The notes under the pieces were generated by a model, which was not told the DNA's origin, searched no databases, and saw only the letters and a program-made list of their open reading frames with translations. Source: Desulfoluna sp. (GTDB lineage: Bacteria; Desulfobacterota; Desulfobacteria; Desulfobacterales; Desulfolunaceae). From it: DNA of 64,000 nucleotides. The position numbers and the translations under genes are program-made. The stretch is taken from positions 1 to 64,000 of the forward strand of contig NZ_JAQYWB010000004.1 in the NCBI RefSeq assembly GCF_030145185.1, given 5' to 3'. Below, in pieces: positions 1-64,000 of this stretch (its first letter is position 1; every line of letters begins with the position of its first letter).

Positions 1-53
1 TTCCTCTCTCGCGGATTGTTTCTTCCGGGAGTTTAATTCCTTTGATCAGCCGA

Positions 54-126
54 ATCGCCGAGGTACGCGATCCGTATGCCAGGTGGTGTGGGAGGGCCCT
101 TCAGTGATGAGGGGTCCTATCCCGAT
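54..126 (+). mobile_element. Probable 3' end of a group II intron (domains V and VI)
   Basis: Positions 54-87 form a 34-nt hairpin: an outer 6-bp stem (ATCGCC with GGTGGT, with G-T pairs), an internal bulge and an upper GTACG/CGTAT stem. Positions 88-126 form a second hairpin (GGGAGGGCCC with GGGGTCCTATCCC) with a bulged A near the 3' side and end in CGAT. This order and these sizes are what domains V and VI of a group II intron look like. The reverse transcriptase would lie left of the window; only about 11 codons of an open frame are visible at the edge. The domain V loop is not a classic GNRA loop, so the assignment is tentative. Confidence 0.4.
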
Positions 127-439
127 GTAAGCCGTGCTTCAATTAAAGATGCCCCTAAAACCCAAGGCCTTGGGGACAACTGAATGGAGAAGACCTCTCG
201 AACTGAAAGAAAGGAAACCGATAACCTTTGAGTTGCGGCCATCTCTCACGAACACGACAGCCTATGAACAAAACCGTTAAACGAGCCACCCTAAAACCCA
301 GAAAGCTGGTTTTGTGACCCTTGTTGGCACTGTTTTACACGAGGATACTCCTGTGACAAACAGTGGAAAAGTTCAAAGAAAGAAGCTATTGAGCGAAGGG
401 AAAAACCACAACCCCTTACGTTTTTCCAAGTTCCGATAA
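127..439. other. Gene-free stretch between intron end and first attC
   Basis: I see no convincing coding region or RNA here. The sequence contains short hairpins (for example around AAGGCCTTGGGG) and resembles non-coding mobile-element DNA, but I cannot assign it. Confidence 0.4.
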
Positions 440-525
440 GGCTTACGTCGCAAATCACCGGCGGCAAAAGTTGCAGAGCGAAGCGGCGCGGCTTTTGCCG
501 TCCGAGTGCATTTGCATTGTTAGCT
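440..525 (-). repeat. Integron attC recombination site 1
   Basis: Read on the minus strand, the site begins with AGCTAAC and ends with GTAAGCC. Its arms are GCAAATGCACTCGGAC... and ...GCCGCCGGTGATTTGC. Folding them leaves exactly three unpaired bases (G, T, A) on one arm only, the extrahelical bases that define strand choice in attC sites. The terminal core GTAAGCC deviates from the GTTRRRY consensus, so this site may be inactive or at the decayed end of the cassette cluster. Confidence 0.75.
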
Positions 526-543
526 GAGCTCTTGTTAACTCAT

Positions 544-984
544 TTATATTTCACAGTCTCTATCATTCTCAACAATCTCAGTGCGCATGATTTCAGCAGC
601 ATCAGATAGACCAACCTCTACCAAAGCAGTGAGTTTGTGTGTGTCACCCAAACCGTCGTGACCTGAAATTGCATTCCTCAACGAACTATAGCCCACCTTT
701 CGATTGTATCCACCACGATCAATCGCTATATTTGCTTCTTCCAAGGTGATCATCAGACAGGGAACACTTTTAAAACCAAGGTTTTTTGCTGCCGCGATTC
801 GGTGGCTTCCTGTCCACGCTGCATATCGTTGCGATAGTTCCCCTATTAGTTTGAGTTGCTCAACCAAGAGAGGTCTGCCAATCCAACCACCTTTCAGATT
901 CTGCTCCAGCTTCTTTACTCTACTGCAGTCACGTGGTTTATGAGGTGGTTCAATTTGCCAAATTTCGATCTCTAATATTTCCAC
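544..984 (-). CDS. ParB/sulfiredoxin-fold nuclease-like cassette protein
   Basis: This 146-residue protein has a ParB/Srx-like core. An N-terminal strand is followed by a GRPLLVE segment and then the signature GSHRIAAAKNLGF at about residues 60-72, which corresponds to the GxHRxxAA motif of ParB N-terminal domains. No helix-turn-helix DNA-binding domain follows, so it is not a chromosome-partitioning ParB; small stand-alone ParB-like proteins are common integron and phage cargo. The gene lies between attC2 upstream and attC1 downstream and starts about 20 bp inside the cassette boundary, as cassette genes usually do. The biological role is unknown. The reading frame is intact. Confidence 0.65.
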   Translation of the reverse strand: MEILEIEIWQIEPPHKPRDCSRVKKLEQNLKGGWIGRPLLVEQLKLIGELSQRYAAWTGSHRIAAAKNLGFKSVPCLMITLEEANIAIDRGGYNRKVGYSSLRNAISGHDGLGDTHKLTALVEVGLSDAAEIMRTEIVENDRDCEI

Positions 985-1002
985 TTTGGGACCTTTGAAT
1001 CA

Positions 1003-1104
1003 CGCTAACGCCGTGTTCTGTTGAATTTTTGGAGTGGATACTTTTTTTTATCAAACACAAAAAAAAGCAACGGATAAAATTTCAACAGGAACATTTTGTT
1101 AGCT
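1003..1104 (-). repeat. Integron attC recombination site 2
   Basis: On the minus strand the site runs from AGCTAAC to a canonical GTTAGCG core. The arms are GTTCCTGTTGAA and TTCAACAGAAC, fully complementary apart from one extra C, the hallmark extrahelical base of attC sites. A roughly 50-nt AT-rich variable terminal region lies between the arms. The upstream cassette gene ends inside the site (its TAA overlaps CTAAC), as is typical. Confidence 0.85.
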
Positions 1105-1446
1105 TTTATATTGCTCTAATTCTTTCAGGTTCCGCCTCAAAACATCTATCTGCTGCTCCGCAGAGATTGGGTATTGCTTGTCTTGCAGGACTATGGTTCT
1201 CGCCTCCATTGGGAAAAATAGGCATCTCGCCAGCCTTATACAGGTCTCAAACACAGCTTCGGCCATCATCCGATAATGATCGTCACCTGAGTTACTTCTA
1301 AGAATATTTCCGGAATAATCAAATGCTTTCAATATCTCTGATTTCTCTATATTCAAAGAAATATCGTCTTGAATTCTACAATCATAAAGCCCCTTGAAAA
1401 GAGCCTTTAGAGCAAGGTCATGATATTTTTCATCTACTTCATTCAT
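1099..1446 (-). CDS. Hypothetical integron cassette protein
   Basis: This is an intact 115-residue acidic, mostly helical protein that I do not recognise. It has two internal cysteines (about residues 23 and 69) and no signal peptide or membrane segment. Its start is about 20 bp after the core of attC3 and its stop codon lies in attC2, so it is the complete cargo of one gene cassette. Cassette proteins are often unique to single strains, and no function can be read from the sequence. Confidence 0.6.
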   Translation of the reverse strand: MNEVDEKYHDLALKALFKGLYDCRIQDDISLNIEKSEILKAFDYSGNILRSNSGDDHYRMMAEAVFETCIRLARCLFFPMEARTIVLQDKQYPISAEQQIDVLRRNLKELEQYKS

Positions 1447-1463
1447 TGAGGTTTCTCCATGAA

Positions 1464-1547
1464 GCTAACGAATAGTTAAGGGACAGTGCTTGAAGCACAG
1501 ACAGCACCCCGTAATGCGAAGCTGATCCCTTCAACGAATTGTTGAAC
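1464..1547 (-). repeat. Integron attC recombination site 3
   Basis: On the minus strand it begins with GTTCAAC (a perfect RYYYAAC) and ends with CGTTAGC. Inner arms GTTGAAGGGA and TCCCTTAAC pair with one extrahelical G. The outer spacer pairs less well than in the other two sites. The spacing (84 bp) is typical of attC sites. Confidence 0.7.
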
Positions 1548-1688
1548 AGACCCGCGCCACGACAGCGCTCGAATTGGCCAGTCTCTATGGAGTTTCAACA
1601 CAAAATCCACGTCACGAAGCGTCAAATTATGTAATGCAACTCTCTGTTTTGCGCGATCAAAGAGTGAATTTCCAAAAAACTTTTCCAT
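1476..1688 (-). CDS. Small cassette ORF reading into attC3
   Basis: This is a 70-residue open frame with no recognisable domain. Its last third is a translation of the attC3 stem (the SVQQFVEGIS-like stretch is what attC arms give when translated), so only about the first 45 residues could be meaningful. It may be the cargo of the third cassette. The upstream cassette boundary is not visible: no GTTRRRY core is found in the 40 bp before its start, so the cassette may be truncated on this side. It may also be non-coding. Confidence 0.3.
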   Translation of the reverse strand: MEKFFGNSLFDRAKQRVALHNLTLRDVDFVLKLHRDWPIRALSWRGSVQQFVEGISFALRGAVCASSTVP

Positions 1689-1786
1689 TGTGATGTAGGT
1701 TTAGTGAAATACTTCCTATGCCCAGCTGATTTAAAGCAGAACTCACCCGTGCTGTCAATGCATGAAAAATGTGAAAACATAAACAG

Positions 1787-2088
1787 TTAGTGCCACCCGC
1801 AAATGATCATGCCGTGGGTTCCCGGTGGGCTGTTTATTCTTGATTCTCTGCCGAATGGGGGGATGACTCGGGTAACAATCAGAGGCTTTCCGCAGGTCGG
1901 GCAGATAGTTTTAGATGGGTCTACTTTTTAACCTGAGAGTAGAGCCCGTAAGATCGAACCAGAATGGAGCGTGGCGGTGGAACGTGATAGAGAAATCGTT
2001 CGATGAACTCATCTATTGGAAGCGTCATCCGTTTTTGCTCTTCACGGCCCCAATCGAAGACGACGTGGGTTTCAGTAATCTGTTGTGG
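1787..2088 (-). pseudogene. IS91-family transposase C-terminal remnant
   Basis: The minus strand encodes, from about 2088, a stretch containing VVFDWG and then MTLPIDEFIERFLYHVPP and VRSYGLYS. This matches the conserved C-terminal part of IS91/IS801-type Y2 transposases (typically MTL..EEFIRRFLLHVLP..F.RIRHYG). A stop codon interrupts at 1921. A second piece in another frame (about 1905-1787) has a CPTCGKPL zinc-ribbon knuckle and the usual tail. The catalytic N-terminal half is gone, so the gene is dead. IS91-like elements move by rolling circle and are frequent neighbours of integron cassettes. Confidence 0.7.
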
Positions 2089-2283
2089 TTAAACGGTTTT
2101 TTGCTGGCAATCGTTCCACGGCAGACACTGGACGCCGGATTTGCCTGTAAAACGGATTTTCTTCTCTCTGCCTTATAAGTGGAAGGGGACTCCAGGCTTG
2201 TCGGCTTCGATGAGCGGTGCGGCGCTTCAGCGGTGCGCAAGCACACCCTACCTTAGACCCCCCAGCACCGGTGGTCATGCGTA
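2088..2283. repeat. Composite repeat element 2, copy 1
   Basis: This roughly 196-bp unit starts at GGTTAAACGG and ends at CCGGTGGTCATGCG. It recurs at 2449-2646 and 3059-3256 with about 90% visual identity. Short open frames inside it differ between copies and look non-coding. Confidence 0.85.
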
Positions 2284-2297
2284 ACCCTGTAGGGCGG

Positions 2298-2450
2298 TCC
2301 TTGCGATTTTGCTTCTATAGAAAAGAGCGTAAATTATTTTTGAACCACGAAAAGCACGAAAGACATGAAAAAAAGCCAGAGATCGAAATGGGATTTTTTT
2401 TGTGGTGGCTGAATGCTTGCCCTGTTTTTGCTTTTTGTGTGGTTCGAGGT
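2298..2450. repeat. Composite repeat element 1, copy A
   Basis: This roughly 153-bp unit starts at TCCTTGCGAT and contains GAACCACGAAAAGCACGAAA, a sequence I have often seen repeated in environmental bacterial genomes. A near-identical copy lies at 2908-3060, again directly followed by element 2. Confidence 0.85.
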
Positions 2451-2646
2451 TAAACAGTTTTTTGCTGGCAATCGAGTCCTCGGCAGACACTGGAAGCCGT
2501 ATTTGCCAGGAAAACGGATTTTCTTCTCTCTATCTGATCGGTGGAAGGGGGCTCCAGGCTTGTCGGCGTCGATGATCGGTGCGGTGCTTCGGCGGTGCGC
2601 AAGCACACCCTACCTTAGAGCCCCCGGCACCGGTGGTCATGCGTTA
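2449..2646. repeat. Composite repeat element 2, copy 2
   Basis: This is the second copy of the unit described at 2088-2283, directly joined to element 1 copy A. It ends just left of the MITE-like insertion. Confidence 0.85.
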
Positions 2647-2650
2647 CGCT

Positions 2651-2899
2651 AACCCGGATATTTCATGAGAAAACAATCAGGACTAAGGAATAATTCGTAA
2701 TGACAGTTCTTTGCAGCCATATTTTCAGCCGTTTCAAAAATGCAAAATGTAATCCACGGTATTCTGTTTGATTTTCTCACCCTTTGGGCGAGCCGGGTGC
2801 ACTCATCTGCCGCGTTATCAGAGCCTTGAGGTAAACCACTACATCTTCAGCTCTGATGCCTTGCATATGAGCGCACCCAACTCGTGAAATATCCGGGCT
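2651..2899. mobile_element. MITE-like element with 19-bp terminal inverted repeats
   Basis: The ends AACCCGGATATTTCATGAG (2651-2669) and CTCGTGAAATATCCGGGCT (2881-2899) are inverted repeats matching at 17 of 19 positions, each next to a TA dinucleotide. The 249-bp body has no transposase frame. The element sits exactly between two copies of the element 2/element 1 composite repeat, at the place where the other junction is uninterrupted. Size, inverted repeats and a possible TA target suggest a non-autonomous Tc1/mariner or IS630-type element. Confidence 0.65.
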
Positions 2900-2907
2900 A
2901 AAGGGTG

Positions 2908-3060
2908 TCCTTGCGATTCTGCTTCTATAGAAAAGAGCTTAATAAATTTTTGAACCACGAAAAGCACGAAAGACACGAAAAAAAGCCAGAGATCGAAATG
3001 GAATTTTTTTTGTGGTGGCTGAATGCTTGCCCTGTTTTTGCTTTTTGTGTGGTTCGAGGT
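2908..3060. repeat. Composite repeat element 1, copy B
   Basis: This is the second copy of the 153-bp unit described at 2298-2450, differing at only a few positions. It follows the MITE-like insertion and runs directly into element 2 copy 3. Confidence 0.85.
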
Positions 3061-3256
3061 TAAACGGCTTTTTGCTGGTAATCGTTCCACGGCAGAAAAT
3101 GGGAGCCGTATTTGCCTGCAAAACCGATTTTCATCTCTCTGCCTGATCGGGGTAAGGGGGACTCCAGGCTTGTCGGCGTCGATGATCGGTGCGGCGCTTC
3201 GGCGGTGCGCAAGCACACCCTACCTTAAATCCCCCGGCACCGGCGGTCATGCGTTA
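3059..3256. repeat. Composite repeat element 2, copy 3
   Basis: This third copy of the 196-bp unit ends just downstream of the stop of the minus-strand substrate-binding protein gene at 3271. Confidence 0.85.
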
Positions 3257-3270
3257 CGCTGGTGGGTACC

Positions 3271-4311
3271 CTATTTGAGAACCCGCTGGGTTGTGAAGAG
3301 GGTGGTGAAGGATTGGAGCTCTGCGGGGATGGTGAGGCCCAATGAGGTGGCCCGTGACAGGTTGATGCAGCGTTCACCGCGTCGGGGGGTGGTGACGGCA
3401 AACTCCGCGGGGGCCTGTCCCTCCAGGATAAAGGCGGCCAGGGTGCCTGCGTGATAGCCCTGCTGGAAGCCGGAGATCGCCTCGGAGAGGAGCAGGCCAT
3501 CTTCTACGGCCCATTTCCAGAAGCCGACCTCGGGCAAGCGGTTGTTTTCCACGGTCCAGCGCAGCACATCCTCCGGGGCCACTTTGTCTCCTTTGTCATT
3601 TTTCACCACATGGTAGGTGATGACCACCAGGGCATCCGCCTGATTTTGCATCTTCAGGACAAATTGTTGCCATTCCTCAAAGGTTGTTGCCGCCTTGATG
3701 CCTGCGATGGTGACGCCGTTCTGATCGGCTTGTTGCTTGATACGCTCCAGGATCGGCAGGGAGGTGGGGCCCTTATCGCTGATGACGGCAATGCGTGAGG
3801 CGCCTGGGACCACGCGTTTGAGAAGGCAGATGGAGCCTTTAAACCGTTCCCGTTCCAGGCAGCCGGAGATATTGTGTCCGGGGGCCAGAAGGGTGTCGAT
3901 CATCCCGTTTTCTGTCGGGTCTCCGTTGACTCCGGTGAATACGATGGGCCAGGCGGTATCTTTGAGGTGGCTTACCACGTGGTGCAGGGCATTGTCATCG
4001 CTTGCGATGATCACATCCGGCTTCAGGGTGTTGATAAGGGCCAGGGCCTCCTGTCCTTTCTTCTGTTTCCAGTCGGTCTCAGTGTGGCGCTTGGTGTCCA
4101 TGTAGAAGGTGGTGAGGGACAGGTTAACGCCTTCCATGAACCGTTCTTCTTCAAGGGCTTCACGAATGCCCTGGGTGACGTCTTTAACCCAGGTGTATTC
4201 CGCATGATAGCTCTGGAGGATCAGCACACGTTTTGAGTCGGCAGAAGCCGGGGTCCCGATGGTGAGAAAAAGCAGGGTCATCAGGGCGTAAAATCGAAGC
4301 TTTGTTATCAT
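3271..4311 (-). CDS. ABC-type substrate-binding protein (orphan)
   Basis: This is a 346-residue periplasmic solute-binding protein of the ABC_sub_bind type. Residues 1-24 form a signal peptide ending in ASA. The two-lobed fold shows in VLILQSYHAEYTW near the start, ASDDN (about 105), VFTGVN, LERERF and a GFQQGYHAG segment near the end. It is a paralogue of the protein at 5670-6746 and shares SYHA, FYMDTKR and LERERF. There is no permease or ATPase gene nearby. It is the last gene of a three-gene minus-strand run with a HAMP-domain membrane protein between the two paralogues, so sensing rather than uptake is a reasonable inference. A GGAG ribosome-binding site 6-7 bases upstream supports the ATG. 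Confidence 0.8.
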   Translation of the reverse strand: MITKLRFYALMTLLFLTIGTPASADSKRVLILQSYHAEYTWVKDVTQGIREALEEERFMEGVNLSLTTFYMDTKRHTETDWKQKKGQEALALINTLKPDVIIASDDNALHHVVSHLKDTAWPIVFTGVNGDPTENGMIDTLLAPGHNISGCLERERFKGSICLLKRVVPGASRIAVISDKGPTSLPILERIKQQADQNGVTIAGIKAATTFEEWQQFVLKMQNQADALVVITYHVVKNDKGDKVAPEDVLRWTVENNRLPEVGFWKWAVEDGLLLSEAISGFQQGYHAGTLAAFILEGQAPAEFAVTTPRRGERCINLSRATSLGLTIPAELQSFTTLFTTQRVLK

Positions 4312-4408
4312 GATCGATTCTCCAGAAAACCGGGGCGTCTTCTAAAGACGCACCGGGTGGGTTGATGGGGGCTGTCATGGGTTGGCATCCGGTGTGTTGC
4401 CTTGGCCG

Positions 4409-5587
4409 TTACCGATTGCTTTTCTTCCTCAGCCGTTTAATCGCCACGCTGATGCTGTCTCGCATGCGGCTGATGGCTTCGGCCAGCTCGCCGATCTCAT
4501 CGCCTGCGTCTACATGGACAGGTATTGTCAGTTCTCCCAGGCTGATGCGGTCGGCCACGTCGGAGAGGTGGATGATCCGGCGGGTTGTGCGGCGGCCATA
4601 GAATATAAAGATAGAAGCGGCCAGAAGGGCTCCAAGCCCCATCGCCAGGAGTGTTCCCTGCAGGGCCTCTGTGGTGATACGTCGGGTTTGCTGTCGAATC
4701 AGGGTGACGCTTTTTTCAATCTCTTCGGCTTTAAAAGCGGTTCCCGTTACATACGGGGTGCCGCGTACTTTGGCGACGGTCATGTACCATCGACGGGTCT
4801 CTCCTTTGTCCTGCCAGTGGTAGAAACCCGCAGCAGAGGGGGCGGTTTCCACCGCGGTGAGGATGTTCCAGAAGGTATCGAAGTCGGGCTGGTTTGATTT
4901 CAATTCTGAGAGGTCACGTCCCACGATTTTGGGGTCCACGTGGGCCCAACTGCGCCAGACCCCTCCGGGGTTGGGCTGTTCGTAGAGAAAGGTGAAGCCA
5001 GAGTCACCGATTTTTTTGATGGCTATTTTTTTAAAATAGATGTCTCGGTTAAAGTTCCGGTTGATGAGGTCCGGGTGGCTGAAGAGATATTGACGAACCT
5101 GCCGGGCGTTGGCGTGGCTCTGCTCCCTGAGGTGTTTTTGTTCAATGCTCCAGATGGCATCAGACATGGTCTCGGCAACCTGGGTGTCCATGCGGGGCAT
5201 CACCCATTGTGTGTAGTACCAGAGGCTGGCTGTGCAGACGACGAGAAAGGGGAGGATGGAAAACAGGATGAATTTTCCGGTGAGCCCGATCCCCCTTCGG
5301 GAAGGGCTGCTGTTCGTGGCCACCTGAGAGGCGCTGGCCTGCTGGGGCTCCGGGATTTCGATGGAAATAGGGACCGTTTCTGGTTCGGGTGCAGGAGAGG
5401 CTGTGTCCGATGCCATGCGATCCTTTTTGGCCGTGGGATGCACAGGCTCGGGTGAGGCCGGCTCCGTCTCCCTGGCGATGATGAACCATTCGCCACAGGT
5501 CAGACATCTGGCCTTGGAACGGTCCACGGATAGCTTGCTTTCCTTTATACTGTATGTTTTGCCGCAGTGATTGCATGTAATGATCAT
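4409..5587 (-). CDS. Zinc-ribbon, sensor and HAMP membrane protein without output domain
   Basis: This 392-residue protein begins with an MJ0042-type zinc ribbon (Cys5, Cys8, Cys28, Cys31), followed by a low-complexity Pro/Ala/Glu linker to about residue 95 and a first membrane helix at about 103-125. The extracytoplasmic region of about 190 residues resembles Tll0287-like/Cache domains (DINRNF-like stretch, WRSWAHVDP, a YMTVAKV strand). A second helix at about 312-332 is followed by a HAMP domain. It ends soon after HAMP with a basic tail, so there is no kinase, GGDEF or chemoreceptor signalling domain. AAGGAA lies 6 bases before the ATG. It sits between two paralogous binding proteins, which may deliver a ligand to it. 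Confidence 0.75.
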   Translation of the reverse strand: MIITCNHCGKTYSIKESKLSVDRSKARCLTCGEWFIIARETEPASPEPVHPTAKKDRMASDTASPAPEPETVPISIEIPEPQQASASQVATNSSPSRRGIGLTGKFILFSILPFLVVCTASLWYYTQWVMPRMDTQVAETMSDAIWSIEQKHLREQSHANARQVRQYLFSHPDLINRNFNRDIYFKKIAIKKIGDSGFTFLYEQPNPGGVWRSWAHVDPKIVGRDLSELKSNQPDFDTFWNILTAVETAPSAAGFYHWQDKGETRRWYMTVAKVRGTPYVTGTAFKAEEIEKSVTLIRQQTRRITTEALQGTLLAMGLGALLAASIFIFYGRRTTRRIIHLSDVADRISLGELTIPVHVDAGDEIGELAEAISRMRDSISVAIKRLRKKSNR

Positions 5588-5669
5588 GGGGGGTTCCTTG
5601 TTTGATGGCAGTATTCGAATAAACCGCTACAGGTTCCGTAAATCGTCGAATAGGTCGCTCACGTGCGTG

Positions 5670-6746
5670 TCAGTCTGGCGGGGAAGAGGGGAGGGCCCGG
5701 GCTGTCATTTTGGGGAAGAGTTGGGATGTTTTGGTCAGGTGTATGGGCACTGTGAGGCCGAGTTCGTCGGCTCGGGCCTTGTTGATGCAGGGTTGCCCTG
5801 TTCGGGGGGCGGCCACAGGAAAGTCGCCGGGGGACTGTCCACCCAGAATGTAAGAGGTGAGGGTGCCCACATAGTATCCCTGGTCATAGCCGGAGATGGC
5901 GTCCGAACAGAGGAGCCCCTGTGAGACGGCCCAGGGCCAGAACCCCATGTCGGGAAGTGTGCTGTGGGCTGTGGTCCAGGCAAGGACCTCTTCGGCCGGG
6001 ACATAGTTTCCGCTGTCGTCCTTCAAAGTATGGTAGACGACCACGGCCAGGGCATCCGCCTGGGATTGAACCTGGGTGACAAAGGCTTTCCAGGCGGTGA
6101 AGCTGTCGGTTTGAAGGGTGGCGACCACCTCCGCTCCACAGGCGGGTGCCTGGGCGTTGATCCTTTGAACCACAGGGGCTCCAGTGGGGGATGCGTCGGA
6201 AATGAGGGCCAGGCGTCTGACCTTGGGGACGATGCGTCTCAGGAAGGCCAGGCTCTCTGGAAATCGTTCTCTCTCCAGTGCACCGGTGATGTTACTTCCC
6301 GGGTTGTCTCGGTCGGAAATGATCCCATACGCCTCGGGGTCTCGGTTAACCCCTGCAAAGACAAAGGCACAATTCGCTTTATTCATCCGTCGGACCACGT
6401 ATTCCTGGCAGTTGTCATCCAGGGCAATGACCACGGCTGGCTGGAAACGGTGGATGGCTTCACGGGCCATGTTGCCCGCATCCTCCTTCCATTCACGGGA
6501 GGTACGCCGTTTGGTGTCCATGTAGAATGACTTAAGGGTGAGGTTTTTGTCCGGAAAATAGAACTCATCGGCCAAGGCGTCCTTTACGCCTTGCGCCACC
6601 GAGATATCCCATACATTGGATGCATGATAGCTGTGGAGAAGCATGACTTTGGGTCGTGTTTCTGACCCTGCGGAGGGGGGGGTGAGTGCTAAGAGCCCTA
6701 AAATAAGGGGAGTAAAGAGGATGAGTGTGCGGGTCAAGCGGTGCAT
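5670..6746 (-). CDS. ABC-type substrate-binding protein (orphan), paralogue
   Basis: This 358-residue periplasmic binding protein has a signal peptide (about 1-27, ending SAG). Its domain pattern matches the protein at 3271-4311: VMLLHSYHASNVW, FYMDTKR, ALDDN, VFAGVN, LERERF, ISGYDQGYYVGTL. Overall similarity between the two is clear but moderate, so the duplication is not recent. It is the first gene of the minus-strand run, and GGGAG lies 7 bases before its ATG. No transporter membrane subunit is linked. The ligand cannot be read from the sequence; this family is often annotated as binding tryptophan/tyrosine, which I would not assume. Confidence 0.8.
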   Translation of the reverse strand: MHRLTRTLILFTPLILGLLALTPPSAGSETRPKVMLLHSYHASNVWDISVAQGVKDALADEFYFPDKNLTLKSFYMDTKRRTSREWKEDAGNMAREAIHRFQPAVVIALDDNCQEYVVRRMNKANCAFVFAGVNRDPEAYGIISDRDNPGSNITGALERERFPESLAFLRRIVPKVRRLALISDASPTGAPVVQRINAQAPACGAEVVATLQTDSFTAWKAFVTQVQSQADALAVVVYHTLKDDSGNYVPAEEVLAWTTAHSTLPDMGFWPWAVSQGLLCSDAISGYDQGYYVGTLTSYILGGQSPGDFPVAAPRTGQPCINKARADELGLTVPIHLTKTSQLFPKMTARALPSSPPD

Positions 6747-7408
6747 TTGTGTCTCCCTGTCCGCAGTGATCGGGGCCGGTGCGGATTCAAATCAAAAGGG
6801 TGTCGTGTCTCAGGTAGTAAAATGCCTTTTTGTTTTATTCGAACGAATCAATTCAAAGCAAAATTGATGCCACGGGGTTGTGGTGGGGGATGTGGAGCAG
6901 AGATCTCGGTGGCATGGAGTTTTCGGAAGGGGATGACGAGGAGGGTGACGTGGGCCGGGCGGTTGAGAACACTTGTTTTTGAGTCGGGCTGTTCCTTAAA
7001 ATGGGACGATACCTGTTCCTTTGTCCGGGATGATTAATGAATCCGGGTATAAAACTGTGTTTATAGAGGTGTCCGTTATTTCGGAATCTGACAAGGGAGG
7101 AGGCACGACAAAAGTATTGGGCGGAGAACGGACGGTGTTTTTTTTGTTTTGCGGGGCACCCGCGCCTGAATTTTCTTACGGGTGCGTTTGCATGGGTGGC
7201 ACTCATGTGGCCTGTAAAGGAGCATATGGCCGTGAAAGAGGGGTCCCGTCCGATTTTCGGGGGTGCCCTTAAAAAAAATATCATCTCTTTAAAGGGCTTG
7301 TTTCATAGGCTAAAAATACTTTATCTTTGTGCTGGTGGGCGTTGAAAATGAGTCACTTGGATGGAGACTATTGCCCTGTAAAAATAATGTTGCTATGACA
7401 ACGTTACT
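6747..7408. other. Intergenic region before the MarR gene
   Basis: The stretch is divergent between the minus-strand binding-protein operon and the plus-strand MarR gene and must hold both promoters. Two overlapping open frames (6853-7284 minus, 7021-7272 plus) have no recognisable motifs and unlikely composition; I regard both as chance. Confidence 0.4.
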
Positions 7409-7416
7409 ATGACAAC
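7389..7416 (+). promoter_or_regulatory. Tandem 14-bp repeat over the MarR start codon
   Basis: GTTGCTATGACAAC (7389-7402) is directly followed by GTTACTATGACAAC (7403-7416). Each unit is a short inverted repeat (GTTG...CAAC). The second contains the ATG used as the start of the MarR gene, and no purine-rich ribosome-binding site precedes it. This fits a self-regulated operator at the start codon, or a duplicated start. Confidence 0.4.
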
Positions 7417-7897
7417 AAAAATTACATTGCCCAAAGAGTTTGATATTTTTGACCCCTCTATTTTTCCGGATCGGGATTTAAAGGGTTTAATTATCCATAT
7501 TCTCGACCTGGGAATCGGCGCGGGTATCCGGCGTCGGTTTGAGGCTGCAGGAGCGGACATCACACCGGAAAACTTTATGGTGCTTGCCATGCTCGTGAAA
7601 AATGAGGGGGCTCACCAGAGTCAACTGGCAAGACTCATCCATAAAAATCGGCACAACATGACCCGCATTATCACTGCCATTGAACAAAAAGGCTATGTGG
7701 AGCGTCGTTCCGATGGCGGGGATAAACGGCGGTTGCTTGTTTTTCTGACGGATCAGGGACGGGCGGTTCTGGAAAAGTATGCACCCATCGTGGCGGCTTT
7801 CTCGGCCGAAGTGTTCAACGGCATACCCGAGGAGGATCTTCAGACGATGCAACAGACCCATCTTCGGATTTTATCCAATTTGGGATTTGAATTTTAA
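7409..7897 (+). CDS. MarR-family transcriptional regulator
   Basis: This 162-residue winged-helix regulator has the MarR order: an N-terminal dimerisation helix, a helix-turn-helix (about 55-100, HQSQLARLIHKNRHNMTRII) and a wing with DGGDKRRLLVFLT (about 105-117), the characteristic D-x-R-x5-LT pattern. It lies about 0.5 kb upstream of the RND efflux operon on the same strand and is probably its local repressor; MarR proteins typically release DNA on binding phenolic or drug-like ligands. The start codon lies inside a tandem 14-bp repeat that could be its own operator. There is no other candidate start with a better ribosome-binding site. Confidence 0.85.
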   Translation: MTTKITLPKEFDIFDPSIFPDRDLKGLIIHILDLGIGAGIRRRFEAAGADITPENFMVLAMLVKNEGAHQSQLARLIHKNRHNMTRIITAIEQKGYVERRSDGGDKRRLLVFLTDQGRAVLEKYAPIVAAFSAEVFNGIPEEDLQTMQQTHLRILSNLGFEF

Positions 7898-8406
7898 GGG
7901 TTTGCGTATCGATGGAGCATTTATTTGGGTGCTCCACCCAGCCGGACTTTTCGCCATGGGTGACAAATAGATTTTTAAAACTCGTTTATTAAACTTTTCA
8001 AAAGTATAGCCCCCGGCAGGGCCGCCGGAGGCATAAGCTAAAGCGCATCCAGTGTTTTTTTGCGTGCCATCAGAATGGAACCGGGGCCTCGGCGGTTTCC
8101 ACCTTCCATGCTTTATGTTTGATCGTACCCGTGCACAACACTTCAGCCTATTTTGAAGGAGGCGGGGCTGTTTGAGTCTCGTTGGACCCGGTGAGATTTC
8201 ATGGGGAATGGACAGCTGTTGCAGAATCGATGACTAATTATAGTAAAAATTAATATATGTCTTTTTTTAGAGTTTTAATAAGGAGGACGCAAGGCGAACA
8301 TGCGCTGACGGGCGTTGTCTAAACATCACTTTGAGCGGTTTATCATTTAAGCCCCGGTTTGAGCTGGGGAGGACGTAAAAAAATATTTATGATTTGGAGA
8401 AAAATC
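7898..8406. other. Intergenic region upstream of the RND operon
   Basis: It contains a copy of the dispersed palindromic repeat (7977-8034) and then about 370 bp without a gene. The AT-rich part around 8230-8290 (TAATTATAGTAAAAATTAATATATG) is the likeliest place for the efflux-operon promoter and a MarR site, but no clear operator palindrome was found. Confidence 0.4.
7977..8034 (+). repeat. Dispersed GC-rich palindromic repeat (core form)
   Basis: It has the family core: TTTCAAAAGT, then TAGCCCCCGGCAGGGCC and GCCGGAGGC, which fold on themselves. Related copies occur at about 24458, 29826, 40823 and 57513. Confidence 0.8.
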
Positions 8407-9585
8407 ATGATTTTTGGAAAAATAAAATTGCCTTTGTTTCATTTAAGTCACGCCTCTGGCATCACACGACTGATCGCCGTCATAGCCCTTGGACTCATTG
8501 CGATTCCGGCCTTTGCCCTGGCGCAGGAACCCGGAAAAGGGGCGGCTGCCGTGTACAAAGCCCCGGTGTCCGTCGTGACCTTGGAAAAAACAACCATTCA
8601 GTATACCCAGACCGTTCCGGGTCGGGTCAACGCCTTTAAAGTGGCGGAAATAAGGCCCCAGGTGACTGGGATTGTGGTCAAACGATTTTTTGTGGAAGGC
8701 GGAATGGTAAAGAAGGGGCAGCCGCTCTATCAGATTGATGCCTCCTCCTACCAGGCTGTCTACGATTCGACCCTGGCAAATCTGCTGAAGGCCAAGGCCC
8801 AGCTTGAAACAACCCAGGCCCGTGAAGCCCGCTATGGTCGGCTGGTAAAAGATAAGGCGGTCAGCCGACAGGATTACGATGATGCCTATGCCGCATTGCT
8901 TCAGGCGCGTGCCAGTATCGCCGTGGCCAAGGCCTCGGTGGCTCAGGCAAAAATCAATGTGGATTATACCCGGGTGTATGCCCCGATTACAGGCCGTATC
9001 GGCAAATCAACGGTGACTGAAGGGGCGCTTGTCACGGCCAATCAACCCCAGGTGATGGCCCAGATCACTCAGCTGGATCCCATTTATCTGGATATGCAGC
9101 AGGCCCGGGAGAAATTGTCTGAACTGAAGAAGAAAAGCATCCATACCGACAAGATTCGGGTGACGTTGGACTATGGGGACAACGAGGGCGTGTATGGCCA
9201 TACCGGGGAGCTTCAGTTCTCCGAGGTGACCGTAGATCCCACCACCTCTTCCGTGGTGCTCAGGGCCTTGTTCCCCAACCCGGATGAAGACCTGTATCCT
9301 GGCTTTTTTGCCAGCGCCACCTTGTTCTTAGATAACGCACAGGTGGTTTTAATCCCCCAGAGAGCGGCTATTTTGCAGCCCAATGGAAAAATGGTGGCCT
9401 GGGTGGTGGGCACGGACAGCACGGTCCATCCCCAAACCATCGAGGTGGATGGCGCCCATGGGAACCAATGGATCGTGACCTCAGGCGTTGAAGCCGGGGA
9501 CTCCATTGTCACCGAGGGTTTTCAAAGGCTTCGACCCGGCAGTGCGGTCGATGTCTCTCCCGTCACATTGGCCCTGGCCAATTAG
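8407..9585 (+). CDS. RND efflux periplasmic adaptor (AcrA/MexA-like)
   Basis: This 392-residue membrane fusion protein links the inner-membrane pump to the outer-membrane channel. The signal sequence ends near ALAQ at about 40. A barrel/lipoyl half-motif (VRPxVTGIV-like EIRPQVTGIVVKRFFVEGG), a helical hairpin at about 95-165 rich in Ala/Gln, and the second lipoyl half (APITGRIGKSTVTEGALV) follow, then the beta-barrel and membrane-proximal domain. I chose ATG 8407 because GGAG lies 7 bases upstream; TTG 8359 and ATG 8389 would lengthen the N-terminus. It is the first gene of an operon with the pump (41-bp gap) and the channel. Confidence 0.9.
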   Translation: MIFGKIKLPLFHLSHASGITRLIAVIALGLIAIPAFALAQEPGKGAAAVYKAPVSVVTLEKTTIQYTQTVPGRVNAFKVAEIRPQVTGIVVKRFFVEGGMVKKGQPLYQIDASSYQAVYDSTLANLLKAKAQLETTQAREARYGRLVKDKAVSRQDYDDAYAALLQARASIAVAKASVAQAKINVDYTRVYAPITGRIGKSTVTEGALVTANQPQVMAQITQLDPIYLDMQQAREKLSELKKKSIHTDKIRVTLDYGDNEGVYGHTGELQFSEVTVDPTTSSVVLRALFPNPDEDLYPGFFASATLFLDNAQVVLIPQRAAILQPNGKMVAWVVGTDSTVHPQTIEVDGAHGNQWIVTSGVEAGDSIVTEGFQRLRPGSAVDVSPVTLALAN

Positions 9586-9626
9586 CCATTCAGCATCATG
9601 CTATAACGAAGTAAGGAAGACGATTT

Positions 9627-12600
9627 ATGTCACGATTTTTTTTAGATCGCCCGGTTTTTGCCTGGGTGATCGCGCTACTTATTATGCTGGCAGGGGTCCT
9701 GTCGATCCCGCAGATGCCTGTAGAACAGTACCCGACCCTTGCCCCGCCCCAGATCTCCGTGAATACGTTTTATCCGGGAGCCTCGGCGGATACGGTTCAA
9801 AACTCGGTCACCCAGGTCATCGAACAGCAGCTGACCGGTATCGACAATATGCGTTATTTCAGCTCCACCTCCGATGCCACCGGCAAAGTGGAGATTAAGG
9901 TCACCCTGGAACCGGGGACCGATCCGGACATTGCCCAGGTTCAGGTACAAAACAAGGTGCAAACGGCCATGCCTTTGCTGCCTGCGGCTGTCCAGGCCCA
10001 GGGGGTGGTGGTGGCGAAAGCCTCGACAGCTTTTTTGTTTGTCACCAGTTTTCACTCCACCAATCCGGAGATCGGGCAAACCTATCTGGCAGACCTGGTG
10101 GCTTCCCGTATTCAGGAGCCCATCACACGCATCAAGGGGGTCGGTTCAGTCAACGCCTTTGGCTCTCCTTATGCCATGCGGGTGTGGCTCAATCCTGAGA
10201 AACTGTACTCTTATAATATTTCAACCAATGAAGTGCTGCATGCCATCTCCGAACAGAACATCGATGTGTCTGCCGGGCAGTTCGGTGCCTTGCCCGCTGT
10301 TGAAGGCCAGCAGATCAATGCCACGATACTGGCGCAATCCCGGTTGAAAACCGTCGATGAGTTCCGGGATATTATTCTGCGCGTCAATGAAGATGGTTCT
10401 CAGCTGCGTCTTCATGATGTGGCCTCCATCTCCCTGGGACAAGAGACCTATGGGACCCTGGTTGAACGCAACGGGTCTCCGGCGGCCGCCTTTGGTGTCA
10501 GCCTTGCCACCGGGGCCAACGCCCTGGATACGGCAAAACGGGTGAAGGATAAACTCGAAGAGCTGGCCGCATACCTGCCGGACGGGGTGGGCTATTCCTT
10601 CCCCTACGATACGACGCCCTTTGTGGAGATTTCCATTGAGTCGGTGGTTCATACCCTCCTTGAGGCCGTTGTTCTCGTCTTTTTTGTCATGCTTTTGTTT
10701 CTGCAGAACTTCAGGGCCACCCTGATTCCCACCCTGGCCGTCCCGGTTGTTTTGCTGGGAACCTTTGCGACCCTGCATGTGTTCGGGTTTACCATCAACA
10801 CCTTGACCATGTTCGCCATGGTTCTGGCCATTGGTCTGCTGGTGGATGATGCCATTGTTGTGGTGGAAAACGTGGAACGCGTGATGGCGGAAGAGGGCTT
10901 GTCCCCCCTGGAAGCGACTCGGAAATCCATGGACCAGATCACCGGTGCCCTCATCGGCATCGGGATGGTTCTCTCCGCTGTGTTTATTCCCATGGCGTTC
11001 TTCTCCGGGTCAGCCGGTGCCATTTACCGGCAGTTTTCCATCACCATTGTCTCCGCCATGACCTTTTCGGTGCTTGTGGCTTTGATTTTAACCCCGGTTC
11101 TGTGTGCCACCCTTCTCAAACCCATCGCCCCCGGTCACCACGAAAAAAAGACCGGTTTTTTTGGCTGGTTTAACCGGGTCTTTAACCAGGCCAGAGACGT
11201 CAGCCATCTCGCCTCGGGTAAAATCGCGCGCAACTGGAAACGTTCCATTGCGGTGTACCTGATGATTTTTGTGGGGCTGGGTGTTTTGTTTGTTCGCATT
11301 CCCACGGGCTTTTTGCCGGATGAGGACCAGGGCGTCCTGATGGTTCAGGTCACCACGCCCGCTTCTGCGACGGCGGCCAGAACAGCCGTAGCCCTTAAAC
11401 ACTATACGGATTATCTCGATAACAATCTGGCCGACCAGATTCGTGAATACATGACTGTGGTGGGGTTCAGTTTCTCCGGTTACGGCCAGAACACCGCCGT
11501 CTCTTTTGTTAACCTCAAGGATTGGGATCAAAGGGAAGAGACGGTGATGACCATGGCAGGGAAGATCAACCGGGCCATGTCCCAGGTGAAAGACGCCATG
11601 ATTTTTGCTTTTTATCCGCCACCCATCATCGACCTTGGAACGGCCTCCGGCTTTGATCTCCAGCTCATTGACTACGAAGGTCTGGGGCATGGAAAGCTGA
11701 TGGAAGCCCGAAATCAGTTGTTGTCCCTGGCCCGTCAGAGCCCCAAACTGGTCGGGGTTCGGCCCAACGGATTGGACGATGTGCCCCAGTATAAAGTGGA
11801 TATTGACATGGAAAAAGCCCGCGCCTTAGGTCTTTCCATTGGGGAGATCAACGCCACCCTGCAGACGGGTTGGGGGTCCGCCTATGTGAATGATTTTATG
11901 GACAACGGGCGGGTGAAAAAAGTCTATGTCCAGGGGCAGGCCAAAGATCGGATGGGGCCGTCTGATATAGAAAAGTGGTACGTGAAAAACAACCGGGGGA
12001 AAATGGTCCCGTTTACCTCGTTTTCCAAAGGATACTGGACCTTCGGGTCTCCTCGCTTGGAGCGCTTTAACGGGTACTCCTCAATTAATATCCAGGGGGG
12101 CAATGCCCCCGGCGTCAGCACGGGTGAAGCCATGGCTGAAATGGAAAAGCTGGCCGAAGAGCTGCCCGATGGCATCGGGTATGCCTGGTCAACCACCTCC
12201 TATGAAGAAAAAATGGCCGGCTCCCAGGGCCCGGCGCTCTATGCCATCTCCATTATCATTGTCTTCCTGAGTCTGGCGGCCTTGTACGAAAGCTGGTCCA
12301 TTCCTTTTTCAGTCCTGCTGGCGTTGCCCCTGGGCGTTTTGGGATCGGTGCTTGCCAACTTGGCCTTTGGCATGAGCAATGATGTTTACTTTCAGGTGGC
12401 CTTGCTGACCACCGTGGGGTTGTGCGCAAAAAACGCCATCTTGATTGTGGAGTTTGCCAAAGAACTTTATGAGTCGGGAACGCCTCTTTTGGAGGCCGCG
12501 CTGGTCTCGTTTAAGCTGCGGTTTCGTCCCATCATCATGACCTCCATGGCCTTTGTGCTCGGAGTGCTGCCCCTGGCCCGATCCACCGGTGCCGGTGCGG

Positions 12601-12764
12601 CCAGTCAGAATGCCATCGGCATCGCCATTATCGGCGGGATGCTCGGGGCGACCTTTCTGGCCATCTATTTTGTGCCCCTGTTTTTTGTTCTCATTGAGCG
12701 TATCGCTTCGTTTAAAGGTAAAAAGAGTCCCGTGCTGGAATCCGGCAGGGGTGAGGTGGAATAG
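9627..12764 (+). CDS. RND efflux pump inner-membrane transporter (AcrB/MexB-like)
   Basis: This 1045-residue proton-driven multidrug transporter of the HAE1 class has the normal length. It starts [16 protein letters not shown] as family members do, has two large periplasmic loops (about 30-335 and 560-870), and has twelve membrane helices. TM4 carries [14 protein letters not shown], whose adjacent aspartates relay protons, and the second half carries the matching [10 protein letters not shown] in TM10. It probably exports hydrophobic toxic compounds. The stop codon abuts the start of the channel gene (TAG ATG), suggesting translational coupling. Confidence 0.95.
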
Positions 12765-14195
12765 ATGAAAAAAATTGCACGTGTCGTGCTGGCAAGTGCC
12801 CTGATGCTGTCAGGGTGCTCGCTGGCCCCAACATATCAGCGGCCTGAAAATGTGACCGCCGCTGACTGGACATTGATTCAAGGGGGCACCGCCACTCAGA
12901 AGCCTGCATCTGAGCAGGGGCTTGCCACCGATATCCCATGGAAAACCTTTTTCCAGTCTGAGGCTTTGCAGTCCGTGGTCCAGATGGCCCTGGACAACAA
13001 CCGGGATTTGAAAACCGCGGTGCTCAGTGTTCAGAAAACCCAGGCGATCTATAACATTGAACGCTCCAAGCTGCTGCCGGAGCTGAATGCAGCCGGTACG
13101 GGCAGTTACCAAAAGGATTTTCGTGGCAACTCCGCAGAAAAGTACCAGGCCGGTCTTGCCATGCCGTTTTATGAGATCGATTTTTTTGGTCGCATCGGCA
13201 GCTTGAGCCAGGTCGCCCTCAACACGTATCTGGCCACCGAGCAGGCCCAGATGAGCGTCACCATTGCCTTGATCGCTCAGTCAGCCAATGCCTATTTGCA
13301 GCTGACCAGTGATCTTCAAACCCTGGAACTCTCCCGGGAGTCCCTTGAAACGCGCCAGCAGACCTATGGGCTGGTCGATAAAAGCTACCAGAACGGGGTG
13401 GCCACCCGGCAGGATCTGGCCCAGGCCCGTATTGCTCTGGAATCTGCCCGGGTAAACACGGTTTTATTTACCCGCAGGGTTCAACTGGATAAAAACGCCC
13501 TGGTGGCTATTTTAGGGGTCCGGGGGCTGTCGGGCATTCCCATTTCAACCGCGCTTGATGAGTCGGCCGTTCTGGGAGATATCCCCGTGGGACTCTCGTC
13601 AGAGGTGCTGCTGAAACGACCGGATATTCTCCAGGCCGAGTATGCACTCAAAGGGGCCGGGGCAAATATCGGTGCAGCCCGCGCGGCTTTTTACCCGCGC
13701 ATTGCGCTGACCGGCAGCCTGGGGTACTCCAGCACCGATCTTGGCAATCTTTTCTCTTCATCGGGTGCTGGCGCCTGGGGACTCGGCCCCTCCCTCTCCA
13801 TCCCCATTTTCAATGGCGGACGAAACAAGGCTATGCTGAAAGCCGCCAAGATTGACCAGCAAATCGCCGTGGTTCACTATGAAAAAACGCTGCAACAGGC
13901 TTTTAAAGAGGTGGCCGATGCCCTGGCCGCTCGAGAGACCCTGGGGCAAGAGCTTGAGGCCCAGCAGATGCTGGTTCAGGCCAGTCAGGAGGCCTACGAT
14001 CTGTCTCTGAAGCGGTATACCGAGGGCATTGATTCCTTTTTAAGTGTGCTCGATGCCCAGAGGTCGCTGTTTGCTTCCCGGACCGCCCGGATAGATCTGC
14101 AGCGCCAGGAGCTGTCCAACAGGGTCAGTCTGTATAAGGTTCTGGGGGGCGGGCTCGCGGATGCCGCGCAGACCCCGGGGACCGAGCAACAGTAA
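12765..14195 (+). CDS. RND efflux outer-membrane factor lipoprotein (OprM/NodT family)
   Basis: This 476-residue TolC-fold channel has a lipoprotein signal peptide with lipobox LSGC (Cys18), so it should be acylated, like OprM. Two repeats of about 200 residues each have long helical coils (for example RESLETRQQTYGLVDKSY and the related QEAYDLSLKRYTEG near the C-terminus), the internal pseudo-repeat that builds the trimeric tunnel. It begins immediately after the pump stop codon and completes a MarR-linked tripartite efflux operon. A hairpin with a T-run at 14,314-14,342 ends the unit. Confidence 0.93.
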   Translation: MKKIARVVLASALMLSGCSLAPTYQRPENVTAADWTLIQGGTATQKPASEQGLATDIPWKTFFQSEALQSVVQMALDNNRDLKTAVLSVQKTQAIYNIERSKLLPELNAAGTGSYQKDFRGNSAEKYQAGLAMPFYEIDFFGRIGSLSQVALNTYLATEQAQMSVTIALIAQSANAYLQLTSDLQTLELSRESLETRQQTYGLVDKSYQNGVATRQDLAQARIALESARVNTVLFTRRVQLDKNALVAILGVRGLSGIPISTALDESAVLGDIPVGLSSEVLLKRPDILQAEYALKGAGANIGAARAAFYPRIALTGSLGYSSTDLGNLFSSSGAGAWGLGPSLSIPIFNGGRNKAMLKAAKIDQQIAVVHYEKTLQQAFKEVADALAARETLGQELEAQQMLVQASQEAYDLSLKRYTEGIDSFLSVLDAQRSLFASRTARIDLQRQELSNRVSLYKVLGGGLADAAQTPGTEQQ

Positions 14196-14603
14196 AAAGG
14201 GAGGGAACGGTTCCGCTCATTTCCTTTTTAAACAGTAATAAAGCGTTTGTTGGGCTCGGTTTTTTCGGGCGTGGCAAGCGCTTTTTTCGTGTTTTTTAGG
14301 GCCTCAGCAGGAACTGCATTTCAATGCAGACCCTTTTTTTTCAGTCGCTCTCTCTTGCTTTTCACCTGTAAATCAGACAAACTGTACACATTTATGAACA
14401 AATGAGAACCATCGAGATGGAGCCATTCCCCCAGATAGGGTGGGGTGCCTCTTTATGTTCAGGAGGCAGGATGATTCTGTTTTCAAGGGGGGACTTTTCT
14501 ATGGAAAAGGTAAGCAACTCTCAAAAACAGGGCTCTGGATGGATGGGAACACACTTCAGTGTGTTGTCATCCCCACCGGCACAGAGTTTAATGTAGGTGA
14601 GTT
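14196..14603. other. Intergenic region between efflux operon and corrinoid genes
   Basis: It contains the efflux-operon terminator (14,314-14,342) and a short open frame at 14,402-14,596 with no recognisable features that I do not accept as a gene. A perfect palindrome AACACACTTCAGTGTGTT lies at about 14,548-14,565 and could be an operator for the corrinoid genes. Confidence 0.4.
14314..14342 (+). terminator. Intrinsic terminator of the efflux operon
   Basis: CTGCATT and AATGCAG form a 7-bp stem with a two-base loop, followed by ACCC and an eight-T run. Confidence 0.7.
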
Positions 14604-15281
14604 ATGATTCAACCGAGTCCTGTGGATGAGAACAGGCAGACATTGAAGGCGTTGATTGTTCATGCCGAGCGGGATGAAGCCAACGCGTTTCTTGATGCAT
14701 TGACCGCCCAAAGCAGCTATCGGGAGGTGTTTCTTTCGCTTTTGGAACCGGTCCTTAAAGAGATCGGAGAGATGTGGGTGGAAGAAGAACTGTCCCTGGC
14801 CCAAGGGTATGTCGCGGGGAAAATCGCGGAAGACCTTTTGGAGAAAATGGTCCACTCCGGTGAATCGCCCAAGGGGCGGCCCAACAGCAAGGGGCCTGTG
14901 GTCATCGGGAATATTGAAGACGATTACCATGAGCTGGGCAAAAAAATGGTGGGCACTTTTTTGCGGACGGCCGGCTGGAAGGTCTATGACCTGGGCTCAG
15001 ATGTGACTGCAGAGGAGTTTGTGGCCAAGGCTGTGGAGGTGGGGGCTCGGATTATCGGTGTCTCGGCCATGATGTATTCCACGGCAGACCATATTAAAAG
15101 GGTGCGTGAAGAAATTGAGGCCCGAGGGTTGCAGGGGAAAGTGCTGCTTGCGGTGGGGGGGGCCGTGTTTAAGCTTCAGCCGGAACTTGTCCACGAGGTG
15201 GGGGGCGACGGAACCATCGATGCCGCCATGAACGCACCCGAATTTTTTGAGCGGTTGTGGGCGAAAGCAAGGGTGGGGTGA
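14604..15281 (+). CDS. Methyltransferase-type corrinoid (cobalamin-binding) protein
   Basis: This 225-residue protein has the MtbC/MtmC/MetH-like two-domain layout: a helical cap (about 10-85) and a Rossmann B12 domain. The base-off cobalamin motif D-x-H-x-x-G is present at Asp107/His109/Gly112, followed by SAMMYS (S-x-L-like region) and GGAVF, corresponding to the usual GG motif. It carries methyl groups between two methyltransferases. The next gene, starting three bases after its stop, is a UroD-superfamily protein. The expected substrate-side partner (MtaB/MttB-like) is not in the window. Confidence 0.88.
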   Translation: MIQPSPVDENRQTLKALIVHAERDEANAFLDALTAQSSYREVFLSLLEPVLKEIGEMWVEEELSLAQGYVAGKIAEDLLEKMVHSGESPKGRPNSKGPVVIGNIEDDYHELGKKMVGTFLRTAGWKVYDLGSDVTAEEFVAKAVEVGARIIGVSAMMYSTADHIKRVREEIEARGLQGKVLLAVGGAVFKLQPELVHEVGGDGTIDAAMNAPEFFERLWAKARVG

Positions 15282-15283
15282 CG

Positions 15284-16297
15284 ATGAACAGCATGGAACG
15301 GGTTCTGGCCGCATTGCAGGGCAGGAAAAGGGATAGACGGGCCGTCACTTTGACTTTGAGCTTGTATGGGGCGAAACTGACGGGTTGCCCCCTGAAAGAG
15401 TATTATACCTCTCCCCAGGCGTACCTGAAAGGGCAACAGGCGGTCATCGAGCATTGCCGGCCGGACATCCTTTTTACCCCGTTTGTCCTGACCGCTGAGG
15501 CGGAAGCCTTCGGCAGTGAGATCGTCTATCTTGCCAAGAGTCCTCCCAACCTGAGAAAACCGGTGATTCGTCATGGCAGAGAGATGGCCTCCCTGCCTGA
15601 TCCGGATATGGAGACACATCCAAGGCTGAGGTATCTGCGCGAATCCACCCGGCTTCTGGCGGAAGCCAGCCAGGGGACACGTCCGGTTGCAGGGCTCCTG
15701 CTTTCTCCCGTGGACTTACCGGCCCTGATCATGGGGATCGACGGCTGGCTGGAAACCCTTTTGTTTGATCCGGAAAACACCCGACGGACCCTGGAAAAAA
15801 CCACCCGATTTTTTGTGCGCTGGGCCAATACCCTGGTCGCCGAGGGGGCCGATTTACTGGTGATTCCCTCCATGTTCTCCCACCCGAAGATCCTGACCCC
15901 CAACATATTGGAAACGACGGTGATGCCGGCCCTGACTGAAGCCTTTCAAGAGGTGAACGCGCCCCTGGTCTTTCATCACGGGGGAAACCCCCTTTCGACA
16001 TGTATGGGTCTCTATGACGATTTACCGAATGTGGCGGCCTTTGCGCTGGATGACCGGGACAGTTTTGCGGACGTCCGGGAACAGATTGGGCGGGAAAAAT
16101 TGCTGATGGGCAATATCAACGGGCCGAACCTGTGGCGACTCACTCCGGAAGAGATTCGAACCGCCTGCAGGGCGCTTCTTGACGACAGAGCCGACGACGA
16201 TCGGTTTGTCATCGCCACAGCCGGTGCGGACGTGGCTTACGACACGCCGTTAGAAAATATCACCACCCTGGTCGAGGCCGTGGAATCATTCGGTTAA
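15284..16297 (+). CDS. UroD/MtaA-superfamily protein with altered zinc ligands
   Basis: This 337-residue TIM-barrel protein of the uroporphyrinogen decarboxylase superfamily is most like corrinoid-dependent methyltransferases (start NSMERVLAALQGRKRDR; end TPLENI). In MtaA-type enzymes, zinc is held by HxCG and a later Cys in a GCG...TPLEN motif. Here the corresponding places read FHHGGNP and TAGADVAYDTPLEN, so both cysteines are absent. It may act on a different acceptor, or not as a zinc-thiol methyltransferase at all. ATG 15284 is preceded by GGTGGGG; an in-frame GTG at 15257 would overlap the corrinoid gene. It is co-transcribed with the corrinoid protein. Confidence 0.75.
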   Translation: MNSMERVLAALQGRKRDRRAVTLTLSLYGAKLTGCPLKEYYTSPQAYLKGQQAVIEHCRPDILFTPFVLTAEAEAFGSEIVYLAKSPPNLRKPVIRHGREMASLPDPDMETHPRLRYLRESTRLLAEASQGTRPVAGLLLSPVDLPALIMGIDGWLETLLFDPENTRRTLEKTTRFFVRWANTLVAEGADLLVIPSMFSHPKILTPNILETTVMPALTEAFQEVNAPLVFHHGGNPLSTCMGLYDDLPNVAAFALDDRDSFADVREQIGREKLLMGNINGPNLWRLTPEEIRTACRALLDDRADDDRFVIATAGADVAYDTPLENITTLVEAVESFG

Positions 16298-16333
16298 TGC
16301 GTGACGCGATAGGGACATCTATGGGGGCCAATC

Positions 16334-17161
16334 ATGATTTCAGATTCTGACGGTAAAAAACAGGCCTCTTTGCTCCTGGTGACCGACATGCTCGAACGCA
16401 TCCTTTCCCATGCCGGAAATGCCGTTCAGTGCGCGGACTATATCACGACGCAGATACGAGAGCTGGTGGGGGTAAAAATGGTTGTCCTGATGCAGGCTTC
16501 GTTAAGCCGAGACGGGCATTTTGAACTGGCATCCGTTTGCCCCCAGCGGCATGCTGATAAGATGATGCGTAAAGAGATCTTTGAGCTGTGCCGATTAAGT
16601 GAGAATATGCTGACCGCAACGCACCTGAGCCCGGATACCATTCATCGGGAAGGGTTTCGTGAACTGGCCGCCTTGGGGCTTAGCGACTCCTTTATCGTCC
16701 CCTTACGGGCGGGCGACGAACACGTGGGCACCCTGTTGCTCCTCGATCTTTTGGCGATGGAGGGGGTCGAAGGCGTGGTTCAGGTCCTGCAAAGTTTATC
16801 CGGTGTGATTGGCTTGATTTTTAAAAATGCCCTTTTTTCTCAGGGGCTTGATTCGTTGGTTAAACAGCGAACCCAGGAGCTGGAGTGTGAAATTGAAGAA
16901 CGGAAGAAAGCCGAAGCCAGAAAAGAAAAACTGGTCGGAGAGTTACAAAATTCCTTGAATGAAATCAAAACCCTGAGGGGGATCCTCCCTCTGTGTTCCT
17001 TCTGTAAAAAAATACGCGATGATGAAGGGTACTGGGAACAGGTGGATGTCTATATACACCAACACTTGAACGCCGAGATATCCCATGGCATCTGTCCGGA
17101 CTGCATGAAGATAAATTATCCGGACGCGTTCAAGGCGATGCAGGGTAAAAAAAAAGAGTGA
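16334..17161 (+). CDS. GAF-domain protein with C-terminal four-cysteine motif
   Basis: This 275-residue cytosolic protein has an N-terminal GAF domain (about 10-170), a charged coiled coil (about 175-215, EIEERKKAEARKEKLVGEL) and a C-terminal module with CSFCKKIRDDEGYW and GICPDC. That module is a recurrent tail of sensor proteins in Desulfobacterota and probably binds a metal. There is no kinase or GGDEF domain. It follows the corrinoid and UroD-like genes with a 36-bp gap and may sense something about that pathway, but this is inference from position. Confidence 0.7.
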   Translation: MISDSDGKKQASLLLVTDMLERILSHAGNAVQCADYITTQIRELVGVKMVVLMQASLSRDGHFELASVCPQRHADKMMRKEIFELCRLSENMLTATHLSPDTIHREGFRELAALGLSDSFIVPLRAGDEHVGTLLLLDLLAMEGVEGVVQVLQSLSGVIGLIFKNALFSQGLDSLVKQRTQELECEIEERKKAEARKEKLVGELQNSLNEIKTLRGILPLCSFCKKIRDDEGYWEQVDVYIHQHLNAEISHGICPDCMKINYPDAFKAMQGKKKE

Positions 17162-17244
17162 TGCCGAATCGGCGGTTCTTTCGTGCTGGCCTTCGCTGGA
17201 ATGCTTCTCCTTGCCCGCTCCCTATCCGTGATCCCGCCTTTTGC

Positions 17245-17544
17245 CTACAGCCATATTTCTTCTATACATAGGGTTTTAAACAGAAATCGTCGTTTCCAGG
17301 AGATGAGGATGGGGCATCGATGCGCCTTGACCTCCGGTGTATACCAGACGGTGATGCCGTCGATTTCAGTTTCCTGGTAGCCTTTTTTGCTGAGAGGTGT
17401 GCCTCGACGAACCGCCGGGGTGAGCTTGGATGCTTGGCGGGCGGGGCCTCAGCCGCTGCAGCCCTTTTTGATGACCATTCGAATGGTGATGGCGTCACCC
17501 CGTGTTTGAAGGGTACGCCTGGCGTCTTGAGTGAACTGCAACAT
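17245..17544 (-). CDS. HesB/IscA-like selenoprotein with in-frame UGA (candidate)
   Basis: Reading through one in-frame TGA (17451-17449, codon 32) gives 99 residues: an IscA/HesB-like start, IRMVIKKGCSG-U-GPAR, then EIDGITVWYTPEV and a short tail ending at TAG. GCSG is the first cysteine motif of A-type iron-sulfur carriers. A HesB-like family with selenocysteine is known from Desulfobacterota and Geobacter (TIGR01911). GGGAG lies 7 bases before the ATG. Downstream of the TGA a stem CCGCC/GGCGG begins after 8 bases with an inner AGC/GCT stem, placing its loop about 17 bases from the UGA, in the range for a bacterial SECIS. The C-terminal CGC motif of IscA is missing, so it is not a standard carrier. 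Confidence 0.7.
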
Positions 17545-18019
17545 CTGTGTCTCCCTTCATGTTTTTGTTCGGGTTCGATTCTCAGGCCATTTTAATTCAT
17601 AAAAAATCCGGGGTGATGATTGATCGTGTCTCTTCCGTTGGCATTTATACGCTCATGGAGGGGAGATGTCGACCCTCTGAACGAAGGGAGGAGGCTGCCT
17701 GTTTATGCGAAGCCGACTGTTTTTTTCAGGCGCGTATAAAGTTCCCTGTCCACTGTGCCGATGACTGATACACCAGGGCCGGTAAAAGATGTTTCGTTTT
17801 TGATTGGTGGTGTGTGTTGGATGGCTAAGTTGGGCGTCATAACCTCTGTTTCGGGTTTTATGTCGTTCGGTGAGACGCCTCCACATCACGATCAGTGATA
17901 CTTTTTCAGGGACCCTGAGACATGAGAAATAGGCAGAAACACCTACGTTGGGGGGGGACCTTCCAGCATCGCAGTTTGAATGGTGCCGGATCCGGCAATT
18001 TGAAATGGAGGATGAAACG
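17545..18019. other. Divergent intergenic region upstream of the chemoreceptor
   Basis: It lies between the minus-strand selenoprotein gene and the plus-strand chemoreceptor. Around 17,655-17,740 the sequence can form several hairpins. I compared it with cyclic-di-GMP (GEMM) riboswitches, but the required CAGGGCAAACC and ACGCAAAGCC parts are not there. No gene is supported. Confidence 0.35.
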
Positions 18020-20398
18020 ATGTTTGCGTCTGTAAGTCTCAGAAAAAAGTTGATTGCAGGATTTTCTTTAATGGTGGGGGTCCTGCTTGTGGTGGGCTTG
18101 ACCGGTTTTTTTAGCTTGAATCGCGTCATCCAACAGGCCAATCAGGGGTACATGACCCTGGAACTGGATGCGGAGCTTAATGCCCTGGCCGGTGAGCAGA
18201 TGGGCTATGCCAGGGATGGCAAGTCAGAGCAGTTTGAGGCCTTGAACGTCAGGCTGGAGACGGTAAAAGGAAAGGTGGAAGGCCTTCAGCAGGTTTTGGG
18301 CGATACCGGAGAGGTGAAAGAGCTCATCACTGGCAGGGCGCTGTATGCGAAGCATCTGGATTCCTTGAAAGCGGCCAAGGCGAAGAAAGAGGTGCTGCGT
18401 GGCGATTTGTTGAAAACCGCAGCCCAGGTGAAGGAGATGATGACTGCGGAGGCGGCACGTGTTGAGGAGGCCACCCGGCAGGAGGTGCTTGAAAACAGCA
18501 CGCACTATTTGAAAAAGAACGCATTTTCCGCCGTGCGTAATCTTGTGGATTCCGCACACGATGCGGTGATGGCCATGCATGGTGCCTCTCAATCCCGAGA
18601 CGTAGCCCTGTCTGTGGTGCGAAAGATGCACTTTGCCGGGGGAAACTACTTTTTTGTGATGCAGCCCGATTTTACCCTTGTGGCGCACGGTGCCAACCGC
18701 AAACTCGAGGGCATGGATTTTTCCAAAATTCGTGACAAGAAAACCGGGAAGACCTTTATGGTGGATGTGGTCAAAGATGCCGTTAGAGATGGCTCCTCCG
18801 TGACAGAGTACTACTGGACCAAGCCGGGCATGGGGGAGTCGGCCTTCCCCAAGGTAACGGTGGCCCGCTATTATAAGCCCTGGGATCTTGTGATCTGCGC
18901 TGGGGTCTACCTGGATGACATCGAAACCGCCGGTCAAGAGCTCAATGGGGTGATTGAAAACGGTTTCAGGCGGCTGCAGGCCCTTGGCGAGGTGGAGGAA
19001 TCCCTTCTGGATGCCCGCCTGGGAGCCCTGTATTACCTGGCATTCCACACCGATCCCGGAAAGGTCAATGCGGCCCTGACAACGCTGATGGACATGGAGG
19101 CAGCCACCGAAACCGTGAAGGTGTCAGCCGGTGAGTATCTGGCCACCTGGACCGACTATGTCTCTCAGGATGAAGATGAGGTGAGTACCGGTAAAGAGGC
19201 CAGAGGGGTTCTTGGGAAAGCTTCGGTGCTCATGCATGACATGGCGGTGAAGGCCAATAAAGCCTTCGGTGAATCGGCGGCTTCGGGGAAAACCGTCATT
19301 GTGATCTTTATTCTTGTGGGGGGACTCCTTGCGCTGGGAGCGGCCATGGCCCTTATTGTCTCTATAACGACGCCCTTGAAACAGGCCAGTTCCATGCTGC
19401 AGGATATTGCGGAAGGGGATGGCGACTTGACCCAGCGTCTTACGGTGGCAAGTCGGGATGAATTGGGCGACATGGCTCACTGGTTCAACCTCTTCGTAGA
19501 AAAACTTCAGCTGATGATCAAAGAAATTGCCGGAAACTCTGAAACGCTCTCGGGGTCTTCAAACGGGCTGACGCAGCTGGCGGGTCAGATGGCTCAGGGG
19601 TCGGAGGCTTCATCGGCCAAGGCCCATACCGTGGCCGCTGCCTCCGAGCAGATGAGCTGCAACATGGACGATGTGGCGAGGGAGACGGAGTTGTCAGCAG
19701 GCAATATCAACTCCATGGCCTCGGCCACGGAGGAGATGACCTCGACCATCGGTGAGATTGCCCAGAATTCTGAATCGGCGCGCACCATCACCGGGGAGGC
19801 CGTCACACAGGCTCGGCGAGCGAAAGAGAAGGTGGGTGATTTAGGGGATGCCGCCATGGAGATCGGGAAAGTGACCGAGACCATCGGAGAAATTTCCGAG
19901 CAGATTAATCTTCTGGCTTTAAACGCGACCATTGAGGCGGCCCGGGCCGGGGACGCCGGCAAAGGGTTTGCCGTGGTGGCCGATGAGATCAAAGAGCTGG
20001 CCAAGCAGACGGCGGTGTCGAACCAGGAGATCCGGGAGCGGATTGGTGAGGTGCAGGCCACCACTGGCGATACCGTCTCGGAGATTGACGCCATTGCAGA
20101 CGTGATTGACAAGGTGAATCAGATCGTCATCACCATTGCCGCCGCCATCGAAGAGCAATCTGTCACCACGGCTGAAATATCAGGCAATATCAACCAGGCC
20201 TCGTCGGGAATTCAAACGGTTACCGAAAAGATTCTGGAAAGTACCGGTGTCTCCCGGGATATGGCCCGAGAGATCTCTGACGTCAACGCCACGGCAGGGG
20301 AGATGTCTGAGGTCAGTACCCAGGTAAATACCAACGCCGCAGAGCTTCAAGGCCTTGCAGATCAACTGACGTCCCTGGTGGGACGATTTAAAGTGTAG
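18020..20398 (+). CDS. Methyl-accepting chemotaxis protein
   Basis: This 792-residue transmembrane chemoreceptor has a first membrane helix (about 13-35) and a long periplasmic region that includes a Cache module (about 180-300, [16 protein letters not shown] and [19 protein letters not shown]). A second helix at about 425-447, a HAMP domain (about 450-500) and a cytoplasmic coiled coil follow. The signalling tip [21 protein letters not shown] is intact and would bind CheA/CheW. No pentapeptide CheR tether is seen at the end (LVGRFKV). I chose ATG 18020, preceded by GGAGG, rather than the upstream in-frame codon at 17948. No other chemotaxis gene is adjacent. Confidence 0.9.
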
Positions 20399-20401
20399 CC
20401 G

Positions 20402-20437
20402 ACTGCCCTCCCCCATTTTCTTTGTGGGGGAGGGCAT
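20402..20437 (+). terminator. GC-rich hairpin after the chemoreceptor gene
   Basis: GCCCTCCCCC and GGGGGAGGGC form a perfect 10-bp stem, but only a weak T content follows. It probably ends transcription from both sides of the convergent gene pair. Confidence 0.55.
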
Positions 20438-20521
20438 CTATTGCCACCCGTCTTTCCCCCCCCCATGGCACCCTGTCAGGTTCTTTTTCGGGCTGACACC
20501 TTCTCTCTTCCCTGATCCCAA

Positions 20522-21241
20522 TCAATGCAGTGTTCTGTCTCCTTCCGGCCCCTCATCGCTGTATATTTTTTCTTTCGTCACCCAGGCGGCGGCGGTGAAA
20601 ATATAGAGACTGAAAAAGATGTTGCAGATGACGGTGACTGCCGTGGCCACGGTGTTGTTTCCGATGGCGGGGAGAAGCGCCGGCAGAATGGTTCCCTCAA
20701 AGAGAAAGACCAGGACGCTTAAGAAAATAAGAAAGAGGGAATCGGAGACATTTCCAAAAAGACATTTGATGCCGGTGAAGACCGCATGTTTGGGCTGGCC
20801 GGTGATAAAGGCCAGGGGGAAGATATAGATGGGAAGAATTTTTAAGGTGATCATGATGGTAAAAAAAAGGGCCTGGTTGTTCTGGGGGAAGAAGAGGGCG
20901 GAGAGGATGACAAATATCGGGGTGACAATGATGATGAGGATCAGGGTGGTCAGGAGGTAAACGGGCAGATGCTTTTTGATGAGCTCTGGTGCGGACAGGG
21001 GGCGGGTCCCAAAGATCCCCTCGATGATGCGTCCCAGAAAAAAGGACATGACCACATAGCTCAGACCGGTGGAGACGGCAAACTGCGCGATCAGTAAATT
21101 CTGCATCTCCTCTCCGCGTCTCATGCCGGCAAAGAAGATGTCGAGAAAGAGGGTGAGGGCGATGAAACCGATGATATATCGAGCCAGGGGGACAATGGCG
21201 TTGATGACTCGCTTTGCATCGTGAAATCCGTATATTTGCAT
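20522..21241 (-). CDS. Multi-pass membrane protein of unknown function
   Basis: This 239-residue protein has about six hydrophobic segments (near 18-40, 50-72, 90-115, 125-150, 160-185, 200-225). It looks like a small integral membrane protein with the general look of YIP1-type proteins, but I do not recognise a family-specific motif. ATG 21241 has GGAG 8 bases upstream; an in-frame TTG at 21256 is less likely. It is transcribed after the CNNM-domain gene, with about 75 bp between them, and ends facing the chemoreceptor gene. Confidence 0.55.
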   Translation of the reverse strand: MQIYGFHDAKRVINAIVPLARYIIGFIALTLFLDIFFAGMRRGEEMQNLLIAQFAVSTGLSYVVMSFFLGRIIEGIFGTRPLSAPELIKKHLPVYLLTTLILIIIVTPIFVILSALFFPQNNQALFFTIMITLKILPIYIFPLAFITGQPKHAVFTGIKCLFGNVSDSLFLIFLSVLVFLFEGTILPALLPAIGNNTVATAVTVICNIFFSLYIFTAAAWVTKEKIYSDEGPEGDRTLH

Positions 21242-21316
21242 GGATGGCGGCTCCAAATTTTAGGCTCATGTGAAAGGTGTTTGACCTGTTTTATGCAGAG
21301 GGTCACGGCGTTGGGG

Positions 21317-22336
21317 CTATGTGGTGGGCCGATCCGCGATGCCGCGCAGAAGCCGTCCGAGAATGTCCGCACCGGTGATGACCTTTTTTGTCTCGCCCCA
21401 TAAAAGGATGAGATCATCGTCAATGACATCGTCGTCGGATCGTTCGGGGTGGACTTTCAGTTTGGTGAGTACCGATCCCAGGGCCGTGGTGCCGTCTGAG
21501 GTGAGGATAGGACGGTGGCAGTGGACCATGGGTTGAATGGGTCTCGTGTGAAACAGGGCGCTCCGGAGAAAGCTGTCGGAATTAAGGGCCAGCTTGGGAT
21601 ACCCGCTGTCATCAATGAGGATGATCCATTTTTTCCCTGAAGACTCGATCTGATCAATAAAATCCTCGAATGCCGGGGTCCCGGAGGCCGGGAAAACGGG
21701 CATGCCGTCTTGAAAAGGCAGTGGAATGATGCTCTTGGGGTCGATGAGTTCTCCCTCCTGGGCGAGGGGGATATCGTCTAAGGCCAGAAAATTCAAGGCG
21801 CCTTTGCCTTCGACGGGGTCGATGTCGGACTGGTCCGATTTCATGTGCATGGTGATGAGCTTCTGCATGTCACGCTCACCCAGATAATGGATGGATTCTT
21901 TGCCGAGCCACTGGTCCAGGAGTAAGGCGCAGGGCTTGGCCACCAGAAAGAGGAGGCATTGGTAGACACGCAGGAGGGGGGAGAACCAGTAGGCCATCTT
22001 GAGGGCGTGCCTGGAGAAATAAGCCTGGGGGATAATCTCGCCCAGAAAGGTGATAAGCACCGTTGAGAAGAGAAAGGCTGTGAGGCCCGCCATCACGGAG
22101 TTGGCCAGAAGGGCCAGCAGCACGTTGATGCCCACGTTGCCCCAGAGGATGGTGGTGAGAAGAAAATTGGAATCTTTGCGAAGTTTCAAGACTCGCAGGG
22201 CGTGCTTGTTGCCCTGGGATGCTTCGATTTCCAGACGGAGTTTGCTGATACTGAAAAAGGCCAGATTGAGCCCTGAAAAGACGGCGGACTGCGTGATACA
22301 GAACGCGATGCCCGCCCAAATTATACCATCTATCAT
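21317..22336 (-). CDS. CNNM/DUF21 transmembrane-domain protein
   Basis: This 339-residue protein has an N-terminal DUF21/CNNM membrane domain (about 1-165) recognised by SGLNLAFFSISKLRLE and FLGEIIPQAYFSRHA, the latter matching the E-I-x-P motif of CorB/CorC-type magnesium and metal transport proteins. The C-terminal region (about 200-330) is in the place of a CBS pair but is divergent, and a cytosolic regulatory role is likely. No CorC_HlyC domain is evident. It may handle divalent cations, but the substrate cannot be assigned. It is on the minus strand with the unknown membrane protein downstream. Confidence 0.75.
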   Translation of the reverse strand: MIDGIIWAGIAFCITQSAVFSGLNLAFFSISKLRLEIEASQGNKHALRVLKLRKDSNFLLTTILWGNVGINVLLALLANSVMAGLTAFLFSTVLITFLGEIIPQAYFSRHALKMAYWFSPLLRVYQCLLFLVAKPCALLLDQWLGKESIHYLGERDMQKLITMHMKSDQSDIDPVEGKGALNFLALDDIPLAQEGELIDPKSIIPLPFQDGMPVFPASGTPAFEDFIDQIESSGKKWIILIDDSGYPKLALNSDSFLRSALFHTRPIQPMVHCHRPILTSDGTTALGSVLTKLKVHPERSDDDVIDDDLILLWGETKKVITGADILGRLLRGIADRPTT

Positions 22337-22472
22337 GTGAGGTTACTTTTGTGGGGTGATGGGTTAAGCAGGCGGAAAAAGTGCCTGCCAGGAAGCGTCG
22401 GACCGAGGTCTTCATCGGCCCGACCTTACAAGATAATCATATTTTAACCGTTTCTTCCAGAGGATTTAACAT

Positions 22473-24350
22473 TTATGCGTGATCGCCCCTCAGGCTGAGG
22501 ACCCGATTGTGCAAGCCCTCGGCGGTGGCCTGCTCCGGGGCGACGGGATCGCCCACGGTAAAGTGGATTTTTGAGTAGAGACGTCGGGGGCGTTTCGCAA
22601 GGGCTGTTCCGTCCTTGTGACTGAAAAAACTCCCCCAAAGTCCTTTCAAAGCCGTGGGAACGACAGGGACCGGGGTGCGCTCGATGATTTTTTCGATGCC
22701 GCTCTTAAAGACGTCGATCTCTCCGGTGCGGGTTAGTTTGCCTTCGGGGAAGATGCAGATTACCTCGCCGGCTTCCAGCTCTTCTGCGATGCGGTGAAAG
22801 GCATTTTCATACGTCTCCGGGTCCTTGCGTCGGGAGGTGATGGGGATGGTTTTGCCCGTGCGGAAGATAAAGTTGAGGACGGGGATGCCGAAGATGCCCT
22901 TGTCCATGACGAACCGGACGGGTCGTCTGCAGCAGCTCCCGATGATCAGGGCGTCCATGTAGCTGACGTGGTTGCAGACGATGACAGCCGCCCCTTCGCT
23001 GGGGATTTTTTCCAGGTTTTCGTGGTGGATGCGATAAAAAAGGTGGGTGATGACCCAGACGAGGCAGCGCATGGTGAATTCAGGGACGAGGGTGTAGATG
23101 TACACGGCCACAGCGATGTTCATGAGGGTGATGGTAAGAAACAGGGTCGGAATGGAGAGGCCGAAGGGACCGAGAAAGAGGGCTCCCAGGATGGCCGCGC
23201 CGACCATGAAGAGGGCGTTTAAGATGTTGTTGGCCGCGATGACCCGGGATCGGTGGCTCGCTTCGCTGCGGGTCTGAACGATGGCAAAGAGGGGGACGAT
23301 GTAAAGACCACCGAAGATCCCGATGAGCACAAGATCCACGAGAATCGGGAGGCTGCCCCGGGTGCCCAGAAATGACAGGAGCGTGTGGGGTACTTCCGGG
23401 ACGGGCAGGCTGCCCATGAGGGCCAGGTGAATGCCGAAGAGGCTGAGGCCGATGGAACCGATGGGGACGAGGCCGTACTCCACTTTTTTGCCGGAGAGAT
23501 ACTCGCAGAGCATGGAGCCAGCGCCGATGCCGATGGAGAACATCGCCAGGAGCAGGGTGGCCACCCCTTCGGTGCTGTGCAGGACATTTTTTGTGTAGGC
23601 GGGGATCTGGGTCACATAGCAGGCACCCAGAAACCAGAACCAGGAGATGCCGAGGACGGAGAGGAAGACGGTCTTTTCTTTTTTTGCGTAGCCCAGGGTG
23701 CGCAGGGTCTGGCTGAAGATGTTCCAGCCGATGACAAGGTCCGGGCTGGCGGCCGGAGCCACAGGAATTTTGCGGCTGATCAGCCACCCGGCCAGGGCGG
23801 TGACGACGACGGCCGTGGCGGAACACAGGGTGGGCAATTGGATCAGGATGCCTCCGGCGATGGTGCCGGCGAGGATGGCCACAAAGGTGCCCATCTCCAC
23901 GAGGGCGTTGCCGCCGATGATTTCAGTGCTGTCCAGGTGCTGGGGCATGATGCTGTACTTCACCGGGCCGAAAAAGGCGGACTGGGTCCCCATCAGGAAG
24001 AGCAGGGATAGAAGCGCGGGGGTGCTGCCCATCATCAGGGCGGCGGCTCCAGCGCTCATGATACCGATCTCCGCCAGCTTGATCCGGCGGATCAGGAATC
24101 CCTTTTCGTATTTGTCGGCGATCTGACCGGCCAGGGAGGAAAAAAGAAAGAAGGGGAGGATAAAGAGCCCGGCGGCCAGGTTCATCAGGATATCGGTCTG
24201 GCCGGGCTGGGTGGCCCGAAAGGCCAGGAGCAGCATGAGGACGTTTTTAAAGATGTTGTCGTTAAAGGCCCCTGCGAACTGGGTCCAGAAAAAGGGGGCG
24301 AAACGCCGGGTCTTAAGAAGGCTTGAAGGGGCGTGGTCATTTTGCGGCAT
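22473..24350 (-). CDS. MFS lysophospholipid flippase-acyltransferase fusion (LplT-PlsC type)
   Basis: This 625-residue fusion has an N-terminal half (about 10-410) that is a twelve-helix major facilitator like LplT, starting with the family feature FWTQFAGAFNDNIFKN. The C-terminal half (about 430-610) is a PlsC acyltransferase with NHVSYMDALI (HX4D) and IFPEGKLTRTG (FPEG). It probably flips lyso-phospholipids inward and re-acylates them. The acyl-ACP synthetase domain found in longer Aas fusions is absent. I chose ATG 24350, with GGAG 5 bases upstream, over ATG 24386. It is minus-strand, with a long repeat-rich gap upstream. Confidence 0.88.
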   Translation of the reverse strand: MPQNDHAPSSLLKTRRFAPFFWTQFAGAFNDNIFKNVLMLLLAFRATQPGQTDILMNLAAGLFILPFFLFSSLAGQIADKYEKGFLIRRIKLAEIGIMSAGAAALMMGSTPALLSLLFLMGTQSAFFGPVKYSIMPQHLDSTEIIGGNALVEMGTFVAILAGTIAGGILIQLPTLCSATAVVVTALAGWLISRKIPVAPAASPDLVIGWNIFSQTLRTLGYAKKEKTVFLSVLGISWFWFLGACYVTQIPAYTKNVLHSTEGVATLLLAMFSIGIGAGSMLCEYLSGKKVEYGLVPIGSIGLSLFGIHLALMGSLPVPEVPHTLLSFLGTRGSLPILVDLVLIGIFGGLYIVPLFAIVQTRSEASHRSRVIAANNILNALFMVGAAILGALFLGPFGLSIPTLFLTITLMNIAVAVYIYTLVPEFTMRCLVWVITHLFYRIHHENLEKIPSEGAAVIVCNHVSYMDALIIGSCCRRPVRFVMDKGIFGIPVLNFIFRTGKTIPITSRRKDPETYENAFHRIAEELEAGEVICIFPEGKLTRTGEIDVFKSGIEKIIERTPVPVVPTALKGLWGSFFSHKDGTALAKRPRRLYSKIHFTVGDPVAPEQATAEGLHNRVLSLRGDHA

Positions 24351-24457
24351 GGGGTCTCCTATGTTACCGGGTTGAGGTCTATGCATACCACAGTGGGCTG
24401 CTTTTCACCGGCTGTTTTTTATTCGCTTATTGAAAACCCAGGGCCGAGGGCAATGCT

Positions 24458-24553
24458 TAAAAAAGTATAACTATTCGGCTCCTAAAAAGCCTCTGGCGGC
24501 AAGGGTGGCGAAGCCACTTAGGCAAAACACCTTGAAAGCAGGTTGCGAATGCG
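24458..24553 (-). repeat. Dispersed palindromic repeat (long form)
   Basis: It contains CTGGCGGCAAGG, GCCACTTAGG and ACCTTGAAAGCAGGTTGCG, which match in reverse orientation the blocks ending at 25,228 and 49,586. Confidence 0.7.
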
Positions 24554-24696
24554 TTTTGCCCCCTTGTCACGGCGTAGCCGGAGGCGAAGGGTCAAATCAC
24601 ATCCGCTTTTAAGATGAAATTTAATCAAGGTTATTTTGTAAAACCTGTTTGTTAAACGTTTCGTAACTATTCAGCTATCCATTTATGGCTCCGGTC

Positions 24697-25048
24697 TGAC
24701 AGCACCCTACGCTTTTCGTCTTTCCCGCGCAGGCGGGAATCCATGTATGAAAATCCGTATGGCCCTCATTTTTGTAATGACGTACCGGGTGGATGCGTAG
24801 GGTGCGCCGTGCGCACCGTCAGGCGTATCGTAAACCGGAAACACCGCATTTTGAAATAAGACTCGTGGTCATCGTTAATTTGGGAGGCCGATGGTCCTCT
24901 CTACGGTAGAAGGTGCGGGAGCCGCACCCTACGCGGTGATGAAAAGACGTGACGTATTGGCATTTGAATCTTTCTGTCATTTGCCTCGAACGACCTGGCG
25001 AAGGCAAGCTGAATAGTTACAACTTTTCAAAGCTTTGGCCCCCGGAGT
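24697..25048 (+). repeat. Composite repeat block, copy 1 (inverted copy near 57.6 kb)
   Basis: It starts near AGCACCCTACGCTTTTCGTC, contains TTCCCGCGCAGGCGGGAA and GGGAGCCGCACCCTACGC, and ends in the palindromic repeat. The reverse complement is found at 57,565-57,884 with good identity apart from a deletion of about 28 bp, and its outermost part again at 58,115-58,195. Confidence 0.85.
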
Positions 25049-25228
25049 TATTCCGGTTAAAGTCAACCCGTGAATTGACACGGAAGCACCGACAGGTCAT
25101 GCACTTGCGACATCCGTTGTCCCCCCTCACCCGTCACGCGAATGCGGACGCGAGGTGCCCAGAGTACCGCCAGCCGTAGAGCATTCGCAAACCCGCTTTC
25201 AAGGTGGCACCACCTTGCCGCCGGAGGC
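25038..25228 (+). repeat. Composite repeat block, second type, copy 1
   Basis: It begins GGAGTTATTCCGGTTAA, passes CACTTGCGAC and CACGCGAATGCGGACGC, and ends CCCGCTTTCAAGGTGG...CCTTGCCGCCGGAGGC. The same order is found at 49,395-49,586. Confidence 0.8.
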
Positions 25229-25241
25229 ACACATGGAGTTG

Positions 25242-26762
25242 TTACGACGCGTTTATTTGAAAAAAAGCCGCGTGGTTGGAGTTGAAGACCGGGGGGTCTC
25301 CGTGGACGATGGGGGCGATGAGGGGGTGTTTCTTGAACTCTTTTTCCAGAAAGTGGCGGATAAGAGAGCGGTTCCACCCCAGGGGGTGTTTGAATTCGCT
25401 GTAGAGGGTGAGGTCTCCGTCATAGAAGGAGCTGGTGTCCAGGGTCTTGGCCTCGGGGGCGAAGTAGGGGAGGTTGAAGACGGAGAGGTTCAAGAAACCG
25501 ATCTTCTCGTGGTGGGTCACCACGAAGTCCATGGTTTTCCGGGCGGCGGCTTCGGTCTCGGACGGGGTGCCGAAGAGGAGGTAAACGTAGGTCTGGATGC
25601 CCACCCTGTGCAGGGCCTCAAGGGCGCGGGACACGAGGCTTAACTCGACCCCTTTGTTCATCTCGGTCAGGACGTCGGCGTCCCCGGATTCGATGCCGAG
25701 TTTGAGCATCCGGCATCCCGACGCTTTCAAGGCCCGGCAGAAGTTTTCATCGGTGAGGTGGGGTGTTACTCGGGCAAAGGCGTACCAGGGGGTGTTGAAT
25801 CCGCTGGCAAAGAGTTTTCGTAAGAAGGCCGGTCCCACGGAGTTGTCTACGATGTGGACCAGAGTGGGCTTCAAGGTTTCCACCAGGGTGCATAGCTGTT
25901 CCACGGCGGTGTCGGTCTGTACCGGGGTGTAGGGGTTTTTCTCCGCCCGTTCCGGGCAGAAGGTGCACTTGCGCCACCAGCAGCCCCCGGCGGCACAGAA
26001 AGGGAGAATAAAGCCCGGTGACAGGTAGGGGAGATCCTTGAAATCATCGTAGTCCGGGAGGTAATGTTTCCGGTCCGGTTCTACGTGAAAGAGGCTCAGG
26101 AGTGCGTGCTCCCCTTCTCCGGGGATCATGTGGTCCACAAGGCCTGTAAAGGGGTTTTCCCATTCCGGCATGCGCATCCACGAGGTGACGAGCCCCCCTC
26201 CCAGGACAATGCGGACATGGGGATAGCTGGCTTTCAGGTGGCCGATGAGGGCAAAGGTGCTGAGGGCCTGGTTGAGGTAGTTCATGGAGAGGCCCACGGT
26301 GGTGAGGCCTCCGCACTCTGTCTCCAGTTCTTTGAGTCGCGATTTAAAATACGGAAAGTAGACGTTGGCTTCCGGGGTGTTCGCGGCCTCCATGAGGTCT
26401 GCGCTTTTTACCGACGAGAGGGCATCGCTTTTGTAGTTGGCAATGGAGGCGATGGCGCTGTACCCTTCGGAGGCCACTTTCAACACCCGGTTGGTGTCCA
26501 GTACGGCGTTGCGGTACCGGTCGATGTTTCCGTATCCGGCCGAGGTGGTGAGCAGGTCGAGGTTGTGCGCTTTTCGATGGATCGCCCGAGTGCTCCAGCG
26601 GTCTTCGGCCGTCACCTCTTTTTCAAAAAGGTATGTGAACCCTTCCAGGCTCATGTCCACGGATTTCGTGGTGATGCCGTGGTGGCGCAGTGCCCCGGCA
26701 AGCCGGGCGATACCCGCCGGGGGCTCGCTGATCTTGGCTGCGGGGGGGTAGAGAAAGAGCAT
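25242..26762 (-). CDS. B12-binding-type radical SAM protein with CX4CX2C cluster motif
   Basis: This protein of about 506 residues has an N-terminal segment opening with MLFLYPPAAKISEPPAGIARLAG, typical of cobalamin-binding radical SAM enzymes, then LSMNYLNQAL and an IVLGGG strand. The radical SAM core follows from about 260. The iron-sulfur site is GGCWWRKCTFC, a CX4CX2C spacing instead of the common CX3CX2C; similar spacings occur in subgroups acting on peptides or natural products. The TIM-barrel motifs LKLGIESGD and YVYLLFGTPSE are intact. The substrate is unknown and no precursor peptide or partner was seen. The start is uncertain: a GTG at about 26,795 or the far ATG 26,858 are alternatives. 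Confidence 0.8.
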   Translation of the reverse strand: MLFLYPPAAKISEPPAGIARLAGALRHHGITTKSVDMSLEGFTYLFEKEVTAEDRWSTRAIHRKAHNLDLLTTSAGYGNIDRYRNAVLDTNRVLKVASEGYSAIASIANYKSDALSSVKSADLMEAANTPEANVYFPYFKSRLKELETECGGLTTVGLSMNYLNQALSTFALIGHLKASYPHVRIVLGGGLVTSWMRMPEWENPFTGLVDHMIPGEGEHALLSLFHVEPDRKHYLPDYDDFKDLPYLSPGFILPFCAAGGCWWRKCTFCPERAEKNPYTPVQTDTAVEQLCTLVETLKPTLVHIVDNSVGPAFLRKLFASGFNTPWYAFARVTPHLTDENFCRALKASGCRMLKLGIESGDADVLTEMNKGVELSLVSRALEALHRVGIQTYVYLLFGTPSETEAAARKTMDFVVTHHEKIGFLNLSVFNLPYFAPEAKTLDTSSFYDGDLTLYSEFKHPLGWNRSLIRHFLEKEFKKHPLIAPIVHGDPPVFNSNHAAFFQINAS

Positions 26763-26936
26763 GTCGGTTTGGGTGTTGCGTCTGGTTTGTGTCACTCGCC
26801 TACTCAATGTCAAAAGGTGTTGTAAAGGCCCGCGATCCTGTGAAGAACCGCCGGGCATGATATCATATCCGATGGGGTCATAACACAGGGCGTCGTTACT
26901 GAAAACAGTTTACCGGAAACGAGAGGAAGAGAGGCT

Positions 26937-27257
26937 ATGAAAACGTCCTCATTGTTTGAGAGCATTCCCACCGAGCTTCCCGAAGAGCTCTTTACGATCC
27001 TTGCCAAAGGCCGGGGGGTCACCATCGAACGGATCATCTCGATGGGGCATGCCTCAGCCGAGGGAGACTGGTACGATCAGGAGACCCATGAGTGGGTGCT
27101 GGTGGTCAAGGGGGAGGCCCGCCTTCAATTCGAAGGAGAGGAGGAACGCCCCTTGCGGGAGGGGGATCATCTCCTGATTCCGGCCCATGCAAGGCATCGG
27201 GTGGTTTGGACTCCGGATGACCGTGAGACGATCTGGGTGGCCGTTCATTTTGGTTGA
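26937..27257 (+). CDS. Small cupin-domain protein
   Basis: This 106-residue single-domain cupin has a first motif THEWVLVVKGEARLQFEGE and a second, HLLIPAHARHRVVW (G-D-H...P..xxH-type), forming a beta-barrel that can bind a metal through histidines; the first motif has only one clear histidine plus glutamates. Such proteins include isomerases, dioxygenases and sensors, and no specific role can be given. The gene starts with GAGAGG 5-6 bases upstream and stands alone, divergent from the radical SAM gene. Confidence 0.75.
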   Translation: MKTSSLFESIPTELPEELFTILAKGRGVTIERIISMGHASAEGDWYDQETHEWVLVVKGEARLQFEGEEERPLREGDHLLIPAHARHRVVWTPDDRETIWVAVHFG

Positions 27258-27402
27258 AGGGTCTGTGGAAAAGGTCGAAGGAAAATGTTATAAATAGATG
27301 ATTTTATGTTGTTCTGGTTGTCTCTGTGGCGGGTCGGACTTCGGGGTGTGCCAGGGAAATTGCCGGATAACGGTTGCCTGTTGGATCTCTATGGGGGATG
27401 GC

Positions 27403-27811
27403 ATGGCCTATTTTAGAGGGTGCGCCTGGCTCTATTTTATGATGATGGGTGTTTTTTCAGTCTCAGGACCCGTGGTTGCCGGGGAGGGACCCACTCATTT
27501 CCATGCACCGAAGGTGCAACAGACACGGGTGAATCCCAACGCCCCCTGTGTGGCCCTGATGACCGAGGGGCGCCTTGTCTATCGAACCTATTGTGCCAGC
27601 TGCCATGGGCAGTGGCCCGCGGGAGCGGGCCCGCAGGGATCGGCCTGGAGCCTGCCCCGCCGGATCTCATCGCCATGGGAACGATCCATAATGACGGGGA
27701 GTTTGCATGGATGATTGAAGAGGGGCAGGGAAGCATGCCCGCCTGGAAAGAGACGCGGATTCGTCCGTCATCTGGGCGGTGGTCAGCTGGCTAAGAACGC
27801 TTGAGCGGTGA
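27403..27811 (+). pseudogene. Cytochrome c gene broken by two frameshifts
   Basis: The first frame gives a signal peptide ending VVAGEG and a heme-binding CASCHG. Coding sense then moves to a second frame (GIGLEPAPPDLIAMGTIHND, then GQGSMPAWKE) and to a third (DSSVIWAVVSWLRTLER, stop 27811). Put together, this is a normal small class I cytochrome c with CXXCH, a distal Met in GSMPAW and the usual C-terminal helix. Each shift equals one missing base (near 27,640 and 27,757). Either the gene is dead or the sequence has two single-base errors. GGGGGA before ATG 27403 supports that start. Confidence 0.75.
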
Positions 27812-28461
27812 GCATACCGCCGGATGAGAAGGGGAATGAAGACGTGAAAGAGCTTGAGTCGTCCAGAGAGGTTCTGGTCACCCAGAAAAAAGAGATGTTT
27901 GAGGCGTTTACCGGGTTTGAAACCCAGAATAATTATGTGGTACGACTTCAAAACGGGCAGACCCTTTACGCAGCTGAGGTGAACACCGGGTTTCTATCCC
28001 GGAATTTTCTTAAGCAGCTCAGGCCTTTTGAGCTGGTGATCGCAGACGAACAGCGGAATATTCGCCTGCGGGTGAATCGGCACTTCCGGTTCATGTTTCA
28101 CGAGATTACGGTATCGAACAGCCATGGTATGGTTCTGGGTCGGGTGGTGAAAAGGTTTACCTTTCTTAATCGTCTCTACGATGTCAAAGACGCCGATGAT
28201 CGTACCTTGTTTGAGCTGAAGGGGCCTCTTTTCAAGCCCTGGACCTTTCGCATTGAAAATGCCCTGGGGAACGTGGGGGTGATCACCAAGAAATGGAGTG
28301 GCCTGTTTAAAGAGGCCATGACAGATGCGGACAATTTCGGCCTGAAGCTCGAAAAGGATCTCCCCGCGGATCAGAAAGCCGTGCTTCTGGGGGCGGTTTT
28401 TTTAATTGATTTTGTTCATTTTGAAAACAATACCAGCAATGGATTAGGTATTGACGGCTGA
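27808..28461 (+). CDS. Scramblase/LURP-one-like protein
   Basis: This 217-residue protein resembles the phospholipid scramblase/LURP1 fold. A twelve-strand tubby-like barrel is suggested by the succession of short strands, and the C-terminal KKWSGLFKEAMTDADNFGL is the recognisable family segment, followed by a hydrophobic helix (AVLLGAVFLIDFVHF) that would fill the barrel or touch a membrane. The first start (GTG 27808) overlaps the stop of the broken cytochrome gene; GTG 27844, preceded by GGGGA, is an alternative. Function in bacteria is unclear. A strong terminator follows at 28,495. Confidence 0.65.
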   Translation: MSIPPDEKGNEDVKELESSREVLVTQKKEMFEAFTGFETQNNYVVRLQNGQTLYAAEVNTGFLSRNFLKQLRPFELVIADEQRNIRLRVNRHFRFMFHEITVSNSHGMVLGRVVKRFTFLNRLYDVKDADDRTLFELKGPLFKPWTFRIENALGNVGVITKKWSGLFKEAMTDADNFGLKLEKDLPADQKAVLLGAVFLIDFVHFENNTSNGLGIDG

Positions 28462-28494
28462 TTGGTGACACAGGATGTCGCCTCAAATTCCATG

Positions 28495-28537
28495 AAAACC
28501 GTCTGTTGATTCAACTTGACAGACGGTTTTGTTGTTC
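28495..28537 (+). terminator. Intrinsic terminator after the scramblase-like gene
   Basis: AAAACCGTCTGT and ACAGACGGTTTT form a 12-bp stem with a 12-base loop, then GTTGTTCTT. Confidence 0.85.
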
Positions 28538-28540
28538 TTA

Positions 28541-28562
28541 TTAAATGAATGTTCAATTAATA
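28541..28562 (+). promoter_or_regulatory. Candidate TetR operator
   Basis: AAATGAATGTTCAATT is a near-perfect inverted repeat centred on TG (arms AAATGAA and TTCAATT), of the TGAAC-GTTCA type bound by many TetR repressors. It is about 40 bp upstream of the TetR-family gene. Confidence 0.4.
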
Positions 28563-28602
28563 GCGTGCGGCACGTATGGGTCATTTACCATAAAGGATGG
28601 GT

Positions 28603-29205
28603 ATGGCAGGGCGAAAAAGACAGAGCGCAGAAGAGAGAAAACCGGCCATCTTAAAAGCGTTTTATCAGGTGATCGAGGCCGAAGGTTTTGAACACGCCTC
28701 GGTGGCCAAAGTGGCGAAGCAGGCAGGGGTTCACGCAAGTCTGATCATTCATTATTTCGGCTCCAAGGAGACGATGGTGATGGCCCTGGTGGACGATGTG
28801 CTTCAGACTTATGCCGACATGTTCCGGAAACTCCCCGAAGGGGGGGAGCCCCATGAGCGGCTGGAGGGACTGCTGGCCATGATCTGGAGCCGGGAGTGGT
28901 ACGATGCCTCTGGTTTTTCGGTGGTTTTTTCTTTTCTGGCCTTGAGCGCGCGTGATGCCGAGGTCATGGCTCGTGTGAGAAACCTGTACGGGCATTATCG
29001 GCGGTACCTCCGTGAACAGATGGTGCTCCTCTCAGAGGCCGGGGTGATTCATGTGGAGGACCCCGAGGCCGCGGCAGAAGCCTTGATCTCACTGTCCGAA
29101 GGGTCACACTACTTCTGCCGTTACCACATTGAGGCCGGGACCTTTGATGCCCACTGCCGCCATATGATCCAGGCGGCCCGTCAGGTTCTCGGAGTGAGCC
29201 ACTGA
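28603..29205 (+). CDS. TetR-family transcriptional regulator
   Basis: This 200-residue regulator has a DNA-binding domain (about 8-60) with FEHASVAKVAKQAGVHASLIIHYFGSKE in it, the standard TetR helix-turn-helix ending in YxxxF-type sequence. The rest is a helical ligand domain, with a BetI-like look (SGFSVVFSFLALSARD). ATG 28603 has AAAGG 6 bases upstream; ATG 28597 has no spacing and is rejected. A palindrome about 40 bp upstream may be its operator. The nearest downstream gene is a thioesterase, a possible target. Confidence 0.85.
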   Translation: MAGRKRQSAEERKPAILKAFYQVIEAEGFEHASVAKVAKQAGVHASLIIHYFGSKETMVMALVDDVLQTYADMFRKLPEGGEPHERLEGLLAMIWSREWYDASGFSVVFSFLALSARDAEVMARVRNLYGHYRRYLREQMVLLSEAGVIHVEDPEAAAEALISLSEGSHYFCRYHIEAGTFDAHCRHMIQAARQVLGVSH

Positions 29206-29317
29206 GTGAACTGAACCGTTAAAAAAAAATGCATCTGGCAGCCAGGGGTATTTCCCCTGTAAAGCGGCTGGAACGATGAATTATTGATTATTCTGCACAT
29301 GTGATGGGAGAGAGACA

Positions 29318-29824
29318 ATGACAGAGGTAATACCAATGACAGAACCAAAATGGAAACCCCTTCCCAGCGTCGATCGGGACTGTTTTGCCTGCGGGACGGA
29401 GAATTCCCACGGGCTTCAGATGACCTTTGAATCCAACGGGGAGCAGCTTCGCTCCACCCTGATCGTGAAACCCCGATTTCGTGGGTGGAGCAATCTGGTG
29501 CATGGCGGGATTCTCTCCACCATGCTGGATGAGACCATGAGCTGGACGGCCATTCATTTGACGGAGCGGTTTATCCTGACCAAGGGGATGACCGTGTCCT
29601 TTAAAAAGCCGGTGCGCGTGGGGACCACTCTTTCCATGACCGGCATCATCAAGGAGCGGATCAGCGAGCGAAAAGCCCGCGTGGTGGCTGAAATTCGCGA
29701 CGAGGACGGGGAGATCTGCGCTGCATCGGAAGGGGAATTTATCCTCTTTACGCTGGAAGAGTTCGGCTCCATGGGGATTATGTCGGAAGAGGAACTCACG
29801 GTGATGGCTTCGGCCATGGGTTAA
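29318..29824 (+). CDS. Hotdog-fold acyl-CoA thioesterase (PaaI-like)
   Basis: This 168-residue hotdog-fold protein has the N-terminal signature DCFACGTENSHGLQ followed by LVHGGILSTMLDETMSW, where HGG and the Asp/Glu of MLDE are the active-site and coenzyme A-contact region of PaaI/YbgC-type thioesterases. It probably hydrolyses a short- or aromatic acyl-CoA. It lies between the TetR gene and a patatin gene on the same strand, with a palindromic repeat separating it from the latter. An upstream in-frame Met pair leaves the exact start (29318 or 29336) open. Confidence 0.8.
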   Translation: MTEVIPMTEPKWKPLPSVDRDCFACGTENSHGLQMTFESNGEQLRSTLIVKPRFRGWSNLVHGGILSTMLDETMSWTAIHLTERFILTKGMTVSFKKPVRVGTTLSMTGIIKERISERKARVVAEIRDEDGEICAASEGEFILFTLEEFGSMGIMSEEELTVMASAMG

Positions 29825-29825
29825 C

Positions 29826-29906
29826 AAGGTGGCGAAGCCACGGTAGCAAATGTCAAACGTTTCAAAAGTTTGGCCCCCGGCAGGGCCGCCGGAGGCGATT
29901 TTTTCA
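29826..29906 (+). repeat. Dispersed palindromic repeat
   Basis: It contains AAGGTGGCGAAGCCAC followed by TTCAAAAGTTTGGCCCCCG and GCAGGGCCGCCGGAGGC, the same order as at 40,840-40,926. It starts two bases after the thioesterase stop codon and fills the gap to the next gene. Confidence 0.8.
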
Positions 29907-29933
29907 ACGGATAATCACGTATAAGGAGTTTCC

Positions 29934-31007
29934 ATGTCAGGGGATTTGATGTTTCTGGCGGGTCACAGGGCGTATGAGCGGATTCAATCCGGGGGGCTTG
30001 CTCCCGATGATGTCTCCATGGTGGTGGGGGCCTCCGGGGCGGCCAAGTGGCTGGTGCTGCACGGGTTGGATTCGGCGCTGTTCGGCCGGTGGTTTGTGGG
30101 ACGGGAGAAGCCCCTTCATCTGTTCGGAACCTCCATCGGGGCCTGGAAGTCTGCGGCTGCGGCCCAGAAGGATCCAGAGGCGGCCTTTGACCGCCTGGCT
30201 CATGCGTATATTCATCAGTATTATAAGGGCAAGGCCACGCCCCGGCAGGTGACCGACGAGGCCCACCGGATTATGGACACCTGCCTTGAACCGGGAAAAG
30301 TCGAGGAGATTTTAACGCATCCCTACTGCCGACTGCACCTGTCGACGGTGCGGTGCAAAGGGCCCTTAGCCTCGGACAAGCCCGTGGCCCTGGCGGCCGG
30401 TCTTATAGGGGCCTGGGGTGCCAATTTGATTTCTCGGGAGCTCTTTCGAAGGCAGTGCCAGCCCACCCTTTTTTATGACCCCAGAAAGGTGCCCCCTTTT
30501 TCAAAAAATGGCGAGTTCCCGGGGGGCAGGGTCCCCTTAACGGGTGAGAACCTGAGGCCAGCGCTTCTGGCCAGCGGGTCGATTCCCTATGTCATGGAAG
30601 GCAGGCAGGATATTCCCGGTGCACCGGACGGGGTTTATCGCGACGGCGGGCTGTTTCATTATCACCCCGCTTTTGATTTTTTGAAAGGGGAGGAGGGCAT
30701 TGTTCTTTATCCACACTTCTACAGTGAGGTGACTCTGGGATGGTTTGACAAAAAGAGGCCGGGGCGTATTGCCAATGGCTCGCTTTTGTCCGATGTGCTT
30801 CTTTTGGCCCCCTCCCCTTCCTTTGTGGCAGAGCTGCCCCTGGGGCGGATCCCCGACCGCCGGGATTTTGATCGGCTTGTCGGGCGGGACGACGAACGTG
30901 TGGCGTTTTGGGAGAAGAGCGTGGTGATGGGGCGCAGACTGGGAGATCAGTTCCTTGAGGCCGTGGCCTCGGGGAGAATTCGGGACATGGTGAGAAAGAT
31001 TGCCTGA
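29934..31007 (+). CDS. Patatin-like phospholipase
   Basis: This 357-residue patatin-like lipase has an elongated glycine-containing loop near the start (VVGASGAAKW), the nucleophile motif GTSIGAW (G-x-S-x-G, Ser about 66) and the paired catalytic Asp in YRDGGLFHYHP (about 235-245). No signal peptide is seen, so it probably acts in the cytosol on phospholipids or acyl esters. AAGGAG stands 7 bases before the ATG. The family includes type III/VI effectors, but nothing around suggests secretion. Confidence 0.85.
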   Translation: MSGDLMFLAGHRAYERIQSGGLAPDDVSMVVGASGAAKWLVLHGLDSALFGRWFVGREKPLHLFGTSIGAWKSAAAAQKDPEAAFDRLAHAYIHQYYKGKATPRQVTDEAHRIMDTCLEPGKVEEILTHPYCRLHLSTVRCKGPLASDKPVALAAGLIGAWGANLISRELFRRQCQPTLFYDPRKVPPFSKNGEFPGGRVPLTGENLRPALLASGSIPYVMEGRQDIPGAPDGVYRDGGLFHYHPAFDFLKGEEGIVLYPHFYSEVTLGWFDKKRPGRIANGSLLSDVLLLAPSPSFVAELPLGRIPDRRDFDRLVGRDDERVAFWEKSVVMGRRLGDQFLEAVASGRIRDMVRKIA

Positions 31008-31067
31008 TGGGTTGGCAGCGCATACAAAAATTTCTTACCTGTCGGGGTGTGCGTCGGGATTCAAACC

Positions 31068-34000
31068 TTATGTTTTTGAGGGCGGATACACGGTGAGGTG
31101 GTGGGGAAAGTCTGCCGGGGGCACCGGCGGCGCCCAGAGGAAACCCTGGGCGACAGGGCAGCCCATGGCTTGAAGAAGTCGCATTTGTTCCGGTGTTTCC
31201 ACCCCTTCGGCCACCACCTGGATGCCAAATTCGTTTCCCAGGTTTATAATGGTTTTTATGAGGAAAAGCCCTTTTTCATCCTCTTCGTTCAGGGTCGATA
31301 TAAAGGAGCGGTCAATTTTCAGGGTGTCCAGGGGCATCGACCTCAGATAGTTGAGGGAGGAGTAGCCGGTCCCAAAATCGTCCAGGGCGATGGATACGCC
31401 CATTTGTCTCAGTTTTTTCAGGTGGGGCGCTGCCGCGGCCAGGTTTTCCATGAGGGCGGTTTCCGTCACCTCCAGCTCCAGCCATTGGGGGTGGCAGCCT
31501 GTTTCTTTCAGGACGTTGGCCACCCGCTCCGGAAGAAGATGATTTCGGAAATGCCAGGCTGAAATATTGAGGGAAATCATCAGGGGTGTGCCTCTGCCCT
31601 GGTTCCATTCGGTGATGAGGCGGCAGCCTGTTTCCATGATCCAGAGGTCCATGGGAACGATGAGGCCATTTGATTCAGCACAGGGGATAAACTCCGATGG
31701 CGAGCAGAGTCCTTTGATGGGGTGGACCCATCGTATGAGCCCTTCCATGCCCAACAGACGATGGCCATGGATGCCGATGCGGGGTTGCAGGTACATGAGA
31801 AACTGGGTCTTTTCCATGGCCTGCCGAAGGTCTTGTTCCATCTCAAACCGGACCCTGGCCTCCTTGTCGAGGCTGTGGGTGAAAAAGCTGTAGGTGTTCC
31901 CGGTCTTTTTTGCGCGATACATGGCCAGGTCTGCATTACGGATCAGTGTCTCCGGGTCCCTGGCATCATCCGGGAAACGTGCCACGCCGATGCTCAGGGT
32001 GATGTGGAGCTGGGTGGTGCCGATTTTAAAGGCCGGTTTGAATGCCTCCTGAATGCGCTGGATAAGCAGTACCAGCTCCCGGGCGTTGTAGTTTTCCTCC
32101 GCGAGAATGGTGAACTCATCTCCGCCCAGACGGGCTGTGGTGTCACTTTTTCGCAGGGTGTTGGTGAAGCGGTTGGCGACCATGGTGAGGAGCCGGTCGC
32201 CGCTTTGATGCCCCAGGGTATCGTTGACGTGTTTAAATCCGTCAAGATCGATGAGCAGCAGAGTGATCCCGGCTTTTCTGCGTCGGGCCATATCCATGGC
32301 ATGATCCAAGGTCTCCATGAAGAGACGCCGATTGGCGAGGCCGGTGAGGCTGTCATAGAAGGCCTGGTGTCTGAGCAGCTCTTCCGCCTTTTTCTGGCGG
32401 GTCATATCGAGCATGGAGACAACCCGTTTTTGGGTCCCCGGCAGCCGCGCCACATGAATTTTCGCTGTGTGGATCGCCCCCAGAAGGTCGTGGAATTTGA
32501 TCTCCATGTTGTCGTCAAAAGAGATGGCCGCGCTTTTTTTATGTCTCAGGCAGGTCCTCAGTTTTGCCTCATCTTCATTGTTGAGAAAAGAGATCCAGTT
32601 ACGCCCCAAAAGGTCTTTGGGATCCTGGGTGCCAGCGTAGCGCAGGAATTCGCGGTTGAGTTTGACGATGGTTCCCCTCTTGTCAAAGATTACGCTGGGG
32701 GTGGCCGAGTTTTTAAACAGGGTGCGATAGTGGGATTCGGAGCGCTTGGCATCTTCCACCGCGGCTTCCAGTGCCTGCACATCGGTGAAGGTTTCAATTC
32801 GAATGGGGGTGTCGTGGTAACGCGTTGTCGTGGTGATTCGGATGACGTGCCGTGACGTGTTTCCTCGAAGCGTGCCTTTCTCCTGATGCGGTGTGTGGTG
32901 GGTTTCCCGACTCGTTTCCACGGGGTGAAACAGGTCGCCTGCCGGTTGCCCCACCAGCTCCTCTCGTTTGATCCCCATCATTTCTTCCATGCAGACGTTT
33001 GTTTCCTGAATCCTTCCCGATTGAGCATCGATCATGAGAATCCCGACATTAAGGGCCGTGAGGATGCTGTGGTTGAGGCACTCCTCTTCAAAAATTCGTG
33101 TAAAAACAAGGTTGATATCAGCAGCCAGCTCCGAAAGTTCGTCCCTGCCCTGGATGCGAACGTTTTCAACGGGTGCTCCCGGCGTTGCCACAGGGGCCAC
33201 CTGATGCCTCAGGTGGAGAATCCGTTTGAGCAGGGTGCGTTGAATCAGGAGGTAAGTTATCAAGGCAAGCAGGAGGCCTGTGAGGCTGATGCCGGCACCG
33301 GTGAGGGCCAGCAGGCGTTTGCCGGCCTGGGAAATACGCGAGGGGCCACTGAGGTTGATCTCAATGCTGGCGTCTCCCATGATATTTGAGAGGGTTTCGG
33401 TGCAGGTGTAGTGTTTCCGGTCGTCGGTGAATTGAAAGTGAATGATATCTGTCTGGGCGGGCAGGGCGTGGGTGCATACGGTGATTCGGGTCTCGGGGTC
33501 CTTGAACAGTTCATGGAAAAAATTTTGTTCAAGGTGTTGGACCATGATGAGCCATCCCCGGGAAGGGCCTGATTCATCGCTTTTTAAAATGGGATTTGCG
33601 GCCATGAAATGGAGGGCGCCTTCGCTGACAAAAAAACCAGGCTCTATTTCCTGTTCGGCGTCGCCTTTTCTGAAACGGGCCACCCACTTATTTAAGGTCC
33701 GGGTGAGCTCAGGCAGGGGGCGGCCCATTTTCTGTGTGGAGGGGTCGTAGAAGCCTTCCCACACCGCTTGGCCTTCGAGGGGATAGAACCCGATGTAGGT
33801 CAGGTTTGCGTCTGAAAAGGTGGCATCCACCAGATTGCTTTCAATAAAATCCGGGTTCGGTTTGTTGATGAATGCGTAGACGTCATTCCAGACGCTCCAG
33901 TCTTTAACGAGCAGATTCAGTCCGTTTCGTCCATGGTCCAGAAGGCGAAGGGTAAAGATCAGGCGGCTTTGCGCCTGGTCCTTTTCAAGGGCAGTGAAGC

Positions 34001-34097
34001 GTGTGTTGAGGGTCTGATTGGCGACCTGATAAAAGAGACCGATGGAGATCGCCACGGCCGTTAAAATGGAAAGGCTTGTTTTTGTACGGATACCCAT
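31068..34097 (-). CDS. Membrane-bound GGDEF-EAL cyclic-di-GMP enzyme
   Basis: This 1009-residue protein has a membrane helix (about 8-27), a periplasmic CHASE4-like sensor (about 30-260, LLVKDWSVWNDVYAFI), a second helix, HAMP and two PAS domains (about 345-575). A GGDEF domain follows with intact RLGGDEF and an inhibitory RxxD site (RKSD, five residues before it). The EAL domain opens with MEGLIRWVHP (EGL variant) and carries DDFGTGYSSL and a final QGFLWAPP. Both diguanylate cyclase and phosphodiesterase activity are possible. It is minus-strand and alone, converging with the patatin gene. Confidence 0.92.
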   Translation of the reverse strand: MGIRTKTSLSILTAVAISIGLFYQVANQTLNTRFTALEKDQAQSRLIFTLRLLDHGRNGLNLLVKDWSVWNDVYAFINKPNPDFIESNLVDATFSDANLTYIGFYPLEGQAVWEGFYDPSTQKMGRPLPELTRTLNKWVARFRKGDAEQEIEPGFFVSEGALHFMAANPILKSDESGPSRGWLIMVQHLEQNFFHELFKDPETRITVCTHALPAQTDIIHFQFTDDRKHYTCTETLSNIMGDASIEINLSGPSRISQAGKRLLALTGAGISLTGLLLALITYLLIQRTLLKRILHLRHQVAPVATPGAPVENVRIQGRDELSELAADINLVFTRIFEEECLNHSILTALNVGILMIDAQSGRIQETNVCMEEMMGIKREELVGQPAGDLFHPVETSRETHHTPHQEKGTLRGNTSRHVIRITTTTRYHDTPIRIETFTDVQALEAAVEDAKRSESHYRTLFKNSATPSVIFDKRGTIVKLNREFLRYAGTQDPKDLLGRNWISFLNNEDEAKLRTCLRHKKSAAISFDDNMEIKFHDLLGAIHTAKIHVARLPGTQKRVVSMLDMTRQKKAEELLRHQAFYDSLTGLANRRLFMETLDHAMDMARRRKAGITLLLIDLDGFKHVNDTLGHQSGDRLLTMVANRFTNTLRKSDTTARLGGDEFTILAEENYNARELVLLIQRIQEAFKPAFKIGTTQLHITLSIGVARFPDDARDPETLIRNADLAMYRAKKTGNTYSFFTHSLDKEARVRFEMEQDLRQAMEKTQFLMYLQPRIGIHGHRLLGMEGLIRWVHPIKGLCSPSEFIPCAESNGLIVPMDLWIMETGCRLITEWNQGRGTPLMISLNISAWHFRNHLLPERVANVLKETGCHPQWLELEVTETALMENLAAAAPHLKKLRQMGVSIALDDFGTGYSSLNYLRSMPLDTLKIDRSFISTLNEEDEKGLFLIKTIINLGNEFGIQVVAEGVETPEQMRLLQAMGCPVAQGFLWAPPVPPADFPHHLTVYPPSKT

Positions 34098-34606
34098 GGG
34101 TTGCCCTTGAACTTCATGATTTCGGCCATGGCCGGAGAGCGCGGTTTGAAGCCATGCTTCACGGTCGACCGGGATACTCAGGAGGCCGTGAGATGGGATG
34201 ACAAGAAGATGACGGTTTCAAAGACGGGTGGGACACAATGCACGGATTGAAAATAAGGATAGGGCTGAAAATAGCTTAATTTAAAGCTAAATCACTCAAT
34301 GAAATGCCCCTAATTCTATCCTGAACAGAACTTTACGTCAAAGAGAAAGCTCGTGGGGGGCTGAAGGGTTTCTCATATTGAGCCTGGCCTCTTGTGCCGG
34401 GTGTGGAAGGGGAGTGTGAGGGGTGTTTTTTTATGAGAATTCGGAGAACCTCTGCCGGGGATGAGCCTTGCTAAGGCCAGGCGATTGTGGTTACTCTGTA
34501 TTTGCTTCATATGTGGAATGAATGGTGTGGAATGAATGTGCTGTGCAATCGCAAATGATGGCTTTCGGATTGGGAGGGGAGCCACCATCTCAGGTTAGGG
34601 GGAACC
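34098..34606. other. Intergenic region, divergent promoters
   Basis: About 0.5 kb between the GGDEF-EAL gene and the acyl-CoA dehydrogenase-like gene. A short palindrome TAGCTTAATTTAAAGCTA lies at about 34,274-34,291 in an AT-rich patch and may be a regulator site. No gene is supported. Confidence 0.4.
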
Positions 34607-35722
34607 ATGGATCGATGGATGAATGAGAGAGTTCTGTGTTTTTCAGAAAAAGCGGCGGGGGTGTGGGCTGGGTCAGAAACATGGGAGGACGAGATCCTGT
34701 TTGGTCGTCTCTGGGCCCTGGCCGGAGAGACGGGACTCTGCCGCCTGGGGATTCCTGAAATTTACGGGGGCGTGGGCGGGGGCGGGCCGGAAATCTCAGA
34801 GATGATGCGGCTTCTTGCCCTGAATACCGGCAACCTGGGACTTCCTCTGGCGCTGATGCTTTCTCAGATGGTGGCTCATTTTATGGTGGGAGTCTTGGGA
34901 AGCGAAGACCAGAAGGCGAAGTGGCTTCCCCGGATGGCCGAGGGACGATCTCCTTCGGCCTTTGCCGTTTCGGAGCCCAAGGTGGGAGCGCATCCCAAAA
35001 AGCTGCGTACACGTGCAGAACAAATTCAAGGTCGCTGGCAACTCAACGGCAAGAAGGCCTACATCTCCAATGGCCCCCAGGCAGGCATTGTGGTGGCGGT
35101 GGCTGTGGTCGGGGAAGTCGATGGATTCAAACAGTTCAGTGCATTTCTCCTGGACGGAGAGACAGAAGGGTTGGATCGGTCGGATGCCATCGCGCTGCCT
35201 TTTTTTAGGCCCGCCCTTCATGGCAATATGCTGTTTGACGGGGTGACTCTGGACGCCGACTCGGTTCTGGGGCGACCGGGAGCGGCCTACACCGAGCTTG
35301 TGCTGCCTTTTCGGCGCTTCGAGGATGCAATGATGATGGGGTGCGTCACCGGCGCTCTGCGTTTTGTTCTAACAGCGCTGGGTGCGTCGGCGGGGGCTCC
35401 TGATGATTCGGTGTGCGAGATTCTGGGGGCGCTGTCCTCCCATATTACGGCCCTTGAATGGGTGGCGAAAGAGAGTGCGTGTTTGATCGCAGATGATTCT
35501 GCCGGGGCCGTGGATGAATCGACGGCTCTTCTGCTTCATTTCAGGCAGGTGGTCGGAACCTGTCGGCTGCTTGTGGCATCCCTGGAAGACGCCGGGGTTT
35601 CTCTGGATGATCCCAGCCGATCCGTCATGGACGATCTGGCCGCATCCGCCGGTATTGCCGCCCATATCGCGAAGGTCAAACAAATCAAACTCGGCAGGGC
35701 ATGCCTGGCGGTCCATGGTTGA
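34607..35722 (+). CDS. Acyl-CoA dehydrogenase-like protein, C-terminally truncated
   Basis: This 371-residue protein covers the N-terminal helical, middle beta (AFAVSEPKVGAHPKKL, the FAD-facing strand region with LNGKKAYISNG) and most of the C-terminal helical domain of the acyl-CoA dehydrogenase family. It stops at KLGRACLAVHG, exactly where active members continue with HGGxGY and the final arm, where many members carry their catalytic Glu. The missing tail is not found in other frames downstream. It may be a degenerate or non-catalytic member. AGGGGGA stands 6 bases before the ATG. It stands alone. Confidence 0.75.
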   Translation: MDRWMNERVLCFSEKAAGVWAGSETWEDEILFGRLWALAGETGLCRLGIPEIYGGVGGGGPEISEMMRLLALNTGNLGLPLALMLSQMVAHFMVGVLGSEDQKAKWLPRMAEGRSPSAFAVSEPKVGAHPKKLRTRAEQIQGRWQLNGKKAYISNGPQAGIVVAVAVVGEVDGFKQFSAFLLDGETEGLDRSDAIALPFFRPALHGNMLFDGVTLDADSVLGRPGAAYTELVLPFRRFEDAMMMGCVTGALRFVLTALGASAGAPDDSVCEILGALSSHITALEWVAKESACLIADDSAGAVDESTALLLHFRQVVGTCRLLVASLEDAGVSLDDPSRSVMDDLAASAGIAAHIAKVKQIKLGRACLAVHG

Positions 35723-36192
35723 AAAGCGAGATGGAAGCGTTTAATGACAGGTTGCGCGGCGATTTTCCTCTGTGGTTCAGAGCAAATCGTCGCCGTCCGG
35801 GTTATTTTTTAAATGAATTGTTGAATAAAAAGTTCATTGATCTATAATTGACTGAGTGGTAAAAAAACTTTATGGGCCGTGTTGCCAGCCACCGAAGACT
35901 GCCTGAAGCAGTGCTTACTGCTTTACCATTTATTGCCTAACCTACTGTATTTTTCATTCTGTAGTTTTTTTTGGGATCGTATGTGAACATTGGTCGCTTG
36001 CTGGTAACATGGTTATGAACGCTGTTTGCCATTGACGAACAAATCCCTTTGGTGCCGTTGATGACGGAGTGAGGGGGGCTGGATATGAGGCATTTTCCGG
36101 GTTGGATGTTTCATCATTTCTACCGGTGAAAAAGACCATAGCCGGGCTAAATTGCATGACTATTCGAGGAAGAAAATTTTGAGGGGACTGGT
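35723..36192. other. Intergenic region
   Basis: AT-rich from about 35,800. The hairpin AAGCAGT-gctt-ACTGCTT at about 35,907-35,924 could end transcription of the upstream gene, although no T-run follows. The promoter of the ArsR gene must lie nearer its start. No gene is seen. Confidence 0.4.
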
Positions 36193-36504
36193 ATGATATA
36201 CAACGTGAGTACAGATCATGACGTGGCGGTGAAACGGTTGGCTGAGTTGGGTAATGGAACACGCCTTGCCATTATTCGTTACCTCGTGAATGAAGGCCCC
36301 GAAGGGGTTCCCGTGGGGCAGGTTCAGAAAGCCCTGGGCGTTCCACCGTCGACGTTGTCCCACCACATCTCCCGCCTTGTTTCGGCCGGGCTTCTCCGGC
36401 AGGAGCGGGACAGTCGGACACTTTATTGCCATGCGGAGGTCATGGCGATCGATGCTCTGGCTTCTTACATCCGTTCCGCATGTCTTTGTGCCGAAGCGGT
36501 GTAG
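36193..36504 (+). CDS. ArsR-family transcriptional regulator
   Basis: This 103-residue winged helix has the ArsR layout: KRLAELGNGTRLAIIRYLV, a recognition region PPSTLSHHISRLVSAGLLRQERDSR (about 55-78) and a beta wing (TLYCHAEV). The metal-binding ELCVCDL box of arsenic sensors is absent; three cysteines lie at about residues 78, 96 and 98, so metal or redox sensing is possible but not shown. GAGGGG stands just upstream of the start. No obvious target gene is next to it. Confidence 0.85.
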   Translation: MIYNVSTDHDVAVKRLAELGNGTRLAIIRYLVNEGPEGVPVGQVQKALGVPPSTLSHHISRLVSAGLLRQERDSRTLYCHAEVMAIDALASYIRSACLCAEAV

Positions 36505-36950
36505 GGCAAGTGCCTAAGTAACAGGCCTCTTGTCGTGAATGCCAGGGGCATTCAGCAGGTGGTTTATTTCGGTTTTTCAGCTTTTGCCTTCCCGGTAGAG
36601 GGAGGCGTTTTATCAGGCGAGTTCCTGACGTAGCCATAGTTACGCCAGGCTTTTTTTTGCCCCTGGCGTTGATTTCGAGCCGCTGTCCCTTCTTCCCCGG
36701 ACAGATCCGGCTTCCGCAAAGGGATCTTCATCTCCTGTCCCTATCTCCTTTCCTTGTCATGTCCCTGCCAAAAAGATATATTAAGAAATCAAGCCCATAT
36801 GGCGCGGGTGATCTCGCCTTACGATTTGCCGCGTTTTTTTCGAGGCGGCCCCCCACTCCGGATGCCTCGTCCCCGATGCTTTGTCTCCATGATCCTTTTA
36901 ATGGATGGCATCAGGATCCCTTCTTCCCACCCATCGTCATGGGAGATGCT
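36505..36950. other. Intergenic region with a strong inverted repeat
   Basis: AACGCCAGG-like arms around a T-rich loop (ACGCCAGGCTTTTTTTTGCC, then CCTGGCGT) lie at about 36,643-36,670 and may terminate the ArsR transcript. An open frame continues upstream from the GGDEF gene to 36,657 but has no coding character. Confidence 0.45.
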
Positions 36951-38303
36951 GTGAAACAAATCACCGATAGTCGTATTTTTATCGCGGGCGTTTCGATCCT
37001 TTTTTTTCTGATGTTGGTCGGTGGTACGGAGTATCTGGTCAGCCTGGATAAAGGGCGGTTGCAGGCGCGTGAAAAAGAGGCGGTGATCAAGGAGGCCGGA
37101 CGGGTGCGAAACCTGCTGGAGTCTGAGGTCAACACGACGCTTAACCTGATCCTCGGGTTGGTGATTTATGTGGCCTCCAAGCCGGATGTGGACCGTGACG
37201 CCTTTGAATCCATTGCCCAACTGCTGATTCGGCGAACCCCGCATATTCGTAATATCGCCCTGGCAAAAGACAACGTGATTACCCACATGTATCCCCTTGA
37301 AGGCAACGAAGCCGCCCTGGGACTTCGGTATCAGGAGAATCCGCTTCAATGGCCCATGGTGTATCGCGCCATTGAAACCCGGCGGACCGTGGTGGCCGGA
37401 CCGGTGGACCTGGTTCAGGGAGGCCGGGGTTTTATCAGCCGGAGCCCCATTTTTTTCAGTGAGGGGGGCCGTTCCTACTGGGGACTTGCCAGCATGGTTA
37501 TGGATGTGGACTCCCTCTACGCGGCCAGCGGGTTGATGGATGCCGGCTCTCTTCGTTACGCTTTGAAGGGGAAGGATGGCGCGGGGACGCAAGGAGAGGT
37601 CTTCTATGGAGATCCCACTCTCTTCTCCGACGAGGCGGCGGTGCGGCTTCCCATTACCCTGCCGGTGGGCTCCTGGGTTCTTGCGGCAAAATCACACAGA
37701 CGCATGGCCTTTAATAAATCGGTGGCGATCTTGCGAGCGGCGGGATTTGGGCTCGCCGTGGTGATCAGTGGTATGCTCTTTGCCCTTTTGGGTTCCCTGC
37801 GTCGGATTCGTTATCTCGCCCTTCACGATCCCATCACAGAGCTTCCCAATATTCGTTATTTTGAGGCGTATATTAAGCAGTTGATTACGGTGAAACTGTA
37901 TAAAGACGAACCCTTTGCCTTGATTTATGTCGGCCTGGATCGTTTTAAATCCATCAATGAGGTGTTTGGCCACAAAGCAGGCGACCGGGTTTTAAGTGAT
38001 GCGGCCAAGCGTCTGGCGGCCGTGGTTCCAGAGAGGGCCCAGGTGTGCCGTATGGCGGGGGATGAGTTTGTGGTGGTCCTTGAGACCGTCCAGGAGCGGG
38101 AGGAGGCCGAGGCAAGGGCAGAAGAGATGGTCCAGGCCCTGGTGAAACCCTATTCCCTGGGGGCAAACAACCCGGTGTCCCTGGATGCCTATGTGGGGGT
38201 GAGTCTGTTTCCAGGCCAGGGGGTGACATCGGAGATTCTGATTCGGGAGGCGGACCTGGATCTTGCCCGCCGCAAAGGGGATCGGGGTGATTTATCGCGG
38301 TGA
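36951..38303 (+). CDS. Membrane GGDEF-domain protein with AGDEF active site
   Basis: This protein of about 450 residues has a membrane helix (about 8-27), a CHASE-like extracytoplasmic domain (about 40-245, including IRNIALAKDNVITHMYPLEGN), a second helix (about 253-275) and a GGDEF domain. The signature is RMAGDEF instead of GGDEF, which still leaves the catalytic Glu and is active in some known enzymes. The RxxD inhibitory site is absent and the domain is slightly short at its end. GTG 36951 has GGGAG 5 bases upstream; ATG 36939 is the alternative. It is probably a cyclase lacking product inhibition or a degenerate sensor. Confidence 0.82.
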   Translation: MKQITDSRIFIAGVSILFFLMLVGGTEYLVSLDKGRLQAREKEAVIKEAGRVRNLLESEVNTTLNLILGLVIYVASKPDVDRDAFESIAQLLIRRTPHIRNIALAKDNVITHMYPLEGNEAALGLRYQENPLQWPMVYRAIETRRTVVAGPVDLVQGGRGFISRSPIFFSEGGRSYWGLASMVMDVDSLYAASGLMDAGSLRYALKGKDGAGTQGEVFYGDPTLFSDEAAVRLPITLPVGSWVLAAKSHRRMAFNKSVAILRAAGFGLAVVISGMLFALLGSLRRIRYLALHDPITELPNIRYFEAYIKQLITVKLYKDEPFALIYVGLDRFKSINEVFGHKAGDRVLSDAAKRLAAVVPERAQVCRMAGDEFVVVLETVQEREEAEARAEEMVQALVKPYSLGANNPVSLDAYVGVSLFPGQGVTSEILIREADLDLARRKGDRGDLSR

Positions 38304-38359
38304 GTCGAGGTGATGACGCCTCGCTTTGATCCGTGTTGTCCTTATGGCAGGCGCCCCTT

Positions 38360-38701
38360 TTATGGGGTGGTGCCGTCCCGATAGGCTCTGACTTGAACGG
38401 TCTCCAGGGTGATCATTCCCTTGGTCAGAACGGCATCGAGTTCTAAGAGGAGGGCCTCAATGCGTTCTGGGCGATCCACGATCTCCACCACCACGGGGAG
38501 GTCCTCCGAAAGCCGGAGAATTTTGTCGGTGTGGATGCAGCTGCTGGCCCCAAATCCCATGTGACCCCGGAATACCGTGGCGCCGGCCATTTTTCTCTTT
38601 TTTGCTTTTTCGACAATCCATTGGTACAGGGGCGATCCTTTGTGACGGGACTGGTCGCCAATGTAAATTCTCAGCCGTTGTGCTTCATTTTTAATGGGCA
38701 T
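38360..38701 (-). CDS. DUF190-family protein of the fluoride operon
   Basis: This 113-residue cytosolic protein of the DUF190 family shows RLRIYIGDQSRHKGSPLYQWIV, then GATVFRGHMGFG and a VVVEIVDRPERI segment, a ferredoxin-like fold related to PII proteins. In many genomes it is encoded beside CrcB fluoride channels. Here it follows crcB on the minus strand by about 40 bp, under the same fluoride riboswitch. Its mechanism is unknown, and a regulatory partner role is inferred from its fold and location. Confidence 0.88.
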   Translation of the reverse strand: MPIKNEAQRLRIYIGDQSRHKGSPLYQWIVEKAKKRKMAGATVFRGHMGFGASSCIHTDKILRLSEDLPVVVEIVDRPERIEALLLELDAVLTKGMITLETVQVRAYRDGTTP

Positions 38702-38742
38702 GTCTCTTCCTTACTGAAGAACGATAAACCGCGGTGGCTCTC

Positions 38743-39126
38743 TTACAGGCAGCGGGCCAGGCTGGCTCCCACAAAAAAGAGGGCGAGTCCTGCTGTGACT
38801 TGAAGGGTGACGTTTCCCAAGGCCATCCACCACTGGGCTCCCCCCGCCAGTTGACCGGTTTCTGAGATAAAGGTGGAAAAGGTGGTGAAGGCACCCATGA
38901 AGCCGGTGAGGAGGATGGTGCGTGCTTCTGCGCTGATGGCCATGCGTTCGGCCCCCAGAGTCCAGACCAGGCCGAAAAGAAAACAGCCGATGGCGTTGAC
39001 GGTGGCGGTGCCCCAGGGAAAACCGCTTCCGGCCAGTCGCTGAACAAAGCCTGCCAGGCCGTATCGGGACAGGGTGCCGAGGGCGCCTGCCCCCGCGATG
39101 CAGAGCAGTTTCTGGTAAAGGAACAT
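38743..39126 (-). CDS. crcB: Fluoride channel CrcB (Fluc)
   Basis: This 127-residue protein with four membrane helices forms dual-topology dimers that expel fluoride. The family motifs are present: GALGTLSRYGLAG near residue 15, GTATVNAIGCFLFG (the Asn and Gly of the pore lining) and GFMGAFTTFSTF (phenylalanine box and sodium site). The gene is preceded on the minus strand by a fluoride riboswitch and terminator, and followed by a DUF190 gene. Expression should rise with intracellular fluoride. Confidence 0.95.
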   Translation of the reverse strand: MFLYQKLLCIAGAGALGTLSRYGLAGFVQRLAGSGFPWGTATVNAIGCFLFGLVWTLGAERMAISAEARTILLTGFMGAFTTFSTFISETGQLAGGAQWWMALGNVTLQVTAGLALFFVGASLARCL

Positions 39127-39174
39127 AAGGTGAAATCTCCGATGATGACCGGCGGGTGCCGGTTTTCAAACACA

Positions 39175-39202
39175 TAAAAAAACCCGCTGCACGGCGGGTT
39201 TG
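39175..39202 (-). terminator. Riboswitch expression-platform terminator of crcB
   Basis: On the minus strand AACCCGCC and GGCGGGTT-type arms form a stem (AACCCGCCGTGCAGCGGGTT) followed by a run of seven T. It lies between the fluoride aptamer and crcB. Confidence 0.8.
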
Positions 39203-39239
39203 TCTTGTGGCTCCCCGCCACAGGACGCAATAGGGTCGC

Positions 39240-39318
39240 CGCTGGCAGGAGTCATCAGCTCAAAGGCGGTTTGTTCCGGCATTGGGCTTGCCGGGGTCAG
39301 GGGAACTCCATCCCCAAA
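39240..39318 (-). ncRNA. Fluoride riboswitch (crcB motif)
   Basis: On the minus strand the aptamer reads GGGGATGGAGTTCCCC, a variable hairpin GCCGG...CCGGC-like, AACCGCC, and GCTGATGACTCCTGCC. These are the conserved pieces of the fluoride riboswitch (GAUGGNGUUCNCC and CUGAUGACUCCU). It sits about 115 bp upstream of crcB, with an intrinsic terminator between, consistent with transcriptional control: fluoride binding prevents termination. Confidence 0.92.
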
Positions 39319-39476
39319 TCAATTTATGACAATGTACTGAAAGGTGACGGGTTCGTCAAGAAACCGAGCCCATGATCCCTTCCCGGCCCTGGGATCCTTT
39401 GACCTGGGGACTTCCACATAAACGATTGGGGCAAGAGGATGTTTAAGTGGTGGGGGCTGTGGGGACCGCCCTTTTT

Positions 39477-39896
39477 TTAATCCGAGTGGTCGAGGGGTTC
39501 CATGAGGTCGGCTATTTTGACCTTGTCAAGGTTGGCATAAAGGGCGTCTGTGGCCTCTTTCCATGCCTGCCGAAATCGACACCCCGTCGCTTTGATGCAG
39601 GTGTCCGGTGAGCTGATACATTCCACCAGCTCACTCTGCCCCTCGAAGAGGCGTACCACGCGTCCGAGGGAGATGTCATCCGGGGGGACGTTGAGGACAT
39701 GCCCCCCTTTGGGGCCCCGGACGCTTCTGACGATACCCGCCAGTCGCAACAACCGGACCAGCTGCTCAAGATACTTCATGGGAATACCCTGACGGCGGGA
39801 GATCTCACTGACTTGAATGGGGATTCCCGTGGGGTGATTTTTGGCCAGCTCAACAAGAATGCGGGCACCGTATCGGCTTTTGGTGGAGAGTTTCAT
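39477..39896 (-). CDS. Rrf2-family regulator with iron-sulfur cysteines
   Basis: This 139-residue protein has a winged helix of the IscR/Rrf2 type (about 1-70, MKLSTKSRYGARILVELA and GIPMKYLEQLVRLLRLAGIV), followed by the effector segment with Cys93, Cys100 and Cys106. These match the three cysteine ligands of iron-sulfur containing members, though the first gap is six rather than five residues. It probably senses iron-sulfur status, oxygen or nitric oxide. A perfect 7-bp inverted repeat 15 bp before the ATG may be its operator. No isc or suf genes are adjacent. Confidence 0.87.
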   Translation of the reverse strand: MKLSTKSRYGARILVELAKNHPTGIPIQVSEISRRQGIPMKYLEQLVRLLRLAGIVRSVRGPKGGHVLNVPPDDISLGRVVRLFEGQSELVECISSPDTCIKATGCRFRQAWKEATDALYANLDKVKIADLMEPLDHSD

Positions 39897-39910
39897 GGGG
39901 TTCCTTGCCT

Positions 39911-39931
39911 CTGTGTTTCATAGTAACACAG
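39911..39931 (-). promoter_or_regulatory. Candidate Rrf2 operator
   Basis: CTGTGTT and AACACAG form a perfect inverted repeat with a 7-base spacer, directly upstream of the Rrf2 gene, where autorepression would be expected. Confidence 0.4.
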
Positions 39932-40114
39932 TATAGTTAATGGAGTTCCCGCAGGGATGTCAACGCTTTTATCGTGAAGGCCTCAGGTTGGCCGCGTGTC
40001 GTGCGGAATAAGGACACAATCGGATTTCGCATCAATTGGCCCTTGGGCGTCCCCTTCCTTCTGTGGTATGAGAGACGGGTTTTTTAAATTCCATGGAATG
40101 AAGGGGACGTGACG

Positions 40115-40813
40115 ATGCTGGGAACTGTGGTCAATGCATGCGCAATTATTGCCGGAAGCCTGACCGGGCTTGTATTTAAGGGTGGCATTGCTGAAAAATA
40201 CAAAGAGACGGTGATTCATGCTGTTGCCCTGGCCGTGATCCTGGTGGGGCTCAAGGCCGCCTTTGCCTCGGAAGCCCTTCTTGTGGTGATTCTTTCCATC
40301 GTGGCCGGCGCGCTTCTGGGGGAGTGGTTGAATATAGAAGGGGCGCTCCAAAGGATGGGGGAGTGGCTGGAGACGAAAATCCCCGGAGGGGAGGGGTCGC
40401 TGGCCAAAGGGTTTGTGACCGCGAGCCTTGTCTTTTGTGTGGGGTCCATGGCCATTGTGGGTTCCCTGGAGAGCGGGCTCACCGGAAACCACCAGACCCT
40501 TTACGCAAAAGCCGTTTTGGATGGGATTATCTCTGTGATTTTTACCTCCACCATGGGGATCGGCGTGATTTTTTCCGCTGTGGCCGTTTTTCTCTATCAG
40601 GGGAGCATTACCCTCACCGCCACGGTGATGAAGCAGTTCCTCACCCCCGAGGTGGTGGCCCAGATGACCTCCGTCGGCGGGCTTCTCATCCTCACCATCG
40701 GCCTCAACATGCTGAACGTCACCAAAATCCGCGTGGGCAACATGCTCCCCGCCATCTTTCTCCCCCTGCTCTGGTTCATCGCCAGGGGGCTCCTGCCAGT
40801 TTTATCTTTTTAA
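40115..40813 (+). CDS. DUF554-family membrane protein
   Basis: This 232-residue protein has about seven hydrophobic helices. The start MLGTVVNACAIIAGSLTGL and the GSMAIVGSLESGLTGNHQTLYAKAVLDG segment are hallmarks of DUF554 (YdfK/YqgA) proteins. They are thought to be transporters, but the substrate is unknown. ATG 40115 has AAGGGGA upstream; GTG 40109 is less likely. It is followed by a palindromic repeat and then the convergent hydrogenase gene. Confidence 0.88.
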   Translation: MLGTVVNACAIIAGSLTGLVFKGGIAEKYKETVIHAVALAVILVGLKAAFASEALLVVILSIVAGALLGEWLNIEGALQRMGEWLETKIPGGEGSLAKGFVTASLVFCVGSMAIVGSLESGLTGNHQTLYAKAVLDGIISVIFTSTMGIGVIFSAVAVFLYQGSITLTATVMKQFLTPEVVAQMTSVGGLLILTIGLNMLNVTKIRVGNMLPAIFLPLLWFIARGLLPVLSF

Positions 40814-40822
40814 ATCGGTCAC

Positions 40823-40926
40823 TATTCAGCTCTAAAAAAAACGCCTCCGGCGGCAAGGTGAGTCACCTTGAAACCTGTTTGTTAAACTTTTCAAAAGTTT
40901 AGCCCCCGGCAGGGCCGCCGGAGGCG
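40823..40926 (+). repeat. Dispersed palindromic repeat, most complete copy
   Basis: It holds both halves of the family: ACTATTCAGCTC, CGCCTCCGGCGGCAAGG, GTGAGTCACCTTG, AACCTGTTTGTTAAAC, TTTTCAAAAGTTTAG, then CCCCCGGCAGGGCC and GCCGGAGGCG. The outer GCCTCCGGCGG and CCGCCGGAGGC can pair over the whole unit. It lies between two convergent genes and may act as a bidirectional end signal. Confidence 0.8.
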
Positions 40927-40939
40927 CTTTGCGTTGTGA

Positions 40940-42472
40940 TTATCCCTCAATCCCCCTGGGGCTCTCTTTTAAAAACGCCTGAAGCTTTCTCCCCGCTTTT
41001 TTGCCCGGTTCCACGCCTGAGGGGCCGGCGATGCAGCCCCCCTCACACCCCATGATCTCCACAAAGTTTCCGGGACATCGTTTGACATAGGCGCGCAGTT
41101 TTTTGACCGATCGCTTGTCGAGACCATCGATGGTGACGGGCTCTATCGGTGCGCGCTCACCGATATAAGCCTTGACGCCCTCGGTGACTCCACCGGACAC
41201 AGGGAACCCCCGTCCTTCGGCCCGCCCGGCGAGATCAAAGGCGGTCTCGTCGCACTGAAGGATTTCAATGTTGCGTGCCGCCAGGAGAGCTCGCAGCTCG
41301 CGAAAGGTGAGGACGTGGTCTACGAAGGGATCGTCGGAGGCCTCTTTGCGTTTGGCCACGCAGGGGCCGATGAACACGGTGATGGCATCCGGGGTCTCTT
41401 CTTTGGCAGCCTTTGCCGTGTAGTGCATGGGGGTTCGGGTGTCTGAGACAAAGCGTTTCATCTCCGGCAGGTGCTTTTCCACAAATTCGGTGTAGGCGGG
41501 GCAGCAGGAGGAGGTCATGAAGGGGGCGCCTTCTTCCATACGTTCTACGAACTCATCGGCTTCGATGGCCGCGGTTTTGTCGGCCCCGGAGGCCACCTCA
41601 AAGACATGGGAGAATCCAGCGGTTTTCAAGGCTCCCACCAGCTGTCCCATGGTGGAAGGGGTCTCTCCCACAATGGCGGGGGCCACCAGGGCTGTTACGC
41701 GTTTGCCTCTGGCCATCTCCTGGATGACCTCCACCAGCTGGGAGCGTTCAAGGATGGCATTAAACGGGCAGGCGGCCAGGCATTTTCCACAAAAGATGCA
41801 CTTTTCGTAGTCGATGGTCTCCTTGCTGTTGCTCATCTTGGAGATGGCCCCCGTGGGGCAGGACTCCTCACAGGGGATGGGGATGTGCACAATGGCGTGG
41901 TAGGGGCAGACCTCCATGCATTTGCCGCACTGGATGCATCGGTCCGGGTCGATGACGGATTTTCCGTTGATCAGTGTTACGGCATCCTTCGGACAGACTT
42001 CCACACAGGCATGGGTCAGGCATCCTCTGCAGGCGTTGGTGGCTTCATATCGGGTGCGTACGCAGCCGTTGCAGGCCTCATCAATGACGGTGAGCACCGG
42101 GTTGGGGGCGCTCTCTCGTTTCAGGCTCATCTCGGCATAGTGGGAGAGGGGAACCAACTCGTCCTCTTCTTCTTCAATGCCGAAGCCCAAAAGGGCCATG
42201 AGACGGTATTTCAAGATGGCTCGATCCCGGTAAACGCAACAGCGGGTGTGGCTGCCTCCCCGGGGCCGCATCTCCACGGGAATGCGGTCGACTCCCTTTG
42301 AAAAATCAGTGGAATCAAAGGCCCGGATGAGGCGGACCATGAGCTCAAAGTGGGTGGTGGCGCTGTAGTTTTTAAAGTACACGGGGGCTTCCTTGGTCGG
42401 GTCAATATGAAATAAAGCCTGTCTATCCGCCGGCGTTAAAAAAGGTGGCCTGGGTTTAGGCAGGCGTGGCAC
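40940..42472 (-). CDS. Monomeric [FeFe] hydrogenase (group B-like)
   Basis: This 510-residue protein has an N-terminal region (about 1-140) of unclear role. Several 4Fe-4S motifs follow (about 145-265: CIQCGKCMEVCPYHA, CIFCGKCLAACPFNA and a CRGC...C set), then the H-cluster domain. The three H-cluster signatures appear in variant form: TSSCCPAY, GPCVAKRKE and IMGCEGGCIAGPS. This pattern and the lack of a C-terminal small-subunit tail fit group B hydrogenases rather than group A bifurcating enzymes. It probably exchanges electrons with ferredoxin and could take electrons from pyruvate oxidation. The enzyme is likely cytosolic, as no signal peptide is seen. It is minus-strand and alone. Confidence 0.87.
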   Translation of the reverse strand: MPRLPKPRPPFLTPADRQALFHIDPTKEAPVYFKNYSATTHFELMVRLIRAFDSTDFSKGVDRIPVEMRPRGGSHTRCCVYRDRAILKYRLMALLGFGIEEEEDELVPLSHYAEMSLKRESAPNPVLTVIDEACNGCVRTRYEATNACRGCLTHACVEVCPKDAVTLINGKSVIDPDRCIQCGKCMEVCPYHAIVHIPIPCEESCPTGAISKMSNSKETIDYEKCIFCGKCLAACPFNAILERSQLVEVIQEMARGKRVTALVAPAIVGETPSTMGQLVGALKTAGFSHVFEVASGADKTAAIEADEFVERMEEGAPFMTSSCCPAYTEFVEKHLPEMKRFVSDTRTPMHYTAKAAKEETPDAITVFIGPCVAKRKEASDDPFVDHVLTFRELRALLAARNIEILQCDETAFDLAGRAEGRGFPVSGGVTEGVKAYIGERAPIEPVTIDGLDKRSVKKLRAYVKRCPGNFVEIMGCEGGCIAGPSGVEPGKKAGRKLQAFLKESPRGIEG

Positions 42473-42613
42473 GGCTTCTCAGGAATGAAACTGTAAAAAT
42501 TGAATCAAGACGGCTGTATATCGGATTGTCAGGGGAGGGGTCAACCCCTTAATGGGAACATGCCGCAGCATTTTTAATTGAGGTACAGGGTTGGCAGAGC
42601 GGTCGGGGATGAG

Positions 42614-42654
42614 AGAAAAAAGGCCCCTGCCGCGACGGCAGGGGCCTTTTTTTA
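42614..42654 (-). terminator. Intrinsic terminator of citrate synthase
   Basis: AGGCCCCTGCC-gcgac-GGCAGGGGCCT forms an 11-bp stem with A-run and T-run on either side, so it works in both directions. It overlaps the end of the gltA gene. Confidence 0.9.
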
Positions 42655-43932
42655 TCGCTGGTTCATGGGAACGTAGTCAGTGGAGGTGTTGCCTGTGTAA
42701 ACCTGACGGGGTCTGCTGATTTTCCAGTTGGGGTCGTCGGCCCCCTCTTTCCATTGGGAGATCCAGCCGGGCAGGCGACCGATGGCGAACATGACGGTGA
42801 ACATTTCGGTGGGGATGCCCATGGCCCTTAAGACGATGCCGCTGTAGAAGTCGACATTGGGGTAGAGGTTTTTATCGACGAAATAGGGATCGGTCAGGGC
42901 GACCTCTTCGAGTCGTCGTGCGATCTCCAGGAGGGGGTCCTCCACCCTGAGTTTGGGCAGGACGGTGTCGCACATCTTCTTCATGATTCTGGCCCGGGGG
43001 TCGTACGTCTTGTAAACCCTGTGACCGAAGCCCATGAGGCGGAAGGGATCGTCCTTGTCTTTGGCGCGTTTGACCACATCGCCTATGTCGGCACCGCTCT
43101 GATGAATGTTGGTGAGCATTTCGATCACCGCCTGGTTGGCACCGCCATGCAGAGGCCCCCAGAGGGCTGCGATTCCGGCGGAGATGGCCGCATACAGGTT
43201 AACGCGTCCGCTGCCCACCACGCGAACAGCGGCTGTGGAGCAGTTCTGCTCGTGGTCGGCGTGGAGGATCCAAAAGACGTTGAGCGCTTCCACAAGGTCG
43301 GGGTCAAGTTCATAGGGCCTGACCGGAGAGTCAAACATCATGTTTAAAAAGTTGGCGCAGTAGGAATAATCGGCTCTGGGATAGACGACTTTGTGGCCCC
43401 GAGAGATTCGATAACTCATGGCCGCCATGGTACGGATTTTAGACAGCAGCCGCAGGAAGGTGCGGTTGATCCCCTCTTCGGTGTCCTCAAGTTCCGGGTA
43501 GAAACTTTTCAGGGCGTTGAGCATGGCCGAAAGGATCCCCATGGGGTGCGCTCGTCGGGGGAAATTCTGGTAGAAGATCTGCATGTCTTCGTGAATGAGG
43601 GAGTCGTCGTTGAGCTGGACACTGGTCCGGGTCAGCTCCTGCCTGTTGGGCAGCCTGCCGTTGATCAGAAGGTAGGAGGTCTCGACAAAGCTGGAGTGGT
43701 CGGCCAGCTGTTCCACCGGAATGCCCCGATAGCGAAGGATTCCTTTTTCGCCATCCATAAAGGTGATGGCGGATGTGCAGCTGCCGGTATTTCCAAATCC
43801 CGGGTCCATGGTGATGTAACCGGTTTTCTGACGCAATGTTGTAATGTCGAAGGCTTTTTCGCCTTCAGACCCGACAATGACGGGACATTCGTAGGTCTTT
43901 CCCTCAATGATTACTTTTACCACTTCGGACAT
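42652..43932 (-). CDS. gltA: Citrate synthase
   Basis: This 426-residue type II (Si)-like citrate synthase makes citrate from oxaloacetate and acetyl-CoA. The family landmarks are present: HADHEQNCSTAAVR, GPLHGGANQA (His), MGFGHRVYKTYDPRA (His and Arg) and PNVDFYSG (catalytic Asp). The N-terminal beta domain of the hexameric type is present (start VKVIIEGKTYECPVIVG). In a sulfate reducer it fits either complete acetate oxidation or biosynthesis. AGGAGG lies about 7 bases before the ATG. No other citrate cycle gene is nearby. Confidence 0.96.
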   Translation of the reverse strand: MSEVVKVIIEGKTYECPVIVGSEGEKAFDITTLRQKTGYITMDPGFGNTGSCTSAITFMDGEKGILRYRGIPVEQLADHSSFVETSYLLINGRLPNRQELTRTSVQLNDDSLIHEDMQIFYQNFPRRAHPMGILSAMLNALKSFYPELEDTEEGINRTFLRLLSKIRTMAAMSYRISRGHKVVYPRADYSYCANFLNMMFDSPVRPYELDPDLVEALNVFWILHADHEQNCSTAAVRVVGSGRVNLYAAISAGIAALWGPLHGGANQAVIEMLTNIHQSGADIGDVVKRAKDKDDPFRLMGFGHRVYKTYDPRARIMKKMCDTVLPKLRVEDPLLEIARRLEEVALTDPYFVDKNLYPNVDFYSGIVLRAMGIPTEMFTVMFAIGRLPGWISQWKEGADDPNWKISRPRQVYTGNTSTDYVPMNQR

Positions 43933-44593
43933 GGTATTCCTCCTTTTTGCGGTTGCCCTGCGGGGCTGTCTGGATACAGCTTCGGAAAGATACCGGCCTT
44001 ATCGGCACGGTTTGCAGGCAGATACAGTCTCAGGCGATGGTTCACTTATGACGCTCTGACAGAGATTGCGGGGTGGCATTGTTCGGGGTGTCTGCACTAT
44101 TCAGGTCAAGACACCGTATCGATAGGTTTCAATGCCGGATCATTCCTCCACAGCCACTATCCCCATAGAGTGTGGGTGACGCCCCGGCATACGTGTGATG
44201 GCAGCGCATGTCTGCTCAGATTTTCTGCCCTTGGGTTCGTCCCGGTGAGGTGCCTTTGCGGGGGGCAGGGATCCGTATCATTTCGTTCTGTTGATCATTA
44301 GCGAATGAGCCTGTCAGAGTGAGGTCAACGGTCTAAAATATCTGATTCATCCTTCGGGGTCAAGGGCTTCAAGCGATGAACCTATGACTTCAGCTCTTTT
44401 TTTACCTTGAGAGTTGGGTGGGATGAAAGCTTGTTATTTATGATATATTCAGATATTTTGACCAGTGTTAATAGTGTCATCTCATTGTTTTATAAACAAA
44501 ATATCTTAAGGAATGTCGTGGCTGGACGATAAGAGGGACACCGGGTATGCCCCGTTATTAATGATCAGCCTGAACGATGGAGGAAAAATACGT
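43933..44593. other. Intergenic region upstream of gltA and the barrel protein
   Basis: About 660 bp between divergent genes. A long open frame continuing from inside gltA on the plus strand (43,393-44,301) is an artefact of codon bias. The final 150 bp are AT-rich (TTATTTATGATATATTC, TATAAACAAAATATC) and probably hold the promoter for the barrel gene. No RNA or operator could be defined. Confidence 0.45.
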
Positions 44594-45349
44594 ATGAAAC
44601 GATGGATTTTTATTTTGCTCGCAGTGGTCGCAGTCATGGCCCCTGGACGGTCCTATGCGCTTCTTGGCCTTATCAGTGTGGAAGGCGCTGTGGGAGGGTT
44701 TGTGCCGACTCCGTCAGGAGATTTTCAGTACGATGGGAAAACGACGGGGGATGTGGACTCCCTTCTCGGTCTGGATCGGGAGGTTTTCCCAGCGGCCCGT
44801 CTTCGGGTGGAGCTGCCCCTGGTGATTCCCAATGTCTACCTCATGGCCACCCCCATGAAGTTTGAAGGGAATCTTTCCGGTGACTTTGACTTTGGTCCGG
44901 ATCATTCATTTGGCGCCGGTGCCGATACCAAGTTGACCATCAACCAGTATGACGCCGCCCTCTTCTACGGCGTGCCCTTGCTTGGCCTGGCGACCCTGGG
45001 ACGCGTGGGCATAGACGTTGGCCTTAACCTGCGGATGATTGATCTGGCCGCCGAGATGACAAGCGACAGCGATTCACACCGCGAGAGCACCACCGTGCCT
45101 GTTCCCCTGCTCTTTGTGGCGGCTCAGTTGAATTTGCTCGGGGGCTTTGCCCTTGAGGCGGAGGTTCGTGGTCTGGATGTGGGCTACGCCCGTGTGATCA
45201 GCGCCATCGGTCGCGTTAAGTACAACACCCTGGGGCCCTTGTTTGTGGCGGCCGGTTACCGTCATGAAGAGGTGGCTGTGGATGAGGACGACTTCGACGT
45301 CGACATCACCTTTGCCGGACCCTTTGCCGAGGTGGGTTTCTCTTTCTAA
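44594..45349 (+). CDS. Outer-membrane beta-barrel protein (TIGR04219-like)
   Basis: This 251-residue exported protein has a signal peptide (about 1-22, ending SYA). The rest is a series of amphipathic strands (LRVELPLVIPNVYLMATPMKF, GLNLRMIDLAAEM, LEAEVRGLDVGYARVIS) ending AEVGFSF, with the terminal Phe needed for outer-membrane insertion. The pattern fits the TIGR04219 outer-membrane family. ATG 44594 has GGAGGA upstream; an earlier in-frame start at 44513 would precede the signal peptide. Function is unknown; a bidirectional terminator follows. Confidence 0.78.
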   Translation: MKRWIFILLAVVAVMAPGRSYALLGLISVEGAVGGFVPTPSGDFQYDGKTTGDVDSLLGLDREVFPAARLRVELPLVIPNVYLMATPMKFEGNLSGDFDFGPDHSFGAGADTKLTINQYDAALFYGVPLLGLATLGRVGIDVGLNLRMIDLAAEMTSDSDSHRESTTVPVPLLFVAAQLNLLGGFALEAEVRGLDVGYARVISAIGRVKYNTLGPLFVAAGYRHEEVAVDEDDFDVDITFAGPFAEVGFSF

Positions 45350-45384
45350 TCCCTCGAGAGACGTTCGATCTGTGATAAAAAAAT

Positions 45385-45413
45385 ACGGCTCCTTCGGGGG
45401 CCGTTCCTTTTTT
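45385..45413 (+). terminator. Bidirectional intrinsic terminator
   Basis: ACGGC and GCCGT arms around CTCCTTCGGGG, with an A-run on one side and TTCCTTTTTT on the other, lie between the convergent barrel and glutaredoxin-like genes. Confidence 0.8.
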
Positions 45414-45663
45414 ACAGGACCCCCATCTTTTTGAGGTCGGCTTCGAGTTCGGATTCGATAAACACCTTTCCTTTTCGCCAGGTGCCTTTAAATTCGAGGG
45501 TGGGGACCACCCACTCACCGCCGTTAATCTGCGAAACCTCATCGACGATTTTTTGGGGGGCGGTTTCAATGTTGATGGATTCGAAGGGAATTTTTTTCTC
45601 TTTAAGGTAGGTTTCTGTTTTGATGCAATGGGGGCACCAGAAGGCACTGTAAACTTTAAGCAT
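45412..45663 (-). CDS. Glutaredoxin-like thiol-disulfide protein
   Basis: This 83-residue single glutaredoxin/NrdH-type fold has the active site CPHC at residues 10-13 and the cis-proline in VVPTLEF, followed by a final helix (LEADLKKMG). It reduces disulfides in the cytosol, presumably fed by thioredoxin reductase or glutathione-like thiols. The insertion GGEWVV before the cis-Pro replaces the usual TVP and lies near the substrate groove. It is a short stand-alone gene on the minus strand. Confidence 0.85.
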   Translation of the reverse strand: MLKVYSAFWCPHCIKTETYLKEKKIPFESINIETAPQKIVDEVSQINGGEWVVPTLEFKGTWRKGKVFIESELEADLKKMGVL

Positions 45664-46003
45664 TGATTTTATCCCTTTGAAAGTGGCCCGTCAGCGTGGG
45701 CATCCTGCCTTTATCGCTGCGCGGGATTGTTGATCTTTTGCCCTAAGTGTGGCAGGGTGTTTTCCAGTTGACATTAAGGCATTTAGTGAGCATTCTGCTG
45801 CCCCATTGCTTTGGGTGACCGCACGTGTGGTGTTTTTCCACCTGGAAGAAGTGTACCACATTGGAGGGGGACTGGAAAAGCCGGTGCCGGAAATGTCCGA
45901 AGTCCTGCTTGGCTTTTCTGCGAGACAGGGAATTTTCTCTCTCCCTGCTCCGGTGGGGCCGGGCGGCGTCGCCAACCAAATTCAATTCGAACAGGAAATC
46001 TCC
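45664..46003. other. Intergenic region
   Basis: About 340 bp between divergent genes. An open frame continues upstream from the barrel gene to 45,749 but lacks a ribosome-binding site and would bury the signal peptide. No other element is evident. Confidence 0.45.
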
Positions 46004-46606
46004 ATGATGAAAAGATTATCGATCCTCGTTGCCTCCTTTTTTCTGCTCACCTCCGCCTCGGTTTATGCTGAGGGGCTCAGTGTTGGGATCTCTGCGAATA
46101 ACCGTGTTGTGGGCGCCAACCTCTCCCTTTTGACCTCCAGCCCTTATGGCACGGTGGAAGTGGGCGGGGGGATGACATACAATAAAGACCGGTATACCAT
46201 CGGCAATGCCCTTCTCAGCGTTAAGAGCGACGATTTAAGCCCGGGACTTCGCTATGGGTTGGGGTTTAAGTACCTGATGGGAACAATAAAAAACAAGGAC
46301 CAGAGTCAGCGAGGGGACCTCAGCGCCCTTGGCTTCAATTTTGGTCTGGGGTATGAATTTCCGGCAACGATTAATCCTCTCAGCATTCCCATTGAGCTTG
46401 TACTCAATACGACCCTTGCTCCAGAGTCTATCACCTTTGACGAGACCGAAGGGTATCTTGATTTCTCGGCAGGGCTGCGATTCTATTTGCTGGAAAATGC
46501 TTACTTAGAATTAACCCAGACCTATATCGAAGCAAAATTCGATACCGGGTCGACATGGACGAGATACATCAATGAGACGGCATTTGGCGTTGTGTTGACG
46601 TTTTAA
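46004..46606 (+). CDS. YfaZ-like outer-membrane barrel protein
   Basis: This 200-residue exported protein has a signal peptide MMKRLSILVASFFLLTSASV (cleavage after VYA). Alternating amphipathic strands and a terminal Phe (AFGVVLTF) indicate an outer-membrane barrel. SVGISANNRVVGANLSLLTS and the later GYLDFSAGLRFYLLENAYLEL match YfaZ-type proteins. AGGAAA stands 7 bases before the ATG pair (46004/46007). The role is unknown. A strong terminator follows. Confidence 0.75.
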   Translation: MMKRLSILVASFFLLTSASVYAEGLSVGISANNRVVGANLSLLTSSPYGTVEVGGGMTYNKDRYTIGNALLSVKSDDLSPGLRYGLGFKYLMGTIKNKDQSQRGDLSALGFNFGLGYEFPATINPLSIPIELVLNTTLAPESITFDETEGYLDFSAGLRFYLLENAYLELTQTYIEAKFDTGSTWTRYINETAFGVVLTF

Positions 46607-46636
46607 TCCCATCTTGATTGAACACGTGTGTTATGC

Positions 46637-46678
46637 AAGGGTCGGCCACCGGGTGAACGGAGGGCGACCCTTTTTTTT
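46637..46678 (+). terminator. Intrinsic terminator of the YfaZ-like gene
   Basis: AGGGTCG and CGACCCT arms enclose a 20-base loop and are followed by eight T. Confidence 0.88.
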
Positions 46679-46791
46679 GTTTTTTCTTGTCGGCGTATGG
46701 AGTGATCAGGGGAGAGTGGGGTTGCTTCATGTCAGCCATCCGGGCTATAAGTTGAGTGGTCTATTTTGATTACGCGAAGCAGGAGCAGTTG

Positions 46792-48606
46792 ATGGGATAT
46801 AAAGGGATTAAAATCATGGGGTTACGTTCTCGTATTACTGCATGGATTACGGGCGTGCTTGTGGTCATGTCCCTTTTCTTTTATGCCTTTGTTCATCATC
46901 AATCCCGGTCCGTTTATCTCGGATGTCTGGACGCTGCCCTTGTTACATGGGGAGAGCAGGTGACCCAGGAGGCGGTGGGGGCAGGGGGGCTCTCTTTACA
47001 TCAAGGCGTTGATGCTTCCTCCCGGTTTTCAGGGGTGCCACACCTCTCTTTGGGGCTTTTTCTGGAAGGGGCGGGGGGGGCTTCAGGAGCCGATCGCTTC
47101 TGGGCAGCCTCGGGTGCTTTGGAGGCAGAGTTGAGGGCGCACCGGGATCTTCTGGGCGTGGCTCGGCGCAAGGGGCGGCCTGTCGCTGAGACAGTGGTGC
47201 TGGGCAGCGGTACGTTCCGCCTCATGGCTTTGCCCCCGTTGGGTACAGGTGGGACAGGCTCCATGGTCTTTGCGCCAGTGAGTGCGCATCCCCAGGGGAC
47301 CGAGGAGCTAAGCGTACGTTTTGCGCTGGCGGTGATCTGCCTTTTTCTGGTCGTCATGGCGGGGGGCTTCCTCTATTCCTGGTATTTGATTCGGCCCATT
47401 GAGTTGCTGCGGGATGTCTCGGAGAAGATCGCCGAAGGCAATCTTGATGAAGGGGTCCAGTTCAGTGGCAGTGCAGAATTTGTCTCTTTGTCTCACAGCA
47501 TCAATCGGATGCGGCGGTCCATTGCTGAGACGCTTCGCGAGTCCGAATTTCAGAACCAGGCGCTGGTGGATAAGGGCAAAGAACTGGGGGCTTCCAACCG
47601 GGAACTCGAACGCGCCATTTTTCAGGCCAATCAGATGACCTCCGAGGCGGAAATTCGCAGCTATGAACTGGAGCATGAGGTGGTTCAGCGACGTCAGGCT
47701 GAAGAAGCCTTACGGTCCAGTGAAGAGAAGTACCGGACCATCGTGGAGAACATGAAGGAAGGCTATTGTGAGGTGGATCGGGAGGGGCATGTCACCTTTG
47801 TGAACAAAGCCATGTGTGAAATTACCGGGTATGGCCTTGATGAGATGAAGGGGATGCACCGGGGGCACTTTATTCTTGAAGAGAGTCGTGAACAGGTCCT
47901 TCTGGCTTTTGAGAGGTTGTTCGACGGGGGAGAGGATGTGGCGGAGTTTGATTATCCCATTCTTCGAAAGGACGGGCGCAGACGTCATATTGGGGTGTCG
48001 GTGTCCCTGATTCGAGATGCCTCCTGGGAACGCGTCGGTTATCGGACCATTGTCCGGGATGTGGAAGCGCGAAAGCGCTACGAGGAAGAGCTGATCTACA
48101 TGGCTTATCACGATCCCCTGACAGGACTGAAAAATCGCAAAGCATTCTATGAACGCCTGGAGCACGATATCCTGAGGGCCAAGCGTTATGGCGGGCAGGT
48201 GGTTCTATTTTATATTGACATAGACCGGTTTAAAAAAGTGAACGACACCCTGGGGCACGAGGCCGGAGATGAGGTTCTTCAGGAGATTACCCGCCGGCTA
48301 GTCGAGAACCTGCGTCAGTGTGATTGCGTGGCACGGGTCGGGGGCGACGAATTTGCCGTGGTCCTTGACAATGCCGGGGGTTGTGAGGTGGATGTCGTGT
48401 TTCGCAAAGTCGTGTCCATGCTCGCTCAACCCTATCAGGTGGGCGACCGCATCGTGGATTATGTCTCGGGCAGCGTGGGTGTGGCGAGTTTTCCCGAGGA
48501 CGCTGTGACGGCCAATGATTTGATTCGGGTGGCGGACAGCGCCATGTATCTGGCAAAGCGTGGAGGGCAAGAGACCTCGACCGACTGCCTGGAAGAAAGA
48601 GTTTGA
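46792..48606 (+). CDS. HAMP-PAS-GGDEF diguanylate cyclase
   Basis: This 604-residue protein has a first membrane helix (about 15-36), a short periplasmic sensor domain to about 180, a second helix (about 185-207), HAMP, a coiled coil (about 265-320), a PAS domain (about 325-440) and a GGDEF domain. The active site RVGGDEF and the inhibitory site RQCD (five residues before it) are both intact, so it should make cyclic di-GMP with product inhibition. GGAG lies 7 bases before ATG 46792; ATG 46816 is an alternative. The next gene starts next to its stop codon. Confidence 0.9.
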   Translation: MGYKGIKIMGLRSRITAWITGVLVVMSLFFYAFVHHQSRSVYLGCLDAALVTWGEQVTQEAVGAGGLSLHQGVDASSRFSGVPHLSLGLFLEGAGGASGADRFWAASGALEAELRAHRDLLGVARRKGRPVAETVVLGSGTFRLMALPPLGTGGTGSMVFAPVSAHPQGTEELSVRFALAVICLFLVVMAGGFLYSWYLIRPIELLRDVSEKIAEGNLDEGVQFSGSAEFVSLSHSINRMRRSIAETLRESEFQNQALVDKGKELGASNRELERAIFQANQMTSEAEIRSYELEHEVVQRRQAEEALRSSEEKYRTIVENMKEGYCEVDREGHVTFVNKAMCEITGYGLDEMKGMHRGHFILEESREQVLLAFERLFDGGEDVAEFDYPILRKDGRRRHIGVSVSLIRDASWERVGYRTIVRDVEARKRYEEELIYMAYHDPLTGLKNRKAFYERLEHDILRAKRYGGQVVLFYIDIDRFKKVNDTLGHEAGDEVLQEITRRLVENLRQCDCVARVGGDEFAVVLDNAGGCEVDVVFRKVVSMLAQPYQVGDRIVDYVSGSVGVASFPEDAVTANDLIRVADSAMYLAKRGGQETSTDCLEERV

Positions 48607-48611
48607 ACCGT

Positions 48612-49388
48612 ATGGAGCCTTTGTTGAAGATGAGTTACAAAGATCGATTTCCTTTCTCGCTGTCGGTGCCCTCCTGGCTCTATCCGGCGGGGTACGCTGA
48701 AAATGTGGAGCGGGTGGCTCCTTTTGTCGACGGCGTGGAGCTGCTTTTTTTCGAAGGGAAACCCTCCTGTCTCCCGGACAAGGAGGTCTGGCATTCGCTG
48801 CTGGCATTGCAGGAGCGCTATCTTTTGTCTTACAATATTCATATGCCCACGGACGAGAACCTCGCCTCTGAACATCGCGGAGAGCGACATCGGGCTCTGG
48901 AAGCCCACAAACGCCTCTTTGATCTTGCGGCGCCCTTGGCTCCCGTCACCCACACCATCCACCTGGAATATCCCGAGGGGGTCGCTCCCGCGCTCTGGAT
49001 GCAGGCCGCCGAAGAGAGCCTGGTGGCCCTTTCAAAGACGATGGATCCCGCCCTCATCACCGTGGAAACCCTCGATATCTCTCTTCTTCCCCTGGCCGAT
49101 CTCCTGGACACCCTGGGCTTTAAAATTTGCCTCGACCTGGGTCATCTCATTCATTTCAACCTGCCCATCGAAGAGACCATTGAACGCTTTGCCCCCGCTT
49201 GCCGCATGGTTCACCTCCACGGCGTGGCCGGTGGAAAAGATCATCGCGCCCTTCCTCTCATGGACCCGGCCCTCTTCTCGCGGCTCCTCCCCTTCCTCTC
49301 CACCTACACCCATACCCTCTCCCTGGAAGTCTTTAAGGCTGCCCCCTGCTTTGAATCCATCGAATTTCTGGCTGAAAAATTGTTGTAA
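48612..49388 (+). CDS. cbiR: CbiR-like cobamide-remodelling TIM-barrel protein
   Basis: This 258-residue TIM barrel of the AP endonuclease 2 superfamily reads SVPSWLYPAGYAENVERVAPFVDGVELLFFE at its start, a pattern I associate with CbiR phosphodiesterases that open the nucleotide loop of imported cobamides so a new lower ligand can be attached. Metal ligands are plausible in NIHMPTDEN, HTIHLEYPE, VETLD and CLDLGH. The symbol rests on recall of the family and not on a search. It is translationally close to the diguanylate cyclase gene. The window also encodes a corrinoid methyltransferase system, which makes cobamide handling relevant. Confidence 0.7.
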   Translation: MEPLLKMSYKDRFPFSLSVPSWLYPAGYAENVERVAPFVDGVELLFFEGKPSCLPDKEVWHSLLALQERYLLSYNIHMPTDENLASEHRGERHRALEAHKRLFDLAAPLAPVTHTIHLEYPEGVAPALWMQAAEESLVALSKTMDPALITVETLDISLLPLADLLDTLGFKICLDLGHLIHFNLPIEETIERFAPACRMVHLHGVAGGKDHRALPLMDPALFSRLLPFLSTYTHTLSLEVFKAAPCFESIEFLAEKLL

Positions 49389-49745
49389 TATCCTCGCCTC
49401 CGGAGTTATTCCGGTTAACGTCAACGGCTGAGTTTGATTCTGCCCATCTGCAGCTTATGCACTTGCGACGCACTGTGCCTTTCCTTGCGCTTCACGCGAA
49501 TGCGGACGCATTTCAGCCTGGAGTGACGACATCCGATGCGCATTCGCCAACCCGCTTTCAAGGTGGCTCACCTTGCCGCCGGAGGCAGGCTTTTGCCTTT
49601 TCCGCCTGCTTGACACCTTCGCTGGGGTGGTTAACTTTTCGTTAAACGCATCGGCAATGATGACAGAGCTTCTGCGATGAGCGTGATGATAAGCTGTGAA
49701 GGCCTGACCGTGGGGGAATGGCTTTTGAAGACGTAAAAGGAGTCG
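49389..49745. other. Repeat-containing intergenic region before clpB
   Basis: It contains a second copy (49,395-49,586) of the composite repeat block found at 25,038-25,228, then about 160 bp with the clpB promoter. No clear heat-shock (CIRCE or sigma-32-like) element was recognised. Confidence 0.5.
49395..49586 (+). repeat. Composite repeat block, second type, copy 2
   Basis: Same order as 25,038-25,228: GCCTCCGGAGTTATTCCGG, CACTTGCGACGCA, CACGCGAATGCGGACGC, CCCGCTTTCAAGGTGGC, CACCTTGCCGCCGGAGGC. It is in the same orientation and about 24.4 kb away. Confidence 0.8.
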
Positions 49746-52346
49746 ATGATGCGATTTGACCGATTGACGGTAAAGTCCCAGGAGATGATTCAAGAGGCCC
49801 ATGAGCTGGCCTCACAGAAAGGCAACCCTCAGATTGAACCGGAGCATTTTTTAGGGGCCATGTTAGGGGATCGGGAGGGGATTGTTCTCTCCATTTTTCG
49901 TAAGTTGGGTGTTTCTCTTGAGGGGGCTGCCCAGCAGTTGACCGATTTGATCGGGCGTTTGCCCCAGGTGAGCGGGACCGTCAGTGATGTGTACCTCTCT
50001 ACAGAATCCAAGCAGATATTAAATAAGGCCTTTCAAGAGGCAGAGGCCATGAAGGACGAATACGTCAGCGTGGAGCATCTCCTCTTGTCTCTGGCCGCTT
50101 GCGGAAGAACGGGGGTAAAGGGCCTTTTTTCTCGGCTTGGTCTTACCCGTGAGGCCCTTTTAAAGGTGTTTATGGAGATCCGGGGCAGTCAGCGGGTGAC
50201 CGATCCGAACCCGGAGGCAACCTACCAGGCCCTGGAAAAATATTCTCGGGATTTGACGGCCCTGGCCCGAGCTGGAAAATTGGATCCGGTGATCGGGCGG
50301 GATGAGGAGATTCGTCGGGTGGTGCAGGTGCTCGCCAGGCGTCGCAAGAACAACCCGGTTCTTATCGGAGAGCCCGGCGTGGGCAAGACCGCCATTGTGG
50401 AAGGGTTGGCTATCCGTATTGTGGAAGGCGATGTCCCGGAGAACTTGAAAAACCGGCGTCTGGCAGCCCTTGACATGGGGGCTTTGGTGGCAGGGGCGAA
50501 GTTTCGGGGGGAGTTTGAGGAGCGGCTGAAAGCCGTCCTTAAAGAGGTGGAAGACGCAGACGGCGAGATTGTTCTGTTTATTGACGAATTGCATACGGTG
50601 GTGGGCGCCGGGGCTGCTGAAGGGGCCATGGACGCCTCCAACCTCTTGAAACCCGCCCTGGCCCGGGGAGTGCTTCGCTGTGTGGGGGCCACAACCCTGG
50701 ATGAGTACCGCAAGTCCATTGAAAAAGACGCCGCCCTGGAGCGCCGGTTTCAGCCTGTCTTTACGGCCGAGCCCAGCGTGGAGGATACCATCTCCATTTT
50801 GCGGGGTCTGAAGGAAAAATACGAAGTGCACCACGGGGTGCGCATCAAGGATTCGGCCATTGTGGCGGCGGCCACGCTCTCCAATCGTTACATATCCGGG
50901 CGTTTTCTTCCCGATAAAGCCATCGACCTGATCGATGAGTGTGCCTCACGGCTGCGTATCGAGATTGACAGCATGCCGGCTGAGATTGATGAGATGATGC
51001 GGCGTATCACCCAGATGGAGGTGGAGAAACAGGCACTGGCGAAGGAGAACGATCGGGGCTCCATGGATCGCCTGGACCTTCTGGAGCGGGAGCTGGGTCA
51101 ACTTCGCGAGGAGGCCAATAGCAAGAAAGCCCACTGGGTCAATGAAAAATCCATTATTGATGAGATCCGCAAGCTCAAGGAAGCCCAGGAGCAGTTGGGT
51201 ATCGATGAGGCGCGGGCCGAGCGGGAAGGTGATCTGGCCAGGGTCGCGGAGATTCGTTACGGGCGAAGTGATGAGCTCAAAAAAGGGGTGAAGGATGCCA
51301 AAGAGACCCTTGCTGAACTCCAGAAAGACCGAAAAATGCTCAAGGAGGAGGTGGGCGACGAGGATGTGGCCGAAGTGATCTCTCACTGGACCGGGATCCC
51401 GGTGGTGAAGATGATGGGCGGGGAGATGGAGCGACTTTTGACCATGGAAGCGGGGCTGGGAGAACGCGTCATCGGTCAGAAGAAGGCCGTTACCGCCATC
51501 TCCGATGCGGTCAGGCGGGCGCGGTCGGGTCTTCAGGACCCCAACCGGCCCATGGGTTCCTTTATCTTCATGGGGCCGACCGGGGTGGGCAAGACGGAGC
51601 TTGCCAAGGCATTGGCCGAGTTTCTTTTCGACGATGAGAGGGCGCTGGTGCGTATCGACATGAGTGAATACATGGAGAGGCACGCCGTGGCGCGGCTGAT
51701 TGGCGCACCTCCGGGGTATGTGGGGTATGACGAGGGGGGCTATCTTACCGAGGCGATTCGGCGAAGGCCCTATGCGGTGGTGCTTTTTGATGAGATTGAA
51801 AAGGCCCATCCCGATGTGTTTAACCTGCTGCTTCAGGTCCTCGACGACGGGAGGATGACGGATAGCCAGGGGAGAACCGTTGATTTCAGGAACACCCTGA
51901 TTATCATGACGTCAAACATCGGCAGCCAGGTCATTCAGGAGTACGGGGCGGAAAACCGCCTTGAGATGGAGGCGAAGGTGGACGCGCTGCTGCGGGCTTC
52001 GTTCCGGCCTGAATTTCTTAACCGGATTGACGAGACGGTGATTTTTGATCGTCTGACCCAAGAAGAGCTGGCCCGGATTGTGACGCTTCAGGTCAAGCGA
52101 GTGGCGGCTCGGCTTGCCGATCGGGGGCTTGGGTTCACGGTCTCAAAAGCCGCGGTGGCTCACCTGGCGGAGGTGGGGTATGACCCGGGGTTTGGGGCGA
52201 GGCCTTTAAAACGAGCTGTTCAGCGTGAGGTGGAGAATCCTCTGGCTATGGATATTTTGAAAGGGCGGTTCGTCGACGGGGATATCATTGAGGTGGATGA
52301 AGACGCGGGTGCCCTTGTTTTTCGGATTGGGGCGAAGTCAATATAG
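49746..52346 (+). CDS. clpB: ClpB protein disaggregase
   Basis: This 866-residue Hsp100 ATPase frees aggregated proteins together with DnaK. It has an N-terminal Clp_N repeat domain (about 1-145), a first AAA module with Walker [10 protein letters not shown] and Walker [10 protein letters not shown], a middle coiled coil (about 400-525), and a second AAA module with Walker [10 protein letters not shown] and Walker [12 protein letters not shown]. The C-terminal D2-small domain follows. Length and order are normal for ClpB; there is no IGL/F loop as in ClpA, so it does not feed ClpP. AGGAG stands 5 bases before the start. Confidence 0.97.
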
Positions 52347-56328
<3,982 letters not shown>

Positions 56329-56679
56329 TCCGATTGGGCAAGGGGTGGATGACACCCTTTTTCTGGATGAAACATCCTGAAAAATAAGTGTAAAAAACAG
56401 GCAGGGGTCTCTTGCGCGATGCGCAGTTGGCCCTTGCCTTTTTTTTGGGTTTGGTGTTTGATAACGTTCGTAAAAAAGTTAGGGCTTGGGCTGTGTTGGC
56501 ATGCCAGGTCTTTTGATGTGTTGGGTGATTTTGATTTTTTAGTTGATTTCGTGCGCAGATGATTTCGCAAATGGGGTGCTCCACAAGCTTAAAAGGCGTC
56601 ACCCGGTGAAGGCCTTTCTAAGGATGGCTTTTTTTGGCGATGCATAGGCGGACGCAACAGGACATAAAGGAAGGGATTT
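56329..56679. other. Intergenic region after the pyruvate oxidoreductase gene
   Basis: About 350 bp holding the terminator at 56,398-56,448 and the promoter of the next gene. Nothing else is recognisable. Confidence 0.5.
56398..56448 (+). terminator. Intrinsic terminator of the pyruvate oxidoreductase gene
   Basis: AGGCAGGGG and CCCTTGCCT arms with an inner GCGC/GCGC hairpin, followed by eight T. Confidence 0.8.
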
Positions 56680-57381
56680 ATGGAGTTCATAACCGGTGGG
56701 AATGAAGGCTGCAGCGAGTGCGGCGCTCCCCAGACATCTTGCAACCATTGTGGGGCCTGCTGTATAGGGGGTGGCCCTGTTTTGAGAACCCAGGATGAGC
56801 GTCTGATTAAGACGGGCAAGCTGGATCTCTCTCAACTTTATACCCAGAGAGCCGGAGAGCTGATGTTTAATAAGGACTCCTTGAAAATGGAGTCCCTTGA
56901 CACGGATCATGTGAAGCTAAAGGTCGAGCCCGAGACCCTGCGCTGCCAGTTTCTGAGCCCGGAAAATCGTTGCGAAATCTACGCTCACAGGCCCTTTGAG
57001 TGCCGGTCTTTCAAGTGCTGGGACGAACGGGAGATTCAAGCGGTTTACGCCTCTGATGTCCCCTTGTGCCGTGAGGATATTATCGGGGGCATCAAGGGGC
57101 TGTGGGATCTGGTGACCGATCATCATGAGCGTTGCAGTTACGCGCTGTTAGGTGAGCTGATCCGAAAGGTTGACGCCAGCAGCGACCGGGACGCCATGGA
57201 TAAGGTGTGCGAGATGATCGCTTACGACCGAAGCCTTCGGGAGACCCTGATCGAAAGTGGCCGGGTTAAGCCGGTGATTCTCGATTTTCTCTTCGGGCGT
57301 CCACTTTCCACGACCATTGTCATGTTCAATTATCGCCTTGAAACCACCGACGGTATCGATTTTCTCGTCTCCATTGTCTGA
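56680..57381 (+). CDS. YkgJ-family cysteine-cluster protein
   Basis: This 233-residue cytosolic protein has the YkgJ/zinc-or-iron chelating pattern: CNHCGACC at about residues 21-28, then C..L....RC.IY..RP..CR.F (here CQFLSPENRCEIYAHRPFECRSF at about 110-132). These cysteines are thought to bind iron or zinc and some relatives are Fe-S proteins. An extra pair, CSECG, precedes the first motif. The C-terminal half (about 150-233) is helical and not assigned. AAGGGA lies 7-8 bases upstream of the ATG. It stands alone. Confidence 0.8.
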   Translation: MEFITGGNEGCSECGAPQTSCNHCGACCIGGGPVLRTQDERLIKTGKLDLSQLYTQRAGELMFNKDSLKMESLDTDHVKLKVEPETLRCQFLSPENRCEIYAHRPFECRSFKCWDEREIQAVYASDVPLCREDIIGGIKGLWDLVTDHHERCSYALLGELIRKVDASSDRDAMDKVCEMIAYDRSLRETLIESGRVKPVILDFLFGRPLSTTIVMFNYRLETTDGIDFLVSIV

Positions 57382-57512
57382 TGTCACCCAAGCGGGGCCG
57401 TGCGGTTGAAAAACCGCTCGGTTCTTAGCCCTTTCTGTGTGCCCGTTTGAACGTCCGTTCCTTAAGCACCTGCCCAGGTGTTGCCTTCCCCAATTTAGTT
57501 TTTCAAAAGAAC

Positions 57513-57590
57513 GTGCCGGCGGCAAAGGGGGGGAACTATTCAGCTTATGCCTCCGGCGGCCCTGCCGGGGGCTAAACTTTTAAAAAGTTG
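57513..57590 (-). repeat. Dispersed palindromic repeat
   Basis: It has GCCGGCGGCAAAGG, AACTATTCAGC, then GCCTCCGGCGGCCCTGCCG and GGGGCTAAACTTTTAAAAAG, the family core in reverse orientation. Confidence 0.75.
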
Positions 57591-57884
57591 TAACCATTCA
57601 GCTTGCCTTCGTCAGATCGGTTCGAGGCAAATGACAGAAAGATTCAAATGCCAACATGTCACGTCTTTTCATCACTGCGTAGGGTGCGGCTCCCGCAACT
57701 TCTACTGTAGAGAGGGCCATCGGCCTCGCAAGTTAACGATGACTACGCGTCTTATTTTATAATGCGGTGTTTCCGGCGCACCCTACGCATCCACCCGGTA
57801 CTTCATTATAAAAATTAGGATGATACGGCTCTTCATACATGGATTCCCGCCTGCGCGGGAAAGACGATAAGCGCAGGGTACCGT
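57565..57884 (-). repeat. Composite repeat block, inverted copy of 24,697-25,048
   Basis: It reads, as reverse complement, the 24.7-kb block: GCTTGCCTTCG, GAGGCAAATGACAGAAAGAT, GCGTAGGGTGCGGCTCCCGC, AATGCGGTGTTTCCGG, CACCCTACGCATCCACCCGG and ATGGATTCCCGCCTGCGCG. About 28 bp present at 24.8 kb are missing here. Confidence 0.85.
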
Positions 57885-58114
57885 CAAACCGGCCGGTCCC
57901 CAAAAGACATAAACAGGTGCGTATCAAAAAGCCTGCCATGCTCCATGAAATCGTCTTCCCCGGTTCTCTGGGGAGTCGCTGCATACGGCCTGACCGTAAC
58001 CTGAAATACCCTCCAATGCAGGAACAACCAGATGACCGGGGATCCATACTCGGGTCACGTCACCATAAAAAGACACAACGCATACGCTTTCTCACAACCA
58101 CCATGGGTCCCCGC

Positions 58115-58195
58115 CTGCGCGGGCAAGACGAAAAGCGTAGGGTGCTGTCAGACCGGGGTCATAAAGAAAAAAATGGATAGCTGAATAGTTACAAA
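58115..58195 (-). repeat. Second partial copy of the outer composite block
   Basis: It matches the reverse complement of about 24,655-24,735 (CCGCCTGCGCGGG, GACGAAAAGCGTAGGGTGCT, ATGGATAGCTGAATAGTTAC), so the 57.6-58.2 kb region is the 24.66-25.05 kb region inverted and interrupted by about 230 bp. Confidence 0.75.
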
Positions 58196-58226
58196 TTGGG
58201 TTGCGAATGCGCATGGGGAGGCCCGA

Positions 58227-59021
58227 CTAAAGGTCGGTGCGGGTGTTCGGGTGAAAATAACGCATGGGGTGATTTCTGACCGATGTAATTTTGTCTCGGG
58301 TGATTGTGACCCGGTGTAGCCCCTCCTGCAGGCGGGCAGGGGCATCCAGGTGGCCCGAGGGGTCGATGGCCAGGGCCAGAGGCGGAAAGTGTAAGCGGGC
58401 TTCGTTGATGCCGCATTGGTTGACGGCTGCCACCCATAGGCCGTTATCAAAGGCGCGGGCGGGTAAATGGCGCATCCAGGAGGCGTATTTGTCTTCGCTG
58501 GTCCCCCGCGGGGAGGCGTGGGGGAGGAGGATCACATCCGCGCCCATTTCAGCCATGCGGTAAAAGGCCAGGGGAAAGTGAGCGTCGTAGCAGAGCATCA
58601 TGCCGATGGAAAATCCCTTGTAGGAGAAAAGGGGCAGGTCGTTTCCTGGGGTGTAATTCATTTTTTCCGGGGGGGCCAGATGCAGCTTCCGGTACGAGGT
58701 GTGGTGACCATCGGGAAGAAAGGCTGTGTGGGTGGCATAAAGGCGCCCCTGGGTGTCTTTTTCGGCATACCCGGCCAAGACCCCGATGCCAGTTCTGTCG
58801 ACGGCGTCTGAGAGGAGAGAGAGGGCGTCTTGTCGGGTGAGCGCCCGGTCTGACGCTGTGGACCCGTTGGCATAACCGGTCAGGGAGAGTTCAGGAAAGA
58901 CCACCAGGTCTGCCTGTGCCTCGTGCGCTTTGCGGCAGAAATGGTGCATCGTCTTCACATTGACGGCAGGATCCGACAGGACCGCCGGTACCGTTGCCAG
59001 GGCGAGGTGTAGAGGCTCCAT
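58227..59021 (-). CDS. Carbon-nitrogen hydrolase (nitrilase superfamily)
   Basis: This 264-residue enzyme has the Glu-Lys-Cys catalytic triad of the superfamily in FPELSLTGY (Glu about 44), YRKLHL (Lys) and MLCYDAHFP (Cys about 144), with a fourth region containing Glu in PPEKMNYTPG. It hydrolyses a C-N bond of an amide, carbamoyl or nitrile; the substrate is not evident. It overlaps nothing and begins two bases after the stop of the upstream AhbA-like gene, so it is likely translated from the same transcript downstream of dsrC. Confidence 0.88.
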   Translation of the reverse strand: MEPLHLALATVPAVLSDPAVNVKTMHHFCRKAHEAQADLVVFPELSLTGYANGSTASDRALTRQDALSLLSDAVDRTGIGVLAGYAEKDTQGRLYATHTAFLPDGHHTSYRKLHLAPPEKMNYTPGNDLPLFSYKGFSIGMMLCYDAHFPLAFYRMAEMGADVILLPHASPRGTSEDKYASWMRHLPARAFDNGLWVAAVNQCGINEARLHFPPLALAIDPSGHLDAPARLQEGLHRVTITRDKITSVRNHPMRYFHPNTRTDL

Positions 59022-59023
59022 CC

Positions 59024-59479
59024 TTACTTCACTGTAAATTCGGCACGTATCTTGAAAATATGGGTGGCCGGTAGATTATAGATCCGGGTTACGCCCGTAC
59101 GTTCGGTGATTTCCGCCAGATTTGCTTCGATTTTCTCCACCGAGGACTCAATAAAGGTGAACCAGACGTTGATCTCATCTTCACGGGTATAGTTGTGGGT
59201 GACGCCTTTGTAGCTGTTCACCACCTCCGCGAAGGCGTCGATTTGATTCGTCGGAACACAGGCTCCGCAGAGGGTGCTTGAAAAACCGACTTTTTCCGGA
59301 CCGAAGTTCCCGCCGATGCGTCTGATGAGGCCGGACTCCTTGAGTTTGGTGATCCGTGCGATGATCTCTTGTTCATCCATGGACAGGGCCTCGCCGATGG
59401 CTGCATAGGGTCTTTGGCAGATAGGAAAATCAGATTGAATATGGTTGATGATCTGTTTGTCCCTGTCGTCGATGCTCAT
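59024..59479 (-). CDS. AhbA-type siroheme decarboxylase-like Lrp/AsnC protein
   Basis: This 151-residue protein has a winged helix (about 5-55, DRDKQIINHIQSDFPICQRP) and a ferredoxin-like domain with VTHNYTREDEINVWFTFI. The HNYxRxxxxNxWFT pattern is the signature of siroheme decarboxylase subunits AhbA/NirD, which remove acetate side chains from siroheme in the alternative heme and heme d1 pathway of sulfate reducers. A pure regulator role is less likely. Its AhbB-type partner is not next to it. It follows dsrC by 120 bp (with a terminator between), and sirohaem is also the cofactor of dissimilatory sulfite reductase. Confidence 0.72.
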   Translation of the reverse strand: MSIDDRDKQIINHIQSDFPICQRPYAAIGEALSMDEQEIIARITKLKESGLIRRIGGNFGPEKVGFSSTLCGACVPTNQIDAFAEVVNSYKGVTHNYTREDEINVWFTFIESSVEKIEANLAEITERTGVTRIYNLPATHIFKIRAEFTVK

Positions 59480-59534
59480 GCCGGATACTCCTTTGGGTGC
59501 TCGAGAGATGGTTTTTTTTCAGGTCTGGGGGGAA

Positions 59535-59567
59535 CAAAAAAGGCCCTATCGTAAACGACAGGGCCTG
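59535..59567 (-). terminator. Intrinsic terminator of dsrC
   Basis: On the minus strand AGGCCCTGTCGT and ACGATAGGGCCT form a long stem followed by six T and GTT. It lies between dsrC and the AhbA-like gene. Confidence 0.85.
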
Positions 59568-59598
59568 ATTTGAGAAATTTAAAAACGGCGTCCGGTGA

Positions 59599-59919
59599 TT
59601 ATACGCAACCGGTAGGCTTGGGAAGGCCAGCCATTTTGCAGGCGCCTTTGCCGGGGCCTGAAGGGAACAGCTCGTAGATGTGCTTGAGCTTGAATTTGGT
59701 CAGCTTGGAAAGAACACGTACCATGGGGGCGATACCGTTCTTTTTGTAGTAGTCATGAAGAACGTCAATCACGAGCCTGTGCTCTTCATTAAGCTCCGCG
59801 ATGCCTTCTTCTTTCATGACAATCTCCAGCCACTCTTCAGTGAACTGTGTGAAGTCAAGGAGGAAACCATCCTCATCCACGTCAAACGACTTTCCGTTGT
59901 ATTCAACTGTCTCGGCCAT
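59599..59919 (-). CDS. dsrC: DsrC sulfur-carrier protein
   Basis: This 106-residue protein is the sulfur substrate of dissimilatory sulfite reductase DsrAB and carries the product as a trisulfide between two cysteines. Both are present in the flexible C-terminal arm, Cys94 and Cys105 (C-x10-C, in GPGKGACKMAGLPKPTGCV). The helical body has DGFL.DF..W and the HRLVIDVLHDYYKKNGIAPM segment. This is thus true DsrC and not a TusE relative lacking the first Cys. AGGAGG lies about 10 bases before the ATG. It is transcribed downstream of flxA in the same direction, with its own promoter region and a perfect palindrome between them. Confidence 0.97.
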   Translation of the reverse strand: MAETVEYNGKSFDVDEDGFLLDFTQFTEEWLEIVMKEEGIAELNEEHRLVIDVLHDYYKKNGIAPMVRVLSKLTKFKLKHIYELFPSGPGKGACKMAGLPKPTGCV

Positions 59920-59999
59920 TGAATTAAAACCTCCTGTTGTGAATTATCAAATTGAAAGGCTTATCCCTTATTTTGTCCTGTCCACTTCGAAGAGAAGAA

Positions 60000-60025
60000 A
60001 TACAGTAAAGAAAGGGCAATGTCAA
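60000..60025 (-). promoter_or_regulatory. Candidate dsrC promoter
   Basis: Read on the minus strand, TTGACA (60025-60020) is a perfect -35 box. Suitable -10 candidates are weak (TGTATT after 15 bases or TATTTC after 17). It directly abuts the palindrome at 60,024-60,052. Confidence 0.35.
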
Positions 60026-60052
60026 CCCGTAACATACAATATGTTACGGGTT
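60024..60052. promoter_or_regulatory. Perfect 13-bp palindrome upstream of dsrC
   Basis: AACCCGTAACATA and TATGTTACGGGTT form a perfect inverted repeat with a three-base loop CAA, between flxA and dsrC and immediately beside the -35 candidate. Its symmetry suggests a regulator binding site; it lacks a T-run for termination on the dsrC side. The motif does not match Rex or HcpR sites as I know them. Confidence 0.5.
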
Positions 60053-60069
60053 TAACCGCCTATTTTCGT

Positions 60070-60918
60070 TTACTGATCCTCTTCCGGCATCTCATTGAGC
60101 TTGTCGAGGGTAAAGACAGGTCCATCTTTGCAGACCAGCTCTTTGCCGATGTTGCATCGACCGCACATGCCGATGCCGCATTTCATTCGGTTTTCGAGGC
60201 TCATGAAAATATGATCGGCTTGGTAGCCCAGTTTGTCGAGGACCGGCTTGGTGAACTTCAACATCATGGGAGGACCACAAAGGATGGCGTAGGTATCGTC
60301 ATCACCCTGGGGTGCCTGAGTTTCCGTGATCGTGGGAACGAACCCGGTGTGGTACTTCCAGTCGGGATCATCCGTGCCGTCAACGGTAAGGTTGAGATTG
60401 ATGTCATCTCGTTTTTCCCACTCCACGAGTTCGTCTTTATAGAGAATCATGCCGGGGTTACGTGCCCCGTAGATGACGTCAAGACGACCGTACCGCTTGC
60501 GATTTTCAGGCTCAAGCAGGTACTTGATGGTGGAACGCAGGGTGGTGAAGGCAAAACCGGCACCGATAATGACGATATTTTTACCTTCCAGGTTCTCAAT
60601 GGGATACCAGTTGCCCAAGGGGCCGCGAAGACCCATGATGTCTCCGACCTTCATGTTGTGAAGGTGGGAGGTCACCTTACCGGTACGGAACACGGTAAAC
60701 ATGACAAAGCCCTTCTCAGAAGGAGAGGAGGCAATTCCGATGGGAATTTCCCCCTGGCCGGGAATGGAGAGCTCGGCAAACTGACCCACATGGTAAGAAA
60801 ACTTCTCTTCATCTTCCGGATTGAGAAAGACAAATTTAAAGGTTCTGAGCGTTTTATCCGCAGTCGCAACCTGAATGTCATCAATGCGAACGGGATACGC
60901 CTTGTAAGGATTCTGCAC
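60070..60918 (-). CDS. flxA: FlxA-like FAD/NAD(P)-binding subunit of the Hdr-linked complex
   Basis: This 282-residue ferredoxin-NADP reductase-fold protein has an FAD domain (about 5-100), a pyridine nucleotide domain (about 105-220, IVIIGAGFAFTTLRS and CGPPMML) and a C-terminal [2Fe-2S] knot, CGIGMCGRC followed by LVCKDGPVF. It resembles PyrK, the sulfhydrogenase gamma subunit and FlxA of the flxABCD-hdrABC complex, where it takes hydride from NAD(P)H. It follows the two iron-sulfur subunit genes on the minus strand with a 16-bp gap. GAGAAG lies upstream of its ATG. Confidence 0.87.
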   Translation of the reverse strand: MQNPYKAYPVRIDDIQVATADKTLRTFKFVFLNPEDEEKFSYHVGQFAELSIPGQGEIPIGIASSPSEKGFVMFTVFRTGKVTSHLHNMKVGDIMGLRGPLGNWYPIENLEGKNIVIIGAGFAFTTLRSTIKYLLEPENRKRYGRLDVIYGARNPGMILYKDELVEWEKRDDINLNLTVDGTDDPDWKYHTGFVPTITETQAPQGDDDTYAILCGPPMMLKFTKPVLDKLGYQADHIFMSLENRMKCGIGMCGRCNIGKELVCKDGPVFTLDKLNEMPEEDQ

Positions 60919-60934
60919 AGGTCTTCTCCTTTTT

Positions 60935-61975
60935 TTAGCTGGCGGCTTCGTAACCGTTCATCTTGTTACAGATGGTGCGGATATCAATGTTGGCAGGACA
61001 CTGCTGAACACAGCGACCACAGCCAACGCACATGAGGCCTTTGTCGTATTTATCGACAAAATATTTGAGCTTGTGCATGAAGCGCTGGCGGAAACGCTGA
61101 TGTTTCTGGTCCCTGGGGTTGTGGCCGGAGCCGTGCAGGGTAAACAGAGAGGTCATGCAGCTGTCCCAGTTTCTCATGCGCACGCCTTCTGTGCCCTTGT
61201 TTTCATCCTGGATGTCGAAACACCAGCAGGTGGGGCAGGCGTAGGTGCAGGTGCCGCAGTTGATGCAGGCAAAGGAGAGCTCTTTCCAGAAGGGGGCGTC
61301 GTAGAGATCCAGGCTGTTCTTGCCGCGGAGATTCGACGATTCCACCTTGCAGACAATCTTGGCTTCTGCTTCGGCTTTTTTTGGCTCAAAGACAGAGGCA
61401 TCGCCTTCAGCCGTCCAGCCGGCAGCCGCCAGGAGTTTTTCCCCTTTTTCGGTCAGGGCTTTGGCCTCGTAGGCGTCGCCGCAATCGGAGAGGAGAACAT
61501 CAAAGCCCTCTTCATGGTAGGGGCCGCACCCTGCGCTGGTGCAAAAGCACGTCTCGCAAGGGCTGTCGCAGGCCAGGCCCACAAAGGTGGTGGCGTCGTA
61601 GGAGTTCATCCAGAAGGGATCGCGGTATTCTTCGGTGTCGAAGTTCATGCGTACCAGGGACAGGGCCTTGGCATCGCAGGGGCGCATCCCGATCACAGCC
61701 CGGGGTGAATAATCCTTGGGCGCGTCTTTGAGAATGTGATGCTCCGGATTATTTTCGTCCAGGCTGTACGTAAACATAGGCTCAGACTGGGGGAAAACCA
61801 CGGATTTGGGAGAGAGACGGGTGTTGGTGTACGCCATGTCAGGCGTTTCGTCACTCGTCAGTTCCTTGTATTCGTGGGCATCACCCTGCATCACGGGGCC
61901 GAAAAGGCGGTAACCGCTTCTCAGGCTGTCAATCCCGCCGGCCCATATATTTTTATCAATTTTAATGACCTTCAT
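60935..61975 (-). CDS. flxB: FlxB-like iron-sulfur subunit
   Basis: This 346-residue cytosolic protein has a region with a CDSPCETCFCTSAGCGP cysteine cluster (about 135-152) and two 4Fe-4S binding sequences near the end: CINCGTCTYACPTCWCFD (about 240-257) and CVGCGRCVQQCPAN (about 315-328). It belongs to the hydrogenase/sulfite reductase subunit A (AsrA/HydB-like) family that relays electrons between the flavin subunit and a disulfide reductase. It is preceded by another iron-sulfur subunit and followed by flxA. Confidence 0.82.
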   Translation of the reverse strand: MKVIKIDKNIWAGGIDSLRSGYRLFGPVMQGDAHEYKELTSDETPDMAYTNTRLSPKSVVFPQSEPMFTYSLDENNPEHHILKDAPKDYSPRAVIGMRPCDAKALSLVRMNFDTEEYRDPFWMNSYDATTFVGLACDSPCETCFCTSAGCGPYHEEGFDVLLSDCGDAYEAKALTEKGEKLLAAAGWTAEGDASVFEPKKAEAEAKIVCKVESSNLRGKNSLDLYDAPFWKELSFACINCGTCTYACPTCWCFDIQDENKGTEGVRMRNWDSCMTSLFTLHGSGHNPRDQKHQRFRQRFMHKLKYFVDKYDKGLMCVGCGRCVQQCPANIDIRTICNKMNGYEAAS

Positions 61976-62042
61976 GATATTTGCCCTTGTTCATATGATG
62001 GTTCATTCGCTCTTTCATAGAAGAAAACAGAGACGAACGGGA

Positions 62043-62894
62043 TTACATGATGAATTTGTCGGGGTCGTCCACCTTGAAGCTGTCCAGCGGCGGACGCTGG
62101 TCGACGGTGAGTCCCGCTTCCCAACCATAGAGCTCGTTACAGTCTTTTTCGAGCTTTTTGGTGAAGTGACGCATCTTGATATTCTGGGGACAGGCTGCTT
62201 CGCAGGCGCCGCAGTCGGTGCAGCGGCCAGCGCAGTGGTAAGCCCTCAGGAAATGGTAGGTGCGAATGTCAATGGGATCGGTCCCCTTGCCTATCCACTG
62301 GGGTTGAGACTCGTCCACGAAGCAGGTGGGGCAGTAGCACAAGGGACATGCATTTTTACATGCGTAGCAGCGCGTGCAGCCGGTGAGGAGGTCTTCAAAG
62401 AACGCCCATTTATCCTGGGTTTCCATGGCTTCGATTTTGCGGACGTCTTCGTAACGGTCCACCTCTTTCTGCTCTTCCACGAGATCGGCACAGAGTTCGT
62501 CGTAGATGACGGGGTTTCTGTGCAGGCAGGTGGCGCAGTTGGCCTGAAGCACCTCAGGGTTGTTTTTGTCCACCATCCCTTTGCAGGGGACACCGATGAT
62601 CACAAGCTGCTCACGGGAGATCTTGTTTTCAATGATGTGGTTGACGATGTTTCTTGAATCACACCCTTTGGCGATGACGGCGATCTTTTCCTTGCGGCCG
62701 GTCAGATAGTTGGCCAGGTTCAGACGGCAGTTTTCATCCCAGACAAGATCCTGGACGTCGCTTGCTTTGGTGATCATGCAGGGCTCATTGGTCAGGGCCA
62801 CCGTCCCTTTACGGAATCCGACAACGCACTCAACGGTTCCGTCGTTCAAGAGCCTTTCCGATATCTCTTTGATTTTTCCGATGTATGATTCCAT
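62043..62894 (-). CDS. FlxC/FrhB-like iron-sulfur subunit
   Basis: This 283-residue protein begins with an FrhB-like region (F420 hydrogenase beta family; IAVIAKGCDSRNIVNHIIEN and the IIGVPCKGM segment), continues with a CATCLHR pair, and has 4Fe-4S motifs CTRCYACKNACPLCYCPTC (about 170-190) and CTDCGACEAACPQN (about 225-238). The flavin-binding part of FrhB is replaced by iron-sulfur motifs, as in the FlxC-type ferredoxin subunit. It starts four bases from the stop of the MvhD-like gene, so the two are co-translated. Confidence 0.8.
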   Translation of the reverse strand: MESYIGKIKEISERLLNDGTVECVVGFRKGTVALTNEPCMITKASDVQDLVWDENCRLNLANYLTGRKEKIAVIAKGCDSRNIVNHIIENKISREQLVIIGVPCKGMVDKNNPEVLQANCATCLHRNPVIYDELCADLVEEQKEVDRYEDVRKIEAMETQDKWAFFEDLLTGCTRCYACKNACPLCYCPTCFVDESQPQWIGKGTDPIDIRTYHFLRAYHCAGRCTDCGACEAACPQNIKMRHFTKKLEKDCNELYGWEAGLTVDQRPPLDSFKVDDPDKFIM

Positions 62895-62897
62895 GGC

Positions 62898-63329
62898 TTA
62901 ACCCTTCGCCCCGCTCTTTTTCACGTAATTGGTATTGGGACCCAGAGCCTTGACGGATTCCGTGACCTTCGTTACCACATCCACGAACTTGGTGGATTCG
63001 GCAGAGGAGATCCAAGAGAACTGGAGTCGACCGGGCTCAACGCCCATGTGCTCCATCAGGTTTTTCATCAGGGCGAACTTTCGACGCGCGTAGTAATTAC
63101 CTTCCAGGTAATGGCAGTCACCGGGATGTCAGCCGGAAACCCAGACGGCATCGGCACCCTCCCTTAAAGCGGCCAGGAAGAACTTGGGGCTCATGCGTCC
63201 GGAACAGGGGATCCGGATCACGCGGACGTTGGGCGGGTACTGGGCTCTGCCCACACCTGCGAGGTCAGCGGCTCCGTAACTGCACCAGTTACAGAGAAAA
63301 CTGACGATTTTTGGTTCGAAATCAGCCAT
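62898..63329 (-). CDS. mvhD: MvhD-like delta subunit, selenoprotein with in-frame UGA
   Basis: Read through an in-frame TGA (63131-63129, codon 67), this gene gives 143 residues. It has [49 protein letters not shown] and [14 protein letters not shown], the full pattern of MvhD/VhuD subunits, where the U site is Cys or selenocysteine. The subunit binds a [2Fe-2S] cluster and passes electrons to HdrA. After the TGA, 16 bases later, ATTACCT-GGA-AGGTAAT forms a perfect 7-bp hairpin with G in the loop, at the distance expected of a bacterial SECIS. It lies between hdrA and the ferredoxin-like subunits. Confidence 0.9.
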
Positions 63330-63411
63330 TTTATTTTATCTCCTTTGAATCCCGCCCTCTCTTAAAAGAAAGAGAGGACGGGTCAAAAACAGGTTTAGTG
63401 CGAATGGATCC

Positions 63412-64000
63412 TTACGCTTCGTTCATGGCAAAGATCTGCGACATGATCTGGTCGTTATCGAAGCCTCTGTGGTGGATGGCACCGGAGCGACAGGAGCCGA
63501 CACAGAGCCCGCAGCCTTTGCAGAGTACGGGGTTGATCTGGGCCTTGCCGATATTCCGTCCTTCGGTGATGAAAGAGGGCGCGGAGTAAGGGCAGACACT
63601 GACACAGATGCCACACGAGCTGCACAGCAGGGGGTCCACATGAGCGACCTGGCCGCTGGTGTGGATGGTCTCACGGGCCAGCAGGGTGATGGCGCGGGAC
63701 GCCGCCGCCTTGGCCTGGCCAATGGCCTCATCAATGGGCTTCGGATAATGAGCCATCCCGCAGAGGAACACACCGTCGGTAGCGAACTCGCTGGGACCGA
63801 GCTTGGCGTGGCGTTCCACGAAGAAGCCGTTCTCGTTCATGGGCAGCTTGAAGAACTGGGCGATTTTTCCGTCACGATAAGGCAGCACGGCGGTGGCCAG
63901 GGAGAGAAGGTCTGCTTCAATCTCGATGTCGCGCCTGAGAACATGATCGATGGTTTTGATCATGATTTTGTCACCCTGAACAGAGACAACCGGTTTGTTG
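63412..64000 (-). CDS. hdrA: Heterodisulfide reductase subunit HdrA, partial (C-terminus)
   Basis: This open frame runs off the right edge of the window, so about 196 codons are visible. It includes the end of the thioredoxin-reductase-like FAD domain (DGVFLCGMAHYPKPIDEAIGQAKAAASRA) and two C-terminal 4Fe-4S motifs, CSSCGICVSVCPYSAP and CKGCGLCVGSCRSGAI. These features identify HdrA, the flavoprotein that bifurcates electrons between ferredoxin and a disulfide. The visible part has no UGA. hdrB and hdrC, if present, lie beyond the edge. It is the first gene, in transcription order, of the Flx-like block. Confidence 0.92.
   Translation of the reverse strand, partial: NKPVVSVQGDKIMIKTIDHVLRRDIEIEADLLSLATAVLPYRDGKIAQFFKLPMNENGFFVERHAKLGPSEFATDGVFLCGMAHYPKPIDEAIGQAKAAASRAITLLARETIHTSGQVAHVDPLLCSSCGICVSVCPYSAPSFITEGRNIGKAQINPVLCKGCGLCVGSCRSGAIHHRGFDNDQIMSQIFAMNEA

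Follow-up and report, generated by a model that had tools for sequence, protein, structure and literature searches.

A Desulfoluna gene with an in-frame UGA very probably encodes a selenoprotein of the NF041239 family with a predicted IscA/HesB fold

A gene on the minus strand of a 64,000-nt stretch of Desulfoluna DNA (the window) looks broken by a stop codon and yet very probably gives rise to a working selenium protein. The gene (17245-17544, minus strand) would encode 99 amino acids followed by a TAG: its frame starts with an ATG at 17544 and runs through 30 more codons, a TGA at codon 32 (17449-17451), a further 67 codons and the TAG at 17247-17245. Re-reading the sequence bore out the original prediction as to this frame and its quoted peptides, and also as to a good start site, the Shine-Dalgarno-like GGGAG at 17555-17551 (minus strand), 6 nt ahead of the ATG. 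No sigma-70-like promoter was found for the gene. With UGA-32 read as selenocysteine (Sec), the product would very probably be a real, decoded selenoprotein of a known, uncharacterised family, with a predicted IscA/HesB fold and with Cys29 (TGC, 17458-17460, minus strand) as the likely partner of Sec32 in a CxxU motif.

The openness of the frame proves nothing by itself, because 49 ATG frames in the window are comparably open (25 or more codons, a TGA and another 60 or more codons before the next stop). As judged from the sequences, the case for a selenoprotein is carried by the homology that flanks the TGA on both sides and not by openness. Downstream of the UGA, the four pairs that include the window gene showed a dN of 0.33-0.46 against a dS of 0.99-1.59 (dN/dS 0.21-0.38), apparently the pattern of translated sequence under purifying selection. 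The constraint was looser in the remaining six pairs of its closest relatives, the B-type genes described below, whose dN/dS 3′ of the UGA was about 0.35-0.75. A plain protein scan of the genome contigs gave no match, and gene calling that is blind to Sec would be expected to truncate the paralogue to which the window gene belongs. The Desulfoluna genome (5.79 Mb, 152 contigs) encodes the machinery for Sec decoding, comprising selA (597 bits), selB (350 bits), the tRNA-Sec gene selC (75 bits) and selD (363 bits), all of them over cutoff, and its selD has a UGA of its own. The selenoprotein claim stood, since homologues align to either side of the TGA and the genome has the complete set of four sel genes. 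The window contains a second selenoprotein gene, which belongs to the already known FlpD/MvhD family (PF02662; 62901-63329, minus strand, in-frame TGA). It also holds a fluoride riboswitch (39239-39324, minus strand, 47.8 bits), and the ORF that follows it (38743-39126) resembles CrcB/Fluc, a name given by eye.

We then assigned the protein to a family. It matched NCBIfam NF041239, the 'CC/Se motif family (seleno)protein', with 50.0 bits against a cutoff of 40 (48.2 bits in the genome search), over residues 2-95, so that the match crosses the TGA. Among the motifs that mark the family (CC, UC or CxxU), the window protein carries the third, as C29-S-G-U32. Its four orthologues scored 44.0, 39.4, 33.7 and 29.4 bits; three out of four lie under the cutoff. 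The table of a 2026 review gives NF041239 (Moor_selen_rel) as a predicted selenoprotein of Moorella thermoacetica with the motif CxxU, and as a hypothetical protein without stated function (PMC13188914). A literature search combining Desulfoluna and selenoprotein found no paper that, going by its title, deals with the NF041239 family. We regard the window gene as a newly found member of a known family, with a function that is predicted.

We tabulated 43 family members, drawn from 13 of 395 genomes of the phylum, from the 25 of 389 genomes of the order that gave hits and from the Desulforhopalus gene L090. Duplicates were counted once (L009/L044, L010/L069/window gene, L021/L049), L067 (19 bits, no motif) was omitted from the table and L068 was left out of the tree. 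A TGA is present at the motif in 30 of the 43 members, and every one of these 30 has a further Cys or Sec, which occupies one of three places. The partner is an adjacent Cys in 13 (one of them F-type), an adjacent Sec in 3, a Cys at position -3 in 5 and, in 10 F-type members, a Cys near the C-terminus, one of these having the adjacent Cys as well. Of the 13 members without Sec, six have CC, two have just one Cys at the site and five have neither; the six CC rows (L051 and L055, for example) supply Cys homologues at the Sec column. The members whose motif lacks Cys and Sec alike (L049, L052, L053, L056 and L059) indicate that part of the family is without a chalcogen site. In L022, L063 and L068, the last of them a weak match, the motif has two in-frame TGA codons side by side and would thus read Sec-Sec. 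Because all 30 Sec-containing members have a second chalcogen residue, we read Sec32 and Cys29 as one functional pair, probably a redox or soft-metal pair. The role of U32, which the original prediction had left open, is partly answered in this way: it is likely to pair with Cys29, a residue that all five B-type orthologues share.

Two copies of the gene, A-type and B-type, are present in five of the six Desulfoluna genomes searched, the window genome included, and the sixth (G579) has none. The A-type motif is SGGUC, with GGGUC in the related gene L090 of Desulforhopalus. The B-type motifs are CSGUG (twice), CYGUG and CGGUR (twice), that is, a Cys at -3 in all five copies and a Cys at +1 in none. 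The TGA falls in the same column in all 11 A-type and B-type genes. In a tree built without the motif columns, the CxxU rows formed a single clade (100/99), which joined the A rows of Desulfoluna and Desulforhopalus (81/87) inside a group of UC/UU genes (100/98); the branch leading to the B clade is long (1.39). A profile of the B genes (E 0.01) found no CxxU outside Desulfoluna in 389 genomes of the class. It matched seven places outside this genus: two are UC genes (L058, and L106, which is the same as L057), one (L107) is a portion of the UU gene L063, and the remaining ones (L108, L109, L110 and L116) look like chance matches. Rows L101-L105 and L111-L115 of this search repeat, by position, A and B genes that were already known. 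Among the genomes searched, the B-type CxxU paralogue is, on this comparison, restricted to Desulfoluna. We infer that a duplication at or before the ancestor of the five Desulfoluna genomes gave rise to the window gene, and the partner Cys would have shifted from +1 (A-type, GGUC) to -3 (B-type, CxGU).

A candidate SECIS element follows the UGA. The hairpin CCCCGGC-GGUUC-GUCGAGG (17402-17420, minus strand) has its loop 35 nt after the UGA and lies within the codons for T-P-A-V-R-R-G. In the bSECIS model, as given in a figure legend of the 2026 review, a loop of 3-9 nt with an early G tops a stem of 4-16 bp at 16-37 nt from the UGA, with an MFE of -7.5 or lower (PMC13188914). The hairpin is common to the relatives, in which it lies in the codons for P-A-V-R-(R/M)-G and its 5-nt loop starts with (A/G)GU. 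The distance between UGA and loop is 20-23 nt in members with a short linker and 35 nt in A-type, B-type and L015, the latter near the upper end of the range of the model. Most A copies and L015 have a small additional hairpin, formed by the extra 12-15 nt between the UGA and the SECIS, and we speculate that it might shorten the gap between them.

Covariation was analysed on 18 of the 19 segments, one of two identical hairpin segments having been dropped. Results showed that 92.1% of the cells are paired in the conserved hairpin, compared with 38-52% when the hairpin was slid along these 18 distinct segments, and that 10 hairpin cells are changed on both sides. The paired percentage, the number of double-changed cells and the covariation score that were observed were not attained in any of 500 shuffles. 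The other two of the five measures were not distinct from shuffles, namely pairs changed on both sides (37/500) and pair types (233/500). One stem pair switches from G-C (10) to U-A (8), by way of Arg AGG codons in two members and of Met in six, and another switches from C-G to U-A in L061, where the peptide reads PVVYRG. Such covarying switches suggest that the conserved P-A-V-R-(R/M)-G peptide is probably in part conserved for the RNA.

In a scan with our own version of the bSECIS model, with one stem mismatch allowed, a hairpin of this type was found in 26 of 29 family members, compared with 99 of 600 TGAs drawn at random from the window, which were not matched for composition; in L066 the best hits are another hairpin. 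The members that fail are B_L093, L063 and L064. Three known selenoproteins of the genome were also scored, the second FlpD (L099) being left out: selD passes, and HesB_Se and the first FlpD fail. Among the 29 members scanned, the window gene has the weakest hairpin, with one C-A mismatch and -7.5 kcal/mol, exactly the limit of the model; its p against synonymous recodings is 0.80, and the bare 19 nt give -6.5 kcal/mol. In the window copy, the minimum-energy fold of the 54 nt starting at the UGA does not contain the conserved hairpin and pairs this region differently. Across the family, the best hairpin had p ≤ 0.05 against synonymous recodings in only 11 of 29 members, and in some it is not the conserved one. 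A strong SECIS directly after the UGA was discarded: the 57 nt from the TGA, a stretch that contains the conserved hairpin, gave a z of -0.02 against dinucleotide shuffles, and 42 nt gave a z of +0.25. The claim of a stem-loop at SECIS distance holds up weakly: the conserved hairpin lies 35 nt away, within the 16-37 nt range, but the 57 nt fold no better than shuffled sequence. A role for the hairpin in the window copy is deduced from conservation and covariation in the relatives; aided by it, SelB would decode UGA-32 as selenocysteine.

The weak SECIS of the window copy bears on another explanation, according to which the gene is a duplicate in decay: the working copy would be the A-type one, and the UGA of the window gene would act mostly as a stop, giving a 31-residue peptide. 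The long branch to the B clade, the shortened C-terminus and the dN/dS of up to about 0.75 in the other B pairs would fit such a decay as well. We consider it improbable, however, given that the B genes of five genomes keep the UGA, Cys29, P-x-VRRG and the downstream DGI-VWY, that dN/dS after the UGA stays at 0.2-0.4 in the window pairs, and that L092 and L094 have strong hairpins (p of 0.047 and 0.007 against synonymous recodings). A decoded selenoprotein is the reading that we prefer.

We next examined the predicted structure. An AlphaFold model built from ten sequences (pLDDT 80.4, pTM 0.69) has the order beta-alpha-beta-beta-beta-beta-alpha-beta-beta, and its pLDDT is low in the motif loop (block mean 53). 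In the Foldseek search, the first ten matches were without exception chains of IscA, SufA, HI1723, AQ_1857, YneR or DsrR, all kin of IscA. The best E value was 1.3e-3 (identity 8-16%), none being under 0.001 for the window model, and from the 11th onward the matches are unrelated (E of at least 0.9). VIA-align gave a Z of 9.2 to IscA over 88 residues (3.4 Å, 8% identity); because proteins that lack a clear match also tend to have a best Z of 7-8, the run of IscA-type matches outweighs this score. The model of the A-type protein of D. limicola, which was built from the same ten sequences and is thus not independent, found the same ten chains (best E 9.7e-4), with its second helix unassigned. 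A profile search of the sequences of solved structures returned nothing credible. With hhalign, two proteins of the genome over the IscA_HesB_Se cutoff aligned with the window protein at an E of 1.4e-4 and a program probability of 52-53%, and Sec32 fell in the HesB Sec/Cys column in one alignment and one column away from it in the other. The predicted shape of the window protein is that of an A-type iron-sulfur carrier of the IscA/HesB kind, and Sec32 would lie in the loop where HesB-family proteins have their Sec or first Cys.

The description of the gene as HesB/IscA-like is right for the predicted fold and, going by profile matches, wrong for family membership, since the profile matched is NF041239. 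The window protein had no Pfam match up to an E of 10, and TIGR01911, NF038090 and other HesB families are absent among the two matches listed up to the same E value. Proteins of TIGR01911/NF038090 have a C-terminal Cys motif. This motif is present in L095 and L096, and the original prediction correctly noted that the usual C-terminal CGC is missing from the window protein, which ends in ...KTLCIEEIWL with a C93 that is not kept in orthologues. That the gene is a true HesB-like selenoprotein of TIGR01911/NF038090 which has lost the CGC would agree with the shared predicted fold, the U followed by G-P and the hhalign match. We nevertheless find this very unlikely: these profiles and Pfam are missing among the matches listed, the window gene groups with NF041239 members (in a tree without HesB rows), and the NF038090 selenoprotein of the genome is a separate gene elsewhere (L096, 121 bits, over the family cutoff). 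L096 lies at C146:29265-29471 on the minus strand, with an in-frame TGA, and its Cys homologue is L095.

Regarding the genomic neighbourhood, the window gene is a solitary one, with a chemotaxis receptor gene running divergently from it. The corrinoid genes pointed out in the original prediction (B12-binding and URO-D) are indeed adjacent, but their relevance did not hold up: neither has a counterpart near the other four B genes (18-kb stretches, E 1e-8). Those stretches contain an orthologue of the chemotaxis receptor in three of four cases and of a membrane protein in all four. With no consistent partner gene across loci, we discarded the neighbourhood as a guide to function. Of five Desulfoluna A-type loci, four have a YitT gene next to them, two of these genes being recognised by Pfam and two by similarity to those. 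Three of the ten F-type loci have a Bax1-I (BI-1) gene on the same strand directly downstream of the family gene (L027 5996-6766, L029 411-1139 and L033 9593-10378), with gaps of 24, 113 and 79 nt, respectively. Flanks were taken for four loci without Sec, and near three of them (L034, L035 and L082) lies a gene for a CstA carbon-starvation transporter, the motifs there being CC or, in L035, no Cys.

As to mechanism, the partner of Sec32 would be Cys29 and not a C-terminal Cys, the two forming one chalcogen pair that is most likely a selenylsulfide/selenol-thiol redox centre. Almost as likely, the pair would serve as soft-metal or Fe-S ligands shared across a dimer. In that alternative the protein handles metal or Fe-S rather than redox chemistry, each subunit contributing Sec32 and Cys29 to make four ligands for Fe, Fe-S or another soft metal. 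The IscA/SufA predicted fold speaks for it, and so do the F-type relatives, whose partner Cys lies near the C-terminus, where IscA has the CxC that provides ligand positions. On the other hand, A and B types are without a conserved C-terminal Cys, and a Pfam scan of 19 neighbouring genes showed no Fe-S assembly gene among them. We give metal handling somewhat less than an even chance and keep the redox centre as the preferred reading. Taken together, we hold with good confidence that the window gene encodes a 99-residue selenoprotein; the gene would have arisen by duplication and have its UGA-32 read via the hairpin, and the protein would adopt an IscA-like fold and work through a Sec32-Cys29 pair. 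The predicted fold and the second chalcogen residue lead to a testable idea, a Sec-Cys centre on the scaffold of an A-type carrier. More tentatively, NF041239 may form a branch of the IscA/HesB fold that has gone unrecognised, with a fixed Sec and a partner that moves, being a C-terminal Cys in F-type members, an adjacent Cys or Sec in UC/UU members or a Cys three residues before in CxxU members; the extra hairpin of the Desulfoluna A-type genes and L015 may restore the spacing.

Compared with known systems, the window gene shares with NF041239 a profile match over cutoff, the size, the Sec column and the CxxU motif as tabulated. It differs in being a B-type gene found, among the genomes searched, only in Desulfoluna, in ending soon after the last strand, in the 35-nt distance to its candidate SECIS and in that only one of its four orthologues is over the family cutoff. 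With NF038090/TIGR01911 the protein has in common the predicted fold, a Sec in the corresponding loop and the U followed by G and P, but it has neither the profile match nor the C-terminal Cys motif of these families. The predicted order of secondary-structure elements is shared with IscA, SufA, the A-type carriers and DsrR. IscA has three conserved Cys, whereas the window protein, about 8% identical to it, would have two chalcogen residues in one loop.
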